Source: Porticoccaceae bacterium
GTDB taxonomy: Bacteria; Pseudomonadota; Gammaproteobacteria; Pseudomonadales; GM7GCV1
Direction of reading: 5' to 3'
DNA length: 44,483 bases
Assembly: GCA_018662305.1 (NCBI GenBank)
Contig: JABJGI010000133.1
Location: 1 to 44,483, forward strand
Numbering within the stretch: position 1 is the first letter of the stretch; every line of letters begins with the position of its first letter. Below, piece by piece: positions 1 to 44,483 of this stretch. The notes below the pieces were generated by a model. It had not been told where the DNA came from. It made no database searches and saw only the letters and a program-made list of their open reading frames with translations. Both the position numbers and the translations under genes were made by a program.

Positions 1-99
1 CGCAATTGGGTATTAATTTGAGTGCAACGGACTTGAATTAGTCCACATTGGCATCAATACTGAATTCAAGTATTTGGTAATTCACAGGAGAGACCAATA

Positions 100-765
100 A
101 TGTCTGATTACAACCTAGCCAGCCAAACCGCCACTGCCTCCGTTGAGGTAAGCGAAAGCGCGCTTAAGGTATTAAGAAACACCTATTTTCTGCTGGGGAT
201 GACCCTAACTTTCAGCGCTATCTGCGCAGTAGCCGGTATGGTATTGCGCATGCCCTATTTGGGCCTATGGATGCTACTTCCCTATATCGGCATTCTCTTC
301 GCAGTGGAGAAAAACAAGACAAATAGCTGGGGAATTGTCTGGGTGTTTGCCCTAACGGGATGGTTAGGATTAACCCTTGCCCCCATTCTTAGCGCCTACA
401 TGAGTGCAATTGGTTTTGAGCCAATTGCCTTGGCATTAGGCGGCACAGCAACCATCTTCTTTGCCTCTTCGGCTTATGTTCTCACTACCAAAAAGAATCT
501 GAATTTCATGTCGGGCTTCTTGATGACGGGAATCTTAGTTGCCTTTATCGCTGGTATCGCCAACGTATTCCTGCAGATTCAGGGTCTGGCTCTGGCCGTT
601 AGCTGCATGTTTCTGGTGCTAAGTAGTGGCCTGATGATGTGGCAGACCAGTGCAATCATCCACGGCGGAGAAACAAACTACATAAGCGCTACAGTCACGC
701 TCTTCGTTAGCATCTACAACGTATTTTTGTCGCTGCTGTCCCTGATTGGCATGTCTAACGACTAG
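100..765 (+). CDS. Bax inhibitor-1/YccA-like multipass membrane protein
   Basis: 221-aa ORF with about seven hydrophobic helices; AGAGG-type RBS upstream; overall character of the BI-1/YccA family. Confidence 0.75.
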   Translation: MSDYNLASQTATASVEVSESALKVLRNTYFLLGMTLTFSAICAVAGMVLRMPYLGLWMLLPYIGILFAVEKNKTNSWGIVWVFALTGWLGLTLAPILSAYMSAIGFEPIALALGGTATIFFASSAYVLTTKKNLNFMSGFLMTGILVAFIAGIANVFLQIQGLALAVSCMFLVLSSGLMMWQTSAIIHGGETNYISATVTLFVSIYNVFLSLLSLIGMSND

Positions 766-789
766 ACTCTTGTTCCAGTTCTAATATCT

Positions 790-817
790 AATCCCGGCTT
801 GTCCGGGATTTTTTTAC
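790..817 (+). terminator. Rho-independent terminator
   Basis: aATCCCGGcttgtCCGGGATttttttt: GC-rich inverted repeat followed by a T-run, just after the BI-1-like gene. Confidence 0.8.
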
Positions 818-831
818 TGTCGACAAAGCAC

Positions 832-1164
832 ATGGCTATTCAGGTAGAGGGAAAGATAATCGAGACCAATGCTGAGGGCTTCCTTGTGGACTCCTCTTGC
901 TGGAATGACGCCGTTGCCGAAAAACTAAGTCAGGCCCATGGTGTCGCGCTTAGCGAGAGTCACTGGGAGGTGATTTCTATGGTCCGACAGCACTGCGACA
1001 AGGGAAATGAGCCCCCTTCTATGAGAGAACTAGTAAAGCAAGTGAGACTGCAACTGGACGATTCCAAAGCGAAAAGCATCTATTTGATGAAGCTATTTGG
1101 CGCTAGCCCTGCCAAAATGGTGGCAAGACTGGCCGGGCTGCCTAAACCTAAAAATTGCCTTTAA
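832..1164 (+). CDS. tusE: TusE/DsrC-family sulfur relay protein
   Basis: ATG at 832 (the 799 TTG start lies inside the terminator); C-terminal LPKPKNCL resembles the TusE single terminal Cys; DsrC-like HWEVISMVR and PSMRELVK. Confidence 0.85.
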   Translation: MAIQVEGKIIETNAEGFLVDSSCWNDAVAEKLSQAHGVALSESHWEVISMVRQHCDKGNEPPSMRELVKQVRLQLDDSKAKSIYLMKLFGASPAKMVARLAGLPKPKNCL

Positions 1165-1193
1165 TTGACGAATAAGAATTAAGAGGGAGAACC

Positions 1194-1625
1194 ATGCAAC
1201 CAAAATATCTCGACGACGACATCGCCGTACTACCGCAAATTGACCCCTCGGATGTCGCTGGCTTAGCTGACATGGGTTTTAAAACAATTGTTAGTAATCG
1301 CCCTGACAACGAAGAGCCTGGTCAGCCAACAACAGCTGCTGTTGAACAAGCTGCGGCAGATGCGGGTGTGGTTTTTAAATCGCAACCCGTTACCTCAGGT
1401 GCTATTACCTTTAACGACGTAGCAGACTTTAAAGAGATAGTAGACGAAGCCGAGAAGCCGGTTTTAGCCTTTTGCCGAAGTGGTACCAGATGCACCATGC
1501 TTTGGGCGCTATCTAGCGCCGGACATACTCCTACAGAGGCCATAATGGCCAGCGCTGACGCCGCAGGGTATAACCTCGAAGGTCTACGCAGGCAACTAGA
1601 GGCATTAGCTGCCGCTGAGCAGTAG
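1194..1625 (+). CDS. TIGR01244/DUF442 family phosphatase-like (Blh-like) protein
   Basis: IVSNRPDNEEPGQP and AFCRSGTRCTMLWAL match the DUF442 family pattern. Confidence 0.8.
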   Translation: MQPKYLDDDIAVLPQIDPSDVAGLADMGFKTIVSNRPDNEEPGQPTTAAVEQAAADAGVVFKSQPVTSGAITFNDVADFKEIVDEAEKPVLAFCRSGTRCTMLWALSSAGHTPTEAIMASADAAGYNLEGLRRQLEALAAAEQ

Positions 1626-1663
1626 TGCCTCTATAAGGGAATTCAACCCGCTGTTTAGGGGCT

Positions 1664-2038
1664 TTAGTTTAGAACCTTATATCCACGGCCCTGCATACAG
1701 CGCTTTAGTACACGGTCAGCTTCGGATAGACCGCTATTGGCACCGTCTACAGTACCGCTAACAGCTCCGGCACCAGCGCCTTGACCACCATCTCCAAATA
1801 TTGCGCCTATCGCACCGCCTACTACCGCACCAACCGCACCACCTGTCGCGGCACGGTCGGCCACTGGCACTTCTTCCGCTAGGGCTTCACACTCAGCCAG
1901 ATCTGTTTGATAAGTACTCATGTCTACATTTTTGGTGTCCACAATCACGCCGGAATCACCTGGTGTGCCTCTGTAAGAAGCGCAGGAAGCAAGAGCAAGA
2001 GCTACAAAGCCGAGAATCGCTAATTGAATCGGTCTCAT
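1664..2038 (-). CDS. Glycine-zipper lipoprotein
   Basis: Lipobox LALASC; GGAVGAVVGGAIGAIFGDGGQGAGAGA glycine zipper. Confidence 0.75.
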   Translation of the reverse strand: MRPIQLAILGFVALALASCASYRGTPGDSGVIVDTKNVDMSTYQTDLAECEALAEEVPVADRAATGGAVGAVVGGAIGAIFGDGGQGAGAGAVSGTVDGANSGLSEADRVLKRCMQGRGYKVLN

Positions 2039-2220
2039 CTGTATATCCCCTATCTAAAGTCAAATTGATACTAGCGCCCCTATCCCCAAAAAGGGTGCAT
2101 CAATTGTGAATAAGCCATTACTAATCCGTATACCTATCGACGCCTATACACCTCGATAGATCCCTAGAACAGCCAAGATAACCTATACTTGCGCCCCCAT
2201 TTATTGGCCAGATTTCGACC

Positions 2221-3291
2221 TTGTCTCACACCTATCAAGAACAATTTGAGCAGAAGTTAGAACGCCTAAAAAATATACTGGCGCCCTACTCTGATCTCTC
2301 CCCCTCGGCTTTTAAATCACCGGAAAAAGGTTATCGTCAAAGAGCAGAGTTCCGCATCTGGCATGAGGGAGATCAAGCCAGCTACGCCATGTATCGCCCG
2401 GGGAGCAAAGAGCTTTACTGCCTAAGGGAACTTCCAGCGGCAGCCGATTCAATTAATAAGCTATTGCCCTCTCTCCTTGAACGACTAAACCAAACCAAGG
2501 AATTGAAATATCGCCTATTCAGCATCGAATTTCTCTCAACTCTCTCTGGTGAGATGCTGGTCACCCTTATCTACCACCGAGCCCTGGACGAAGAATGGCT
2601 GAACCTAGCCAAATCTCTGGAGCAAGAGTTTTCCATATACGTTATTGGGCGTAGTCGTAAACAAAAGCTCTGCGTGAGTCAGGATTATGTAACCGAAGAG
2701 TTGGATATCGAGGGGATAAGTTTCAGATATCAGCAGATCGAGGGAAGCTTTACTCAACCCAATGGGCTGATCAATCAACAAATGATTGGATGGGCACTGT
2801 CGCAAGTAGGAACGCAGGAAAGTGACCTGCTTGAGCTCTATTGCGGCAACGGGAACTTCACCATTCCATTGTCACAAAAATTCCGGCAGGTATTTGCCAC
2901 TGAAATCAGCAAAAGTTCTATCCGCTCACTGAATTGGAATATTGAAGCAAACCAGATCAACAACTTGAAATCGGCTCGCCTGTCCGCAGAGGAAATGGGC
3001 GATGCTTTGGGTGCGGTCCGCCCATTTCGTCGACTCAAGGAAATTGATCTAGAAAGCTATAACTTTAGCCATATATTGGTGGATCCGCCGCGAGCGGGGC
3101 TCGACTCCAAGAGCGTAGAATTCGTCAAGGAGTTTGACTACATCCTCTATATTTCCTGCAACCCCGAAACCTTAGCGGCCAATCTCGAGCAAATTTGCCA
3201 AAGCCACGAGATAGTTTCAGCAGCCTTATTCGATCAGTTCCCCTTTACCCCTCATATGGAATCCGGCGTCTATTTAAGAAAAACAGCCTGA
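2221..3291 (+). CDS. trmA: tRNA (uracil-5-)-methyltransferase TrmA
   Basis: TTG start; LLELYCGNGNFTIPL SAM motif, VDPPRAGLD, YISCNPETLAANL catalytic motif. Confidence 0.93.
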   Translation: MSHTYQEQFEQKLERLKNILAPYSDLSPSAFKSPEKGYRQRAEFRIWHEGDQASYAMYRPGSKELYCLRELPAAADSINKLLPSLLERLNQTKELKYRLFSIEFLSTLSGEMLVTLIYHRALDEEWLNLAKSLEQEFSIYVIGRSRKQKLCVSQDYVTEELDIEGISFRYQQIEGSFTQPNGLINQQMIGWALSQVGTQESDLLELYCGNGNFTIPLSQKFRQVFATEISKSSIRSLNWNIEANQINNLKSARLSAEEMGDALGAVRPFRRLKEIDLESYNFSHILVDPPRAGLDSKSVEFVKEFDYILYISCNPETLAANLEQICQSHEIVSAALFDQFPFTPHMESGVYLRKTA

Positions 3292-3696
3292 TTACTTTTC
3301 TTTTTTAGTAGGAATAAATTTTTTATAGCCGAATTCCATCGCAAAGGACAATAGCAGCCCGCCCAAAACACCCAACCAATTCGCTATAAGATCGGTGGGC
3401 TGAAAATAGCGCGTCGGCAAGAAATGCTGACTAATCTCCATCGCGGTGCCGTAGATCAAAGCAAATATCAGTACAAACCAGATGCTTTTGAATCTAAGAA
3501 AAGCGATGCGTGCCGACAAAAAGAGCAAAAAATTCCCGAGAAAATGTAATACCACATCTGGGCTGCTGCCAACCGTGGCATCAGGCGTGGTGGCGTAGTA
3601 GGTGAAAATGGTAAGCGCGGCAGCGAACTGCAACCAGATAAGAATTTGAACGAGCGGGTGGAACACAAAAGCCGTAATTCGGCTATGCAGATCCAT
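3292..3696 (-). CDS. VanZ-like family protein
   Basis: Small four-helix membrane protein; MEISQHFLPTRYFQPTDLIANWLGVLGG is typical of VanZ-like proteins. Confidence 0.75.
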   Translation of the reverse strand: MDLHSRITAFVFHPLVQILIWLQFAAALTIFTYYATTPDATVGSSPDVVLHFLGNFLLFLSARIAFLRFKSIWFVLIFALIYGTAMEISQHFLPTRYFQPTDLIANWLGVLGGLLLSFAMEFGYKKFIPTKKEK

Positions 3697-4936
3697 CTGA
3701 TTCGTCCTTGTCCAAAAGATTTTTCGCCGAGCCAGGTAATTCTTTTTTGGCCTTAGCTCCGAGCGTATCCAATTTACTCACCCAACCGAGCAGATTTCCT
3801 CTTCCACCACTGATGCGTTTTCTAGCGGACTGATAGGCTTCATCTGTCTTTTCCATATGCTTGCCGACTTCGTCCAGGTCTTGCAGCAAAAAGACAAACT
3901 GGTCGTGCAACTTGCCGGCGGTGTCGGCGATTTCCTGCGCATTTCGGCTCTGTTTCTCTGTACGCCAAAGAGACTGAACCGTCCTCAGCATCGGCATCAA
4001 AGTGGTATGGCTGACCATCACCACCCCCTTAGAAAAGGCATCGTCAAAAATATCTGGCGACTCTTTCAAGGCTAGCAAATAAGCGGGTTCAACCGGAACG
4101 AACATAAAGACAAAGTCTAATGTATCAAGTGCCTCCAAGTGCTGATAACCCTTTTTATCCAAACTTTTGTAGTGGTTGGCCAAAGAGCCGATATGCTGTT
4201 TCAGGAGATCCTTTTTCTTGTCCTCCTTCTCTTCGTTAACGTAGGCCTGGTAGTGAGTCAAAGAGACTTTTGAATCAATTACCATCACCCTACCCTCTGG
4301 CAATTTCACCACCACATCAGGTATCGCACGATTTCCGGCTTCGTCTTTAAAGGATTCTTGAGTTTGATATTCGGAGCCTTTCACCAGCCCGGATTGTTCC
4401 AGAATCCGTTCCAGCACAACTTCCCCCCAGTTCCCCTGCATCTTTGAATCGCCTTTGAGGGCATTCGCCAAACCAACCGCGTCGGTACCTATCTGACTGG
4501 CTTGTTTCTGTAGTTCTTCAATCTGCCCCTTGAGCCGGTTTCGATCGGCGATATCTGCGTTGTGTACTTCTTCCACTCGTTTGCGAAAACCCTCTACCTG
4601 CTCACGCAGCGGTTTAAGCGTGGAATCGATATTGTCTTTGCTTTCTTTGGCGAAGCGCGTCTGCTTTTCTTCGAAGATTCGATTTGCGAGACGCTCAAAT
4701 TCGCCCTGCAGTAATTTTGAGCGATCGGCATCCTGTTCTTGAAAGTCCTTCAGTCGTTTTTGCTCTTCAGACAGCAGTGCCGTTAGGGTAGAAATTTCTT
4801 TTTCCAACTCCTGCCGTTCTGCTGCAGCTGTGATTTCACAGCGCTGGGATACCAGCATCTTAGTAATCAAAACACTGATAGCAATAAGCACAAGTGCGCC
4901 AATTCCTATGGCGAGAAGAATCATAGGTTCGGTCAT
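3683..4936 (-). CDS. rmuC: DNA recombination protein RmuC
   Basis: N-terminal TM plus coiled coil; GNWGEVVLERILEQSGL, VVKLPEGRVMVIDSKVSL, FVFMFVPVEPAYLLAL. Confidence 0.92.
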   Translation of the reverse strand: MTEPMILLAIGIGALVLIAISVLITKMLVSQRCEITAAAERQELEKEISTLTALLSEEQKRLKDFQEQDADRSKLLQGEFERLANRIFEEKQTRFAKESKDNIDSTLKPLREQVEGFRKRVEEVHNADIADRNRLKGQIEELQKQASQIGTDAVGLANALKGDSKMQGNWGEVVLERILEQSGLVKGSEYQTQESFKDEAGNRAIPDVVVKLPEGRVMVIDSKVSLTHYQAYVNEEKEDKKKDLLKQHIGSLANHYKSLDKKGYQHLEALDTLDFVFMFVPVEPAYLLALKESPDIFDDAFSKGVVMVSHTTLMPMLRTVQSLWRTEKQSRNAQEIADTAGKLHDQFVFLLQDLDEVGKHMEKTDEAYQSARKRISGGRGNLLGWVSKLDTLGAKAKKELPGSAKNLLDKDESDGSA

Positions 4937-5006
4937 TTACTCAGAACTGAGTTAGGTTGAATTGGGCTGAATTAGGTAGCATCGCGGGGCACGGAATCGC
5001 TAGCTA

Positions 5007-5360
5007 TCACAAACTTCTCATCTTGCTTTCAACCCGCAGACGCCCAGCCAGAGTCCCCATTACTTTGAGTGCAAAACTAGGGTCTTCCTTGATGCATTCT
5101 AGAAAGCGTTCTTTGGAAACTTTGGCTAATGTTGTGTCTTTTACCGCAACAGCGGTTGCACTGCGCTCACGACTGTCCAACAAAACCATTTCGCCGAAGA
5201 TTTCATTTTCCTGCACAGTAGATAAATATTTCGTGCCAGCTCGAAGTTCGACTTCGCCCTTAACCACGCCATACATCACGCTTCCAAGCTCTCCTTGATT
5301 AAAGATAACCTCATCTGCCTTGTAGGTTACAAAGTCTTTTTCGTCTTGAAATTCAATCAT
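5007..5360 (-). CDS. Stand-alone cyclic nucleotide-binding domain protein
   Basis: VIFNQGELGSVMYGVVKGEVEL and EIFGEMVLLDSRERSATAVA: cNMP-binding cup with no HTH in 117 aa. Confidence 0.85.
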   Translation of the reverse strand: MIEFQDEKDFVTYKADEVIFNQGELGSVMYGVVKGEVELRAGTKYLSTVQENEIFGEMVLLDSRERSATAVAVKDTTLAKVSKERFLECIKEDPSFALKVMGTLAGRLRVESKMRSL

Positions 5361-5452
5361 GCTTTTACTTTATCAACTTCTGATTAGGGTTACAGAGCAA
5401 AAAATATCATTCTTTCCTGCTCTCTCGGAGCTATTTCTGGCAGAATTTTTCA

Positions 5453-6277
5453 ATGCCAATAAATCGCCAGCACCCAAAGGTACTTGTATTCGACTCCGGA
5501 GTGGGTGGATTAACCATATTCCGCGCACTTCTGGAGCAAACACCGGATCTGCAGGTGATATTTGCCAGTGATAACGCCGGCTTCCCCTACGGAACGCGCA
5601 CAGAATACTCGCTTCTGCAGCGGGTTCACAGGGTGTTGGACGCTCTAATCAGCAAGTTTTCACCCGATCTGGTTGTGGTTGCCTGCAACTCTGCCAGCAC
5701 GGTTGCACTACCCAGTCTCAGAGAAAAATACGACATTCCCTTTGTGGGTGTCGTTCCAGCAATAAAGCCTGCCGCTCAACTCAGCAAGACGGGTCATATC
5801 GGCCTATTGGCAACTCCCGCCACTATATCGCGGGATTACACCCACAAGTTGGTTGCCGATTTTGCTGCGGGTAAAAGGGTATCTATGCATGGTTCCAGTG
5901 AGTTGGTGCAAATGGCGGAAGACAAACTCAGGGGCGTTCAACCTAATACCGAGCTCCTCAGAGAAATTCTGCAACCCTTAACCGACCAGGCAAGCATGGA
6001 CACGCTGGTTATGGCTTGCACGCACTTTCCGCTATTGATCGAAGATCTGAAACCCCTGCTACCTCAGGTGACAAACTGGGTTGAATCCGGTTCTGCTATT
6101 GCCCGCAGAGTGAGAACGCTTATGCCTGAGGATAATTCTCGCCCAAAATCATCAGAGCCCCCAGAGCATCAAGCTTGGCTGACTGGCTCTGATCCGCAGC
6201 TCGAGAAACTACAAGACTATCTGCGACAAAGGGAGGGCCTGGAACTAAGCATCTTTGCCATTGAGGCAAATGACTAA
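5453..6277 (+). CDS. murI: Glutamate racemase
   Basis: VLVFDSGVGGLTIFRAL, FASDNAGFPYGT, VVACNSASTVAL, VMACTHFPLL. Confidence 0.95.
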   Translation: MPINRQHPKVLVFDSGVGGLTIFRALLEQTPDLQVIFASDNAGFPYGTRTEYSLLQRVHRVLDALISKFSPDLVVVACNSASTVALPSLREKYDIPFVGVVPAIKPAAQLSKTGHIGLLATPATISRDYTHKLVADFAAGKRVSMHGSSELVQMAEDKLRGVQPNTELLREILQPLTDQASMDTLVMACTHFPLLIEDLKPLLPQVTNWVESGSAIARRVRTLMPEDNSRPKSSEPPEHQAWLTGSDPQLEKLQDYLRQREGLELSIFAIEAND

Positions 6278-8855
6278 TATTCCTCAACTCGTAGAGCGAA
6301 TTCCGCAGGAACAAGCCTTGATCGTTCTCACGAGCAATGCCAGCATTGCCAGAGAACTCAAGTCTTCCTTATTGCGACAAGACAAAAATTCCCAGTCTCA
6401 ATTGTGTCGTGTATCGACATTGGATTCCTGGCTGGAGCGCCAGGCTGCGCACCTCGCGGCATCGGAAAATTTGGAGCTCGCTGATCCACAACAACTACAG
6501 CAAATCTGGGAACAGATAATTGAGGCTGAATCAGAGGAGTTTCCTGATTTACAGGCTATCTCTCTTGCCCCCCAAGTACAGCGCTCCTGGCTTCGAATGC
6601 TGCGCTGGAATAGTGATCTTTCTGAATTGGCTGAGTTAGAACAGTACAACCCGCTGCGTTTGTCGAGCTGGTGTCAGAAATTTGAAGCTCGGCTCAGTGA
6701 ATTAGGGCTTTCACAACGAGATCTTCTGCTCAAACAGCCCAATAATTCAGGGAGTCAGCAACATCTGGTCTATATCGGCAGTGGTGACCCATTGGCTCCT
6801 TTGCATCAGAGTTTTCTAGAGAGCCGATTTGAATCTCTGGAACTAACTGTCTGGCGAGACACTCAGAAAACCGCTGACTGCTTTCAGGCGTCCTATGACA
6901 ACCGGGAATCTGAAGTCAAAGCTGCAGCCAACTGGGCGCAAAATCTGATAGCGCAGGACGATAGCGCCCGTATTGGCATTCTGTGCACAGAGAATTCCAG
7001 CGAACAAAAACACTTAATCACCGCGCTTAGAAGGCAACTTGAGGGCTCGCCCCTGAGAATCTGTTTGCCGCAAAGCTTTGCTGACAGCGGTATCTGCTTC
7101 CACAGTCTCCAGTTACTGCAGGTCAATCGCCACGAACTATCCAGGGCCGACTGTCTGGCACTTATTCGCAACCCCTTTTGGGGGAATTATCCTGAAGATC
7201 TGGAACAAAGAGCGCTTTGGGAAACCGAACTTTGCAACCTAGAACGCAAAAATATTCGCATCTCAGAATTGCTGCGGATTGGCCGCAGTGTGGCAACTAA
7301 GCTGCAACCGGAGAGTCATCTCAGCCTAATAAAAAATATCGAATCCGCGGTAAATTCCGCCAAGCAGTCAGTCTCAGAGGCGTCTCCTCAATATTGGGCT
7401 GAACTCTTTAGCCAACAGCTACAGAGTCTCGGCTGGCCCGGTACCAGAGGATTAAACAAGAGTCAGCAGAAGGAAGTTGAACTCTTTATCGACCTGCTGC
7501 AACAGTTGGTACCTATTAGTTTAGTGGAAACGAAAATATCCTGTTCGTCCGCACTGCGAATCCTCGGCCGGCTCGCTCAATCAGCACAAATTCAAGCGGA
7601 ATCTCCGATCAACGGAATCAATTTGCTCAATACTGTGGAAAGTGCTGTCGGCTTTAGCCATCTCTGGCTTCTGGATGCTAGTGCCGATCACTGGCCGGGA
7701 TATGTAAAGCCCGATCCCCTTATCCCCATCCATTTCCAACTGGATCAGGATATGCCGCGTTGCCACCCAGATCACGAACGCGATTTTTGTCTCAATCTCT
7801 TTGATCAATTACGCGGCAACTGCCAAGAACTGGTTTTTAGTATCAGTCAGCAAGATACCGATCAACCGACGGAATTTAGCCCGCTCCTATCGGACTACCC
7901 TGAACTCGGATTAGAAATCTCCACCCAAAGCAAGGAAGAAGTGACACAAAACTGGCAATGGGTAGATTGTTCCCGGGGACCCACCCTATCCCAATCTCCT
8001 GATGTAACTGATCGTGGTGGCAGCAATATTTTTAATCTGATGGCCGCATCGCCTTTTCACGCTTTTGCTCAGTATCGTTTAAATGCTCGGCCCTTCGCTG
8101 AAGCCTTTATCGGTATTGGCCCCAGCCATAGAGGCAAGATTATTCATGACATATTGGATCGAATTTGGGGTCAATTAGAAAACTCTGAAAACCTAAAGCA
8201 ATTGGATGACAAGGGACTCAACTCATTGATTGAAGAGTCCGTGCATCAGCAACTACTTAGCTGGCAGGGGGATCACTTTAATCTGGAGCTCGGCTATTTC
8301 GAACAGCTGAAGAGCAGTTTTATCCAACTTTTGCAGGAATGGATGAAGTTTGAATCCGGTCGTGAAAGCTTTGTGGTGCTCGCCCGGGAAGAAAAACTTA
8401 AAGCTCAAATTGGCCCCCTCAATCTAAGCTTGCGAATTGACCGAATCGACGAACTTGAGGGCGGTGGCAAACTACTTATCGACTATAAAACTGGGGCCAG
8501 TTCTCGAGAAAACGACCTATTGTCATCACCGCCGGTGGCGGCTCAACTGCCCCTCTACGCCATCAGCCTTGAGGACGAATTCAGCGGCCTCTGCTTCGCC
8601 CAGGTAGTCCCGGGGGCAGCACGATTGCGAGGAATAGCCGCTTCTGAAAACTCCGAACGGCTCGTCGCCATAGAGGATTGGAACGATCTCAAAAATCAGT
8701 GGCGCAAAGATTTGACCGAGCTGGCCGAGGCTTACGCCGCTGGCGACAGTCGCGTTTTTGAAACCAAGACTTTCTTTGGTCGCCGCGACGAGCTCGCTAG
8801 CCTTCATCGTATGGCTGAGTATCAAGATCTGATGGATTGGCATGACAACCGCTAG
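6270..8855 (+). CDS. AddB-like DNA repair protein (TIGR03623-type) with PD-(D/E)XK nuclease domain
   Basis: ATG at 6270 overlaps the end of murI; C-terminal RecB-type nuclease motif RIDRIDELEGGGKLLIDYKTG; next to UvrD-like helicase. Confidence 0.8.
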   Translation: MTNIPQLVERIPQEQALIVLTSNASIARELKSSLLRQDKNSQSQLCRVSTLDSWLERQAAHLAASENLELADPQQLQQIWEQIIEAESEEFPDLQAISLAPQVQRSWLRMLRWNSDLSELAELEQYNPLRLSSWCQKFEARLSELGLSQRDLLLKQPNNSGSQQHLVYIGSGDPLAPLHQSFLESRFESLELTVWRDTQKTADCFQASYDNRESEVKAAANWAQNLIAQDDSARIGILCTENSSEQKHLITALRRQLEGSPLRICLPQSFADSGICFHSLQLLQVNRHELSRADCLALIRNPFWGNYPEDLEQRALWETELCNLERKNIRISELLRIGRSVATKLQPESHLSLIKNIESAVNSAKQSVSEASPQYWAELFSQQLQSLGWPGTRGLNKSQQKEVELFIDLLQQLVPISLVETKISCSSALRILGRLAQSAQIQAESPINGINLLNTVESAVGFSHLWLLDASADHWPGYVKPDPLIPIHFQLDQDMPRCHPDHERDFCLNLFDQLRGNCQELVFSISQQDTDQPTEFSPLLSDYPELGLEISTQSKEEVTQNWQWVDCSRGPTLSQSPDVTDRGGSNIFNLMAASPFHAFAQYRLNARPFAEAFIGIGPSHRGKIIHDILDRIWGQLENSENLKQLDDKGLNSLIEESVHQQLLSWQGDHFNLELGYFEQLKSSFIQLLQEWMKFESGRESFVVLAREEKLKAQIGPLNLSLRIDRIDELEGGGKLLIDYKTGASSRENDLLSSPPVAAQLPLYAISLEDEFSGLCFAQVVPGAARLRGIAASENSERLVAIEDWNDLKNQWRKDLTELAEAYAAGDSRVFETKTFFGRRDELASLHRMAEYQDLMDWHDNR

Positions 8856-11800
8856 TTCAAATTCTGTCGAATCAACTCCCCTCGATCTAGCTGTCCGCCA
8901 GCAGGCGCTAGATATTAGTCGCTCTTTCGCTGTAAGTGCGCCGGCAGGTTCGGGCAAGACATCTCTATTGGTACAGAGAGTTCTGCGCCTATTGGCTATT
9001 TCGGAGCGTCCTGAAGAAATCCTAGCCATTACCTTTACCCGCAAAGCTGCAGCTGAAATGCGTCACCGCATTCTCGACTCATTGCGCAATGCTGCATCGG
9101 AAAAACCGGCAGAGAATTCCTACGAGGCCTCCCTTCAAGCAGACGCAAAAGCGGTATTAAAGCGAGATGCACAGCTAGGCTGGAATCTATTAGAAAACCC
9201 GGAAAGGCTGCGCCTGCAAACCATCGATGGGTTTTGCAGCTATCTGACGCAAAGACTCTGCCTGGAAACCGGTCTAAGTCACCCGGGAAATCTGGTAGAG
9301 CGACCAGGACAGCTATACAGGCTCGCCGCTGAACAACTACTTACCCACATCAATCGCGAGGATGCTCTGGGCGACGCTGTGCGCCACTTGGTGCGCCATT
9401 TCGAAGGCAATCAGGATGAATTGGCGGGACTGCTCGCAAGCCTTCTCGATTCACGTGCTAGTTGGCTTGACCTGGTTCTGAATCCCGAGTTTGGTGAGGG
9501 CCAATTAAAGGCTAACTTTACCCAACTCATCGATGGCGAACTTAGCAATCTGCGTCGACAGCTCGTACACATTGATATCGCCGAATTGAGGGAACTCTTT
9601 GCATATTCGCAAAGGAATCTTCCCGGTGAAGTGGGCGCTGAGGATATCCAGTTCAGCGATAAGGCCTACTGTTTTAGTCGTTATCTAGAAATCTGGCAAT
9701 CCCTCACCAATATGCTGCTCACCCAAAAGGGAGAGGTTCGCAGCCCCAAGGGAATCAATATCAAACTGGGCTTTCCACCCAAGAGCGCTGGGGCCGAAGC
9801 AGAGGCAATGCTTGAACGCATCAAGGCCTTCTTAAATACATTGGAGGGCCAGCCAGAGTTGGTCACTCAGCTCAACCGAGTTAGAAAGCTTCCCCTGCTG
9901 GAAAATCAAAACTCCGAAGCAAATGAAACCCTGTCTTCCCTGGCGCTCTGTCTGCCGGTTCTTGCAGCCGAATTGAAATTGGCCTTCGCCAGTGCGGGTG
10001 AGGCGGATTTTTCCGCTATCAGTATTTCCGCTCTCGAGGCGCTGGGAGAGCCAGATAACCCAACCCGGCTGAACTTGCGCTTGGATTACCGTATCCAACA
10101 TATTTTGGTAGATGAGTTCCAGGATACCTCTGCCCTTCAAATGGGCCTCCTGGAGCGTTTAACGGCCGGCTGGGAGGCAGGCGATGGTCGCACCCTATTT
10201 TTAGTAGGTGACGCCATGCAGAGCATCTACGGCTTCCGCAAGGCCAACGTTTCTCTCTTTATTCGTGCGCGGGAACTCGGCATTGGAACGGTAACTCTAC
10301 AACCATTGGATCTCGGCACTAATTTTCGTTCGGCCCCCGCCATTGTCGATTGGGTGAACCAAAGTTTTAACCATATATTTCCAGCTCGGGATGACCGAGC
10401 TCGAGGGCAAGTGCAATATCGAGCCAGCTCAGCTCAGAAAGCCATCAATACAGAAGCTAGTGTCCAGTTAAATGGCTATAGGGAATCAGAAAGTGAAGCG
10501 GATGCCATCGCTGCGTCCATCGCTGCTAAGTTGTCTGGCGATTGCGGCGATATCGCCATATTGGTTAGGGCGCGCACTCATCTCAAACAGATTGTCGAGG
10601 CGCTAAAAGCACGCAACATTCCCTGGCAGGCACAAAATATTGAACCTCTGGGTCAGCGGATGCATGTATTGGACATGCACTCCCTGGTCCGGCTCTTACA
10701 CAGTCCGGGGGACCGTATTGCCTGGTTGTCGTTGCTCAGGTCTCCCATGCTCGGTCTGGATATGTCCGACTTGCACACTATTGCCAATAGTGACTCAAAC
10801 TGCCTTTGGAACAATATTCAGAATGTCGAGGAGTGCTCTGAAGAAAAGAATACTGAAGAGCAATATGCTGACCTCAGTACTGACGCCAAAGAGCGTTTAG
10901 GCCGATTCGCTGAGCTGCTTTCAGAAGCACAGCAGCAACTGGGTTTAAGCGAGCTTCGAGAGCTGGTGGCAGCCCTGTGGCAGCAGCTAGGCGGCAACCA
11001 AAGCTTGTTTAAATCCAGCTATCAGCAGGATCTTGATGACTACCTCAGCCTGCTTGAGTCGCTAGCTCAGGGCAATCTTGTTCAGGATATGGAAGCCTTT
11101 GAAGAAGAGCTGGGGCAACTTTACGCGCGCCCAGATACTGGCCCGGACTGCCCACTCAAAATCATGACAATACACGCCGCCAAGGGTCTTGAATTTGATC
11201 ATGTCTATCTGCCGCAGCTACAACGCAGTACAGCAGGCATGCAACAGAATCCAGCGCTGGTTTGGCAGGAGCGAGAATTTTCTGAGGGCCACACCGCCTT
11301 TCTGGCAGCGGCCAAGCCCGCCAAAAATGATTCTGATTCAGTCTACAAATGGCTCTTAGCCGACGAACGAGAAAAGGTTCTGGACGAATCGGCCCGCCTA
11401 CTTTATGTCGCCTGCACGCGAGCCAAACTGAGTTTAACTATCAGTGGGTTAATCCAATGGGACGACAAAAAGGAAGACTGGAAAGCACCCACCAGTAATT
11501 CCTTATTGGCTCTGCTCTGGCCTGAACATCAGGAGGAATTTCTCTCTGGCATGCAGCGAGAACAGATTCTAACGGGTGAGGAAGAGGTTCCTGTATTAAC
11601 CGGCATTCGAAGAATTGAGTCTGCTGCGATAGTGGATTTACCCGATTCACTCATCCAGCAAGAAGAACTCGAAGCCCCGGAGACCTACCTCTCTGCCTTT
11701 AAGGAAAATCTGATTCAGCGCGTTGTTGGCAACCTGTTGCATTACAACTTGATGGAAGTCGCGCTTGGCCAATCTAAAACTGAGAGTCAGCATCGAGAAG

Positions 11801-12237
11801 ATTGGACTCGCAAGCTTAGGGTCTCCGGCCTAAGCGAAACTGATCAGACCGAGGCCCTCAAGAGGTTGAAACTCGGGTTTACCAAGGCTAGGGAGACAGA
11901 CTTTGGCCAGTGGGTGCTAAACCCAGATCATCAGGAGTCGGCCTGCGAATTGGAAATCGAACAGCTGCTTGCCGACGGTTCCCTATCCCGCTCCATTGTT
12001 GACCGAACCTTTGTGGCTAAGGATCCAAATGAAAATGGAGAGAGCACAAGATGGATTATCGACTACAAGTCGGCAATGCCCTCAGCAGGACAATCGGAAT
12101 CAGACTTTCTGAAATCTCAGGAAGAAAAATATCGTGATCAACTGGCTCGCTATCGATCTCTTTTCGAAGGTGACCAGGCCATCAAAACACTGCTTTATTT
12201 CCCAGCTGCAAACCTCCATCAGGAAGTCGAATTCTAA
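8842..12237 (+). CDS. UvrD-family helicase / AddA- or RecB-like exonuclease subunit
   Basis: Walker A APAGSGKTSLLVQRV, LAITFTRKAAAEMR, HILVDEFQDTS, LYVACTRAK; C-terminal nuclease-like RWIIDYKSA...QLARYRSLF. Confidence 0.88.
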   Translation: MTTASSNSVESTPLDLAVRQQALDISRSFAVSAPAGSGKTSLLVQRVLRLLAISERPEEILAITFTRKAAAEMRHRILDSLRNAASEKPAENSYEASLQADAKAVLKRDAQLGWNLLENPERLRLQTIDGFCSYLTQRLCLETGLSHPGNLVERPGQLYRLAAEQLLTHINREDALGDAVRHLVRHFEGNQDELAGLLASLLDSRASWLDLVLNPEFGEGQLKANFTQLIDGELSNLRRQLVHIDIAELRELFAYSQRNLPGEVGAEDIQFSDKAYCFSRYLEIWQSLTNMLLTQKGEVRSPKGINIKLGFPPKSAGAEAEAMLERIKAFLNTLEGQPELVTQLNRVRKLPLLENQNSEANETLSSLALCLPVLAAELKLAFASAGEADFSAISISALEALGEPDNPTRLNLRLDYRIQHILVDEFQDTSALQMGLLERLTAGWEAGDGRTLFLVGDAMQSIYGFRKANVSLFIRARELGIGTVTLQPLDLGTNFRSAPAIVDWVNQSFNHIFPARDDRARGQVQYRASSAQKAINTEASVQLNGYRESESEADAIAASIAAKLSGDCGDIAILVRARTHLKQIVEALKARNIPWQAQNIEPLGQRMHVLDMHSLVRLLHSPGDRIAWLSLLRSPMLGLDMSDLHTIANSDSNCLWNNIQNVEECSEEKNTEEQYADLSTDAKERLGRFAELLSEAQQQLGLSELRELVAALWQQLGGNQSLFKSSYQQDLDDYLSLLESLAQGNLVQDMEAFEEELGQLYARPDTGPDCPLKIMTIHAAKGLEFDHVYLPQLQRSTAGMQQNPALVWQEREFSEGHTAFLAAAKPAKNDSDSVYKWLLADEREKVLDESARLLYVACTRAKLSLTISGLIQWDDKKEDWKAPTSNSLLALLWPEHQEEFLSGMQREQILTGEEEVPVLTGIRRIESAAIVDLPDSLIQQEELEAPETYLSAFKENLIQRVVGNLLHYNLMEVALGQSKTESQHREDWTRKLRVSGLSETDQTEALKRLKLGFTKARETDFGQWVLNPDHQESACELEIEQLLADGSLSRSIVDRTFVAKDPNENGESTRWIIDYKSAMPSAGQSESDFLKSQEEKYRDQLARYRSLFEGDQAIKTLLYFPAANLHQEVEF

Positions 12238-12351
12238 ATTCAGGGTTTATCTATCAAAGCCATAAAAAAAGCACTGTGCAATGCATCGAAAGCTTCTGTT
12301 AAACTTCGCGGCCATTTTTAAGATAGCCTATTCAAAAAGCGCGCTAAGACC

Positions 12352-13452
12352 ATGAATTCCCAAGTAAAGAATTCCGAAATAAATAAGGACAGAATTGACG
12401 ACGTCAATATTCATTCATTGACGCCCATGATGCCTCCGCACAAGTTGCTGGAAGAGCTGCCGATGACAGAGGCCGCCGAAGCCACTGTACTGGAAGGCCG
12501 AAAAACCGTCCGCAATATCATTGACCGCACCGATCCCCGCATCATGATGGTGATTGGCCCCTGCTCTATCCATGACCCCGAAGCGGCCATGGATTACGCC
12601 CGACGCCTGAAAAAGTTAAGCGATCAAGTCAGCGACAGTATTTATGTGGTTATGCGTGTCTACTTTGAGAAGCCGCGCACCACTACGGGCTGGAAAGGTC
12701 TGATCAATGATCCAGACATGAACGATTCATTCGATATCGAAAAGGGTCTACGCGTTGCCAGAAAACTTCTGATCGATATTTCTGAATTGGGCCTGCCCAC
12801 ATCCACCGAAGCACTCGACCCTATTACTCCGCAATACATGCAGGACTTGATTAGCTGGTCAGCTATTGGCGCACGTACTACAGAATCTCAAACTCACAGA
12901 GAAATGGCTTCTGGTCTTTCCTCTGCTGTGGGATTCAAGAACGGTACCGACGGCAGTCTCGAAGTCGCGATTAATGCGCTTAAATCTGTTGCCAGCCCGC
13001 ACCGTTTTCTAGGTATCAACAAAGACGGCCAGGTTTCTGTTGTGCATTCCAAAGGCAACCCAAGCGCTCATGTGGTTCTTCGTGGCGGTGGTGGCAAGCC
13101 AAACTATGACTACGTTAGCGTTAAGCTGGCAGAAGAGAGTCTGGCCAAAGCCGGTCTGCCGGAAACCATTATGGTCGATTGCAGCCACGCCAATTCCAAT
13201 AAAAACCATGAGCTGCAATCACTGGTAATGGACAATATTTCTCACCAGATTGTCGACGGCAATAAAAGTATTGTCGCCCTGATGGTGGAGTCCAATATCG
13301 GTCCAGGGAATCAGAAGATTCCTGAAGACCTATCTCAACTCCAATACGGCGTATCAGTAACCGATGCCTGTATTGACTGGGAGACCACGGAGAAAAACCT
13401 TCTGGATATGCACGAAAAGATTAAGAATGTGCTGCCAGAAAGGCTCGGATAG
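12352..13452 (+). CDS. 3-deoxy-7-phosphoheptulonate synthase, class I (AroF/G/H type)
   Basis: IMMVIGPCSIHDPEAAMDYA, VYFEKPRTTTGWKGLINDP, GFKNGTDGSL, VDCSHANSNK. Confidence 0.93.
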   Translation: MNSQVKNSEINKDRIDDVNIHSLTPMMPPHKLLEELPMTEAAEATVLEGRKTVRNIIDRTDPRIMMVIGPCSIHDPEAAMDYARRLKKLSDQVSDSIYVVMRVYFEKPRTTTGWKGLINDPDMNDSFDIEKGLRVARKLLIDISELGLPTSTEALDPITPQYMQDLISWSAIGARTTESQTHREMASGLSSAVGFKNGTDGSLEVAINALKSVASPHRFLGINKDGQVSVVHSKGNPSAHVVLRGGGGKPNYDYVSVKLAEESLAKAGLPETIMVDCSHANSNKNHELQSLVMDNISHQIVDGNKSIVALMVESNIGPGNQKIPEDLSQLQYGVSVTDACIDWETTEKNLLDMHEKIKNVLPERLG

Positions 13453-13472
13453 GATTGTCTATTCACTATCGC

Positions 13473-13503
13473 AAAAAAAGGCCAGCAAATGCTGGCTTTT
13501 TTT
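13473..13503 (+). terminator. Rho-independent terminator after DAHP synthase
   Basis: aaaaaaagGCCAGCAaaTGCTGGCttttttt: perfect 7-bp stem flanked by A/T runs. Confidence 0.88.
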
Positions 13504-13531
13504 ATCTCAATTTTTAATATGAAACTCGACA

Positions 13532-13879
13532 ATGAGTAATCTCCCCAACTGCCCCAAATGCAATTCCGAATACACATACGAAGATCAAAATCTTTTGATC
13601 TGTCCTGAATGTGCGCATGAGTGGAGTGAGACCGACGCTGGAGTTGGAGTAGAGGCTGAAGCAGCAAAACTCGTTCGGGATTCCAACGGCAACCCTCTCA
13701 AAGACGGCGATACCGTTAGTGTTATCAAAGACCTCAAGGTAAAGGGCGCATCCTCGATGTTAAAGATTGGCACCAAGGTTAAAAATATCCGTCTGGTCGA
13801 GGGTGACCATGATATCGATTGCAAGATAGACGGCTTCGGCCCAATGAAGTTAAAGTCTGAATTTGTAAAAAAGGTCTAA
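13532..13879 (+). CDS. yjdM: PhnA/YjdM-family zinc-ribbon protein
   Basis: [25 protein letters not shown] and [23 protein letters not shown]. Confidence 0.92.
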
Positions 13880-13898
13880 ATTGAGAGGGGGCGACGCC

Positions 13899-14630
13899 AT
13901 GCAAAAAAAAACAAAATTCATACTTCTTCGAGTGATCTTTGTGGCTGCGCTTCTGGCGCTCATTCCACTATTCGGCGGTGTCGGATCCAAGTTGGGGCTG
14001 TGGGAGCCCATGACCGGCTTTCGAATGACTATGAATTACATGAATTATTCCGCCATCGCCGCGCTTGTGGTGCTCTTTATGCTGCTTAAGTACGGGCTCA
14101 AAGATCTGCGAAATACGGTTATTTCCTTTGTGGCGCTCGTTGCCTGTGTGTTGGGTGGGTATATCTATGGCGTGAATCAGGAACCGACAGACTGGACTGG
14201 TTTGCGAGGTGTGAATGACATCAGCACCGATAAAGAGAATCCGCCGCAATTCGAAGCTTTACTCGATGCTCCTGGCAGAACCAATAGTTTGGAATATAGC
14301 GCGGAAACTGTGGCAAGGCAGAGCGCCAAATTCCCTTGGGTACAGCCCGTTTTGACCGACTTAAGTGCGGCCGACGCTTATACAAGAGCAGTTGGCATTG
14401 CCACTGATCTCGGCTGGGAAGTCACCGGCGAAGATCCTGATCGAGGAAGGTTTGAAGCGACGGATTACACTAAGTGGTTTTATTTTCATGATGACCTTGT
14501 TGTCCGCATTACTGCAGAAACTGATGGCAGCCGAGTTGACCTTAGAAGCTCATCTCGGGTGGGTGGATCGGATCACGGCCTGGGTGCGATTCGAATTATG
14601 AAATTTACCGAAGCTTTTAACAGCCAGTAA
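13899..14630 (+). CDS. DUF1499 domain-containing membrane protein
   Basis: Three N-terminal TM helices, then TDLSAADAYTRAVGIATDLGWEV...DRGRFEATDYTKWFYFHDDLVVRI...VDLRSSSRVGGSDHGLGAIRI. Confidence 0.85.
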   Translation: MQKKTKFILLRVIFVAALLALIPLFGGVGSKLGLWEPMTGFRMTMNYMNYSAIAALVVLFMLLKYGLKDLRNTVISFVALVACVLGGYIYGVNQEPTDWTGLRGVNDISTDKENPPQFEALLDAPGRTNSLEYSAETVARQSAKFPWVQPVLTDLSAADAYTRAVGIATDLGWEVTGEDPDRGRFEATDYTKWFYFHDDLVVRITAETDGSRVDLRSSSRVGGSDHGLGAIRIMKFTEAFNSQ

Positions 14631-14752
14631 GAGCAGGCACGAACCAAAACCAGAGTGGGAGTCAGAAACCTGTCTCGCAATAACAATTCCTTCCCCCTAA
14701 CACTACAATGCCCTCTTAAGGACTAATCAAAATCTATAATAAGGGGCGCTCA

Positions 14753-15316
14753 ATGAAGCTAATCCAAAAATTCTTACTCGCTGTCTTAGCAGCGTCGGTA
14801 ACTCTGCTATCAACTCAATCTTCTGCTGAACCCGTCGAGGTCTATCTGCTTGATCGAATCAACGGCATTTTGAATCACTACTGCCTAGATGTGAACGGAC
14901 CTCCCACCAATATGCAGTTGGAGACCCCGCTTCAGGTGCACACCTGCTATAGCTATCAGGGGGACTTATCTCCAGACCAAACTCTGGACTCAGCGGAAAT
15001 TGCCGAAGGTAAATTCCGTATAGCGGAAGTGGATATGTGCGCTCAGATGGATTGGTTTGAACCAGGCGCAACCGTGACTTTGAAAGAGTGCGCCGATATC
15101 GACGAACAGAAATTTGATTTTCGGGTAAACGGCCAGATATCTCCTCCCGCCTATCCCGAGCTCTGTCTTACCGCTGGCCCTACCCATTGGCTTGGCGGCC
15201 CAGCTGGCGGACCTTTCAATGACAATATGGCTCGCACATTGCATTTGCAACGCTGCGGCGATGAGGCTTCTCGCTATCAGCGTTGGGGCACTCGTACCGA
15301 GATGACTGCAAATTGA
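14753..15316 (+). CDS. Secreted protein, possibly ricin-type beta-trefoil-like
   Basis: Signal peptide; HYCLDVNGPPTNMQLETPLQVHTCYSYQGDLSPDQ and PELCLTAGP suggest a degenerate ricin B fold. Confidence 0.5.
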   Translation: MKLIQKFLLAVLAASVTLLSTQSSAEPVEVYLLDRINGILNHYCLDVNGPPTNMQLETPLQVHTCYSYQGDLSPDQTLDSAEIAEGKFRIAEVDMCAQMDWFEPGATVTLKECADIDEQKFDFRVNGQISPPAYPELCLTAGPTHWLGGPAGGPFNDNMARTLHLQRCGDEASRYQRWGTRTEMTAN

Positions 15317-15366
15317 GTCGCACTTACTGAAACCAATTTGTACGCCCTACTCGCCAGATACAACCT

Positions 15367-16329
15367 ATGAATAGACTCCTCCGTTTTTCCATTCTCCTGA
15401 TCTTTACGTCATGGGCACAACTCACCCACAGCGCAGAGGATGTAGACCTGGAGATCGGCTCTGGAAGTCTTCTACTCAACTTGGGTAGTGAGGCGGCGAG
15501 GTATGTCGAGGTTTTTTACTATAGGCCCACTAGCTTTAACCCGAGCTCAAAAGTTGTCCTGGTTATTCCTGGATCCGGAAGAAATGCCGACGACTACCGC
15601 GATAGCTGGATAGAAAGTGCGGACAAATACGACCTATTGGTGGTCTCCCCGGCCTATCCGGAAAGTGAATACGACTTGGCGGCTTATCAACTCGGCGGAT
15701 TAATCACCAATCTGGAGCTTATCGATCCGAGTATCGAAATGATTGATGGCCGACCCTACAAATATCGTATGGAAGACGAGAACATAAAGTTTTCATATGT
15801 CAGCAATGCGGACGAATACCTGTTTGAAGATTTCGATAAGATCTTTGCTCAGGTTAAAGAGCTAACAGGAATAACAGAGGAAAAGTACGACCTCTTTGGC
15901 CACTCTGCAGGAGGCCAGTTATTGCATCGCTACGCTATTTTTAAACCTTCATCTAACGCTGATCGAATCGTCGCTGGGAATGCAGGGTTTTATACTCTGC
16001 CCAATCATAGTGCATCATTTCCTTTTGGTTTGGAGGGCACAAACGCCTCGAATGAACAGTTGCAGCAGTCATTCTCCACTAAGCTAATTCTATTACTCGG
16101 CGAAGAGGACAATCAGCAGGAAACCGGTGGCATTATGCTGCATACACCCAAAGCCGATCAGCAAGGCCTAGGGAGATTTGAGAGAGGAAATTATTTTTTT
16201 GAGCACAGCCGCACTGCTGCTCTAGCACGGGAGTTTGAATTTAGCTGGACGCTTGAGATCGTAGAAGGCGTTGGGCACAACTACAGAGCTATGGGTGCCG
16301 CTGCGGCAGAATTGCTCTACTCAGAATAA
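15367..16329 (+). CDS. Secreted alpha/beta hydrolase
   Basis: Signal peptide; VLVIPGSGRNADDYRDSW and nucleophile elbow YDLFGHSAGGQ; C-terminal EGVGHNY. Confidence 0.8.
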   Translation: MNRLLRFSILLIFTSWAQLTHSAEDVDLEIGSGSLLLNLGSEAARYVEVFYYRPTSFNPSSKVVLVIPGSGRNADDYRDSWIESADKYDLLVVSPAYPESEYDLAAYQLGGLITNLELIDPSIEMIDGRPYKYRMEDENIKFSYVSNADEYLFEDFDKIFAQVKELTGITEEKYDLFGHSAGGQLLHRYAIFKPSSNADRIVAGNAGFYTLPNHSASFPFGLEGTNASNEQLQQSFSTKLILLLGEEDNQQETGGIMLHTPKADQQGLGRFERGNYFFEHSRTAALAREFEFSWTLEIVEGVGHNYRAMGAAAAELLYSE

Positions 16330-16413
16330 AACCCGCTTGGCTATTTGCCACAAAACTGTAACTTAATGGGTTAACCACGCGTCTGGAAGTTATAGGCTTT
16401 TAGAGGAGAGACT

Positions 16414-17094
16414 TTGTTCCGATATCCCTTTTTCTTACTTTTACTCTTATTTTTACTTTGCCTAGGGTCGATTCAGGCTTCGGCTGATATCAATCTCACC
16501 TCCATTGACGAGGGAGGTATCTTGGCGTGGGAAAAAGAAGTGTTTGATGGTGAAACAATTTACGAAACCTCCGTCTTGGGTGGAACCCCGGCGCTCAAAG
16601 CCACTAGCAATGACGCCGCCTCAGGCCTTCTACTAAAACATCCAATTGATCTACAGGAAACGCCCTATCTCAATTGGAGCTGGTTGATCACCCAAAATTT
16701 GCCAATCACCGATGAGCGAGCAAAGGCCGGTGATGATTTTGCCGCACGAGTTTATGTGGTGATAGAAGGCGGCTTCTTTGTCTGGAACACTAAGTCTGTT
16801 ACCTATGTCTGGTCGAGCTCTCAGGAGACTGGCGAGTCTTGGGGCAATCCTTTTGCTGAATCGAACGTCAAGATGATTTCAGTGCGCGGAAAAGATGACA
16901 ATCTAAATCAGTGGTACCACGAGAAGCGGAATGTCTATCAGGACTTAATTGCTATGTTCGGCGACAAAGGCAGTGATGAAGCGAATTTAAAAGCGTATCG
17001 GTATATTGATGTGGTTGCCTTGATGACGGACACAGATAATAGTGGCGCTAGTGCAGAGTCCTACTATGGGGATATCCTGTTCAGTTCAGATTAG
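16414..17094 (+). CDS. DUF3047 domain-containing secreted protein
   Basis: Signal peptide; YLNWSWLITQNLP...DDFAARVYVVIEGG...VTYVWSSSQETGESWGNPF. Confidence 0.8.
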   Translation: MFRYPFFLLLLLFLLCLGSIQASADINLTSIDEGGILAWEKEVFDGETIYETSVLGGTPALKATSNDAASGLLLKHPIDLQETPYLNWSWLITQNLPITDERAKAGDDFAARVYVVIEGGFFVWNTKSVTYVWSSSQETGESWGNPFAESNVKMISVRGKDDNLNQWYHEKRNVYQDLIAMFGDKGSDEANLKAYRYIDVVALMTDTDNSGASAESYYGDILFSSD

Positions 17095-17125
17095 ATTCCA
17101 TTAAATAGACAATCGAGGAAGTAAC

Positions 17126-17881
17126 TTGATCTCAGAAAACCTTAGGCTGCCACTACTAACTTCGCTTCTACTTTCCGCCCTTTTAAGCGCCTGCGGAACG
17201 GACGAAGCAGAGGTGTCCGACAACACCTCAGCCCCAGCTAGCCCGCCAGCTTTATTGGCCGATGGCACCGAAGCTCCGGGGGCAAACAACTCCCCAATTT
17301 TTACTTGGGAAACCATGCCGACGACCTACGAACTTTTGCAGGCCCAGCCCTTTACCCTACCCTCAGGCGAAACCCATTGGTATCAGGTGGTTTATTTGCC
17401 CGAGGGCGGCGTCAATTGGGTACAGGCCCGAGCACTGGCAGAACAGCGCGGTGGCTACCTGGTTTCCTTTCATTCACAGGAAGAAAACGACTTCGCTTTC
17501 TCTCTAGTAACGGATGAAAAATACTGGTGGAAGTTCGATCACGGTACTTTGGATGACGGCACGCCCCTGTATAACCTCAGCGGCCCATTTATTGGAGGTT
17601 TTCAGCCAGATGGTTCACCACAGCCCGACGGCGGATGGCGCTGGGTAAGCGGCGAACCCATGAGCTGGATCAACTGGCAGAAAGAGGGTCTGGATATCGG
17701 CATCCATATCGCACCAGACAACCAGCCCAATAACAATAATGGCAATCAAAACGTCATGGCCTTTGGTGAAGTTGACGAAGTCGCTAGCTATTGGAGCGAT
17801 GTACCCCATTTGAAAGGCACCTACGGAACAACACTACCCCAGTCTTTTGGATTCATAATCGAATACAAAGCGCAACCCTAA
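17126..17881 (+). CDS. Lipoprotein with C-type lectin-like domain
   Basis: Lipobox LLSAC; WVQARALAEQRGGYLVSFHSQEENDFAFSLV...GGWRWVSGEPMSWINW is typical of the CTL fold. Confidence 0.82.
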   Translation: MISENLRLPLLTSLLLSALLSACGTDEAEVSDNTSAPASPPALLADGTEAPGANNSPIFTWETMPTTYELLQAQPFTLPSGETHWYQVVYLPEGGVNWVQARALAEQRGGYLVSFHSQEENDFAFSLVTDEKYWWKFDHGTLDDGTPLYNLSGPFIGGFQPDGSPQPDGGWRWVSGEPMSWINWQKEGLDIGIHIAPDNQPNNNNGNQNVMAFGEVDEVASYWSDVPHLKGTYGTTLPQSFGFIIEYKAQP

Positions 17882-17905
17882 ACCGATTTAAAGCAGGACA
17901 AATAC

Positions 17906-18565
17906 ATGGCAACCATACTTATTACCGGCACCAACAAAGGCATTGGCCTGCAGCTTTGCTCACAACTCAGCGAACGTGGCGATGAGGTCATTGCCCTTTG
18001 TCGGACAGCGAGCCCAGAGCTAAAAGCATTAGGAATTCGCGTCATTGAAGGAATCGACATCGGTGACTCAGCCTCTGTTAGTAAACTCAAAGCTGAACTC
18101 GGCGACCAGCATCTAGACGTTCTTATCAATAATGCAGGAATTCTGCGCGGCGACTCTTTTGGCAGTCTCGATTACGAAGAGATGCTGGAGCAGTATCGAG
18201 TCAACACTCTTGGGCCGTTGATGATTACCGAAGCACTTGTGGGCAACCTCTCTGATGGATCAAAGGTCGCCATTGTGTCTAGCCGCGTCGGCTCAATCGA
18301 TGACAACGGTTCCGGCGGAATGTACGGATACCGGGCCTCAAAGACGGCGGTAAACATGGTTGGCACCAACCTGAAGTACGAGTTGGAACCGCGGGGAATT
18401 TCGATAGTTCTGTTGCACCCCGGTATGGTAGCTACCGAGATGACCGGTGGGCGGGGTATCTCTCCCTCTGATTCTGCTAGCGGCCTTATCGAGCGTATCG
18501 ACGAGCTTAGTATGGAGAGCAGTGGCACATTTATGCATGCTGAGGGTTATCAACTGCCCTGGTAG
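17906..18565 (+). CDS. Short-chain dehydrogenase/reductase
   Basis: TGTNKGIGLQL, LINNAGIL, YRASKTAVNM. Confidence 0.9.
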   Translation: MATILITGTNKGIGLQLCSQLSERGDEVIALCRTASPELKALGIRVIEGIDIGDSASVSKLKAELGDQHLDVLINNAGILRGDSFGSLDYEEMLEQYRVNTLGPLMITEALVGNLSDGSKVAIVSSRVGSIDDNGSGGMYGYRASKTAVNMVGTNLKYELEPRGISIVLLHPGMVATEMTGGRGISPSDSASGLIERIDELSMESSGTFMHAEGYQLPW

Positions 18566-18573
18566 AGCCCGCT

Positions 18574-19239
18574 CTACATCCCTTTATTCAGAAAAGCTTT
18601 TCGCGCTTTCCAATCGGGCATAACCTCAGCTACCAAACGATGGAATCTGCTGTTGTGAGAAGGCTCCAGTAGGTGAGTTAGCTCGTGCACCAACACATAT
18701 TCGATGCAGGCTAGTGGGTATTTAATTAGCTCAAGACTGAGGTTGATTCGGTGCGTGTGTGTGTTGCAACTGCCCCACCGGGTTTTCATACGGCGCACCT
18801 TATATTCACTAGCTTTGGCACCTACCATCTGTTCCCAGTAATCTGCCAAGGTCGGCAACTTGATCAGGAGTTCCTTACGATAAAAATCATTCAGGGCCTT
18901 GTCGATGCGCTCTGGCGCTGCATCTTGGGGAATATTCAAGACCAATTTATCCTGATGAATACCGGTCGCGCTTATGCTTCCTGTGCAAAGCTTGTAGCGA
19001 TCGCCCAGAAACAATACATGTGATCCTACTACTATTTCAGGCTCTGCCTGTTCACGTCGATGCTGCACTCGCTGCTGTGCTTTAGCTATCCAATCCGAGC
19101 GCGAAGCAACAAAGTTTTCCACAACCCGGCGCGGCACTAACAGAGAAGCAGAAACGCAGATTTCACCCGTTGAGGGACGTATACGCAGATTTATGTTTTT
19201 TACGCGTTTACGGGTAAATAGAACCTCTAAGCCAGCCAT
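18574..19239 (-). CDS. YgjP/SprT-like (DUF45) zinc metallopeptidase
   Basis: MKTRWGSCNTHTHRINLSLELIKYP and HELTHLLEPSHNSRFH; likely start MAGLEVLF at 19239. Confidence 0.88.
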   Translation of the reverse strand: MAGLEVLFTRKRVKNINLRIRPSTGEICVSASLLVPRRVVENFVASRSDWIAKAQQRVQHRREQAEPEIVVGSHVLFLGDRYKLCTGSISATGIHQDKLVLNIPQDAAPERIDKALNDFYRKELLIKLPTLADYWEQMVGAKASEYKVRRMKTRWGSCNTHTHRINLSLELIKYPLACIEYVLVHELTHLLEPSHNSRFHRLVAEVMPDWKARKAFLNKGM

Positions 19240-19267
19240 TTGGGTGAGCTCTGGCCGATCGATTGTT

Positions 19268-19924
19268 CTAGCTCGCACCGAATTCCACTCCCGCCGTGCC
19301 AGATTGCCAGAGGGGAAACTTCTGCATACAGCGAGCAAAGATGTCTGATTGGAGCCAGCTCTCCAACCAAATATCTAAGTACTCAAAGCTTTGTTGATCA
19401 AACCAGTCTTTATCGACAAAAGCGAACTGGCGAACAAAGGGAAAAATTGCGTAATCGGTGAAAGGACCCGTTTGAAATAGGTTTGCGGCGGCTCCCTGAA
19501 TTTCCAGCTGTGTGTCGAGCGCGAAGACAAATTCCATTGCCTTATCTCGATAATGCTCCTGCGACTGCTCAGGGTAGCCCACATGGTACTTATAGCGGTC
19601 CAACCAGTGCTTAAACTCCTTGTCATTGCGCTCTATGAGCGCAAGCTCAACTTCGCTTGGCATATTGAGATTTTCTTCACCTGCCTGATCAATCGCCCAG
19701 AGCATAATATCTCTGCTTTCATCCAAAACATCTCTCTCATCTAGTTGCAGCACCGGCACACGTTTCTTTGGTGCAATCTCTAGCATTTCTGGAGGTTTTT
19801 CTTTTAGAAGGATCTCTCGTAATTCAACGCAAACTCCCGTTTTGAGCAGCGCCAGCCGGGCGCGCATGGCATAGGGGCAGCGACGAAAGGAGTAGAGAAC
19901 TGGTAGTGGAGACTTAGGATTCAG
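19268..19924 (-). CDS. Glutathione S-transferase family protein (apparent CTG start)
   Basis: The open frame upstream of ATG 19867 encodes LNPKSPLPVLYSFRRCPYAMRARLALLKTG, which contains the GST/thioredoxin CPY motif; no ATG/GTG/TTG before the upstream in-frame stop. Confidence 0.75.
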   Translation of the reverse strand: MNPKSPLPVLYSFRRCPYAMRARLALLKTGVCVELREILLKEKPPEMLEIAPKKRVPVLQLDERDVLDESRDIMLWAIDQAGEENLNMPSEVELALIERNDKEFKHWLDRYKYHVGYPEQSQEHYRDKAMEFVFALDTQLEIQGAAANLFQTGPFTDYAIFPFVRQFAFVDKDWFDQQSFEYLDIWLESWLQSDIFARCMQKFPLWQSGTAGVEFGAS

Positions 19925-19935
19925 AACAGCAGTCT

Positions 19936-20421
19936 CTAATGCTGGTGTCCGCCGGGTCCATGAGCATGCTTGTGGGCAATTTCTTCTTCGGTGGCATCTC
20001 GAATATCGGTAATAAGGATCTCAAAAGTCAGATTCATCCCCGCCAGCGGGTGGTTTGAATCGATATCCACATTGAATTTACCAACCTTAATCACCCGCGC
20101 ATCAAATTGTCCTTCAGCAGTATTTACTTGAACAATTTGACCAGGTCGCAAACGCTGCTTTGCCTGAACCAAGTGCTTGATTGGAACTCGCTGCTGTCGG
20201 TCAGCCTTGGATTCTCCATAAGCCTGAGCAGGACTGAGATCAATCTTGAAGTTATCGCCTTCTGCCTTACCGACAAAGGCGTTTTCCATTGCCGGCAAAA
20301 TATTGTTGTGCCCATGCAGATAAATGGCTGGCTGATCTTCTGGGGTTTGCTCTATCAACATTCCATCTGTTTCGCTGAGTTGATAATGAAATGACACGAC
20401 TTTGTTTGCTGCAACCTGCAC
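19936..20421 (-). CDS. FKBP-type peptidyl-prolyl cis-trans isomerase (SlyD-like)
   Basis: VVSFHYQLSETDGMLIEQT, YLHGHNNILPAMENAFVGK, HPLAGMNLTFEI, His-rich tail. Confidence 0.9.
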   Translation of the reverse strand: MQVAANKVVSFHYQLSETDGMLIEQTPEDQPAIYLHGHNNILPAMENAFVGKAEGDNFKIDLSPAQAYGESKADRQQRVPIKHLVQAKQRLRPGQIVQVNTAEGQFDARVIKVGKFNVDIDSNHPLAGMNLTFEILITDIRDATEEEIAHKHAHGPGGHQH

Positions 20422-20570
20422 GAATTAACTCCGGAAAAATCTGGCGCCATTCTAATAAAGCAAAGCAAACTAAGCGAATGGATTAATCTCTCCCAGAAAA
20501 ATCTCAGATAGGGGCTTCATGAGCTGTGGCAAATTCCGCTATGCTCTCGAAAAAGTGCTTAGGATTTTTC

Positions 20571-21056
20571 ATGCCCTCTTTCGATATCGTCTCTGAAGTT
20601 GATGTAAACGAACTCCGTAACGCGGCGGAGAATACCCAAAGAGAAATTGCTACCCGTTATGATTTTCGCGGAGTCGAGGCGACAGTGGAATTTGCCGACT
20701 CTGTAGTCACTCTAAAAGCTGAGGCGGACTTCCAGTGCAAACAACTTTTGGATATGTTTGCGCAACAACTCACCAAACGAAAAGTAGACGCTCGCGCCAT
20801 GGACTATGACGAAGAGGCTGTACACAGCGGAAAAACATTTTCGCTGGCGGTGAAATTCAAACAGGGTATTGAACAGCCTGTTGCCAAACAGATCGTCAAA
20901 CTCACCAAGGATTCCAAACTCAAAGTTCAAGCCCAGGTTCAGGGCGACCAAGTTCGCGTCACTGGCAAAAAGAGAGACGATCTTCAGCAAGTAATGGCCA
21001 TGGTAAAAGATGCCGATCTGGGACAGCCATTCCAATTCAATAACTTCAGAGACTAA
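20571..21056 (+). CDS. yajQ: YajQ family nucleotide-binding protein
   Basis: [34 protein letters not shown] and [21 protein letters not shown]. Confidence 0.95.
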
Positions 21057-21062
21057 TTCACT

Positions 21063-23399
21063 GTGACTGACAACCCCATCAGGAGATTCCTGAGACCAAG
21101 CCGACCCTGGGTATGGCTAATTGGGCTTCTGTCGATATATCACTTGGCTGGCGTGGTTGTCGCTCCCTTGGTCGCTGAAAGGCAGCTTGGGAATTTTGCT
21201 GAACAAAGGTTGGGGCTAGATGCCAGTCTCTACCGCATCCGTATCAATCCCTACAGTTTCAGTATGCAAATTGAGCAGCTTGAGATAACGGACGCCGAGC
21301 CATTGCTGTCTTTCGACAACCTGCGCCTGAATATTCAACCCCTTAGTTATATCCGAGCCCGGCAGATACACATTCGATCTCTTGAGATTTTTGGGCTCTC
21401 CGTCTCACTACAAAGATTTGAAGACGGCGCTACCAATATTGAAAGGCTGCAAGAAAGATTCACGGAAACTGCAATTGAAGAAGACACAACTACCGAGTCG
21501 CAAACCAACACGGAGCCGGTAGAACTTCTGATATCCAGCCTTGCGTTAGTTGATGCGTCCTTGAGTTTGAGGGACGAGGCTCTAGAAATTCCCCTAGATT
21601 TTCAGATTGAGCAGCTGCAGTTTCATCTAACCGACTTCTCCAGCCTGTCCGAGCAGGCAGCAAAACTTGAACTCGAACTGGATGTCGCCAGCGGAGGCAG
21701 TCTGGAAGTGTCCGGAAACATTGGACTCGCACCGGAATTCAACAGCTCCCTTCTGCTTTCTCTGGATCGGCTTTCGCTAACCCCACTACATTCCTATTTG
21801 AGTGAAACTACGCAGATAGCATTTGCCTCCGGCGTTCTAAACCTGGAGGGCACGGCTGATATCACAAGCGAGGAACCCTTTGCATTTCAAGGGAGCACCT
21901 CAATTGAGGATTTGGATCTAGAGTATCTGCAACAACCCCTGCTAACTTGGGATGAGATCTCTCTACCGCAAAACTTCTTTTCCTTGGCAGAGAATCGGTT
22001 AGAAGTATCGGAGATCGTCCTCTATCAAGCTTTCGCTCGGACGATAATCAACCAAACAGGCGCTACAAATATTGGTGAAGCCTTATCCGGAGACTCTCTC
22101 TCTAATTCAGACAATTCAGATGCTTCAGAATTAGTGGCCGACTCCGCAATAGAGGAGTCTAGCGACGCAGCCCCGCCCTCTGATGCCATGAGAATTGAAA
22201 TAGATTCGATTCTCGTCAATGAAGCAGAAATGTTTTTTGCCGACTATTCATTGCCTCTTCCCTTCATTGCGGAAATTAGCGGCCTCAACGGCGAAGTCTC
22301 CGCGATTTCCAATCTCAGCAGCGCTCCTGCAGCTCTTGATTTGGGAGGGCAAGTTGGTGACTTTGGTCTTGTCTCCATAAATGGGCAGCTACGCCCTCTT
22401 CAACCTCAGGAACTTACGCAGATTGAGCTGGCCTTCGAAAACATCGAGATGCTGGATCTGTCGCCCTATCTAATCAAGTTTGCAGGGCGTGCAATTGAAA
22501 GTGGCAAGCTGGACGTAGACCTTAACTATCAAATCAACTCCAGTCAGCTGCAGGGGAATAACCAAATGGTGATGCGCGACTTTTCACTCGGAGAAACAGT
22601 GGAAAGCCCCGACGCACTGAACCTTCCACTGGGGCTCGCCATCGCCCTACTGAAAAACTCGGATGACGTAATTGATCTCGAGCTGCCCGTTAGCGGCGAC
22701 CTAAGTGACCCTCAGTTTAGCTTCGGAAGTATTATTCAAACGGCCTTCACCAACCTTATTGGCAACATTGTCAGCTCACCATTCAGATTTTTAGGGGGAC
22801 TAATAGGTAGCGAAGAACCCTTAGACAATATAGTTTTTGATGCCGGCAGTTCTGAGCTAAGACCACCCGAGCAGGAAAAGTTAATCAAGCTCGTTAGTGC
22901 TCTGGCGGAACGGCCTCAAATTACCCTTGGTATTGCGCCCACTTTCAATAGAGCCATCGATTCATTAGCCCTAAGGGAGAATGCCGTTGAGGACAGAGTC
23001 ACAATCCGGGTAGAGGCAATAACGGAAACAGGTCTAACTGTTCTCGACCAACGAATCCAAGCGCTTGAATCCTTAGTATTAGAGGCGGATGCTACTGAGG
23101 CTCTCGCGAACCTGAGAGCACTGCACTCTCAACCACTATTGACCACTGCAACAGATGGGTCTTCACAGACCGAAGAGTTGGATCGACCTGCCTATGCCGC
23201 AGACCTGGAATTATGGCTTGTACAATCCGAAAATATTGATGAAAGCCAGTATCTGGAACTAAGAGCGCAAAAAATCCTAGACTATTTGCTGGAAACCGAA
23301 TCGGAATTAGCTGCCCGAATAGAGGTCAGCGGGGACATTAGCAGCCTCGATGAAAGTTCAGAGAATGTAACCGTTTTATTAAGTCTAACAAACACTTAG
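21063..23399 (+). CDS. DUF748 (AsmA-like) domain-containing protein
   Basis: N-terminal TM; repeated AsmA-like strands; GKLDVDLNYQINSSQLQGNNQMVMRDFSLG...LPLGLAIALLKNSDDVIDLELPVSGDLSDPQFSFG. Confidence 0.85.
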   Translation: MTDNPIRRFLRPSRPWVWLIGLLSIYHLAGVVVAPLVAERQLGNFAEQRLGLDASLYRIRINPYSFSMQIEQLEITDAEPLLSFDNLRLNIQPLSYIRARQIHIRSLEIFGLSVSLQRFEDGATNIERLQERFTETAIEEDTTTESQTNTEPVELLISSLALVDASLSLRDEALEIPLDFQIEQLQFHLTDFSSLSEQAAKLELELDVASGGSLEVSGNIGLAPEFNSSLLLSLDRLSLTPLHSYLSETTQIAFASGVLNLEGTADITSEEPFAFQGSTSIEDLDLEYLQQPLLTWDEISLPQNFFSLAENRLEVSEIVLYQAFARTIINQTGATNIGEALSGDSLSNSDNSDASELVADSAIEESSDAAPPSDAMRIEIDSILVNEAEMFFADYSLPLPFIAEISGLNGEVSAISNLSSAPAALDLGGQVGDFGLVSINGQLRPLQPQELTQIELAFENIEMLDLSPYLIKFAGRAIESGKLDVDLNYQINSSQLQGNNQMVMRDFSLGETVESPDALNLPLGLAIALLKNSDDVIDLELPVSGDLSDPQFSFGSIIQTAFTNLIGNIVSSPFRFLGGLIGSEEPLDNIVFDAGSSELRPPEQEKLIKLVSALAERPQITLGIAPTFNRAIDSLALRENAVEDRVTIRVEAITETGLTVLDQRIQALESLVLEADATEALANLRALHSQPLLTTATDGSSQTEELDRPAYAADLELWLVQSENIDESQYLELRAQKILDYLLETESELAARIEVSGDISSLDESSENVTVLLSLTNT

Positions 23400-23439
23400 A
23401 CGCCAAAAACTTAACTCAGAGTTCATAAAATTCCGCAGC

Positions 23440-23462
23440 TTTTGTCCAAAATATGGACAAAA
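23440..23462. promoter_or_regulatory. Inverted repeat TTTTGTCC-N7-GGACAAAA, operator-like
   Basis: Perfect 8-bp inverted repeat between the DUF748 gene and the TonB receptor gene. Confidence 0.4.
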
Positions 23463-23549
23463 GGAATAGTCTCTTAGACAAATACCAAATTACTCCCCAT
23501 TAATTGGAACTAGTTGCCTCAAAGGAATGATGTCGGGCTATACGACTTT

Positions 23550-23568
23550 TTGTACTTTTCGAGTACAA
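23550..23568. promoter_or_regulatory. Inverted repeat TTGTACT-N5-AGTACAA in receptor 5' region
   Basis: Perfect 7-bp inverted repeat about 30 nt upstream of the receptor start. Confidence 0.4.
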
Positions 23569-23599
23569 GCAGCGTCTCAATTTATTTAGGGGAAAAATC

Positions 23600-26203
23600 A
23601 TGAATATTGCCAGGAACATTGTGTCCAAGCTGACAGCGCTAATCGCGGCAGTGGTGCTAATTGGATCAAATACTTTAGTCATTTCTCAGGCGGGAGCGCA
23701 GGAAATAGAAGAAGTGTTTGTACTGGGGTCCAGGGCCCTAGGTCGGACAGCGGCGGACTTGCCAGTGCCGGTAGACAATCTAACTTCTGAAGCCATGGAA
23801 ACCACCGGGCAAACAGAAGTAGGTCGGATGCTTCAAGTGCTCGCCCCTTCGTTCAACTTTTCCAGCTCCAGTATCAGTGATGGCACCGATGCCCTGCGTC
23901 CAGCGACTTTAAGAGGCCTGGGTCCAGATCAAACTTTGGTTTTGGTAAACGGCAAACGTCGACATCAGGCTTCGCTGATTCATATCAATACTTCAGTTGG
24001 TCGCGGTACCGCTGGTACTGATATGAACGCCATACCCGCCACCTCCATTAAACGCATTGAAGTGCTAAGGGATGGTGCTGCAGCCCAATACGGCTCAGAC
24101 GCGATAGGCGGCGTGATAAACATTGTGCTCAATGATGATGACACAGCCGGACGCTTCAGCATTTCTCAAGGCCAATACTCAGAAGGTGATGGCGCTACCA
24201 CCAATATCGATCTTTCCAAGGGATTTGCCTTTGGTGATTCTGGCTGGCTAAACCTTGCTCTGAATATGCGCGACAGAGAAAATACCAATAGAGCCGCACC
24301 TCAGGGTGGCTGCCTATATGGTGGGTGTGTTGATACTGACGGCAACGGTTTCCTAGAACCCGCTCCCGGCAACGAGACCCTTGAAGTGAGCGGTCCGGGA
24401 CGAGACGGTTTCCGTATCGGTGATGCCGACTCTGAGCAAACAGCCTTTACCCTCAATGCCGGTACCGAGCTTGGAGAGGGTGAGCTCTATGGTTTTGTCA
24501 CCTACTCCACCCGAGACAATGAATCCGGTGCATTCCACAGGAATCCTACCGGCAGCAATGGCGTAGATAGCGCCCTATTGACTGACGGACTAAATCCCGC
24601 TGATACCAATGGTTTTCTGCCATTGATTCAGTCTGAGATCCAGGACATGTCCTATTCCGTTGGCTATCGCATGGATTTTGAAGACGCCAGCTTCGATATC
24701 TCTTTAACCACCGGCGAAAACACGATCGACTACACAACAGCCAATAGCGCTAACTATTCCTACGCTAACTTCCTGCAATTTGATCAAGGTCTTAGCGATG
24801 CAGAAATTCGCAGTACCATTCCTCGCTCAGCTAAAGCATATGGTCTTGAGCTGGGTCTTACTACGCTCAACCTAGACTTCACCAAACAGTATGATCAGCT
24901 CTCCCTGGCGGCAGGTGCTGAGTACCGCAATGACGCTTATAAGGTGATTGCTGGTGATGAATATTCTTACTTTGACTACGATTCTGACCCCGTAACTGGA
25001 TTGGCGCTCTACGCCCAAAATGCGGGTGGAAGCATTCAAGGCTTTAACGGCATCGGACCAGAATCAGAAGTCGATGAGACTCGAAGCGTAATATCCTTCT
25101 ATCTGGACGGTGAATACCAAGTCACCGACGATTGGATGGTAAGTGCTGCAGCACGATTTGATGAATACGACGGTTTCGGCGACACAGTAAATATTAAGCT
25201 GGCTACCAACTTCGCCATTTCAGACACTCTTCGTTTACGTGCTGCTACCAGCACCGGCTTTAGAGCGCCTTCAATGCAGCAACTCTATTTCAACAACATC
25301 AGCACCCAGATTCGCGCAGCTGGCGCGGTGACCGTGGGTACTTTCCGCAATAATAGTGCTGCGGTACAGGCTCTAGGTGTGCCTGAGTTGAAAGAGGAAG
25401 AGTCAACCAACTACAGCCTTGGTGTAGTTGCGGATCTCGGTGGCTGGAATGTTGCAGTCGACTACTACTCAATTGATATTGATGACCGCATTGGTATCAG
25501 CAATCAGTTAGACGCCGGCGTTGATCCAGAAAATAACGATGGCGACCCTCTGACTGATGATACTGGCGCAATTGCCACTGCCTTGGCATCTGTAGGAGCC
25601 GAAGCTGCGCAATTTTTCCTCAACGGTATGAATACAGAAACCTCCGGTTTTGACATTGTTTCAACCTACAGCGGAATGGAGTTTGCGGACGGCAACCTGG
25701 ATCTAACTCTTGCAGCCAACTTTACCGAAACAGAAGTTACCGACATTTTTGTCCCAAATGCTGGTGCTCTGTCATCGGTAGATCCTAGTGAAGTTATTAG
25801 CGCTCAAGATATTTCGATCATTGAAGAGTGGCAGCCACAGGATCGTATTAGCCTAAGTGGCCTCTATACCAAAGATCAGTGGACGGTAAATCTTGCCTTT
25901 AACCGATTCGGCGAATACACCGTTGTTGATAGCTCACCCCAGACCTACAGCGCAGAGATACTGACGGACCTCTACGTAAAATATTCTCTGAGCGATAATA
26001 TGAGCTTGTCATTCACCGGGAACAATATTTTCGATGTGACTCCAGACGAAACCACTAATACTGGATCTCGCGGAGGCAGTTTCGAATCAGCTCCTGGCGC
26101 CGAAGATCTGGCTAGCCCAACCGTTTTCAGATATTCAAGACGGTCTGCACCATTTGGATTTAACGGTGCTTATTACGCAGTTGGGCTTTCCTATAACTTC
26201 TGA
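23600..26203 (+). CDS. TonB-dependent receptor
   Basis: Signal peptide; plug domain RPATLRGLGPDQTLVLVNGKRRHQ...RIEVLRDGAAAQYGSDAIGGVINIVL; C-terminal aromatic GLSYNF. Confidence 0.93.
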   Translation: MNIARNIVSKLTALIAAVVLIGSNTLVISQAGAQEIEEVFVLGSRALGRTAADLPVPVDNLTSEAMETTGQTEVGRMLQVLAPSFNFSSSSISDGTDALRPATLRGLGPDQTLVLVNGKRRHQASLIHINTSVGRGTAGTDMNAIPATSIKRIEVLRDGAAAQYGSDAIGGVINIVLNDDDTAGRFSISQGQYSEGDGATTNIDLSKGFAFGDSGWLNLALNMRDRENTNRAAPQGGCLYGGCVDTDGNGFLEPAPGNETLEVSGPGRDGFRIGDADSEQTAFTLNAGTELGEGELYGFVTYSTRDNESGAFHRNPTGSNGVDSALLTDGLNPADTNGFLPLIQSEIQDMSYSVGYRMDFEDASFDISLTTGENTIDYTTANSANYSYANFLQFDQGLSDAEIRSTIPRSAKAYGLELGLTTLNLDFTKQYDQLSLAAGAEYRNDAYKVIAGDEYSYFDYDSDPVTGLALYAQNAGGSIQGFNGIGPESEVDETRSVISFYLDGEYQVTDDWMVSAAARFDEYDGFGDTVNIKLATNFAISDTLRLRAATSTGFRAPSMQQLYFNNISTQIRAAGAVTVGTFRNNSAAVQALGVPELKEEESTNYSLGVVADLGGWNVAVDYYSIDIDDRIGISNQLDAGVDPENNDGDPLTDDTGAIATALASVGAEAAQFFLNGMNTETSGFDIVSTYSGMEFADGNLDLTLAANFTETEVTDIFVPNAGALSSVDPSEVISAQDISIIEEWQPQDRISLSGLYTKDQWTVNLAFNRFGEYTVVDSSPQTYSAEILTDLYVKYSLSDNMSLSFTGNNIFDVTPDETTNTGSRGGSFESAPGAEDLASPTVFRYSRRSAPFGFNGAYYAVGLSYNF

Positions 26204-26224
26204 CCTGCCTAGCTTCAACCAAAC

Positions 26225-26252
26225 AAAAAATCCGGCTTTTGCCGGATTTTTT
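26225..26252 (+). terminator. Rho-independent terminator
   Basis: aaaaaaTCCGGCttttGCCGGAtttttt directly after the TonB receptor. Confidence 0.88.
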
Positions 26253-26347
26253 GTTTTATACCTATTGAATACAATTTAGTGAAACCAACTAAGCGCAATT
26301 TATTTTCATCAAGCTATAGTAGGATGTCGATCAGCGAAAATTAGTAT

Positions 26348-27463
26348 TTGGGGGTATCAATGCTTCGCGTAATCTTTTTTGCAATAATCATTTTTCTTGG
26401 GCTTTCTGGGGGCTCGGCTTGGGCGCAAGAAGGCACCAATGCTGCAAATGTCTTAGGAGCTCCAATAAGTGATATCGCAACGGCGCCTTCTCATCAGGAG
26501 GGATTCCCTCTCTGGGCATACGGCTACATAACTCCTCCCACTGCTCCAGAAGATTGGAGAGAAATGTGCGTGGGCTCGAGACCTAGAGAATGCGACAGAC
26601 CCGGAGGCATGCCGCGAGATACTTCTGGTACTTTGTTGCGTGTGGAGGGAAGTGATCTCGCATTTACTCAGACTGAAATAACAGCGCCCTATGCTCCGGC
26701 GGATTGGTTTCCGCAAGATCACCCACCCATGCCTGATGTTGTTGCCCACGGCATAGAAGAGATTGAAATGCGAGCCTGTGCAATCTGTCACCTGCCAAAC
26801 GGTCAGGGCTTGATGCAAAATGCGCCAGTTGCAGGGCTTCCTGTGGACTATTTTCTGCGACAACTTGAAGAAATGGCCAGCGGTGCTCGACAAACCTCCG
26901 ATCATCACAAAGCGAATGGCTTTGAAATGGCCGCAATGGCCAGAGCTCTATCTCCAGAGCAAGCCATGGAAATCGCCGAGTACTACGGTTCGATTCCTTT
27001 TAAACCCTGGGTAAGAGTTATTGAATCAGACACTGTCCCCAAATTTACCGCGTCCAGAAATGGCTTGCTTATGAAGGTAGAGGGCGACGAAACCGAGCCA
27101 CTGGGTAATCGTCTTATTGAGTTACCAGAGGATACTTACAACACCAACAATCTGCGTAACCCTCGATCCGGAATGGTTGCCTACACACCGATCGGCAGTC
27201 TGGCTCGCGGTCGGGAAATTGTTGAAACCGGTGGTGGCGTTAGTGTTGCCTGTGCCGCCTGTCACGGCGCGGATTTGCGCGGCACAGCCATTGCACCTCC
27301 GATCGCCGGCAGACAGCCAAGCTATATCGGTCGACAGTTGTATGATTTTCAGCAAGGCAATCGCAACGGGATCATGGCGCCACTAATGATTCCTACGGTG
27401 CAGAATCTATCTCCCGATGACCTTTTGGCTTTAGCGGCCTATGTGGCGTCTCTATCACCCTGA
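26348..27463 (+). CDS. Diheme cytochrome c
   Basis: Signal peptide; two CxxCH motifs (CAICH, CAACH); PSYIGRQLYDFQQGNRNG...MIPTVQNLSPDDLLALAAYVASL. Confidence 0.9.
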   Translation: MGVSMLRVIFFAIIIFLGLSGGSAWAQEGTNAANVLGAPISDIATAPSHQEGFPLWAYGYITPPTAPEDWREMCVGSRPRECDRPGGMPRDTSGTLLRVEGSDLAFTQTEITAPYAPADWFPQDHPPMPDVVAHGIEEIEMRACAICHLPNGQGLMQNAPVAGLPVDYFLRQLEEMASGARQTSDHHKANGFEMAAMARALSPEQAMEIAEYYGSIPFKPWVRVIESDTVPKFTASRNGLLMKVEGDETEPLGNRLIELPEDTYNTNNLRNPRSGMVAYTPIGSLARGREIVETGGGVSVACAACHGADLRGTAIAPPIAGRQPSYIGRQLYDFQQGNRNGIMAPLMIPTVQNLSPDDLLALAAYVASLSP

Positions 27464-27467
27464 TAAT

Positions 27468-27944
27468 CTAAAGATCAAAGGGCTTTAACTTCTCGTGTAG
27501 GTCTTCCCGAGCTTCCATCATTTGCTTGGCGAAGGCCTGGAGATTTTTGTCCTCATCTGACTGAGGTTTCCACTGAGGTACTCCAGTGGGTTTACCTTCA
27601 TCATCAATAGCGACAAAAACGATGATGCAACGCGTAGTGAGCTCATAATCTCCGGTGCGGATATCTTTTGAACTCACGTTTACTAGGATATGCATACTGG
27701 AATTGCCCGTATAAATTATCTTGGCTTCCAGCTCCACCAGGTCACCAACACGAATGGGTTTGATAAAACGAATGCCACCAACAAAGACGGTGACACAGTA
27801 GGATTCACTCCAGTTTCCGGCACAGGCGTAGCCCGCTTCATCGATCCACTTCATCACAGCGCCACCGTGCACCTTGCCACCAAAATTTACGTCGGTTGGC
27901 GCGGCTAGTTGTCTCAAGGTGACCATTCGGCTATCTATTGTCAT
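27468..27944 (-). CDS. Acyl-CoA thioesterase (hotdog fold)
   Basis: NFGGKVHGGAVMKWIDEAGYACAGNW and VGDLVELEAKIIYTGNSSMHI. Confidence 0.92.
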   Translation of the reverse strand: MTIDSRMVTLRQLAAPTDVNFGGKVHGGAVMKWIDEAGYACAGNWSESYCVTVFVGGIRFIKPIRVGDLVELEAKIIYTGNSSMHILVNVSSKDIRTGDYELTTRCIIVFVAIDDEGKPTGVPQWKPQSDEDKNLQAFAKQMMEAREDLHEKLKPFDL

Positions 27945-27982
27945 AGGTGTTCAAAGCTTCGTTTGGAAGAGTGGCAAGAATT

Positions 27983-28774
27983 CTACTCACATTCCTGATA
28001 TTCCGACAGAAAACAGTCGAATGCCCAGCGGTGAGCCTGCACTAGCTGCTCCGGTGATAAAGCATCCTTGAGTACCTGTAAACTTGCTTCTGCTTGGGAA
28101 TAATCTAGCGAATCGGCCAAATATACCCAGTAATAAGCCCTTACCAGATCCTTAGGAAGACCGTCTCCTTGAGCATACTTGGCGCCAATATTGAACATGG
28201 CAGCGCCGTCACCCTGCTGGACCGCAGCGAAAAACCATCGAGTTGCCTGGTCGTGGTCCTGTTCCGTACCTATACCGCGATGGAACATCAAACCCAGATT
28301 AAATTGTGCCCCTACCATGCCTTGCTCAGCCGCCTGTATAAACCAATGCACAGCGATTGAATCGTCTTCCTCCACTCCTCGGCCCCGCATGTAGGCTAGC
28401 CCGAGGTTGTATTGCGCTGCACCCAAGCCCTGATCAGCTGCTAAACGGAACCAACGCGCTGCCTCCGCATCATCTTCCGCAATGCCATAACCCTCTGAAT
28501 ACATCACGCCAAGATTTGCTTGCGCGCTAGCAAACCCCTGATCTGCAGATCGTCTATACCAGTTCAGAGCCTCAATATCGTTCTCTTCAACTTCAATGCC
28601 CTGGTCATATTGATAGGCAACCCGGTATTGGGCGGCAGCGTCCCCCTGCTCAGCCATCGCCAACGACTCTTCAAAAGTCTGCGCAGCAACCGAACCAGCT
28701 GAAATTAGCGACAGCAGTAGTAGTCCAAGCCGAACTAGGTCCAATTGAATACGAAGAGTGGATAAGGGATTCAT
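27983..28774 (-). CDS. Secreted Sel1-repeat protein
   Basis: Signal peptide plus tandem repeats of the type ALNWYRRSADQGFASAQANLGVMYSEGYGI. Confidence 0.92.
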   Translation of the reverse strand: MNPLSTLRIQLDLVRLGLLLLSLISAGSVAAQTFEESLAMAEQGDAAAQYRVAYQYDQGIEVEENDIEALNWYRRSADQGFASAQANLGVMYSEGYGIAEDDAEAARWFRLAADQGLGAAQYNLGLAYMRGRGVEEDDSIAVHWFIQAAEQGMVGAQFNLGLMFHRGIGTEQDHDQATRWFFAAVQQGDGAAMFNIGAKYAQGDGLPKDLVRAYYWVYLADSLDYSQAEASLQVLKDALSPEQLVQAHRWAFDCFLSEYQECE

Positions 28775-28791
28775 AGGTATTTTGGTCTAAC

Positions 28792-29376
28792 TCAGATTGG
28801 CATATCCAAACAACTGATATTTGCCGGATGGTCAATATCAATTGCGGCTTCGGGAATTTCGAGAAGCTGAACGCTATGGCTATTTTCTACCAGAACTTTT
28901 TTTGCGCCCCGATCACCCTGCAGTTCCAGCAATTTGGCAAAAAAAGGCTGAGGGAATATCGCTGGCACTCCCACCGTATCCATATAGCTCGCCGCACACA
29001 TCAGATCAGGTGATTCTTGCCATTTTATGATCAGTTTTTTTAGCTGCTCTTCCAAAATTAGTGGCTGGTCGCCTGCGACAAATAGAATCGCCTGATACTT
29101 TGTCTCTAATTGCTTTGTCGCTGCTCGGACAGAAGAGCTGATTCCTTCCTGCCATTCCGGATTTGAAATTATTTGGTGTTTATCTATCTTCAGCTGAGAC
29201 TGAATTTCTTCGCCTTTGGCCCCGAGAACAACAAAGAGATGGGCTTTATCTAGCCGCGGACAGGTCTCGAGAACATGCTGAAGCATGGGTTTACCCTGTA
29301 CCTGCGCCAACTGCTTCGCACTACCGAATCTGCGCGCCTCTCCGGCAGCGAGTATCACAACTGCCAGTGGGCTCAC
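28792..29376 (-). CDS. MocA-like molybdenum cofactor cytidylyltransferase / NTP transferase
   Basis: VVILAAGEARRFGSAKQLAQVQGKPMLQHV; overlaps the xdhC-like gene by 4 nt. Confidence 0.88.
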   Translation of the reverse strand: MSPLAVVILAAGEARRFGSAKQLAQVQGKPMLQHVLETCPRLDKAHLFVVLGAKGEEIQSQLKIDKHQIISNPEWQEGISSSVRAATKQLETKYQAILFVAGDQPLILEEQLKKLIIKWQESPDLMCAASYMDTVGVPAIFPQPFFAKLLELQGDRGAKKVLVENSHSVQLLEIPEAAIDIDHPANISCLDMPI

Positions 29377-30410
29377 AACTCGCTCTCCTTAAACAATGCT
29401 TGATGACATTGAGCAATAGTGGAAAGCGCTACCGACTCCGGGCTGTCGCCACCAATATCAAAACCCATTGGGCCCCTTAACAAGCCTTGAATATCGGAAT
29501 CCGGATCTATTTCTGCCAAATCCAGAACCTCTCGCTTTCTCTCATTGGGCCCGAGTAAACCGATGTAGCGCAGTGTCTTGGAGTCTTTCAGACTGGCCAG
29601 CCAAGCCGCATCCAGTTCTAAATTGTGACTCATAATGATTGCCGCATCGGCATCAATAACCTGATCGAATCCTCCTGGGGTTTGGCGAATAACGCGCTTG
29701 ACCTGAGGGAAATCGGCTTCTCTTGCGAAGGCGGGACGATGATCGATCAAGGTGATATCCCAATTCATCGAGGCCGCTAGTCTGACCAATGGCTGAGCGT
29801 CTTCTCCTCCACCAATTACCCAAAGCCTCGCTGCCCTATTGTGCCGGTTCAAGGACCATCGCTTCGAACCCTCATGAATGACTTGGTGCTTAGACCCATC
29901 TTTGTCATTTATTTTTGGTAGCTCAGAATCGGCAGGCTTAGATATTGGTTGTGCGAGATCGTCCAGTAAATACAAGACATTGAGATCTTCAGAAGCCTCA
30001 CTCTCTATACATTGAAGCAGATAACTGTCTTGCCCAGCTTCCATTCGCTGCGACAATTCAAACAGTACCTTTCTCTGGGCTTCCATCACTGGCTGGACCA
30101 AAATCTCCACCCGTCCATTGCAACCCAGCCCTAGTTCCGCAGCAACACTACCCTCATCTGTGCTGTCATAGAGAACACACTTTGGTTTGCCAGATGCCAG
30201 TACTTTTCGCGCATTGAGGCGAATATCCGCTTCCAGACACCCTCCACTAACCAATCCAAAACTCTGCCCATCAGGGTCTACCAGCATCATGGCGCCGGGC
30301 TGACGGTAACTCGAACGAAATTTGCTGACCACAGTAGCTAGAACCCAGCCCGAAGAAGGGTTCTGCTGAAGCTGCTTTAAAAGATAGGAAAGATGCGTAC
30401 TAACCAGCAT
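29373..30410 (-). CDS. XdhC/CoxI family molybdoenzyme maturation protein
   Basis: ATVVSKFRSSYRQPGAMMLVDPDGQSFGLVSGGCLEADI; LWVIGGGEDAQPLVRLA; RGPMGFDIGGDSPESVALSTIAQ. Confidence 0.92.
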   Translation of the reverse strand: MLVSTHLSYLLKQLQQNPSSGWVLATVVSKFRSSYRQPGAMMLVDPDGQSFGLVSGGCLEADIRLNARKVLASGKPKCVLYDSTDEGSVAAELGLGCNGRVEILVQPVMEAQRKVLFELSQRMEAGQDSYLLQCIESEASEDLNVLYLLDDLAQPISKPADSELPKINDKDGSKHQVIHEGSKRWSLNRHNRAARLWVIGGGEDAQPLVRLAASMNWDITLIDHRPAFAREADFPQVKRVIRQTPGGFDQVIDADAAIIMSHNLELDAAWLASLKDSKTLRYIGLLGPNERKREVLDLAEIDPDSDIQGLLRGPMGFDIGGDSPESVALSTIAQCHQALFKESEL

Positions 30411-30449
30411 GACCGCCAGACATAATTCGGGCTAAAGGCGGCAATGCAG

Positions 30450-32642
30450 TTAGGACCAGCTCAAATCGTGCTGATTGATTGGCGTGGAGCGAACCCGCTT
30501 TCCGGTAGCGAAATAGATCGCATTGGCCACTGCAGCCGGGGTTGGTGGTCCACCGGGCTCACCCATACCACCCCACCAGCCATCTTCCGAGAGCGCAAAA
30601 TAACAATTTGCCGATGGCATTTGCGGCATACGCATTAGGTGGTAGCTATCAAAGTTGGTATTGGTGAACTGTCCGTTCTCGAGATCAAGACCACCATAGA
30701 GCGCATGTGAGAGCTCCCAACAGGCCGCGCCCTCCAATTGCTCAGAGGCGTTAAGTTCGTTGATGAGATAACCACTGTTGATAATGATATCGAGCTTATC
30801 GATGGTGAGCTGTCCACGCTGACTGACACTCACGGTGGCACAGGCTCCGCAATAAGAATTGTGGTCTTCAACAACCGCAATACCCATACCCTGCCCCTTC
30901 GGCAAATCCGTTCTAAAGCCGCAAACCTCCTTCATTTTCAGAAGAACTCTTTGCCAGGGCTCCAAACCCTTGGTCATTTCCAGACGCCATTCGAGCGGAT
31001 CCCAATCAGCCGCAAGGGCCATTTCATCGACAAACTGCTCGATGATAAATCCGTTCTGGTTGGCTCCGGGGCCGCGATGTGTCGCCGTGGGGAGATGGGT
31101 CGCCACGTTGTGACGCTCGTGCCGCCGGTTTGGCACCAGATATGGCATTGTCCCGATGGAATAGTCGGCCGTCGCTGGGCCGTGGTTTGCTACACCCTCA
31201 TGGGTAAACCAGACCGCGCGCGAGAAAAATGCCTCTGGCAGCCCTCTCTCCCCCAGTGAAGCCTTAAGTTCAGTGTAAACGGGAGGTCTCTGTTTATCGT
31301 GAGTAATGTCTTCTTCTCGCGTCCAGATCACCTTCACCGGACGGCGTAGTCGATTGGATATCTCAGCAGCCTGTTTAGTCACCGCTGTAGCACCACCGCC
31401 ATTACCACCAAAGGCACCACCGAGAAAAGCCGTATGCACAAAAATCTCCTTGGTATCGCGACCCAGATGGTCTGAGATGATGCGTAGGGGTGCCGCTTGA
31501 TCCTGAGTCGGAGACCAGACGTCGATACGCTCGTCCGTCACACTCACTGTGGCATTGATAGGCTCCATACGGGCATGAGTTTCGTAGGGCCTATGGTATT
31601 GCGCGCTAAGGGTATTTCCCCCTTGATTAATACGGCCGAGAGCATCTGAACCGATTTCATTACTAACATCACCCTCAACACCGAAGAGTCGTTGCGCTTC
31701 AGCAGCCTGAGTTTCGTTACTGACATTGGCATTCGGGCCGTAATCCCATTCGATGGGCATAAGGTCCAGCGCCGTTTTAGCCCTGTACCAGCTGTCGGCC
31801 ACAATGGCGACACCGTTTTGCATATCAGAAGTAAAGGTTTTGCCCTCGAGAGCATGGAACTCAACCAGATCGATAATTCCAGGTCGGTTGCGGACAGCAT
31901 CGAAGTCATAGCTCTTAACCTTGCCCCAAGGCACTGGGCAGCATTTCACCGCGGCATAAACCATGCCGTCCAATCTGGTATCTATACTGTATTGGGCGCT
32001 GCCATTTACCTTGTGCGGTATTTCCATACGAGGCAGTGGTTTACCCATCAGCCACCACTGATCCGGCGTTTTGATGGTTGGTTCTTGCGCAAGCTGAACC
32101 TCCGCAGCGGCGGTGACGAAATCGGCATAACTAGCTTGATTCGAGCCAGAACTTAGCACGCCCTGCTTTGCAGTAACTTGGGATGGATCGACATTCCAAA
32201 CAATCGCAGCGGCGGCTTTCAGACGCTCACGCGCAGATGCTCCGGCCTGCATGATATGAGGATGTTGCAACCGCACCACCTGAGACCCGTGAGTGGTGGT
32301 TACCTTGTATTCCTGCCCCTGGTTTAGATGGCGATTCATATCGGCAAACACTGCCCGGACATTTTCCCAAGGCACATCGAGCTCTTCAGCAATCATGGTT
32401 GGAACAGAGGTTAGCGCCCCCTGCCCTTGCTCTGTATGTGGCACACGGATGGTAACGGTGCCATCCAGGTCAATAGTTAGCCAAGCGTTGATCTCTGCCC
32501 CATCCGTCGGTGTTGTCCAAGGCTCAGGGGCTACGACGCCGGCTGAGGCTCCTGGAAGATGGAAGCCGAGAATCATGCCACCACCGGCACCGGCCATTGT
32601 GCGAATCATGGTGCGACGAGAAATTTTCGTTTGCATATTCAT
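30450..32642 (-). CDS. Xanthine dehydrogenase-family molybdopterin-binding subunit (IorB-like)
   Basis: Tat-like SRRTMIRTMAGAGG signal; FLGGAFGGNGGG; THRGPGANQNGFIIEQFVDEMA; GMGEPGGPPTPAAVANAI. Confidence 0.93.
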   Translation of the reverse strand: MNMQTKISRRTMIRTMAGAGGGMILGFHLPGASAGVVAPEPWTTPTDGAEINAWLTIDLDGTVTIRVPHTEQGQGALTSVPTMIAEELDVPWENVRAVFADMNRHLNQGQEYKVTTTHGSQVVRLQHPHIMQAGASARERLKAAAAIVWNVDPSQVTAKQGVLSSGSNQASYADFVTAAAEVQLAQEPTIKTPDQWWLMGKPLPRMEIPHKVNGSAQYSIDTRLDGMVYAAVKCCPVPWGKVKSYDFDAVRNRPGIIDLVEFHALEGKTFTSDMQNGVAIVADSWYRAKTALDLMPIEWDYGPNANVSNETQAAEAQRLFGVEGDVSNEIGSDALGRINQGGNTLSAQYHRPYETHARMEPINATVSVTDERIDVWSPTQDQAAPLRIISDHLGRDTKEIFVHTAFLGGAFGGNGGGATAVTKQAAEISNRLRRPVKVIWTREEDITHDKQRPPVYTELKASLGERGLPEAFFSRAVWFTHEGVANHGPATADYSIGTMPYLVPNRRHERHNVATHLPTATHRGPGANQNGFIIEQFVDEMALAADWDPLEWRLEMTKGLEPWQRVLLKMKEVCGFRTDLPKGQGMGIAVVEDHNSYCGACATVSVSQRGQLTIDKLDIIINSGYLINELNASEQLEGAACWELSHALYGGLDLENGQFTNTNFDSYHLMRMPQMPSANCYFALSEDGWWGGMGEPGGPPTPAAVANAIYFATGKRVRSTPINQHDLSWS

Positions 32643-32651
32643 ATCAGCACC

Positions 32652-33122
32652 TCAGGACTTAGACGCGTCGTAAATTTCGACGGCCCGATGAATCGCTGCG
32701 CGTATGCGCGGATAGGTGCCGCAGCGGCACAGATTGCCACTCATGGCTGAATCAATCTCAGAATCGGATGGATTGTCTGTTTGGGATAGTAAGGCTGCCG
32801 CGCTCATAATCTGACCGGACTGACAATATCCACACTGAGGTGTGCTGTGTTCAATCCATGCCTGCTGAACAGGATGAGAATTGTCGTTGGAAAGACCTTC
32901 AATGGTGGTTATTTGTCGACCAACGGCGCTAGAAACCGGAGTAATGCAGGACCGGATCGGCCTTCCATCCAAATGAATGGTGCAAACACCGCACTGAGCA
33001 ATGCCGCAGCCAAATTTGGTGCCGGTTAATCCAATGCTGTCGCGCAGCACCCAAAGAATTGGCGTTTCTGGTTCGACATCAACCTCATAGGCTGTGCCGT
33101 TAACCCTTAAAGATATGGCCAT
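32652..33122 (-). CDS. (2Fe-2S)-binding subunit of molybdenum hydroxylase (IorA-like)
   Basis: [58 protein letters not shown]. Confidence 0.95.
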
Positions 33123-33322
33123 AATCTGCTCTCCCCCAAAGAGCCGACAGACGGAATCCCTTGTAACCTATCGACGACTAAAGATTTATCAAGAATATAG
33201 AGGATGGCCCGCAGGCGGACAAGTTACCGCAAGATAACTAAAGGTCTAGCTTGGGATTAAATTGAGAATATGGTGCCCGGGGCCGGAATCGAACCGGCAC
33301 GGCCGTGAAGCCGAGGGATTTT

Positions 33323-34016
33323 CTTACCAACTACAACTTTCGCTGCTGCGATTTAATATCGCATTTGTGGTCTGGACTTTCTCTTCACCATATCTCAGAG
33401 TATTTACTCAAAGACTTAGGCAGGAGCCGTCAAGTCTCTACACTTTCCAAGGAGCGGAGCATGAAGCTACACAAGTATTCTGAAGATGCCTTGAGAGAAG
33501 CCGTTAGTGCTTCAACTTCAATGCGACAAACCCTTCAAAAACTAAATGTTGCACCATACGGCGGCAATTATGACGTGTTGCGAAAGGCCATCCGTCATTT
33601 TGATCTGGATACTTCTCACTTTACTGGCCAAGCATGGAACAAAGGAATGCAGCTCTCTTGCAGAAGGCCTTTAGAGGATTACCTTACGAATAAAGTTCCT
33701 ATCCAGTCCTATAAACTGAAGAATCGTCTCTTACGAGAAAACATCCTCAGCCGAAAGTGTTCCAGTTGTCAGGCGGAAGATTGGCTAGGCCAACCTATTC
33801 CGCTAGAGCTTGATCACGTCAACGGAGACAACAAAGATAATCTACTGACAAATCTTCGTCTTCTCTGTCCTAATTGCCATGCTCTTACACCAACCTACAG
33901 GAGTAAGAACCGCACCAAGGCTTAGCTCGGGATTGCCACCATCATTAAATGCTGAGGTTTCCCCGAATTTGACTCCATTCACATCAGGCGTTTCCGACCT
34001 GCGTGCTCAAAGTTTT
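33323..34016 (-). ncRNA. Group I intron (694 nt) in the tRNA-Leu(UAA) anticodon loop, after U34
   Basis: Core elements on the minus strand: P TTCGGGGAAACCT (33955-33967), Q GGCAATCCCGAGC (33925-33937), R GTGTAGAGACTTGACGG (33427-33443), P7' AAGTC (33375-33379); P3 GGAGTC/GGCTCC; P1 CTT/GAG with U.G at the splice site; P9 GAAA loop; terminal G at 33323. Confidence 0.95.
33461..33925 (+). CDS. HNH homing-type endonuclease, antisense to the intron
   Basis: AAGGAG 6 nt before ATG 33461; MKLHKYSEDALREAVSASTSMRQTLQKL...DTSHFTGQAWNKG N-domain and CSSC...LELDHVNGDNKDNLLTNLRLLCPNCHAL zinc-binding HNH motif; stop at 33923-33925. Confidence 0.93.
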   Translation: MKLHKYSEDALREAVSASTSMRQTLQKLNVAPYGGNYDVLRKAIRHFDLDTSHFTGQAWNKGMQLSCRRPLEDYLTNKVPIQSYKLKNRLLRENILSRKCSSCQAEDWLGQPIPLELDHVNGDNKDNLLTNLRLLCPNCHALTPTYRSKNRTKA

Positions 34017-34076
34017 AAGTCCCTTGTGTCTACCAATTTCACCACCCGGGCATATTCATGAGTGGGGAAGCGCGCC

Positions 34077-34082
34077 ATTCTA
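34077..34082 (-). promoter_or_regulatory. Putative -10 (TAGAAT) of the tRNA-Leu gene, followed by GC-rich GGCGCGC discriminator
   Basis: Minus strand GTAGAATGGCGCGCTTCC about 25 nt upstream of the tRNA 5' end; same layout upstream of the tRNA-Cys locus; -35 weak. Confidence 0.4.
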
Positions 34083-34102
34083 CTTGGCGTCTAACAATTC
34101 AG

Positions 34103-35287
34103 CTAGTCTTCGTCTGGAAATCCGTAGTCATCCATCCAATTGCCGGTTGATCCGCGCTCCTGCAACTCTAAAAGGGTGGGCCAAAGGTACCAGGGCGAGC
34201 GAGCATCTGAGTTCCACAGACCAACAAAGGCAAAACCGCGTTCAGGATCGAGCAATATTTGTGAACCATAGCCAGAAATATAACCGGAGTGGGTCACAAG
34301 ACTTCTGTCTTCCCAGAGATAGTGTCTCCAACCGAGGCCATAGCCGGTGTCCTCAAGTCGATTCCGCACTCGCCACAGGGCGCGATCCTGAGTTGGCGTA
34401 TCTGTGAGCCATGCATGGGCGCTGGTCAGCGTTTGAGTACTAAGGGCGGGGTTTAGGCCCAGATTTGCGAAGGCCCAAGCCACCATGTCCTGCAGTGACG
34501 CATTAACCCCTGCGGAGGGCGCCACTTGATCATAGGGGCTCTCCGGGTCACCGGGAACATATCGGCGGTTTCTTATTTCATTTTTGCGATGGGGAACGGC
34601 CCAGCTGTCAGCCCGAACAAGATCGTTCACCCCAACAGAAGCAGTGTGCATGCCGAGGGGGTCAAAGATGCGCTGCTGCATGACCTCCTCAAAGGAAGAC
34701 TCGGTGGCCGCTTCTATCACTTTGCCCAGAGCGGCAAAAGTGAGGTTTTGGTAGGTGTGACATTCGCCAACTGGACAGACTAAGTCCACATTGGCCAGGC
34801 GATCCATAATTCGGTTAAGGTCAACTTCTGCCTCTAAGTCATTGTCGTAGGCGTTTGGCGGTAATCCCGTTTGATGACTAGCCACCTCTATGAGGCTAGG
34901 CTGGCGCTGCCCGTTTAAGCGGAAAAGTTCTGGTGAGATGGGTGCATTTAGATCGATCACGCCGTCCCGAGCCAGGTCAGCGAGCAATGTTCCAGTAAAA
35001 GTTTTGGATACTGAGCCCACTCGAAACACAGTGGTTGCAGTTACGGGCTCACCTGAGCGAATGGCGGTTTCGCCAAAGGTTTTTTGATAGACCAATTGAC
35101 CATTGTCTATCACTGCTAGAGCAAGACCCACCACTTCCTGATCCTCGCGCATAATGCGCTCGACCTGCTGATCAAAAAGAGGCAAATAGGTTGCTAGGGG
35201 CTGAGTATCATCCTGCGCATAAACAGCGGGATGGGGTGCTACGCAAAGAGCGACAACAGCAAATAATATTTTTATCTGTAACTTCAC
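34103..35287 (-). CDS. Serine hydrolase, beta-lactamase/class C-like
   Basis: Signal peptide from GTG 35287; RVGSVSKTFTGTLLADL (SxxK), CHTYQNLTFAALGKVIE (YxN), THSGYISGYGSQI. Confidence 0.9.
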   Translation of the reverse strand: MKLQIKILFAVVALCVAPHPAVYAQDDTQPLATYLPLFDQQVERIMREDQEVVGLALAVIDNGQLVYQKTFGETAIRSGEPVTATTVFRVGSVSKTFTGTLLADLARDGVIDLNAPISPELFRLNGQRQPSLIEVASHQTGLPPNAYDNDLEAEVDLNRIMDRLANVDLVCPVGECHTYQNLTFAALGKVIEAATESSFEEVMQQRIFDPLGMHTASVGVNDLVRADSWAVPHRKNEIRNRRYVPGDPESPYDQVAPSAGVNASLQDMVAWAFANLGLNPALSTQTLTSAHAWLTDTPTQDRALWRVRNRLEDTGYGLGWRHYLWEDRSLVTHSGYISGYGSQILLDPERGFAFVGLWNSDARSPWYLWPTLLELQERGSTGNWMDDYGFPDED

Positions 35288-35357
35288 CGGCGCTTTATAA
35301 ATAAAGCCGCCGGTTGAGTCCAGTTGTTTAAGATAAATCTTTAAAGTTGCACGAATT

Positions 35358-37082
35358 CTAGGGTCCGCCCATACCTCCAACCATACCGCCACCCAGCCTG
35401 GCCGCTGCTTCGGCGTCTCTTCTAAGAATACCAGCAGTTTCAGCATGAGCTTCGAACTGAAGCGCCATTTCAGCTACTAGTTCTGGATGCTGGTCTGCCA
35501 CATTCTCGCCTTCACCTGGGTTCTCTGTCATTGAGTACAGCTCCCACTCTTCGGCAAAGGGTGCACGAAACATCTTCCAATCTTCATGGAAAAGAATGCT
35601 CTCACCCGCCTCATCTAAGCCAATATACTGGCCTTGATGTGGTTCAAACTCGGGATCCTCAATTACGCCAGCAAAGGACCTACCGCGAATGGGCAGCACT
35701 TGTGCTCCGGCGGCGTTGACACTGACCTCTTCAACACCAGCCAGATCCATAATGGTGGGCATAATATCCATCACTGTCAGCAGCGAGTTGCTAATTTGGC
35801 CATTCTGCATTGAAGCAGGTGGTGTAATGAATGCTGGAACCCGAATACCACCCTCATATTGAGACCCCTTGTCTTCACGAAAAGGCGCAGACTGAGCATC
35901 TGACCAGCCCTGTCCTAAATGGACCCAAGAGTTTCGGCGGCCAATATTTTCTATGTCATTGTTATAGCGATCAAAATTGCCACGAGGAGAGCGAATTTCG
36001 CCACCCTGCGGACCGTTATCGTTGTGATAAATGATATAGGTGTTGTCCAGTTTTCCAGATTCTTCCAGATAGCTGATCAGCCGACCAAATTCATGGTCGA
36101 GATGCTCTGTCATCGCAGCGTAGAGCTCCATAGTACGACTATGAAGTTGTTTATCTTCCTCCGAGAGCTCGTCCCAACTGGCGGCTTCTTCAGGGCAAAC
36201 TGAAGTATCGGCGTTGGCAGCCAATACGCCCATTTCCGCAGCACCTTGCTGGCGAGCGATACAGAGCGCCTCGTAGCCATCGTCGTAGTGGCCAACAAAC
36301 CTGTCTTCCCAGCCTGGGTAGACTTGCAGGGGCCAGTGAGGTGAAGTGGGTGAAAACCAAGCGAAAAACGGCTGATCAGCATCGCCTTCGCTGATAAATT
36401 CGATCATGTAGTCCACGTACGCATTAGTGGAATAAAAATCATCCGGCAGTGTGTCCATCATTTCCCCGTCTAGGAGATAGGGCATCACATCAAGGTGATC
36501 CGGACGAAAATGGTCATTACTGCCCCCGCTCATCAGCGCAAAGGTTCTTTCAAATCCGCGATCGTATGGAGTGTTCACGCCTATTTCAGAGCCGAGATGC
36601 CATTTCCCTGAAATATAGGTTTGATAGCCACCATCGCGCATTCGTTCTGCTAGCGTCAGCACTCGATCTGTAATAATTCCCTCATAACCTGGCAGTCCCA
36701 CATGTTCCGGCGCATGCGCATTGGCGTTCTGGGTTCCCACTCCCGCTTCATGGTTACCAGTACCGCTCATCAACATAGAGCGCGTTGGCGAGCAGCTAGT
36801 GGATACATGAAAGTTGGTAAGGCGAACACCCTGTAGAGCAATTTCATCGATGTTGGGCGTTGGGATATCTTTCCCTCCAAAAGCGCCAAGATCGGTATAA
36901 CCCATATCATCTGTTGTGAAGATAATAAAATTTGGACGCGTCTGGCTGTCTGAGCTTGTCTCTGCCATATCGTCCATTTCGACTGTGACGGATTCGGTAG
37001 ATTCCTGGCTGCAAGCAGACAAGATCAGCATAGCGGCAATGCCCGCAATCGCGGCGAGTTTTCTTTTAGTGGATTTGATCAT
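35358..37082 (-). CDS. Arylsulfatase, lipoprotein (paralogue A)
   Basis: Lipobox LILSAC; TDDMGYTDLGAFGG; CSPTRSMLMSGTGNHEAG sulfatase signature; GKWHLG. Confidence 0.95.
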   Translation of the reverse strand: MIKSTKRKLAAIAGIAAMLILSACSQESTESVTVEMDDMAETSSDSQTRPNFIIFTTDDMGYTDLGAFGGKDIPTPNIDEIALQGVRLTNFHVSTSCSPTRSMLMSGTGNHEAGVGTQNANAHAPEHVGLPGYEGIITDRVLTLAERMRDGGYQTYISGKWHLGSEIGVNTPYDRGFERTFALMSGGSNDHFRPDHLDVMPYLLDGEMMDTLPDDFYSTNAYVDYMIEFISEGDADQPFFAWFSPTSPHWPLQVYPGWEDRFVGHYDDGYEALCIARQQGAAEMGVLAANADTSVCPEEAASWDELSEEDKQLHSRTMELYAAMTEHLDHEFGRLISYLEESGKLDNTYIIYHNDNGPQGGEIRSPRGNFDRYNNDIENIGRRNSWVHLGQGWSDAQSAPFREDKGSQYEGGIRVPAFITPPASMQNGQISNSLLTVMDIMPTIMDLAGVEEVSVNAAGAQVLPIRGRSFAGVIEDPEFEPHQGQYIGLDEAGESILFHEDWKMFRAPFAEEWELYSMTENPGEGENVADQHPELVAEMALQFEAHAETAGILRRDAEAAARLGGGMVGGMGGP

Positions 37083-37214
37083 TTGGTCCCCAACAAAGGT
37101 GGTTTTCTAGCAGCGGGCATTTAACCACTAGACGTTAGCGAAATCGCTTCCCTGACCAGAATTTATTCTTAATGCCCTGTTAAGTGCAACTGAGCATTGA
37201 CCGCGCTGTAACCA

Positions 37215-38888
37215 CTAGAGCTGGCGTGGAACCATGCCCAGTTCGGAAGCGTGAGACTCAAATTTTGTGACCAGTTCAATCAAAATATCCGGCCTGTCCT
37301 GAGACAGGTCCTTCAACTCGTTTGGATCATCTGCGCGATTGTAGAGTTGCCAAACAGTGTCACCCATAGGACGAACAATCTTCCAGTCACTTTGAAGCAT
37401 AAAACTGAGCCCGGCATGGTCGAGAGGAATAGCCTCATCGGATGCGTGGATTTGTGCGGCTGGATTTTCGAGCAAGGATGCAAAGGAAGCACCGCGGATT
37501 GGCAATACTTCTGATGCTCGCGGATAGCTAGCCTCAGTAATTCCCGCCAGCTCCATAATGGTCGGCATCACATCCATAACGGTAACCATGGAATCGCTGA
37601 TGCGGCCAGGTTCACTAGTTTCAGGCGAGGTAATGAAGGCAGGAACACGTATTCCACCCTCATAGGGAGAGCTTTTTTGGTCCCGAAAAGGCGCCGAGTG
37701 CGCATCAGCCCAACCCTGCCCCAGATTGGCCCAGCTGTTTCTGCGACCCAAGTTTTCCAGGCTATTGTCAAACCGGCTTAGTGCAGAGCGACGATCAAAA
37801 ATCTCGCCCCCCTCGGGCCCATTGTCGTTGTGATAGATGATGTAGGTATTTTCTAGCTGGCCAGAACTTCCAAGATAATCCAAAACACGGCCTAACTCAG
37901 TGTCTAAATGCGCCACCATAGCTGCGTATAACTCCATGGTTCGACTATTAATGGCCTGTTCTTCCGCAGTTAGCTCGTCCCAGGGAGCGGCTATTTCCGG
38001 ACAAATACCTAGATCTGCACCCGCAGGTAAAACTCCAGCTTCATCAGCACCCTGTTGGCGCGCTAAACAGAGGGCTTCGTAGCCCGCGTCATAGTCGCCT
38101 GCGAAACGATCCCGCCAAGCTGGTAAAACCTGTAGCGGCCAGTGCGGGGCGGTAGGAGCAAAGTAGGCGAAAAATGGTTGATCACTGGACTCATTGGAAT
38201 CGATGTATTCAATGAGTTTGTCTACGTAGGTGGTGGTTGAATAGAAATCATCCGGCAGCCCCTCAAGGAATACACCATCTTCGACGTAGGGCACATCGGG
38301 AGCTGGGCCTACATCGGGTTTTTGAGAGCCAGCCGGTAACGCAAAATGGTCCCATCCTCCGGGAATAAGCGCGAAACTCCGCTCAAACCCGCGATCCGAA
38401 GGCAGTACTGCGAAGTCTGTGCCCGCTAAGTGCCATTTGCCTGCCATATAGGTGTGGTACCCCTCAGCGTGCATGCGTTCTGGCAAACTGGCGACTCTAT
38501 CGGTCAGCCTTCCCTCGTAGTAAGTCCGTCCGACAAATTCCGGTAAGGCCCACTGGCTTCCCATTCCCGCTTCATGGTTGCCAGTGCCACTGAGCAACAT
38601 AGAGCGTGTAGGCGCGCAACTCACATTGGCGTGGAAGTTTGTAAGCCTTGTGCCCCCCATAGCCAGAGAATCAAGATTTGGCGTGGGAATATCGGTACCG
38701 CCGAATGCGCCCATGTCGGTGTAGCCCATATCGTCAGTCACAATGAGTAAGAAGTTGGGGCGTTCCTCCGGTCCCAACGCACTCTGCTGCGTTGTGTTTT
38801 CGGCTTCAATCTCTGGAGGGGGCAGCTCCGAACTACAACCAAAGAGCAATACACCAATTACTGAAAATATGTTGCCAATTCGAGTCAT
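37215..38888 (-). CDS. Arylsulfatase, lipoprotein (paralogue B)
   Basis: Likely start MTRIGNIF at 38888; lipobox LLFGC; CAPTRSMLLSGTGNHEAG; strongly similar to the adjacent sulfatase. Confidence 0.95.
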   Translation of the reverse strand: MTRIGNIFSVIGVLLFGCSSELPPPEIEAENTTQQSALGPEERPNFLLIVTDDMGYTDMGAFGGTDIPTPNLDSLAMGGTRLTNFHANVSCAPTRSMLLSGTGNHEAGMGSQWALPEFVGRTYYEGRLTDRVASLPERMHAEGYHTYMAGKWHLAGTDFAVLPSDRGFERSFALIPGGWDHFALPAGSQKPDVGPAPDVPYVEDGVFLEGLPDDFYSTTTYVDKLIEYIDSNESSDQPFFAYFAPTAPHWPLQVLPAWRDRFAGDYDAGYEALCLARQQGADEAGVLPAGADLGICPEIAAPWDELTAEEQAINSRTMELYAAMVAHLDTELGRVLDYLGSSGQLENTYIIYHNDNGPEGGEIFDRRSALSRFDNSLENLGRRNSWANLGQGWADAHSAPFRDQKSSPYEGGIRVPAFITSPETSEPGRISDSMVTVMDVMPTIMELAGITEASYPRASEVLPIRGASFASLLENPAAQIHASDEAIPLDHAGLSFMLQSDWKIVRPMGDTVWQLYNRADDPNELKDLSQDRPDILIELVTKFESHASELGMVPRQL

Positions 38889-39054
38889 TATTTTTCCCTC
38901 CAATATAATGACGAGCTGAATCCTATCTTCCTCCAATGATCAGGGGCAAATAGGTCGGCGCAGAAAGCGCTTTGACCCGCAATCGGAACCGGACGATTCT
39001 TGAAATTTCTGGATAGTCGGGGCGCCGACTTCATTCACGAAAATCAGCTAAATA

Positions 39055-39128
39055 TGGAGGCGCGGGTCGGAATCGAACCGGCGTACACGGAGTTGCAGTC
39101 CGCTGCATAACCACTCTGCCACCGCGCC
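39055..39128 (-). tRNA. tRNA-Cys(GCA)
   Basis: GGCGCGGTGGCAGAGTGGTTATGCAGCGGACTGCAACTCCGTGTACGCCGGTTCGATTCCGACCCGCGCCTCCA; GCA anticodon; encoded CCA. Confidence 0.96.
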
Positions 39129-39201
39129 TTTGTTTATAAAAACATTGGTTGAGCCTTTTAAATCCGCGATGTCCTTCAGGGTGTCTAGTTTCGCGGACGG
39201 G

Positions 39202-39247
39202 GTCCGCTGCTACTATCCAATTGCCTGACGGGCTCTGCCACCGCGCC
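39202..39247 (-). pseudogene. tRNA-Cys 5' remnant / chimeric partial copy
   Basis: Minus strand GGCGCGGTGGCAGAG (15/15 with the tRNA-Cys 5' end), 22 unrelated nt, then GCAGCGGAC (matches the D-arm/anticodon-arm segment); T-arm and 3' acceptor absent. Confidence 0.6.
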
Positions 39248-39474
39248 TTTTTTAGAGAGCACTTCTTACAAAGCACTTCAATTCTGGATGTGGTTCTTAA
39301 CCAGAAGGTCGCGCATTCTACCTAAGCTGGGCATCAATTGCCCAGCCAAAAACACAATTTCTTTTGGCTTTAAGCAAGGGAGAAAAATCAGTTGCTTGGC
39401 ACGAATTCAAATCCTATTAATTCTGGTAGTATTTCCGCTTCGAATTTCTAAAAGAATAATTACAAAATTCCATC

Positions 39475-40221
39475 ATGACCTATTGTCTCGCCATAAAAAT
39501 TGACGAAGGTTTGGTGTTTTGCTCTGACTCCCGCACTAATGCTGGCGCTGATCAAGTAAGCACCTATTCCAAAATGCATAGATTCTCAGTTGAAGGTGAC
39601 CGACAACTAGTCATCCTCTCAGCAGGAAACCTGGCAACCAGCCAGGCAGTAGTTTCTCAAATTGAACGCGACATGCAGGCTGATACCGATTTCCATTTTG
39701 GAAAAGCTGAGTATTTGGAAGACGTTGCTGACTACATTGGACAACTTAGCCTCGAGCAGCAGAAAAAATTTCTCGACGATGACAGCCCAAAGGCCGGATA
39801 CAAACCTGGTGCTAGTTTTATTGTTGGCGGGCAGATTAAAGGCAGTCCGGTTGAGCTTTTTATGGTGTATCCGCAGGGCAACCATATCCGCACTTCAGAG
39901 CAACACCCCTTTCTACAAATTGGCGAGACCAAATACGGCAAACCTATCCTAGACAGAATTATTCGGAACGACACATCTCACGAAGTGGCCATGCGCTGCG
40001 CTTTGGTGTCCACCGATTCCACCATGCGAAGTAACGCCACCGTAGGCCCACCTATAGAAGTGATGTTTTACAAAGCTGATAGTCTTGATGAAACGGCGAT
40101 ATATCACCGCTATGAGGAAAGCGATCCATATTGGCTAACGCTAAGAAAAAGCTGGGACGATGAGATCCGTAAGGCCTTTAATATGTTACCTCCGCTGGAA
40201 GACCCTGTGCCACGCGACTGA
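39475..40221 (+). CDS. Anbu-type proteasome beta-subunit homologue
   Basis: MTYCLAIKIDEGLVFCSDSRTNAGADQVSTYSKMHRF; Ntn-hydrolase fold pattern; neighbours alpha-E and ATP-grasp genes. Confidence 0.9.
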   Translation: MTYCLAIKIDEGLVFCSDSRTNAGADQVSTYSKMHRFSVEGDRQLVILSAGNLATSQAVVSQIERDMQADTDFHFGKAEYLEDVADYIGQLSLEQQKKFLDDDSPKAGYKPGASFIVGGQIKGSPVELFMVYPQGNHIRTSEQHPFLQIGETKYGKPILDRIIRNDTSHEVAMRCALVSTDSTMRSNATVGPPIEVMFYKADSLDETAIYHRYEESDPYWLTLRKSWDDEIRKAFNMLPPLEDPVPRD

Positions 40222-41221
40222 CCACCTTTCCGACAAAGGCGAGTTTTCTTTCAATCTGCGCAGTAATAACAAAGGGATAGGCATCCGCCAGCCCGATGCT
40301 TCGATTTAATTCATTGAGAGCAACTGCAAAGCTTCGCCACTGGTTCGCCAGCGACCGAAAATCTTCTGGGTGAGCTGGATCCTGAACCATTTGATAGGCT
40401 CCAGCGGTTTCTAGTGTATCTGTCATATGCTGAAAGTGACTCCAGCATTCCGCCCAGTCTTCAAGTGGGTGCGATGAAGCATAGTTACTGATGTATTGCT
40501 TCGACCAGTCTTTAACCGGACCCTTAGCGTAATAACGATCTAATGCCTTTTGATAATCCTGCTCTGGGTCTCCGAACAGCTGTTGGAATTCCTCCTTCAG
40601 ATCAGCAAACTGACCCAGGAAGGAATAATAGTAGTGTCCGCTCTCATGACGCAGATGGCCAAGCATAGTGCGGTAGGATTCGTTCATCTTGTGTTTGGTA
40701 GCTTCGCGCGCAATATCGTCAGCTTCCAGAGCATTTATTGTAATTACGCCACTTAGGTAGCCTGTACTGACGAAGCTTTCCAGCAATACCGGGTTGGACC
40801 TCTTATCCTCCAGAAAATCGAAAAGAAGACCACTTTCTCTATCCTCCCAGCCATTTTTTAGCGGTAGGCTCAGTGCCATCAATGAGTAGAAAAGGCGTTT
40901 TTTCGCCTGCTCGAAGCGGCGCCAACGCTTAATATTTTCCGCACGAGATAGATTCGGGATGGTACGGTTAAAGCTACAGCCTCTGCAAAGGCTGCCAGCC
41001 TTTTCCGCGCGCACCAGCCAGTTGCAAACTTTGTGTTCAATTCCATTTTGACAATACTGGTAGTCGCCGCCGCCGCCAAAAAGCGACCCGATTCGACTGC
41101 CACTCTTTAGGGTCACCATCTCTGCAGTTTGAGGGTCGTAACCTACCTCTTCTCCGCAGTTGGTGCATTGAGTGCTCTCAAAAAATAAGGGGTGACCGCA
41201 ATCACACCAGAATCGGCGCAT
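40178..41221 (-). CDS. Zinc-ribbon putative zinc-binding metallopeptidase
   Basis: N-terminal FWCDCGHPLFFESTQCTNCGEEVGY, further CRGC; LGHLRHESGHYYY (HExxH-like HESGH). Confidence 0.85.
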   Translation of the reverse strand: MRRFWCDCGHPLFFESTQCTNCGEEVGYDPQTAEMVTLKSGSRIGSLFGGGGDYQYCQNGIEHKVCNWLVRAEKAGSLCRGCSFNRTIPNLSRAENIKRWRRFEQAKKRLFYSLMALSLPLKNGWEDRESGLLFDFLEDKRSNPVLLESFVSTGYLSGVITINALEADDIAREATKHKMNESYRTMLGHLRHESGHYYYSFLGQFADLKEEFQQLFGDPEQDYQKALDRYYAKGPVKDWSKQYISNYASSHPLEDWAECWSHFQHMTDTLETAGAYQMVQDPAHPEDFRSLANQWRSFAVALNELNRSIGLADAYPFVITAQIERKLAFVGKVVSRVAQGLPAEVTY

Positions 41222-42153
41222 TATTTACTTTCCGGGAAAAACCAAGTGCTGGCGATTGTAGTGTTTAAACGATTGAGCTCAAGCTGGATTTGATCAATCA
41301 CTCTATGTATTTGCTCATCGGAAAGTCTTTTTGCATCAAATCTATCGAGTTTTGCGTACATTTTTTCAAGCGAAGCTACACTGGCTTCGTTATTTTTGAA
41401 ACCTCGAATAACCCTCTCCACTCTGTCCAAACAATAGCGAACAGAGCGAGGGAAATCTGGGTAGTTAAAAATAAAGTTGGTTGCTTCATGAGGTTCAATG
41501 ATGGGCCCTACTTCGCGCCGATAGGCGCTGGTGGCAGACAGAGACGCCAAAAGGTTGGCCCAAAGCGACATTTCCAGATTAACGTCATTGCCTTCTTTTT
41601 CCTGCAGTGCAGCAATACCAACGTCGGTAATTCGAGTCGCCATATCACAGCGCTCTAGGTATCTGCCTAAGCGAATAAATTCGAAGGAATGGTCTCGATT
41701 CATTGAGCCATCGAAGAGACCATCTATCTGCATATTTCGCAGTACAATCTCTTCCGAAAAGTCATAGCGCCCCTTGCGCTTTACGGCTTGTTCGACATTC
41801 AGTTTGGTGTAAAGGTGCAGCTCATTGACCAGCTCCCAAGCCTCTTCGGGAAGTACATCTCTGGTTGTCCTCATATTTTCCCGAGCAAAGCTCACCGAGG
41901 CTTTTAAAGAAGCGAGGTTTTCCTCGTCAGCCAGAAGGAACTTGATTACGTTTTGTTCCGTGAGTTTTGTGTAGCGGGAAAAGTAAACTGGTTCGGCATC
42001 GATAATTTTGATCAGAACATCCCACCCAGCTCCTGAGCTTCTGGGAGTGTCCAATATAAAATGAGTATAGGCGTTTATCATGCGCGCCAATCCTTCCGAG
42101 CGCTCAAGATATCTGGCGCTCCAATAGAGTCGATTTGCTACACGAGAAAGCAT
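41221..42153 (-). CDS. Alpha-E domain-containing protein
   Basis: MLSRVANRLYWSARYLERSEGLARMINAY is the family N-terminus. Confidence 0.93.
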   Translation of the reverse strand: MLSRVANRLYWSARYLERSEGLARMINAYTHFILDTPRSSGAGWDVLIKIIDAEPVYFSRYTKLTEQNVIKFLLADEENLASLKASVSFARENMRTTRDVLPEEAWELVNELHLYTKLNVEQAVKRKGRYDFSEEIVLRNMQIDGLFDGSMNRDHSFEFIRLGRYLERCDMATRITDVGIAALQEKEGNDVNLEMSLWANLLASLSATSAYRREVGPIIEPHEATNFIFNYPDFPRSVRYCLDRVERVIRGFKNNEASVASLEKMYAKLDRFDAKRLSDEQIHRVIDQIQLELNRLNTTIASTWFFPESK

Positions 42154-42165
42154 CGATTCACTCCG

Positions 42166-43671
42166 CTACTCAACTACCCAGGTGTCTTTGCTGCCGCCAC
42201 CCTGTGATGAATTGACCACCAAAGAACCCTTAGTCATGGCGACTCGAGTTAACCCACCCGCGGATACATAGCTATCAGCGCCTTGCAAAATAAAGGGTCT
42301 GAGATCTAAATGTCGGGGCTCGATTTCGTTACCAATAATGGTTGGTGCGGTAGATAAAGAAATGGTTGGCTGCGCTATATAGTTGCGAGGGTTCTTTTCT
42401 ATCAGTGAGCGGAATTTTTTGTGCTCCGCCTTACTGGCATGAGGCCCCACCATCATTCCGTATCCACCGGATTCATTTGCCGGCTTAACTACCATCTGCT
42501 CGATATTTTCCAGCACATAGTCGCGGTCTTTTTGCAGCATGCAGAGATAGGTTTTGACGCTACGGAGTTTAGGTTCTTCACCTAAGTAATAGCGAATCAT
42601 CTCCGGTACATAAGCGTAGATCACCTTGTCATCTGCCACACCTGAGCCCGGCGCGTTGGCAATGGCTACCCTGCCCGCTTTCCATGCTCGCATCAGTCCG
42701 GGCACACCTAGGGCAGAATCTTCTCTAAAAACTTCTGGATCCATAAATATGTCGTCGATTCGGCGATAAATGACGTCTACGCGCTGTGGGCCGTCAACCG
42801 TCTTCATCTGCACCTGATCATCGTCGTCCACATAGAGGTCATCACCCTGAACCAGCTCTGCTCCCATACCCTGTGCCAGAAAGGCGTGTTCAAAATAGGC
42901 TGAGTTGTAGATTCCAGGCGTGAGAACGACAACGCTTGGGCGTTTTACCCTGCGTGGAGACAGCGAAGCGAGCATTCGGTATAGGTTTACCGGGTAATCA
43001 TCTACCGGCAGGATGCTGTAGTTTTCAAAAAGCTCTGGAAACACTCGCTTAGTGATCTCACGGTTTTCCAACATATAGGAAACACCGGAGGGCACCCTTA
43101 GGTTGTCCTCCAGCACATAAAATTTTCCCGATGTGTCCCGGATTAAATCGGAACCACAGATATGAGCCCAGACACCAAAAGCGGGCTTTACGCCACTGCA
43201 AGCTTCTAGGAAATTTGGTGAATCCAGCACCGGCTCTGCTGGTACAACTCCATCTGCGAGTATTTTTTGCTCGTTGTAGACGTCGTTGATAAAGCAATTA
43301 AGCGCTTTGGAGCGTTGTTTCAGCCCCTCGGAAACTTGCTTCCAATCTGATGCTCTTACGACTCGCGGGATTAAATCAAAGGGCCAGGGCCGATCGATAT
43401 TGCCCTCGTCCGAATAGACGGTAAAGGATATGCCCATCTCGTGGATACTTCGCTCAGCCGCTGCACAGCGCTCGGATAGCTCCTTCTTATCCAGAGAGGA
43501 CAATAAATTTAGCAGCCTTCTCGCGGATGTTCGCGGCGAACCATTGGCGGATATCAGTTCATCGTAAGAGTCTCCCGATGAGTAATTTTTCCATGGCTGC
43601 GACATACGAAATCTGTCCAATGGGTTGAGAATAGATACTCCACAGCATAGCGCAGGCGTCTGACTTCTCAA
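42166..43671 (-). CDS. Circularly permuted type 2 ATP-grasp protein
   Basis: YVLEDNLRVPSGVSYMLENR, VDVIYRRIDDIFMDPEVFR, VVKPANESGGYGMMVGP. Confidence 0.93.
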   Translation of the reverse strand: MRSQTPALCCGVSILNPLDRFRMSQPWKNYSSGDSYDELISANGSPRTSARRLLNLLSSLDKKELSERCAAAERSIHEMGISFTVYSDEGNIDRPWPFDLIPRVVRASDWKQVSEGLKQRSKALNCFINDVYNEQKILADGVVPAEPVLDSPNFLEACSGVKPAFGVWAHICGSDLIRDTSGKFYVLEDNLRVPSGVSYMLENREITKRVFPELFENYSILPVDDYPVNLYRMLASLSPRRVKRPSVVVLTPGIYNSAYFEHAFLAQGMGAELVQGDDLYVDDDDQVQMKTVDGPQRVDVIYRRIDDIFMDPEVFREDSALGVPGLMRAWKAGRVAIANAPGSGVADDKVIYAYVPEMIRYYLGEEPKLRSVKTYLCMLQKDRDYVLENIEQMVVKPANESGGYGMMVGPHASKAEHKKFRSLIEKNPRNYIAQPTISLSTAPTIIGNEIEPRHLDLRPFILQGADSYVSAGGLTRVAMTKGSLVVNSSQGGGSKDTWVVE

Positions 43672-43800
43672 GGTTTTATGTTGGGGAAATTTAGATCTTC
43701 CGCCAAATGCACTATATGAGTGCCAAATTCATCAATTAGTGGAAGAATATCAACTTGAACATTATCGACTTACGATAAAAACCTGATTTGGAGAGATTTG

Positions 43801-44154
43801 ATGAGAACCAAAACTTCGATTGTTGCGCTGACCCTGTTGAGCCTACTTTTTCTCGGCTGCGCTTCCTCACAACAATCTCAATCCTTAAATAAAGCACGCA
43901 CTGCTGATCAGGTTTGGATCGACGTCCGTACTGCTGAGGAATATCAAGAGCAACACCTAGAAGGCGCGATCAATATCGAATTTACCGAAATTCTCAGTGG
44001 CGTAACGAATTTAGACAAGGACGCCGAGATTCATCTCTACTGCGGCAGCGGCAGACGGGCTGGTATCGCGCTTGAAGCTCTCGAATCTGCTGGATTCACC
44101 AATGTGACAAACCGCGGGGGGCTGTCCGACGTGCTTGAGCTAGAAGCTCCCTAG
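43801..44154 (+). CDS. Rhodanese-like domain lipoprotein
   Basis: Lipobox LFLGC; WIDVRTAEEYQEQHLEGAINI; active-site loop YCGSGRRAG. Confidence 0.88.
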   Translation: MRTKTSIVALTLLSLLFLGCASSQQSQSLNKARTADQVWIDVRTAEEYQEQHLEGAINIEFTEILSGVTNLDKDAEIHLYCGSGRRAGIALEALESAGFTNVTNRGGLSDVLELEAP

Positions 44155-44218
44155 TTCAAGTCCTCTAGCTCAAGTTCTCTAGTTCAAGTTCTCCGGTTCA
44201 AATTCCCTGGCTCGAGGC
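44149..44218 (+). repeat. 14-bp tandem repeat, about five units
   Basis: CCCTAGTTCAAGTC/CTCTAGCTCAAGTT/CTCTAGTTCAAGTT/CTCCGGTTCAAATT/CCCTGGCTCGAGGC. Confidence 0.8.
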
Positions 44219-44221
44219 TCC

Positions 44222-44483
44222 CTATCCAGAAGTAAGGCTACTGGCAGCTGCTAAGAGATACTGGATCATTGAAACAAGGGTCACTACCGCAGCCAATACA
44301 AGCAGGGTCAACCCAATACTGAATACCACCGTGCCTACCTCGGCGACCAGCAAAAAGAGTAAAGCGATCATCTGCAGGGTTGTTTTGAGTTTGCCAATGG
44401 GCGCTACCTGAACCACATCACGCATTCCCATTCCTGCCATCCATTCCCGCAAAGCTGAGATTACAATCTCCCGACTGACAATA
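44222..44483 (-). CDS. pgsA: CDP-diacylglycerol-glycerol-3-phosphate 3-phosphatidyltransferase, C-terminal part (truncated by window edge)
   Basis: Frame open to the window edge: IVSREIVISALREWMAGMGMRDVVQVAPIGKLKTTLQMIALLFLL...MIQYLLAA. Confidence 0.85.
   Translation of the reverse strand, partial: IVSREIVISALREWMAGMGMRDVVQVAPIGKLKTTLQMIALLFLLVAEVGTVVFSIGLTLLVLAAVVTLVSMIQYLLAAASSLTSG

Follow-up and report, generated by a model that had tools for sequence, protein, structure and literature searches.

The group I introns in the tRNA-Leu(UAA) genes of cyanobacteria, plastids, and gammaproteobacteria are usually classed as IC3, and they are a classic case in the debate on whether introns are ancient or mobile. 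A gammaproteobacterial tRNA-Leu intron was reportedly described in 2002, and to our knowledge the known introns of these three groups are all ORF-less. The intron described here presumably belongs to subgroup IC3 as well, judging from its site and its resemblance to the cyanobacterial introns. It shares with the known introns the tRNA, the insertion site after U34, and the core helices, but its P6 is filled by an HNH endonuclease gene on the opposite strand. The cyanobacterial and plastid introns are reviewed in PMC4033280, and gammaproteobacterial ones are recorded for Beggiatoa (BOGUAY genome) and Thiomargarita in PMC4853749.

Three other systems resemble parts of this arrangement. The tRNA-fMet intron of Synechocystis encodes the PD-(D/E)XK endonuclease I-Ssp6803I (Bonocora and Shub 2001; Zhao et al. 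2007, as cited in PMC3073962 and PMC4853749). It likewise pairs a group I intron in a bacterial tRNA gene with an endonuclease directed to the anticodon region, as predicted for our locus, whereas its ORF overlaps P1/P2 (PMC3073962), its endonuclease belongs to an unrelated family, and its tRNA is different. Homing endonuclease genes (HEGs) opposite to the ribozyme strand are known in nuclear rDNA group I introns, such as those for I-DirII and I-DsqI in Didymium (PMC9548176, PMC3679873, PMC3073962). These differ from ours in being His-Cys box genes in eukaryotic rDNA with Pol II expression and spliceosomal introns, and no bacterial or phage antisense HEG is among those described in the three papers. 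In collaborative homing, F-CphI acts with the psbA intron of cyanophage S-PM2 (PMC6083498, PMC2988022; Zeng, Bonocora and Shub 2009; Bonocora and Shub 2009). There, as in many loci below, a free-standing endonuclease gene stands beside an intron-bearing gene and the intron protects the carrier (a protection predicted in our case); the differences are that the target here is a tRNA and that one clade shows free, adjacent, and intron-embedded states together. Group I introns of tRNA-Leu(UAA), an anticodon-specific tRNA-fMet endonuclease, nuclear antisense HEGs, and collaborative homing are all already known.

The locus lies on the minus strand at 34051–33271 of the window, which is the whole stretch of 44,483 nucleotides analyzed here. 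Its features are listed in Table 1.

Table 1. Features of the split tRNA-Leu(UAA) gene and its intron in the window
Feature	Position	Strand	Basis
5' exon of tRNA-Leu(UAA), ending at U34	34017..34051	-	spliced-product call; uninterrupted identical exon in G002
Group I intron, 694 nt, last base G	33323..34016	-	empty orthologous G002 site; covariation in 28 introns; RF00028 26.1 bits
5' half of core (P1 3' strand, P2, P3 5' strand 33976-33971, P4, P5, P6 5' strand)	33921..34016	-	RF00028 match; 28-intron alignment
HNH endonuclease gene, 154 aa, in P6 peripheral loop, antisense to ribozyme	33461..33925	+	phrog_10822 E 1e-47; 67%-identical congener copy; stop position conserved
Shine-Dalgarno AAGGAG, 6 nt before ATG, inside 3' strand of P6 extension	33449..33454	+	sequence
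3' half of core (P7 5' strand 33436-33432, P3 3' strand 33428-33423, P8, P7 3' strand 33379-33375, P9, final G)	33323..33444	-	alignment; model R1
3' exon of tRNA-Leu(UAA), encoded CCA included	33271..33322	-	G002 comparison; ARAGORN on spliced sequence

A preliminary description, made from the sequence, had proposed that removal of minus-strand 34016–33323 leaves a complete tRNA-Leu(UAA), with the insert between U34 and A35. The 87-nt product of this removal is called tRNA-Leu(taa) by ARAGORN and folds as a class II tRNA. In the congener G002, both exons are present with 100% identity and directly joined, forming an empty site. This site is orthologous, since it adjoins the same beta-lactamase-like gene as in the window (75% identity). 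The uninterrupted exons in G002 show that the insert is exactly 694 nt and support the proposed insertion point, with a 4-nt (AAAA) ambiguity in the placement of the junction. Joining of the exons in silico for 46 related introns gives tRNA-Leu(UAA) in every case (46/46).

As anticipated for standard finders, ARAGORN and the Rfam tRNA model detected no tRNA at the split locus in the unspliced window; split tRNA genes and antisense genes of this kind are missed by standard annotation. The genome-wide search for a second tRNA-Leu(UAA), also suggested at the outset, found none in the 96.7%-complete assembly, whose remaining leucine tRNAs are UAG, CAA, and GAG. A search of the assembly for the spliced junction GGACTTAAAATCC gave no exact match and two matches with one mismatch, neither of them at any detected tRNA. 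UUA accounts for 91 of 8205 codons in sampled long ORFs of the window. Since UUA codons are in use and no other tRNA-Leu(UAA) was found, splicing is probably required for UUA decoding, in agreement with the initial supposition.

The Rfam model Intron_gpI (RF00028), proposed earlier as a check, matches the minus strand with E 2e-4, but the score of 26.1 bits is below the gathering score of 50. Its alignment is good in the 5' half and misplaced in the 3' half, owing to roughly 500 nt of foreign sequence inserted into P6. Among relatives with a short P6, three score 57–62 bits and a fourth 49.8 bits, indicating that the large P6 insertion explains the sub-threshold score of the window. A model of the 3' half (R1) scores the window at 125 bits, with the window sequence being among its training sequences.

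We aligned 28 related introns with the P6 insertion removed and scored P1, P2, P3, P4, P7, P8, the helix before P9, and P9. Pairing in P3 is complete (100%), and double substitutions occur at 4/4 of its pairs (GGAG/CUCC, GGUG/CACC, GGGG/CCCC, CAGG/CCUG, CCUG/CAGG, and others); P9 is 100% paired with compensatory changes at 4/4. The helix before P9 (95% paired, 6/6 pairs with double changes) and P2 (91%, 4/4) behave similarly. P4 and P7 are 99–100% paired, P1 is 100% paired, and P8, a stem variable in length, is 73% paired. In P1, a U-G pair marks the 5' splice site in 28/28 introns, and the aligned 3' ends terminate in G, so the junction bases given in the preliminary description hold, as do the pairings that it named (P1, P2, P3, P4, P7, P8, and P9). 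The compensatory changes across the 28 relatives confirm the group I core on comparative grounds. The sub-threshold score is no disproof, judging from this alignment, in which the core helices with the P3/P7 pseudoknot that define a group I intron structurally are found.

The antisense gene, which occupies two thirds of the intron, was missed in the preliminary description, although its account of the intron, site, boundaries, helices, and likely splicing dependence stands. The 154-aa protein has a helical N-terminal part and the HNH motif LELDHVNGDN...NLRLLCPNCHA. Cys100, Cys103, His119, Asn131, Cys136, Cys139, and His140, comprising the HNH residues and paired zinc cysteines, are invariant over 28 members. 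PHROG 10822 (HNH endonuclease) matches the full length (E 1e-47), though the family description states no link to tRNA-Leu or introns. Pfam HNH_3 gives 17.8 bits against a cut-off of 24.8, and Pfam HNH is also below its cut-off, as for a divergent member. The AlphaFold model has a pLDDT of 87.7 and a pTM of 0.55, and its best PDB match is the HNH enzyme EcoKMcrA, a weak hit (E 0.009) in a search with none at E ≤0.001.

The congener G001 carries an orthologous intron whose protein is 67% identical and free of stops. The window and G001 genes differ at 45, 33, and 100 sites in codon positions 1, 2, and 3, respectively; these counts were used because synonymous sites are saturated, which makes NG86 dN/dS unusable. 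Judging from this pattern, the antisense frame evolves as a protein. The gene thus has two features expected of an intron-encoded homing endonuclease gene, location in the intron and selection at the protein level, and it makes the intron a candidate mobile element.

The layout of the two strands should be noted. The stop codon TAG (33923–33925) falls in the ribozyme core sequence GAGCUAAGCC, being the complement of CUA there. Nearly all antisense members stop inside the ribozyme core, whereas free-standing relatives use their own stops. A purine-rich Shine-Dalgarno match is present in most, not all, relatives. One DNA segment therefore serves as ribozyme core on one strand and carries the start and stop signals of a protein on the other. 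A sigma-70 promoter scan for the antisense gene yielded nothing useful.

From the anatomy, conservation, gene-level selection, association, and distribution of these loci, we infer with good confidence that the locus is a composite mobile group I intron whose antisense HNH endonuclease homes to tRNA-Leu(UAA). The minus-strand ribozyme would excise itself from the pre-tRNA-Leu(UAA), making the insertion harmless. The plus-strand endonuclease would cut in the anticodon stem-loop of intronless tRNA-Leu(UAA) genes, with RGACTT/AAAATCY as the predicted site. Repair from the intron-bearing copy would then spread intron and gene jointly, and the carrier would be protected because the intron splits its own target. 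The endonuclease, which outside introns is free-standing beside tRNA-Leu(UAA) with or without the intron, is proposed to have entered the P6 loop in antisense in bacteria and phages and in sense in a jumbo phage.

For bacteria, a single scan of 85,488 species gave 21 loci, in nearly all of which the core halves are 518–568 nt apart with the antisense gene in between. The carriers are mostly gammaproteobacterial MAGs; L055 is labelled Acidobacteriota and L045 Alphaproteobacteria. A class-wide search adds two loci, and the intact bacterial cases total 18, window included. At L052, L056, and L061, the intron has no gene, and an endonuclease gene lies antisense just 3' of the tRNA. Introns with and without the gene are intermingled in the core tree. 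Of 387 gammaproteobacterial genomes, 49 contain related introns according to a covariance model of the 3' half, against about 6 genomes with the endonuclease. Judging from this survey, the intron by itself is ordinary among gammaproteobacteria, and its presence is not new, as had been suspected and as the introns in PMC4853749 also indicate.

That most gammaproteobacterial introns are without the gene, and that decayed copies exist (an in-frame stop in L059, deletions leaving shortened remnants in L063 and L103), would also suit an ordinary tRNA-Leu intron, inherited vertically or transferred with its locus, whose endonuclease gene is dead or decaying and whose spread, if any, is due to recombination at the tRNA locus. 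We regard this explanation as unlikely, since the copy in the window is intact, has a Shine-Dalgarno sequence, and retains the conserved catalytic residues, the congener pair indicates strong constraint on the protein, and the presence of the intron varies within one genus. The decayed copies are also compatible with a homing cycle.

Several bacterial loci have peculiarities of their own. At G312:C1:1912038-1912404 (L103, L104), in a near-complete two-contig gammaproteobacterial genome, the antisense gene is decayed and the intron otherwise intact, which makes this locus well suited to the study of gene loss. L055 carries an antisense gene of the gammaproteobacterial clade within a clearly divergent intron core, possibly as the result of a separate transfer of the gene into another intron. 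The gene-less introns of L052 and L061 form a pair (support 100/99) with distinctive core changes, and their adjacent endonuclease genes are not sisters, which suggests that one gene-less lineage replaced endonuclease-bearing introns. In G001 (L024 2440–2457), a second copy of the tRNA 3' end (CCGGCCCCGGGCACCAT) about 170 nt downstream of the tRNA-Leu looks like an attachment-site duplication or a tRNA relic.

A link to tRNA-Leu(UAA) exists for 77 of the best 80 viral relatives of the endonuclease: 36 lie beside an intronless tRNA with a UAA anticodon, 31 beside an intron-bearing tRNA-Leu(UAA) with the gene outside the intron, and 10 inside the intron in antisense. No adjacent tRNA-Leu(UAA) was detected for the remaining three (L164, L165, and L184). 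The 10 in-intron contigs include L066 and L068 and two that are near-identical, giving nine distinct phage introns in all. In the jumbo phage LR756511 (L075), the gene lies inside the intron in the sense orientation, and its end overlaps the GUGUAGAGAC core. In annotated phages, a leucine tRNA is directly beside the gene in 12 of 20 clusters, compared with an expectation of 6.6 when positions are shuffled inside these same clusters of tRNAs (p 0.0006).

The arrangement of collaborative homing is found in these phages, with the 31 loci that combine an intron with an outside gene, and with near-identical genes next to intronless alleles. The endonuclease proteins of L145 and L147 are identical and are encoded on syntenic contigs, which are about 80% identical over 1.8 kb; the gene stands beside an intron-bearing allele in L145 and an intronless one in L147. 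Similar pairs are L149/L153, L070/L072, L201/L176, and L196/L177. An intronless RGACTTAAAATCY site would be the expected substrate of the L145/L147 protein, and neither phage allele would be cut. The free, adjacent, and embedded states correspond to the stages predicted by the collaborative-homing model.

Relatives of the endonuclease also occur beside tRNAs for Leu (UAG), Ser, Asn, and Gln, and the genes outside introns are found on either side and strand of the tRNA. A selfish free-standing endonuclease that targets some other sequence near tRNA genes, using the intron loop as a safe harbor without mobilizing the intron, could account for these positions. This is quite improbable, given that the clade of the window gene lies nearly entirely at tRNA-Leu(UAA) and that L145 and L147, which share one endonuclease, have alleles that diverge precisely at the tRNA. 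Finally, long frames can stay open where they overlap a functional RNA encoded opposite to them, but a fortuitous antisense frame can hardly be entertained, the HNH homology (which we count as already refuting it), the codon-position pattern, and the homologues standing alone outside introns all arguing against it.

Group I introns were recorded in the tRNA-Leu(UAA) genes of phage loci L066, L068, L070, L074, L075, L136, L137, L142–L146, L149, L151, L152, L156–L159, L161–L163, L168–L174, L182, L183, L185, L193, L194, L196–L199, L201–L205, L207, and L211. They conflict with the picture of a 2014 review, in which all phage group I introns then known were in protein genes despite the many phage tRNA genes (PMC3984707).

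In the trees, one large group (support 85/86) contains the bacterial and viral members that are linked to tRNA-Leu(UAA). The position inside or outside the intron changes at least 13 times on a larger quick tree. Distances between bacterial endonucleases and between their cores correlate weakly (r 0.23, p 0.06; L055 and phages excluded). The free-standing copies of L052, L056, and L061 nest inside the intron clade, indicating that some movement was out of introns, not in; they were therefore dropped as candidates for the ancestral free-standing state. L056 retains the 3' half of an intron in degenerate form, which aligns with a score of 44, whereas shuffled sequences reach 35 at most. Judging from this remnant, its free copy is a relic of an intron-borne gene, and the traffic went both ways. 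Comparison of the flanks gave no signal for L052 and L061.

The state of the anticodon stem in the carriers may bear on the predicted target. Intron-bearing alleles retain RGACTT/AAAATCY wherever both sides are readable, whereas the stems of intronless carriers are mostly altered, and in the five matched pairs the intronless partner departs from this stem in 5/5. A first control (44/49 vs 3/22 distinct stems, p 6e-10) was discarded as biased by its D-arm pattern, which few endonuclease-adjacent tRNAs match. In a looser control, which is confounded by lineage, the stem is found in 4/31 intronless carriers and 17/24 phage tRNA-Leu(UAA) genes without the endonuclease (distinct stems, p 2e-5), and the fully matched subset, with 3 members, is too small for a comparison. 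The stem difference is only suggestive, because half of the intronless carrier tRNAs are 74–77 nt long and of other lineages. Protection of the carriers against the enzyme that they encode seems to come from the intron or, more tentatively, from an altered anticodon stem.

Half of the intronless phage tRNAs with a UAA anticodon next to the endonuclease are 74–77 nt with a short variable region and are class I-like, unlike normal tRNA-Leu (L147, L072 1856–1931, L153, L175, L177, L186, L195, and others).

A wider proposal, to which we give an even chance, is that the HNH clade is dedicated to the tRNA-Leu(UAA) anticodon stem-loop across phages and bacteria. Under this proposal, it persists only in genomes where the site is disarmed, whether by a group I intron or because the tRNA is divergent or has been replaced, and its members have repeatedly switched among positions that are free-standing, next to the tRNA, or embedded in the intron (antisense or sense). 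If true, the loci would form a natural series of every step in the formation of a mobile group I intron, and tRNA-Leu(UAA) introns, often treated as immobile and ancient, would be actively mobile. The free, adjacent, and embedded states provide a testable record of the joining of an endonuclease and a ribozyme into one mobile element.

As far as the mainly open-access literature shows, there is no precedent for a HEG placed antisense in the group I introns of bacteria and phages, for an endonuclease family tied to tRNA-Leu(UAA), or for a single clade with all assembly stages, and no group I intron in a phage tRNA gene was known to the 2014 review (PMC3984707); priority is unproven in each case.

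Upstream of the tRNA-Leu in the window, a pair of similar sulfatase-like genes encoding 574 and 573 aa stands side by side at 35358–38936, adjoined by a single tRNA-Cys at 39055–39128.
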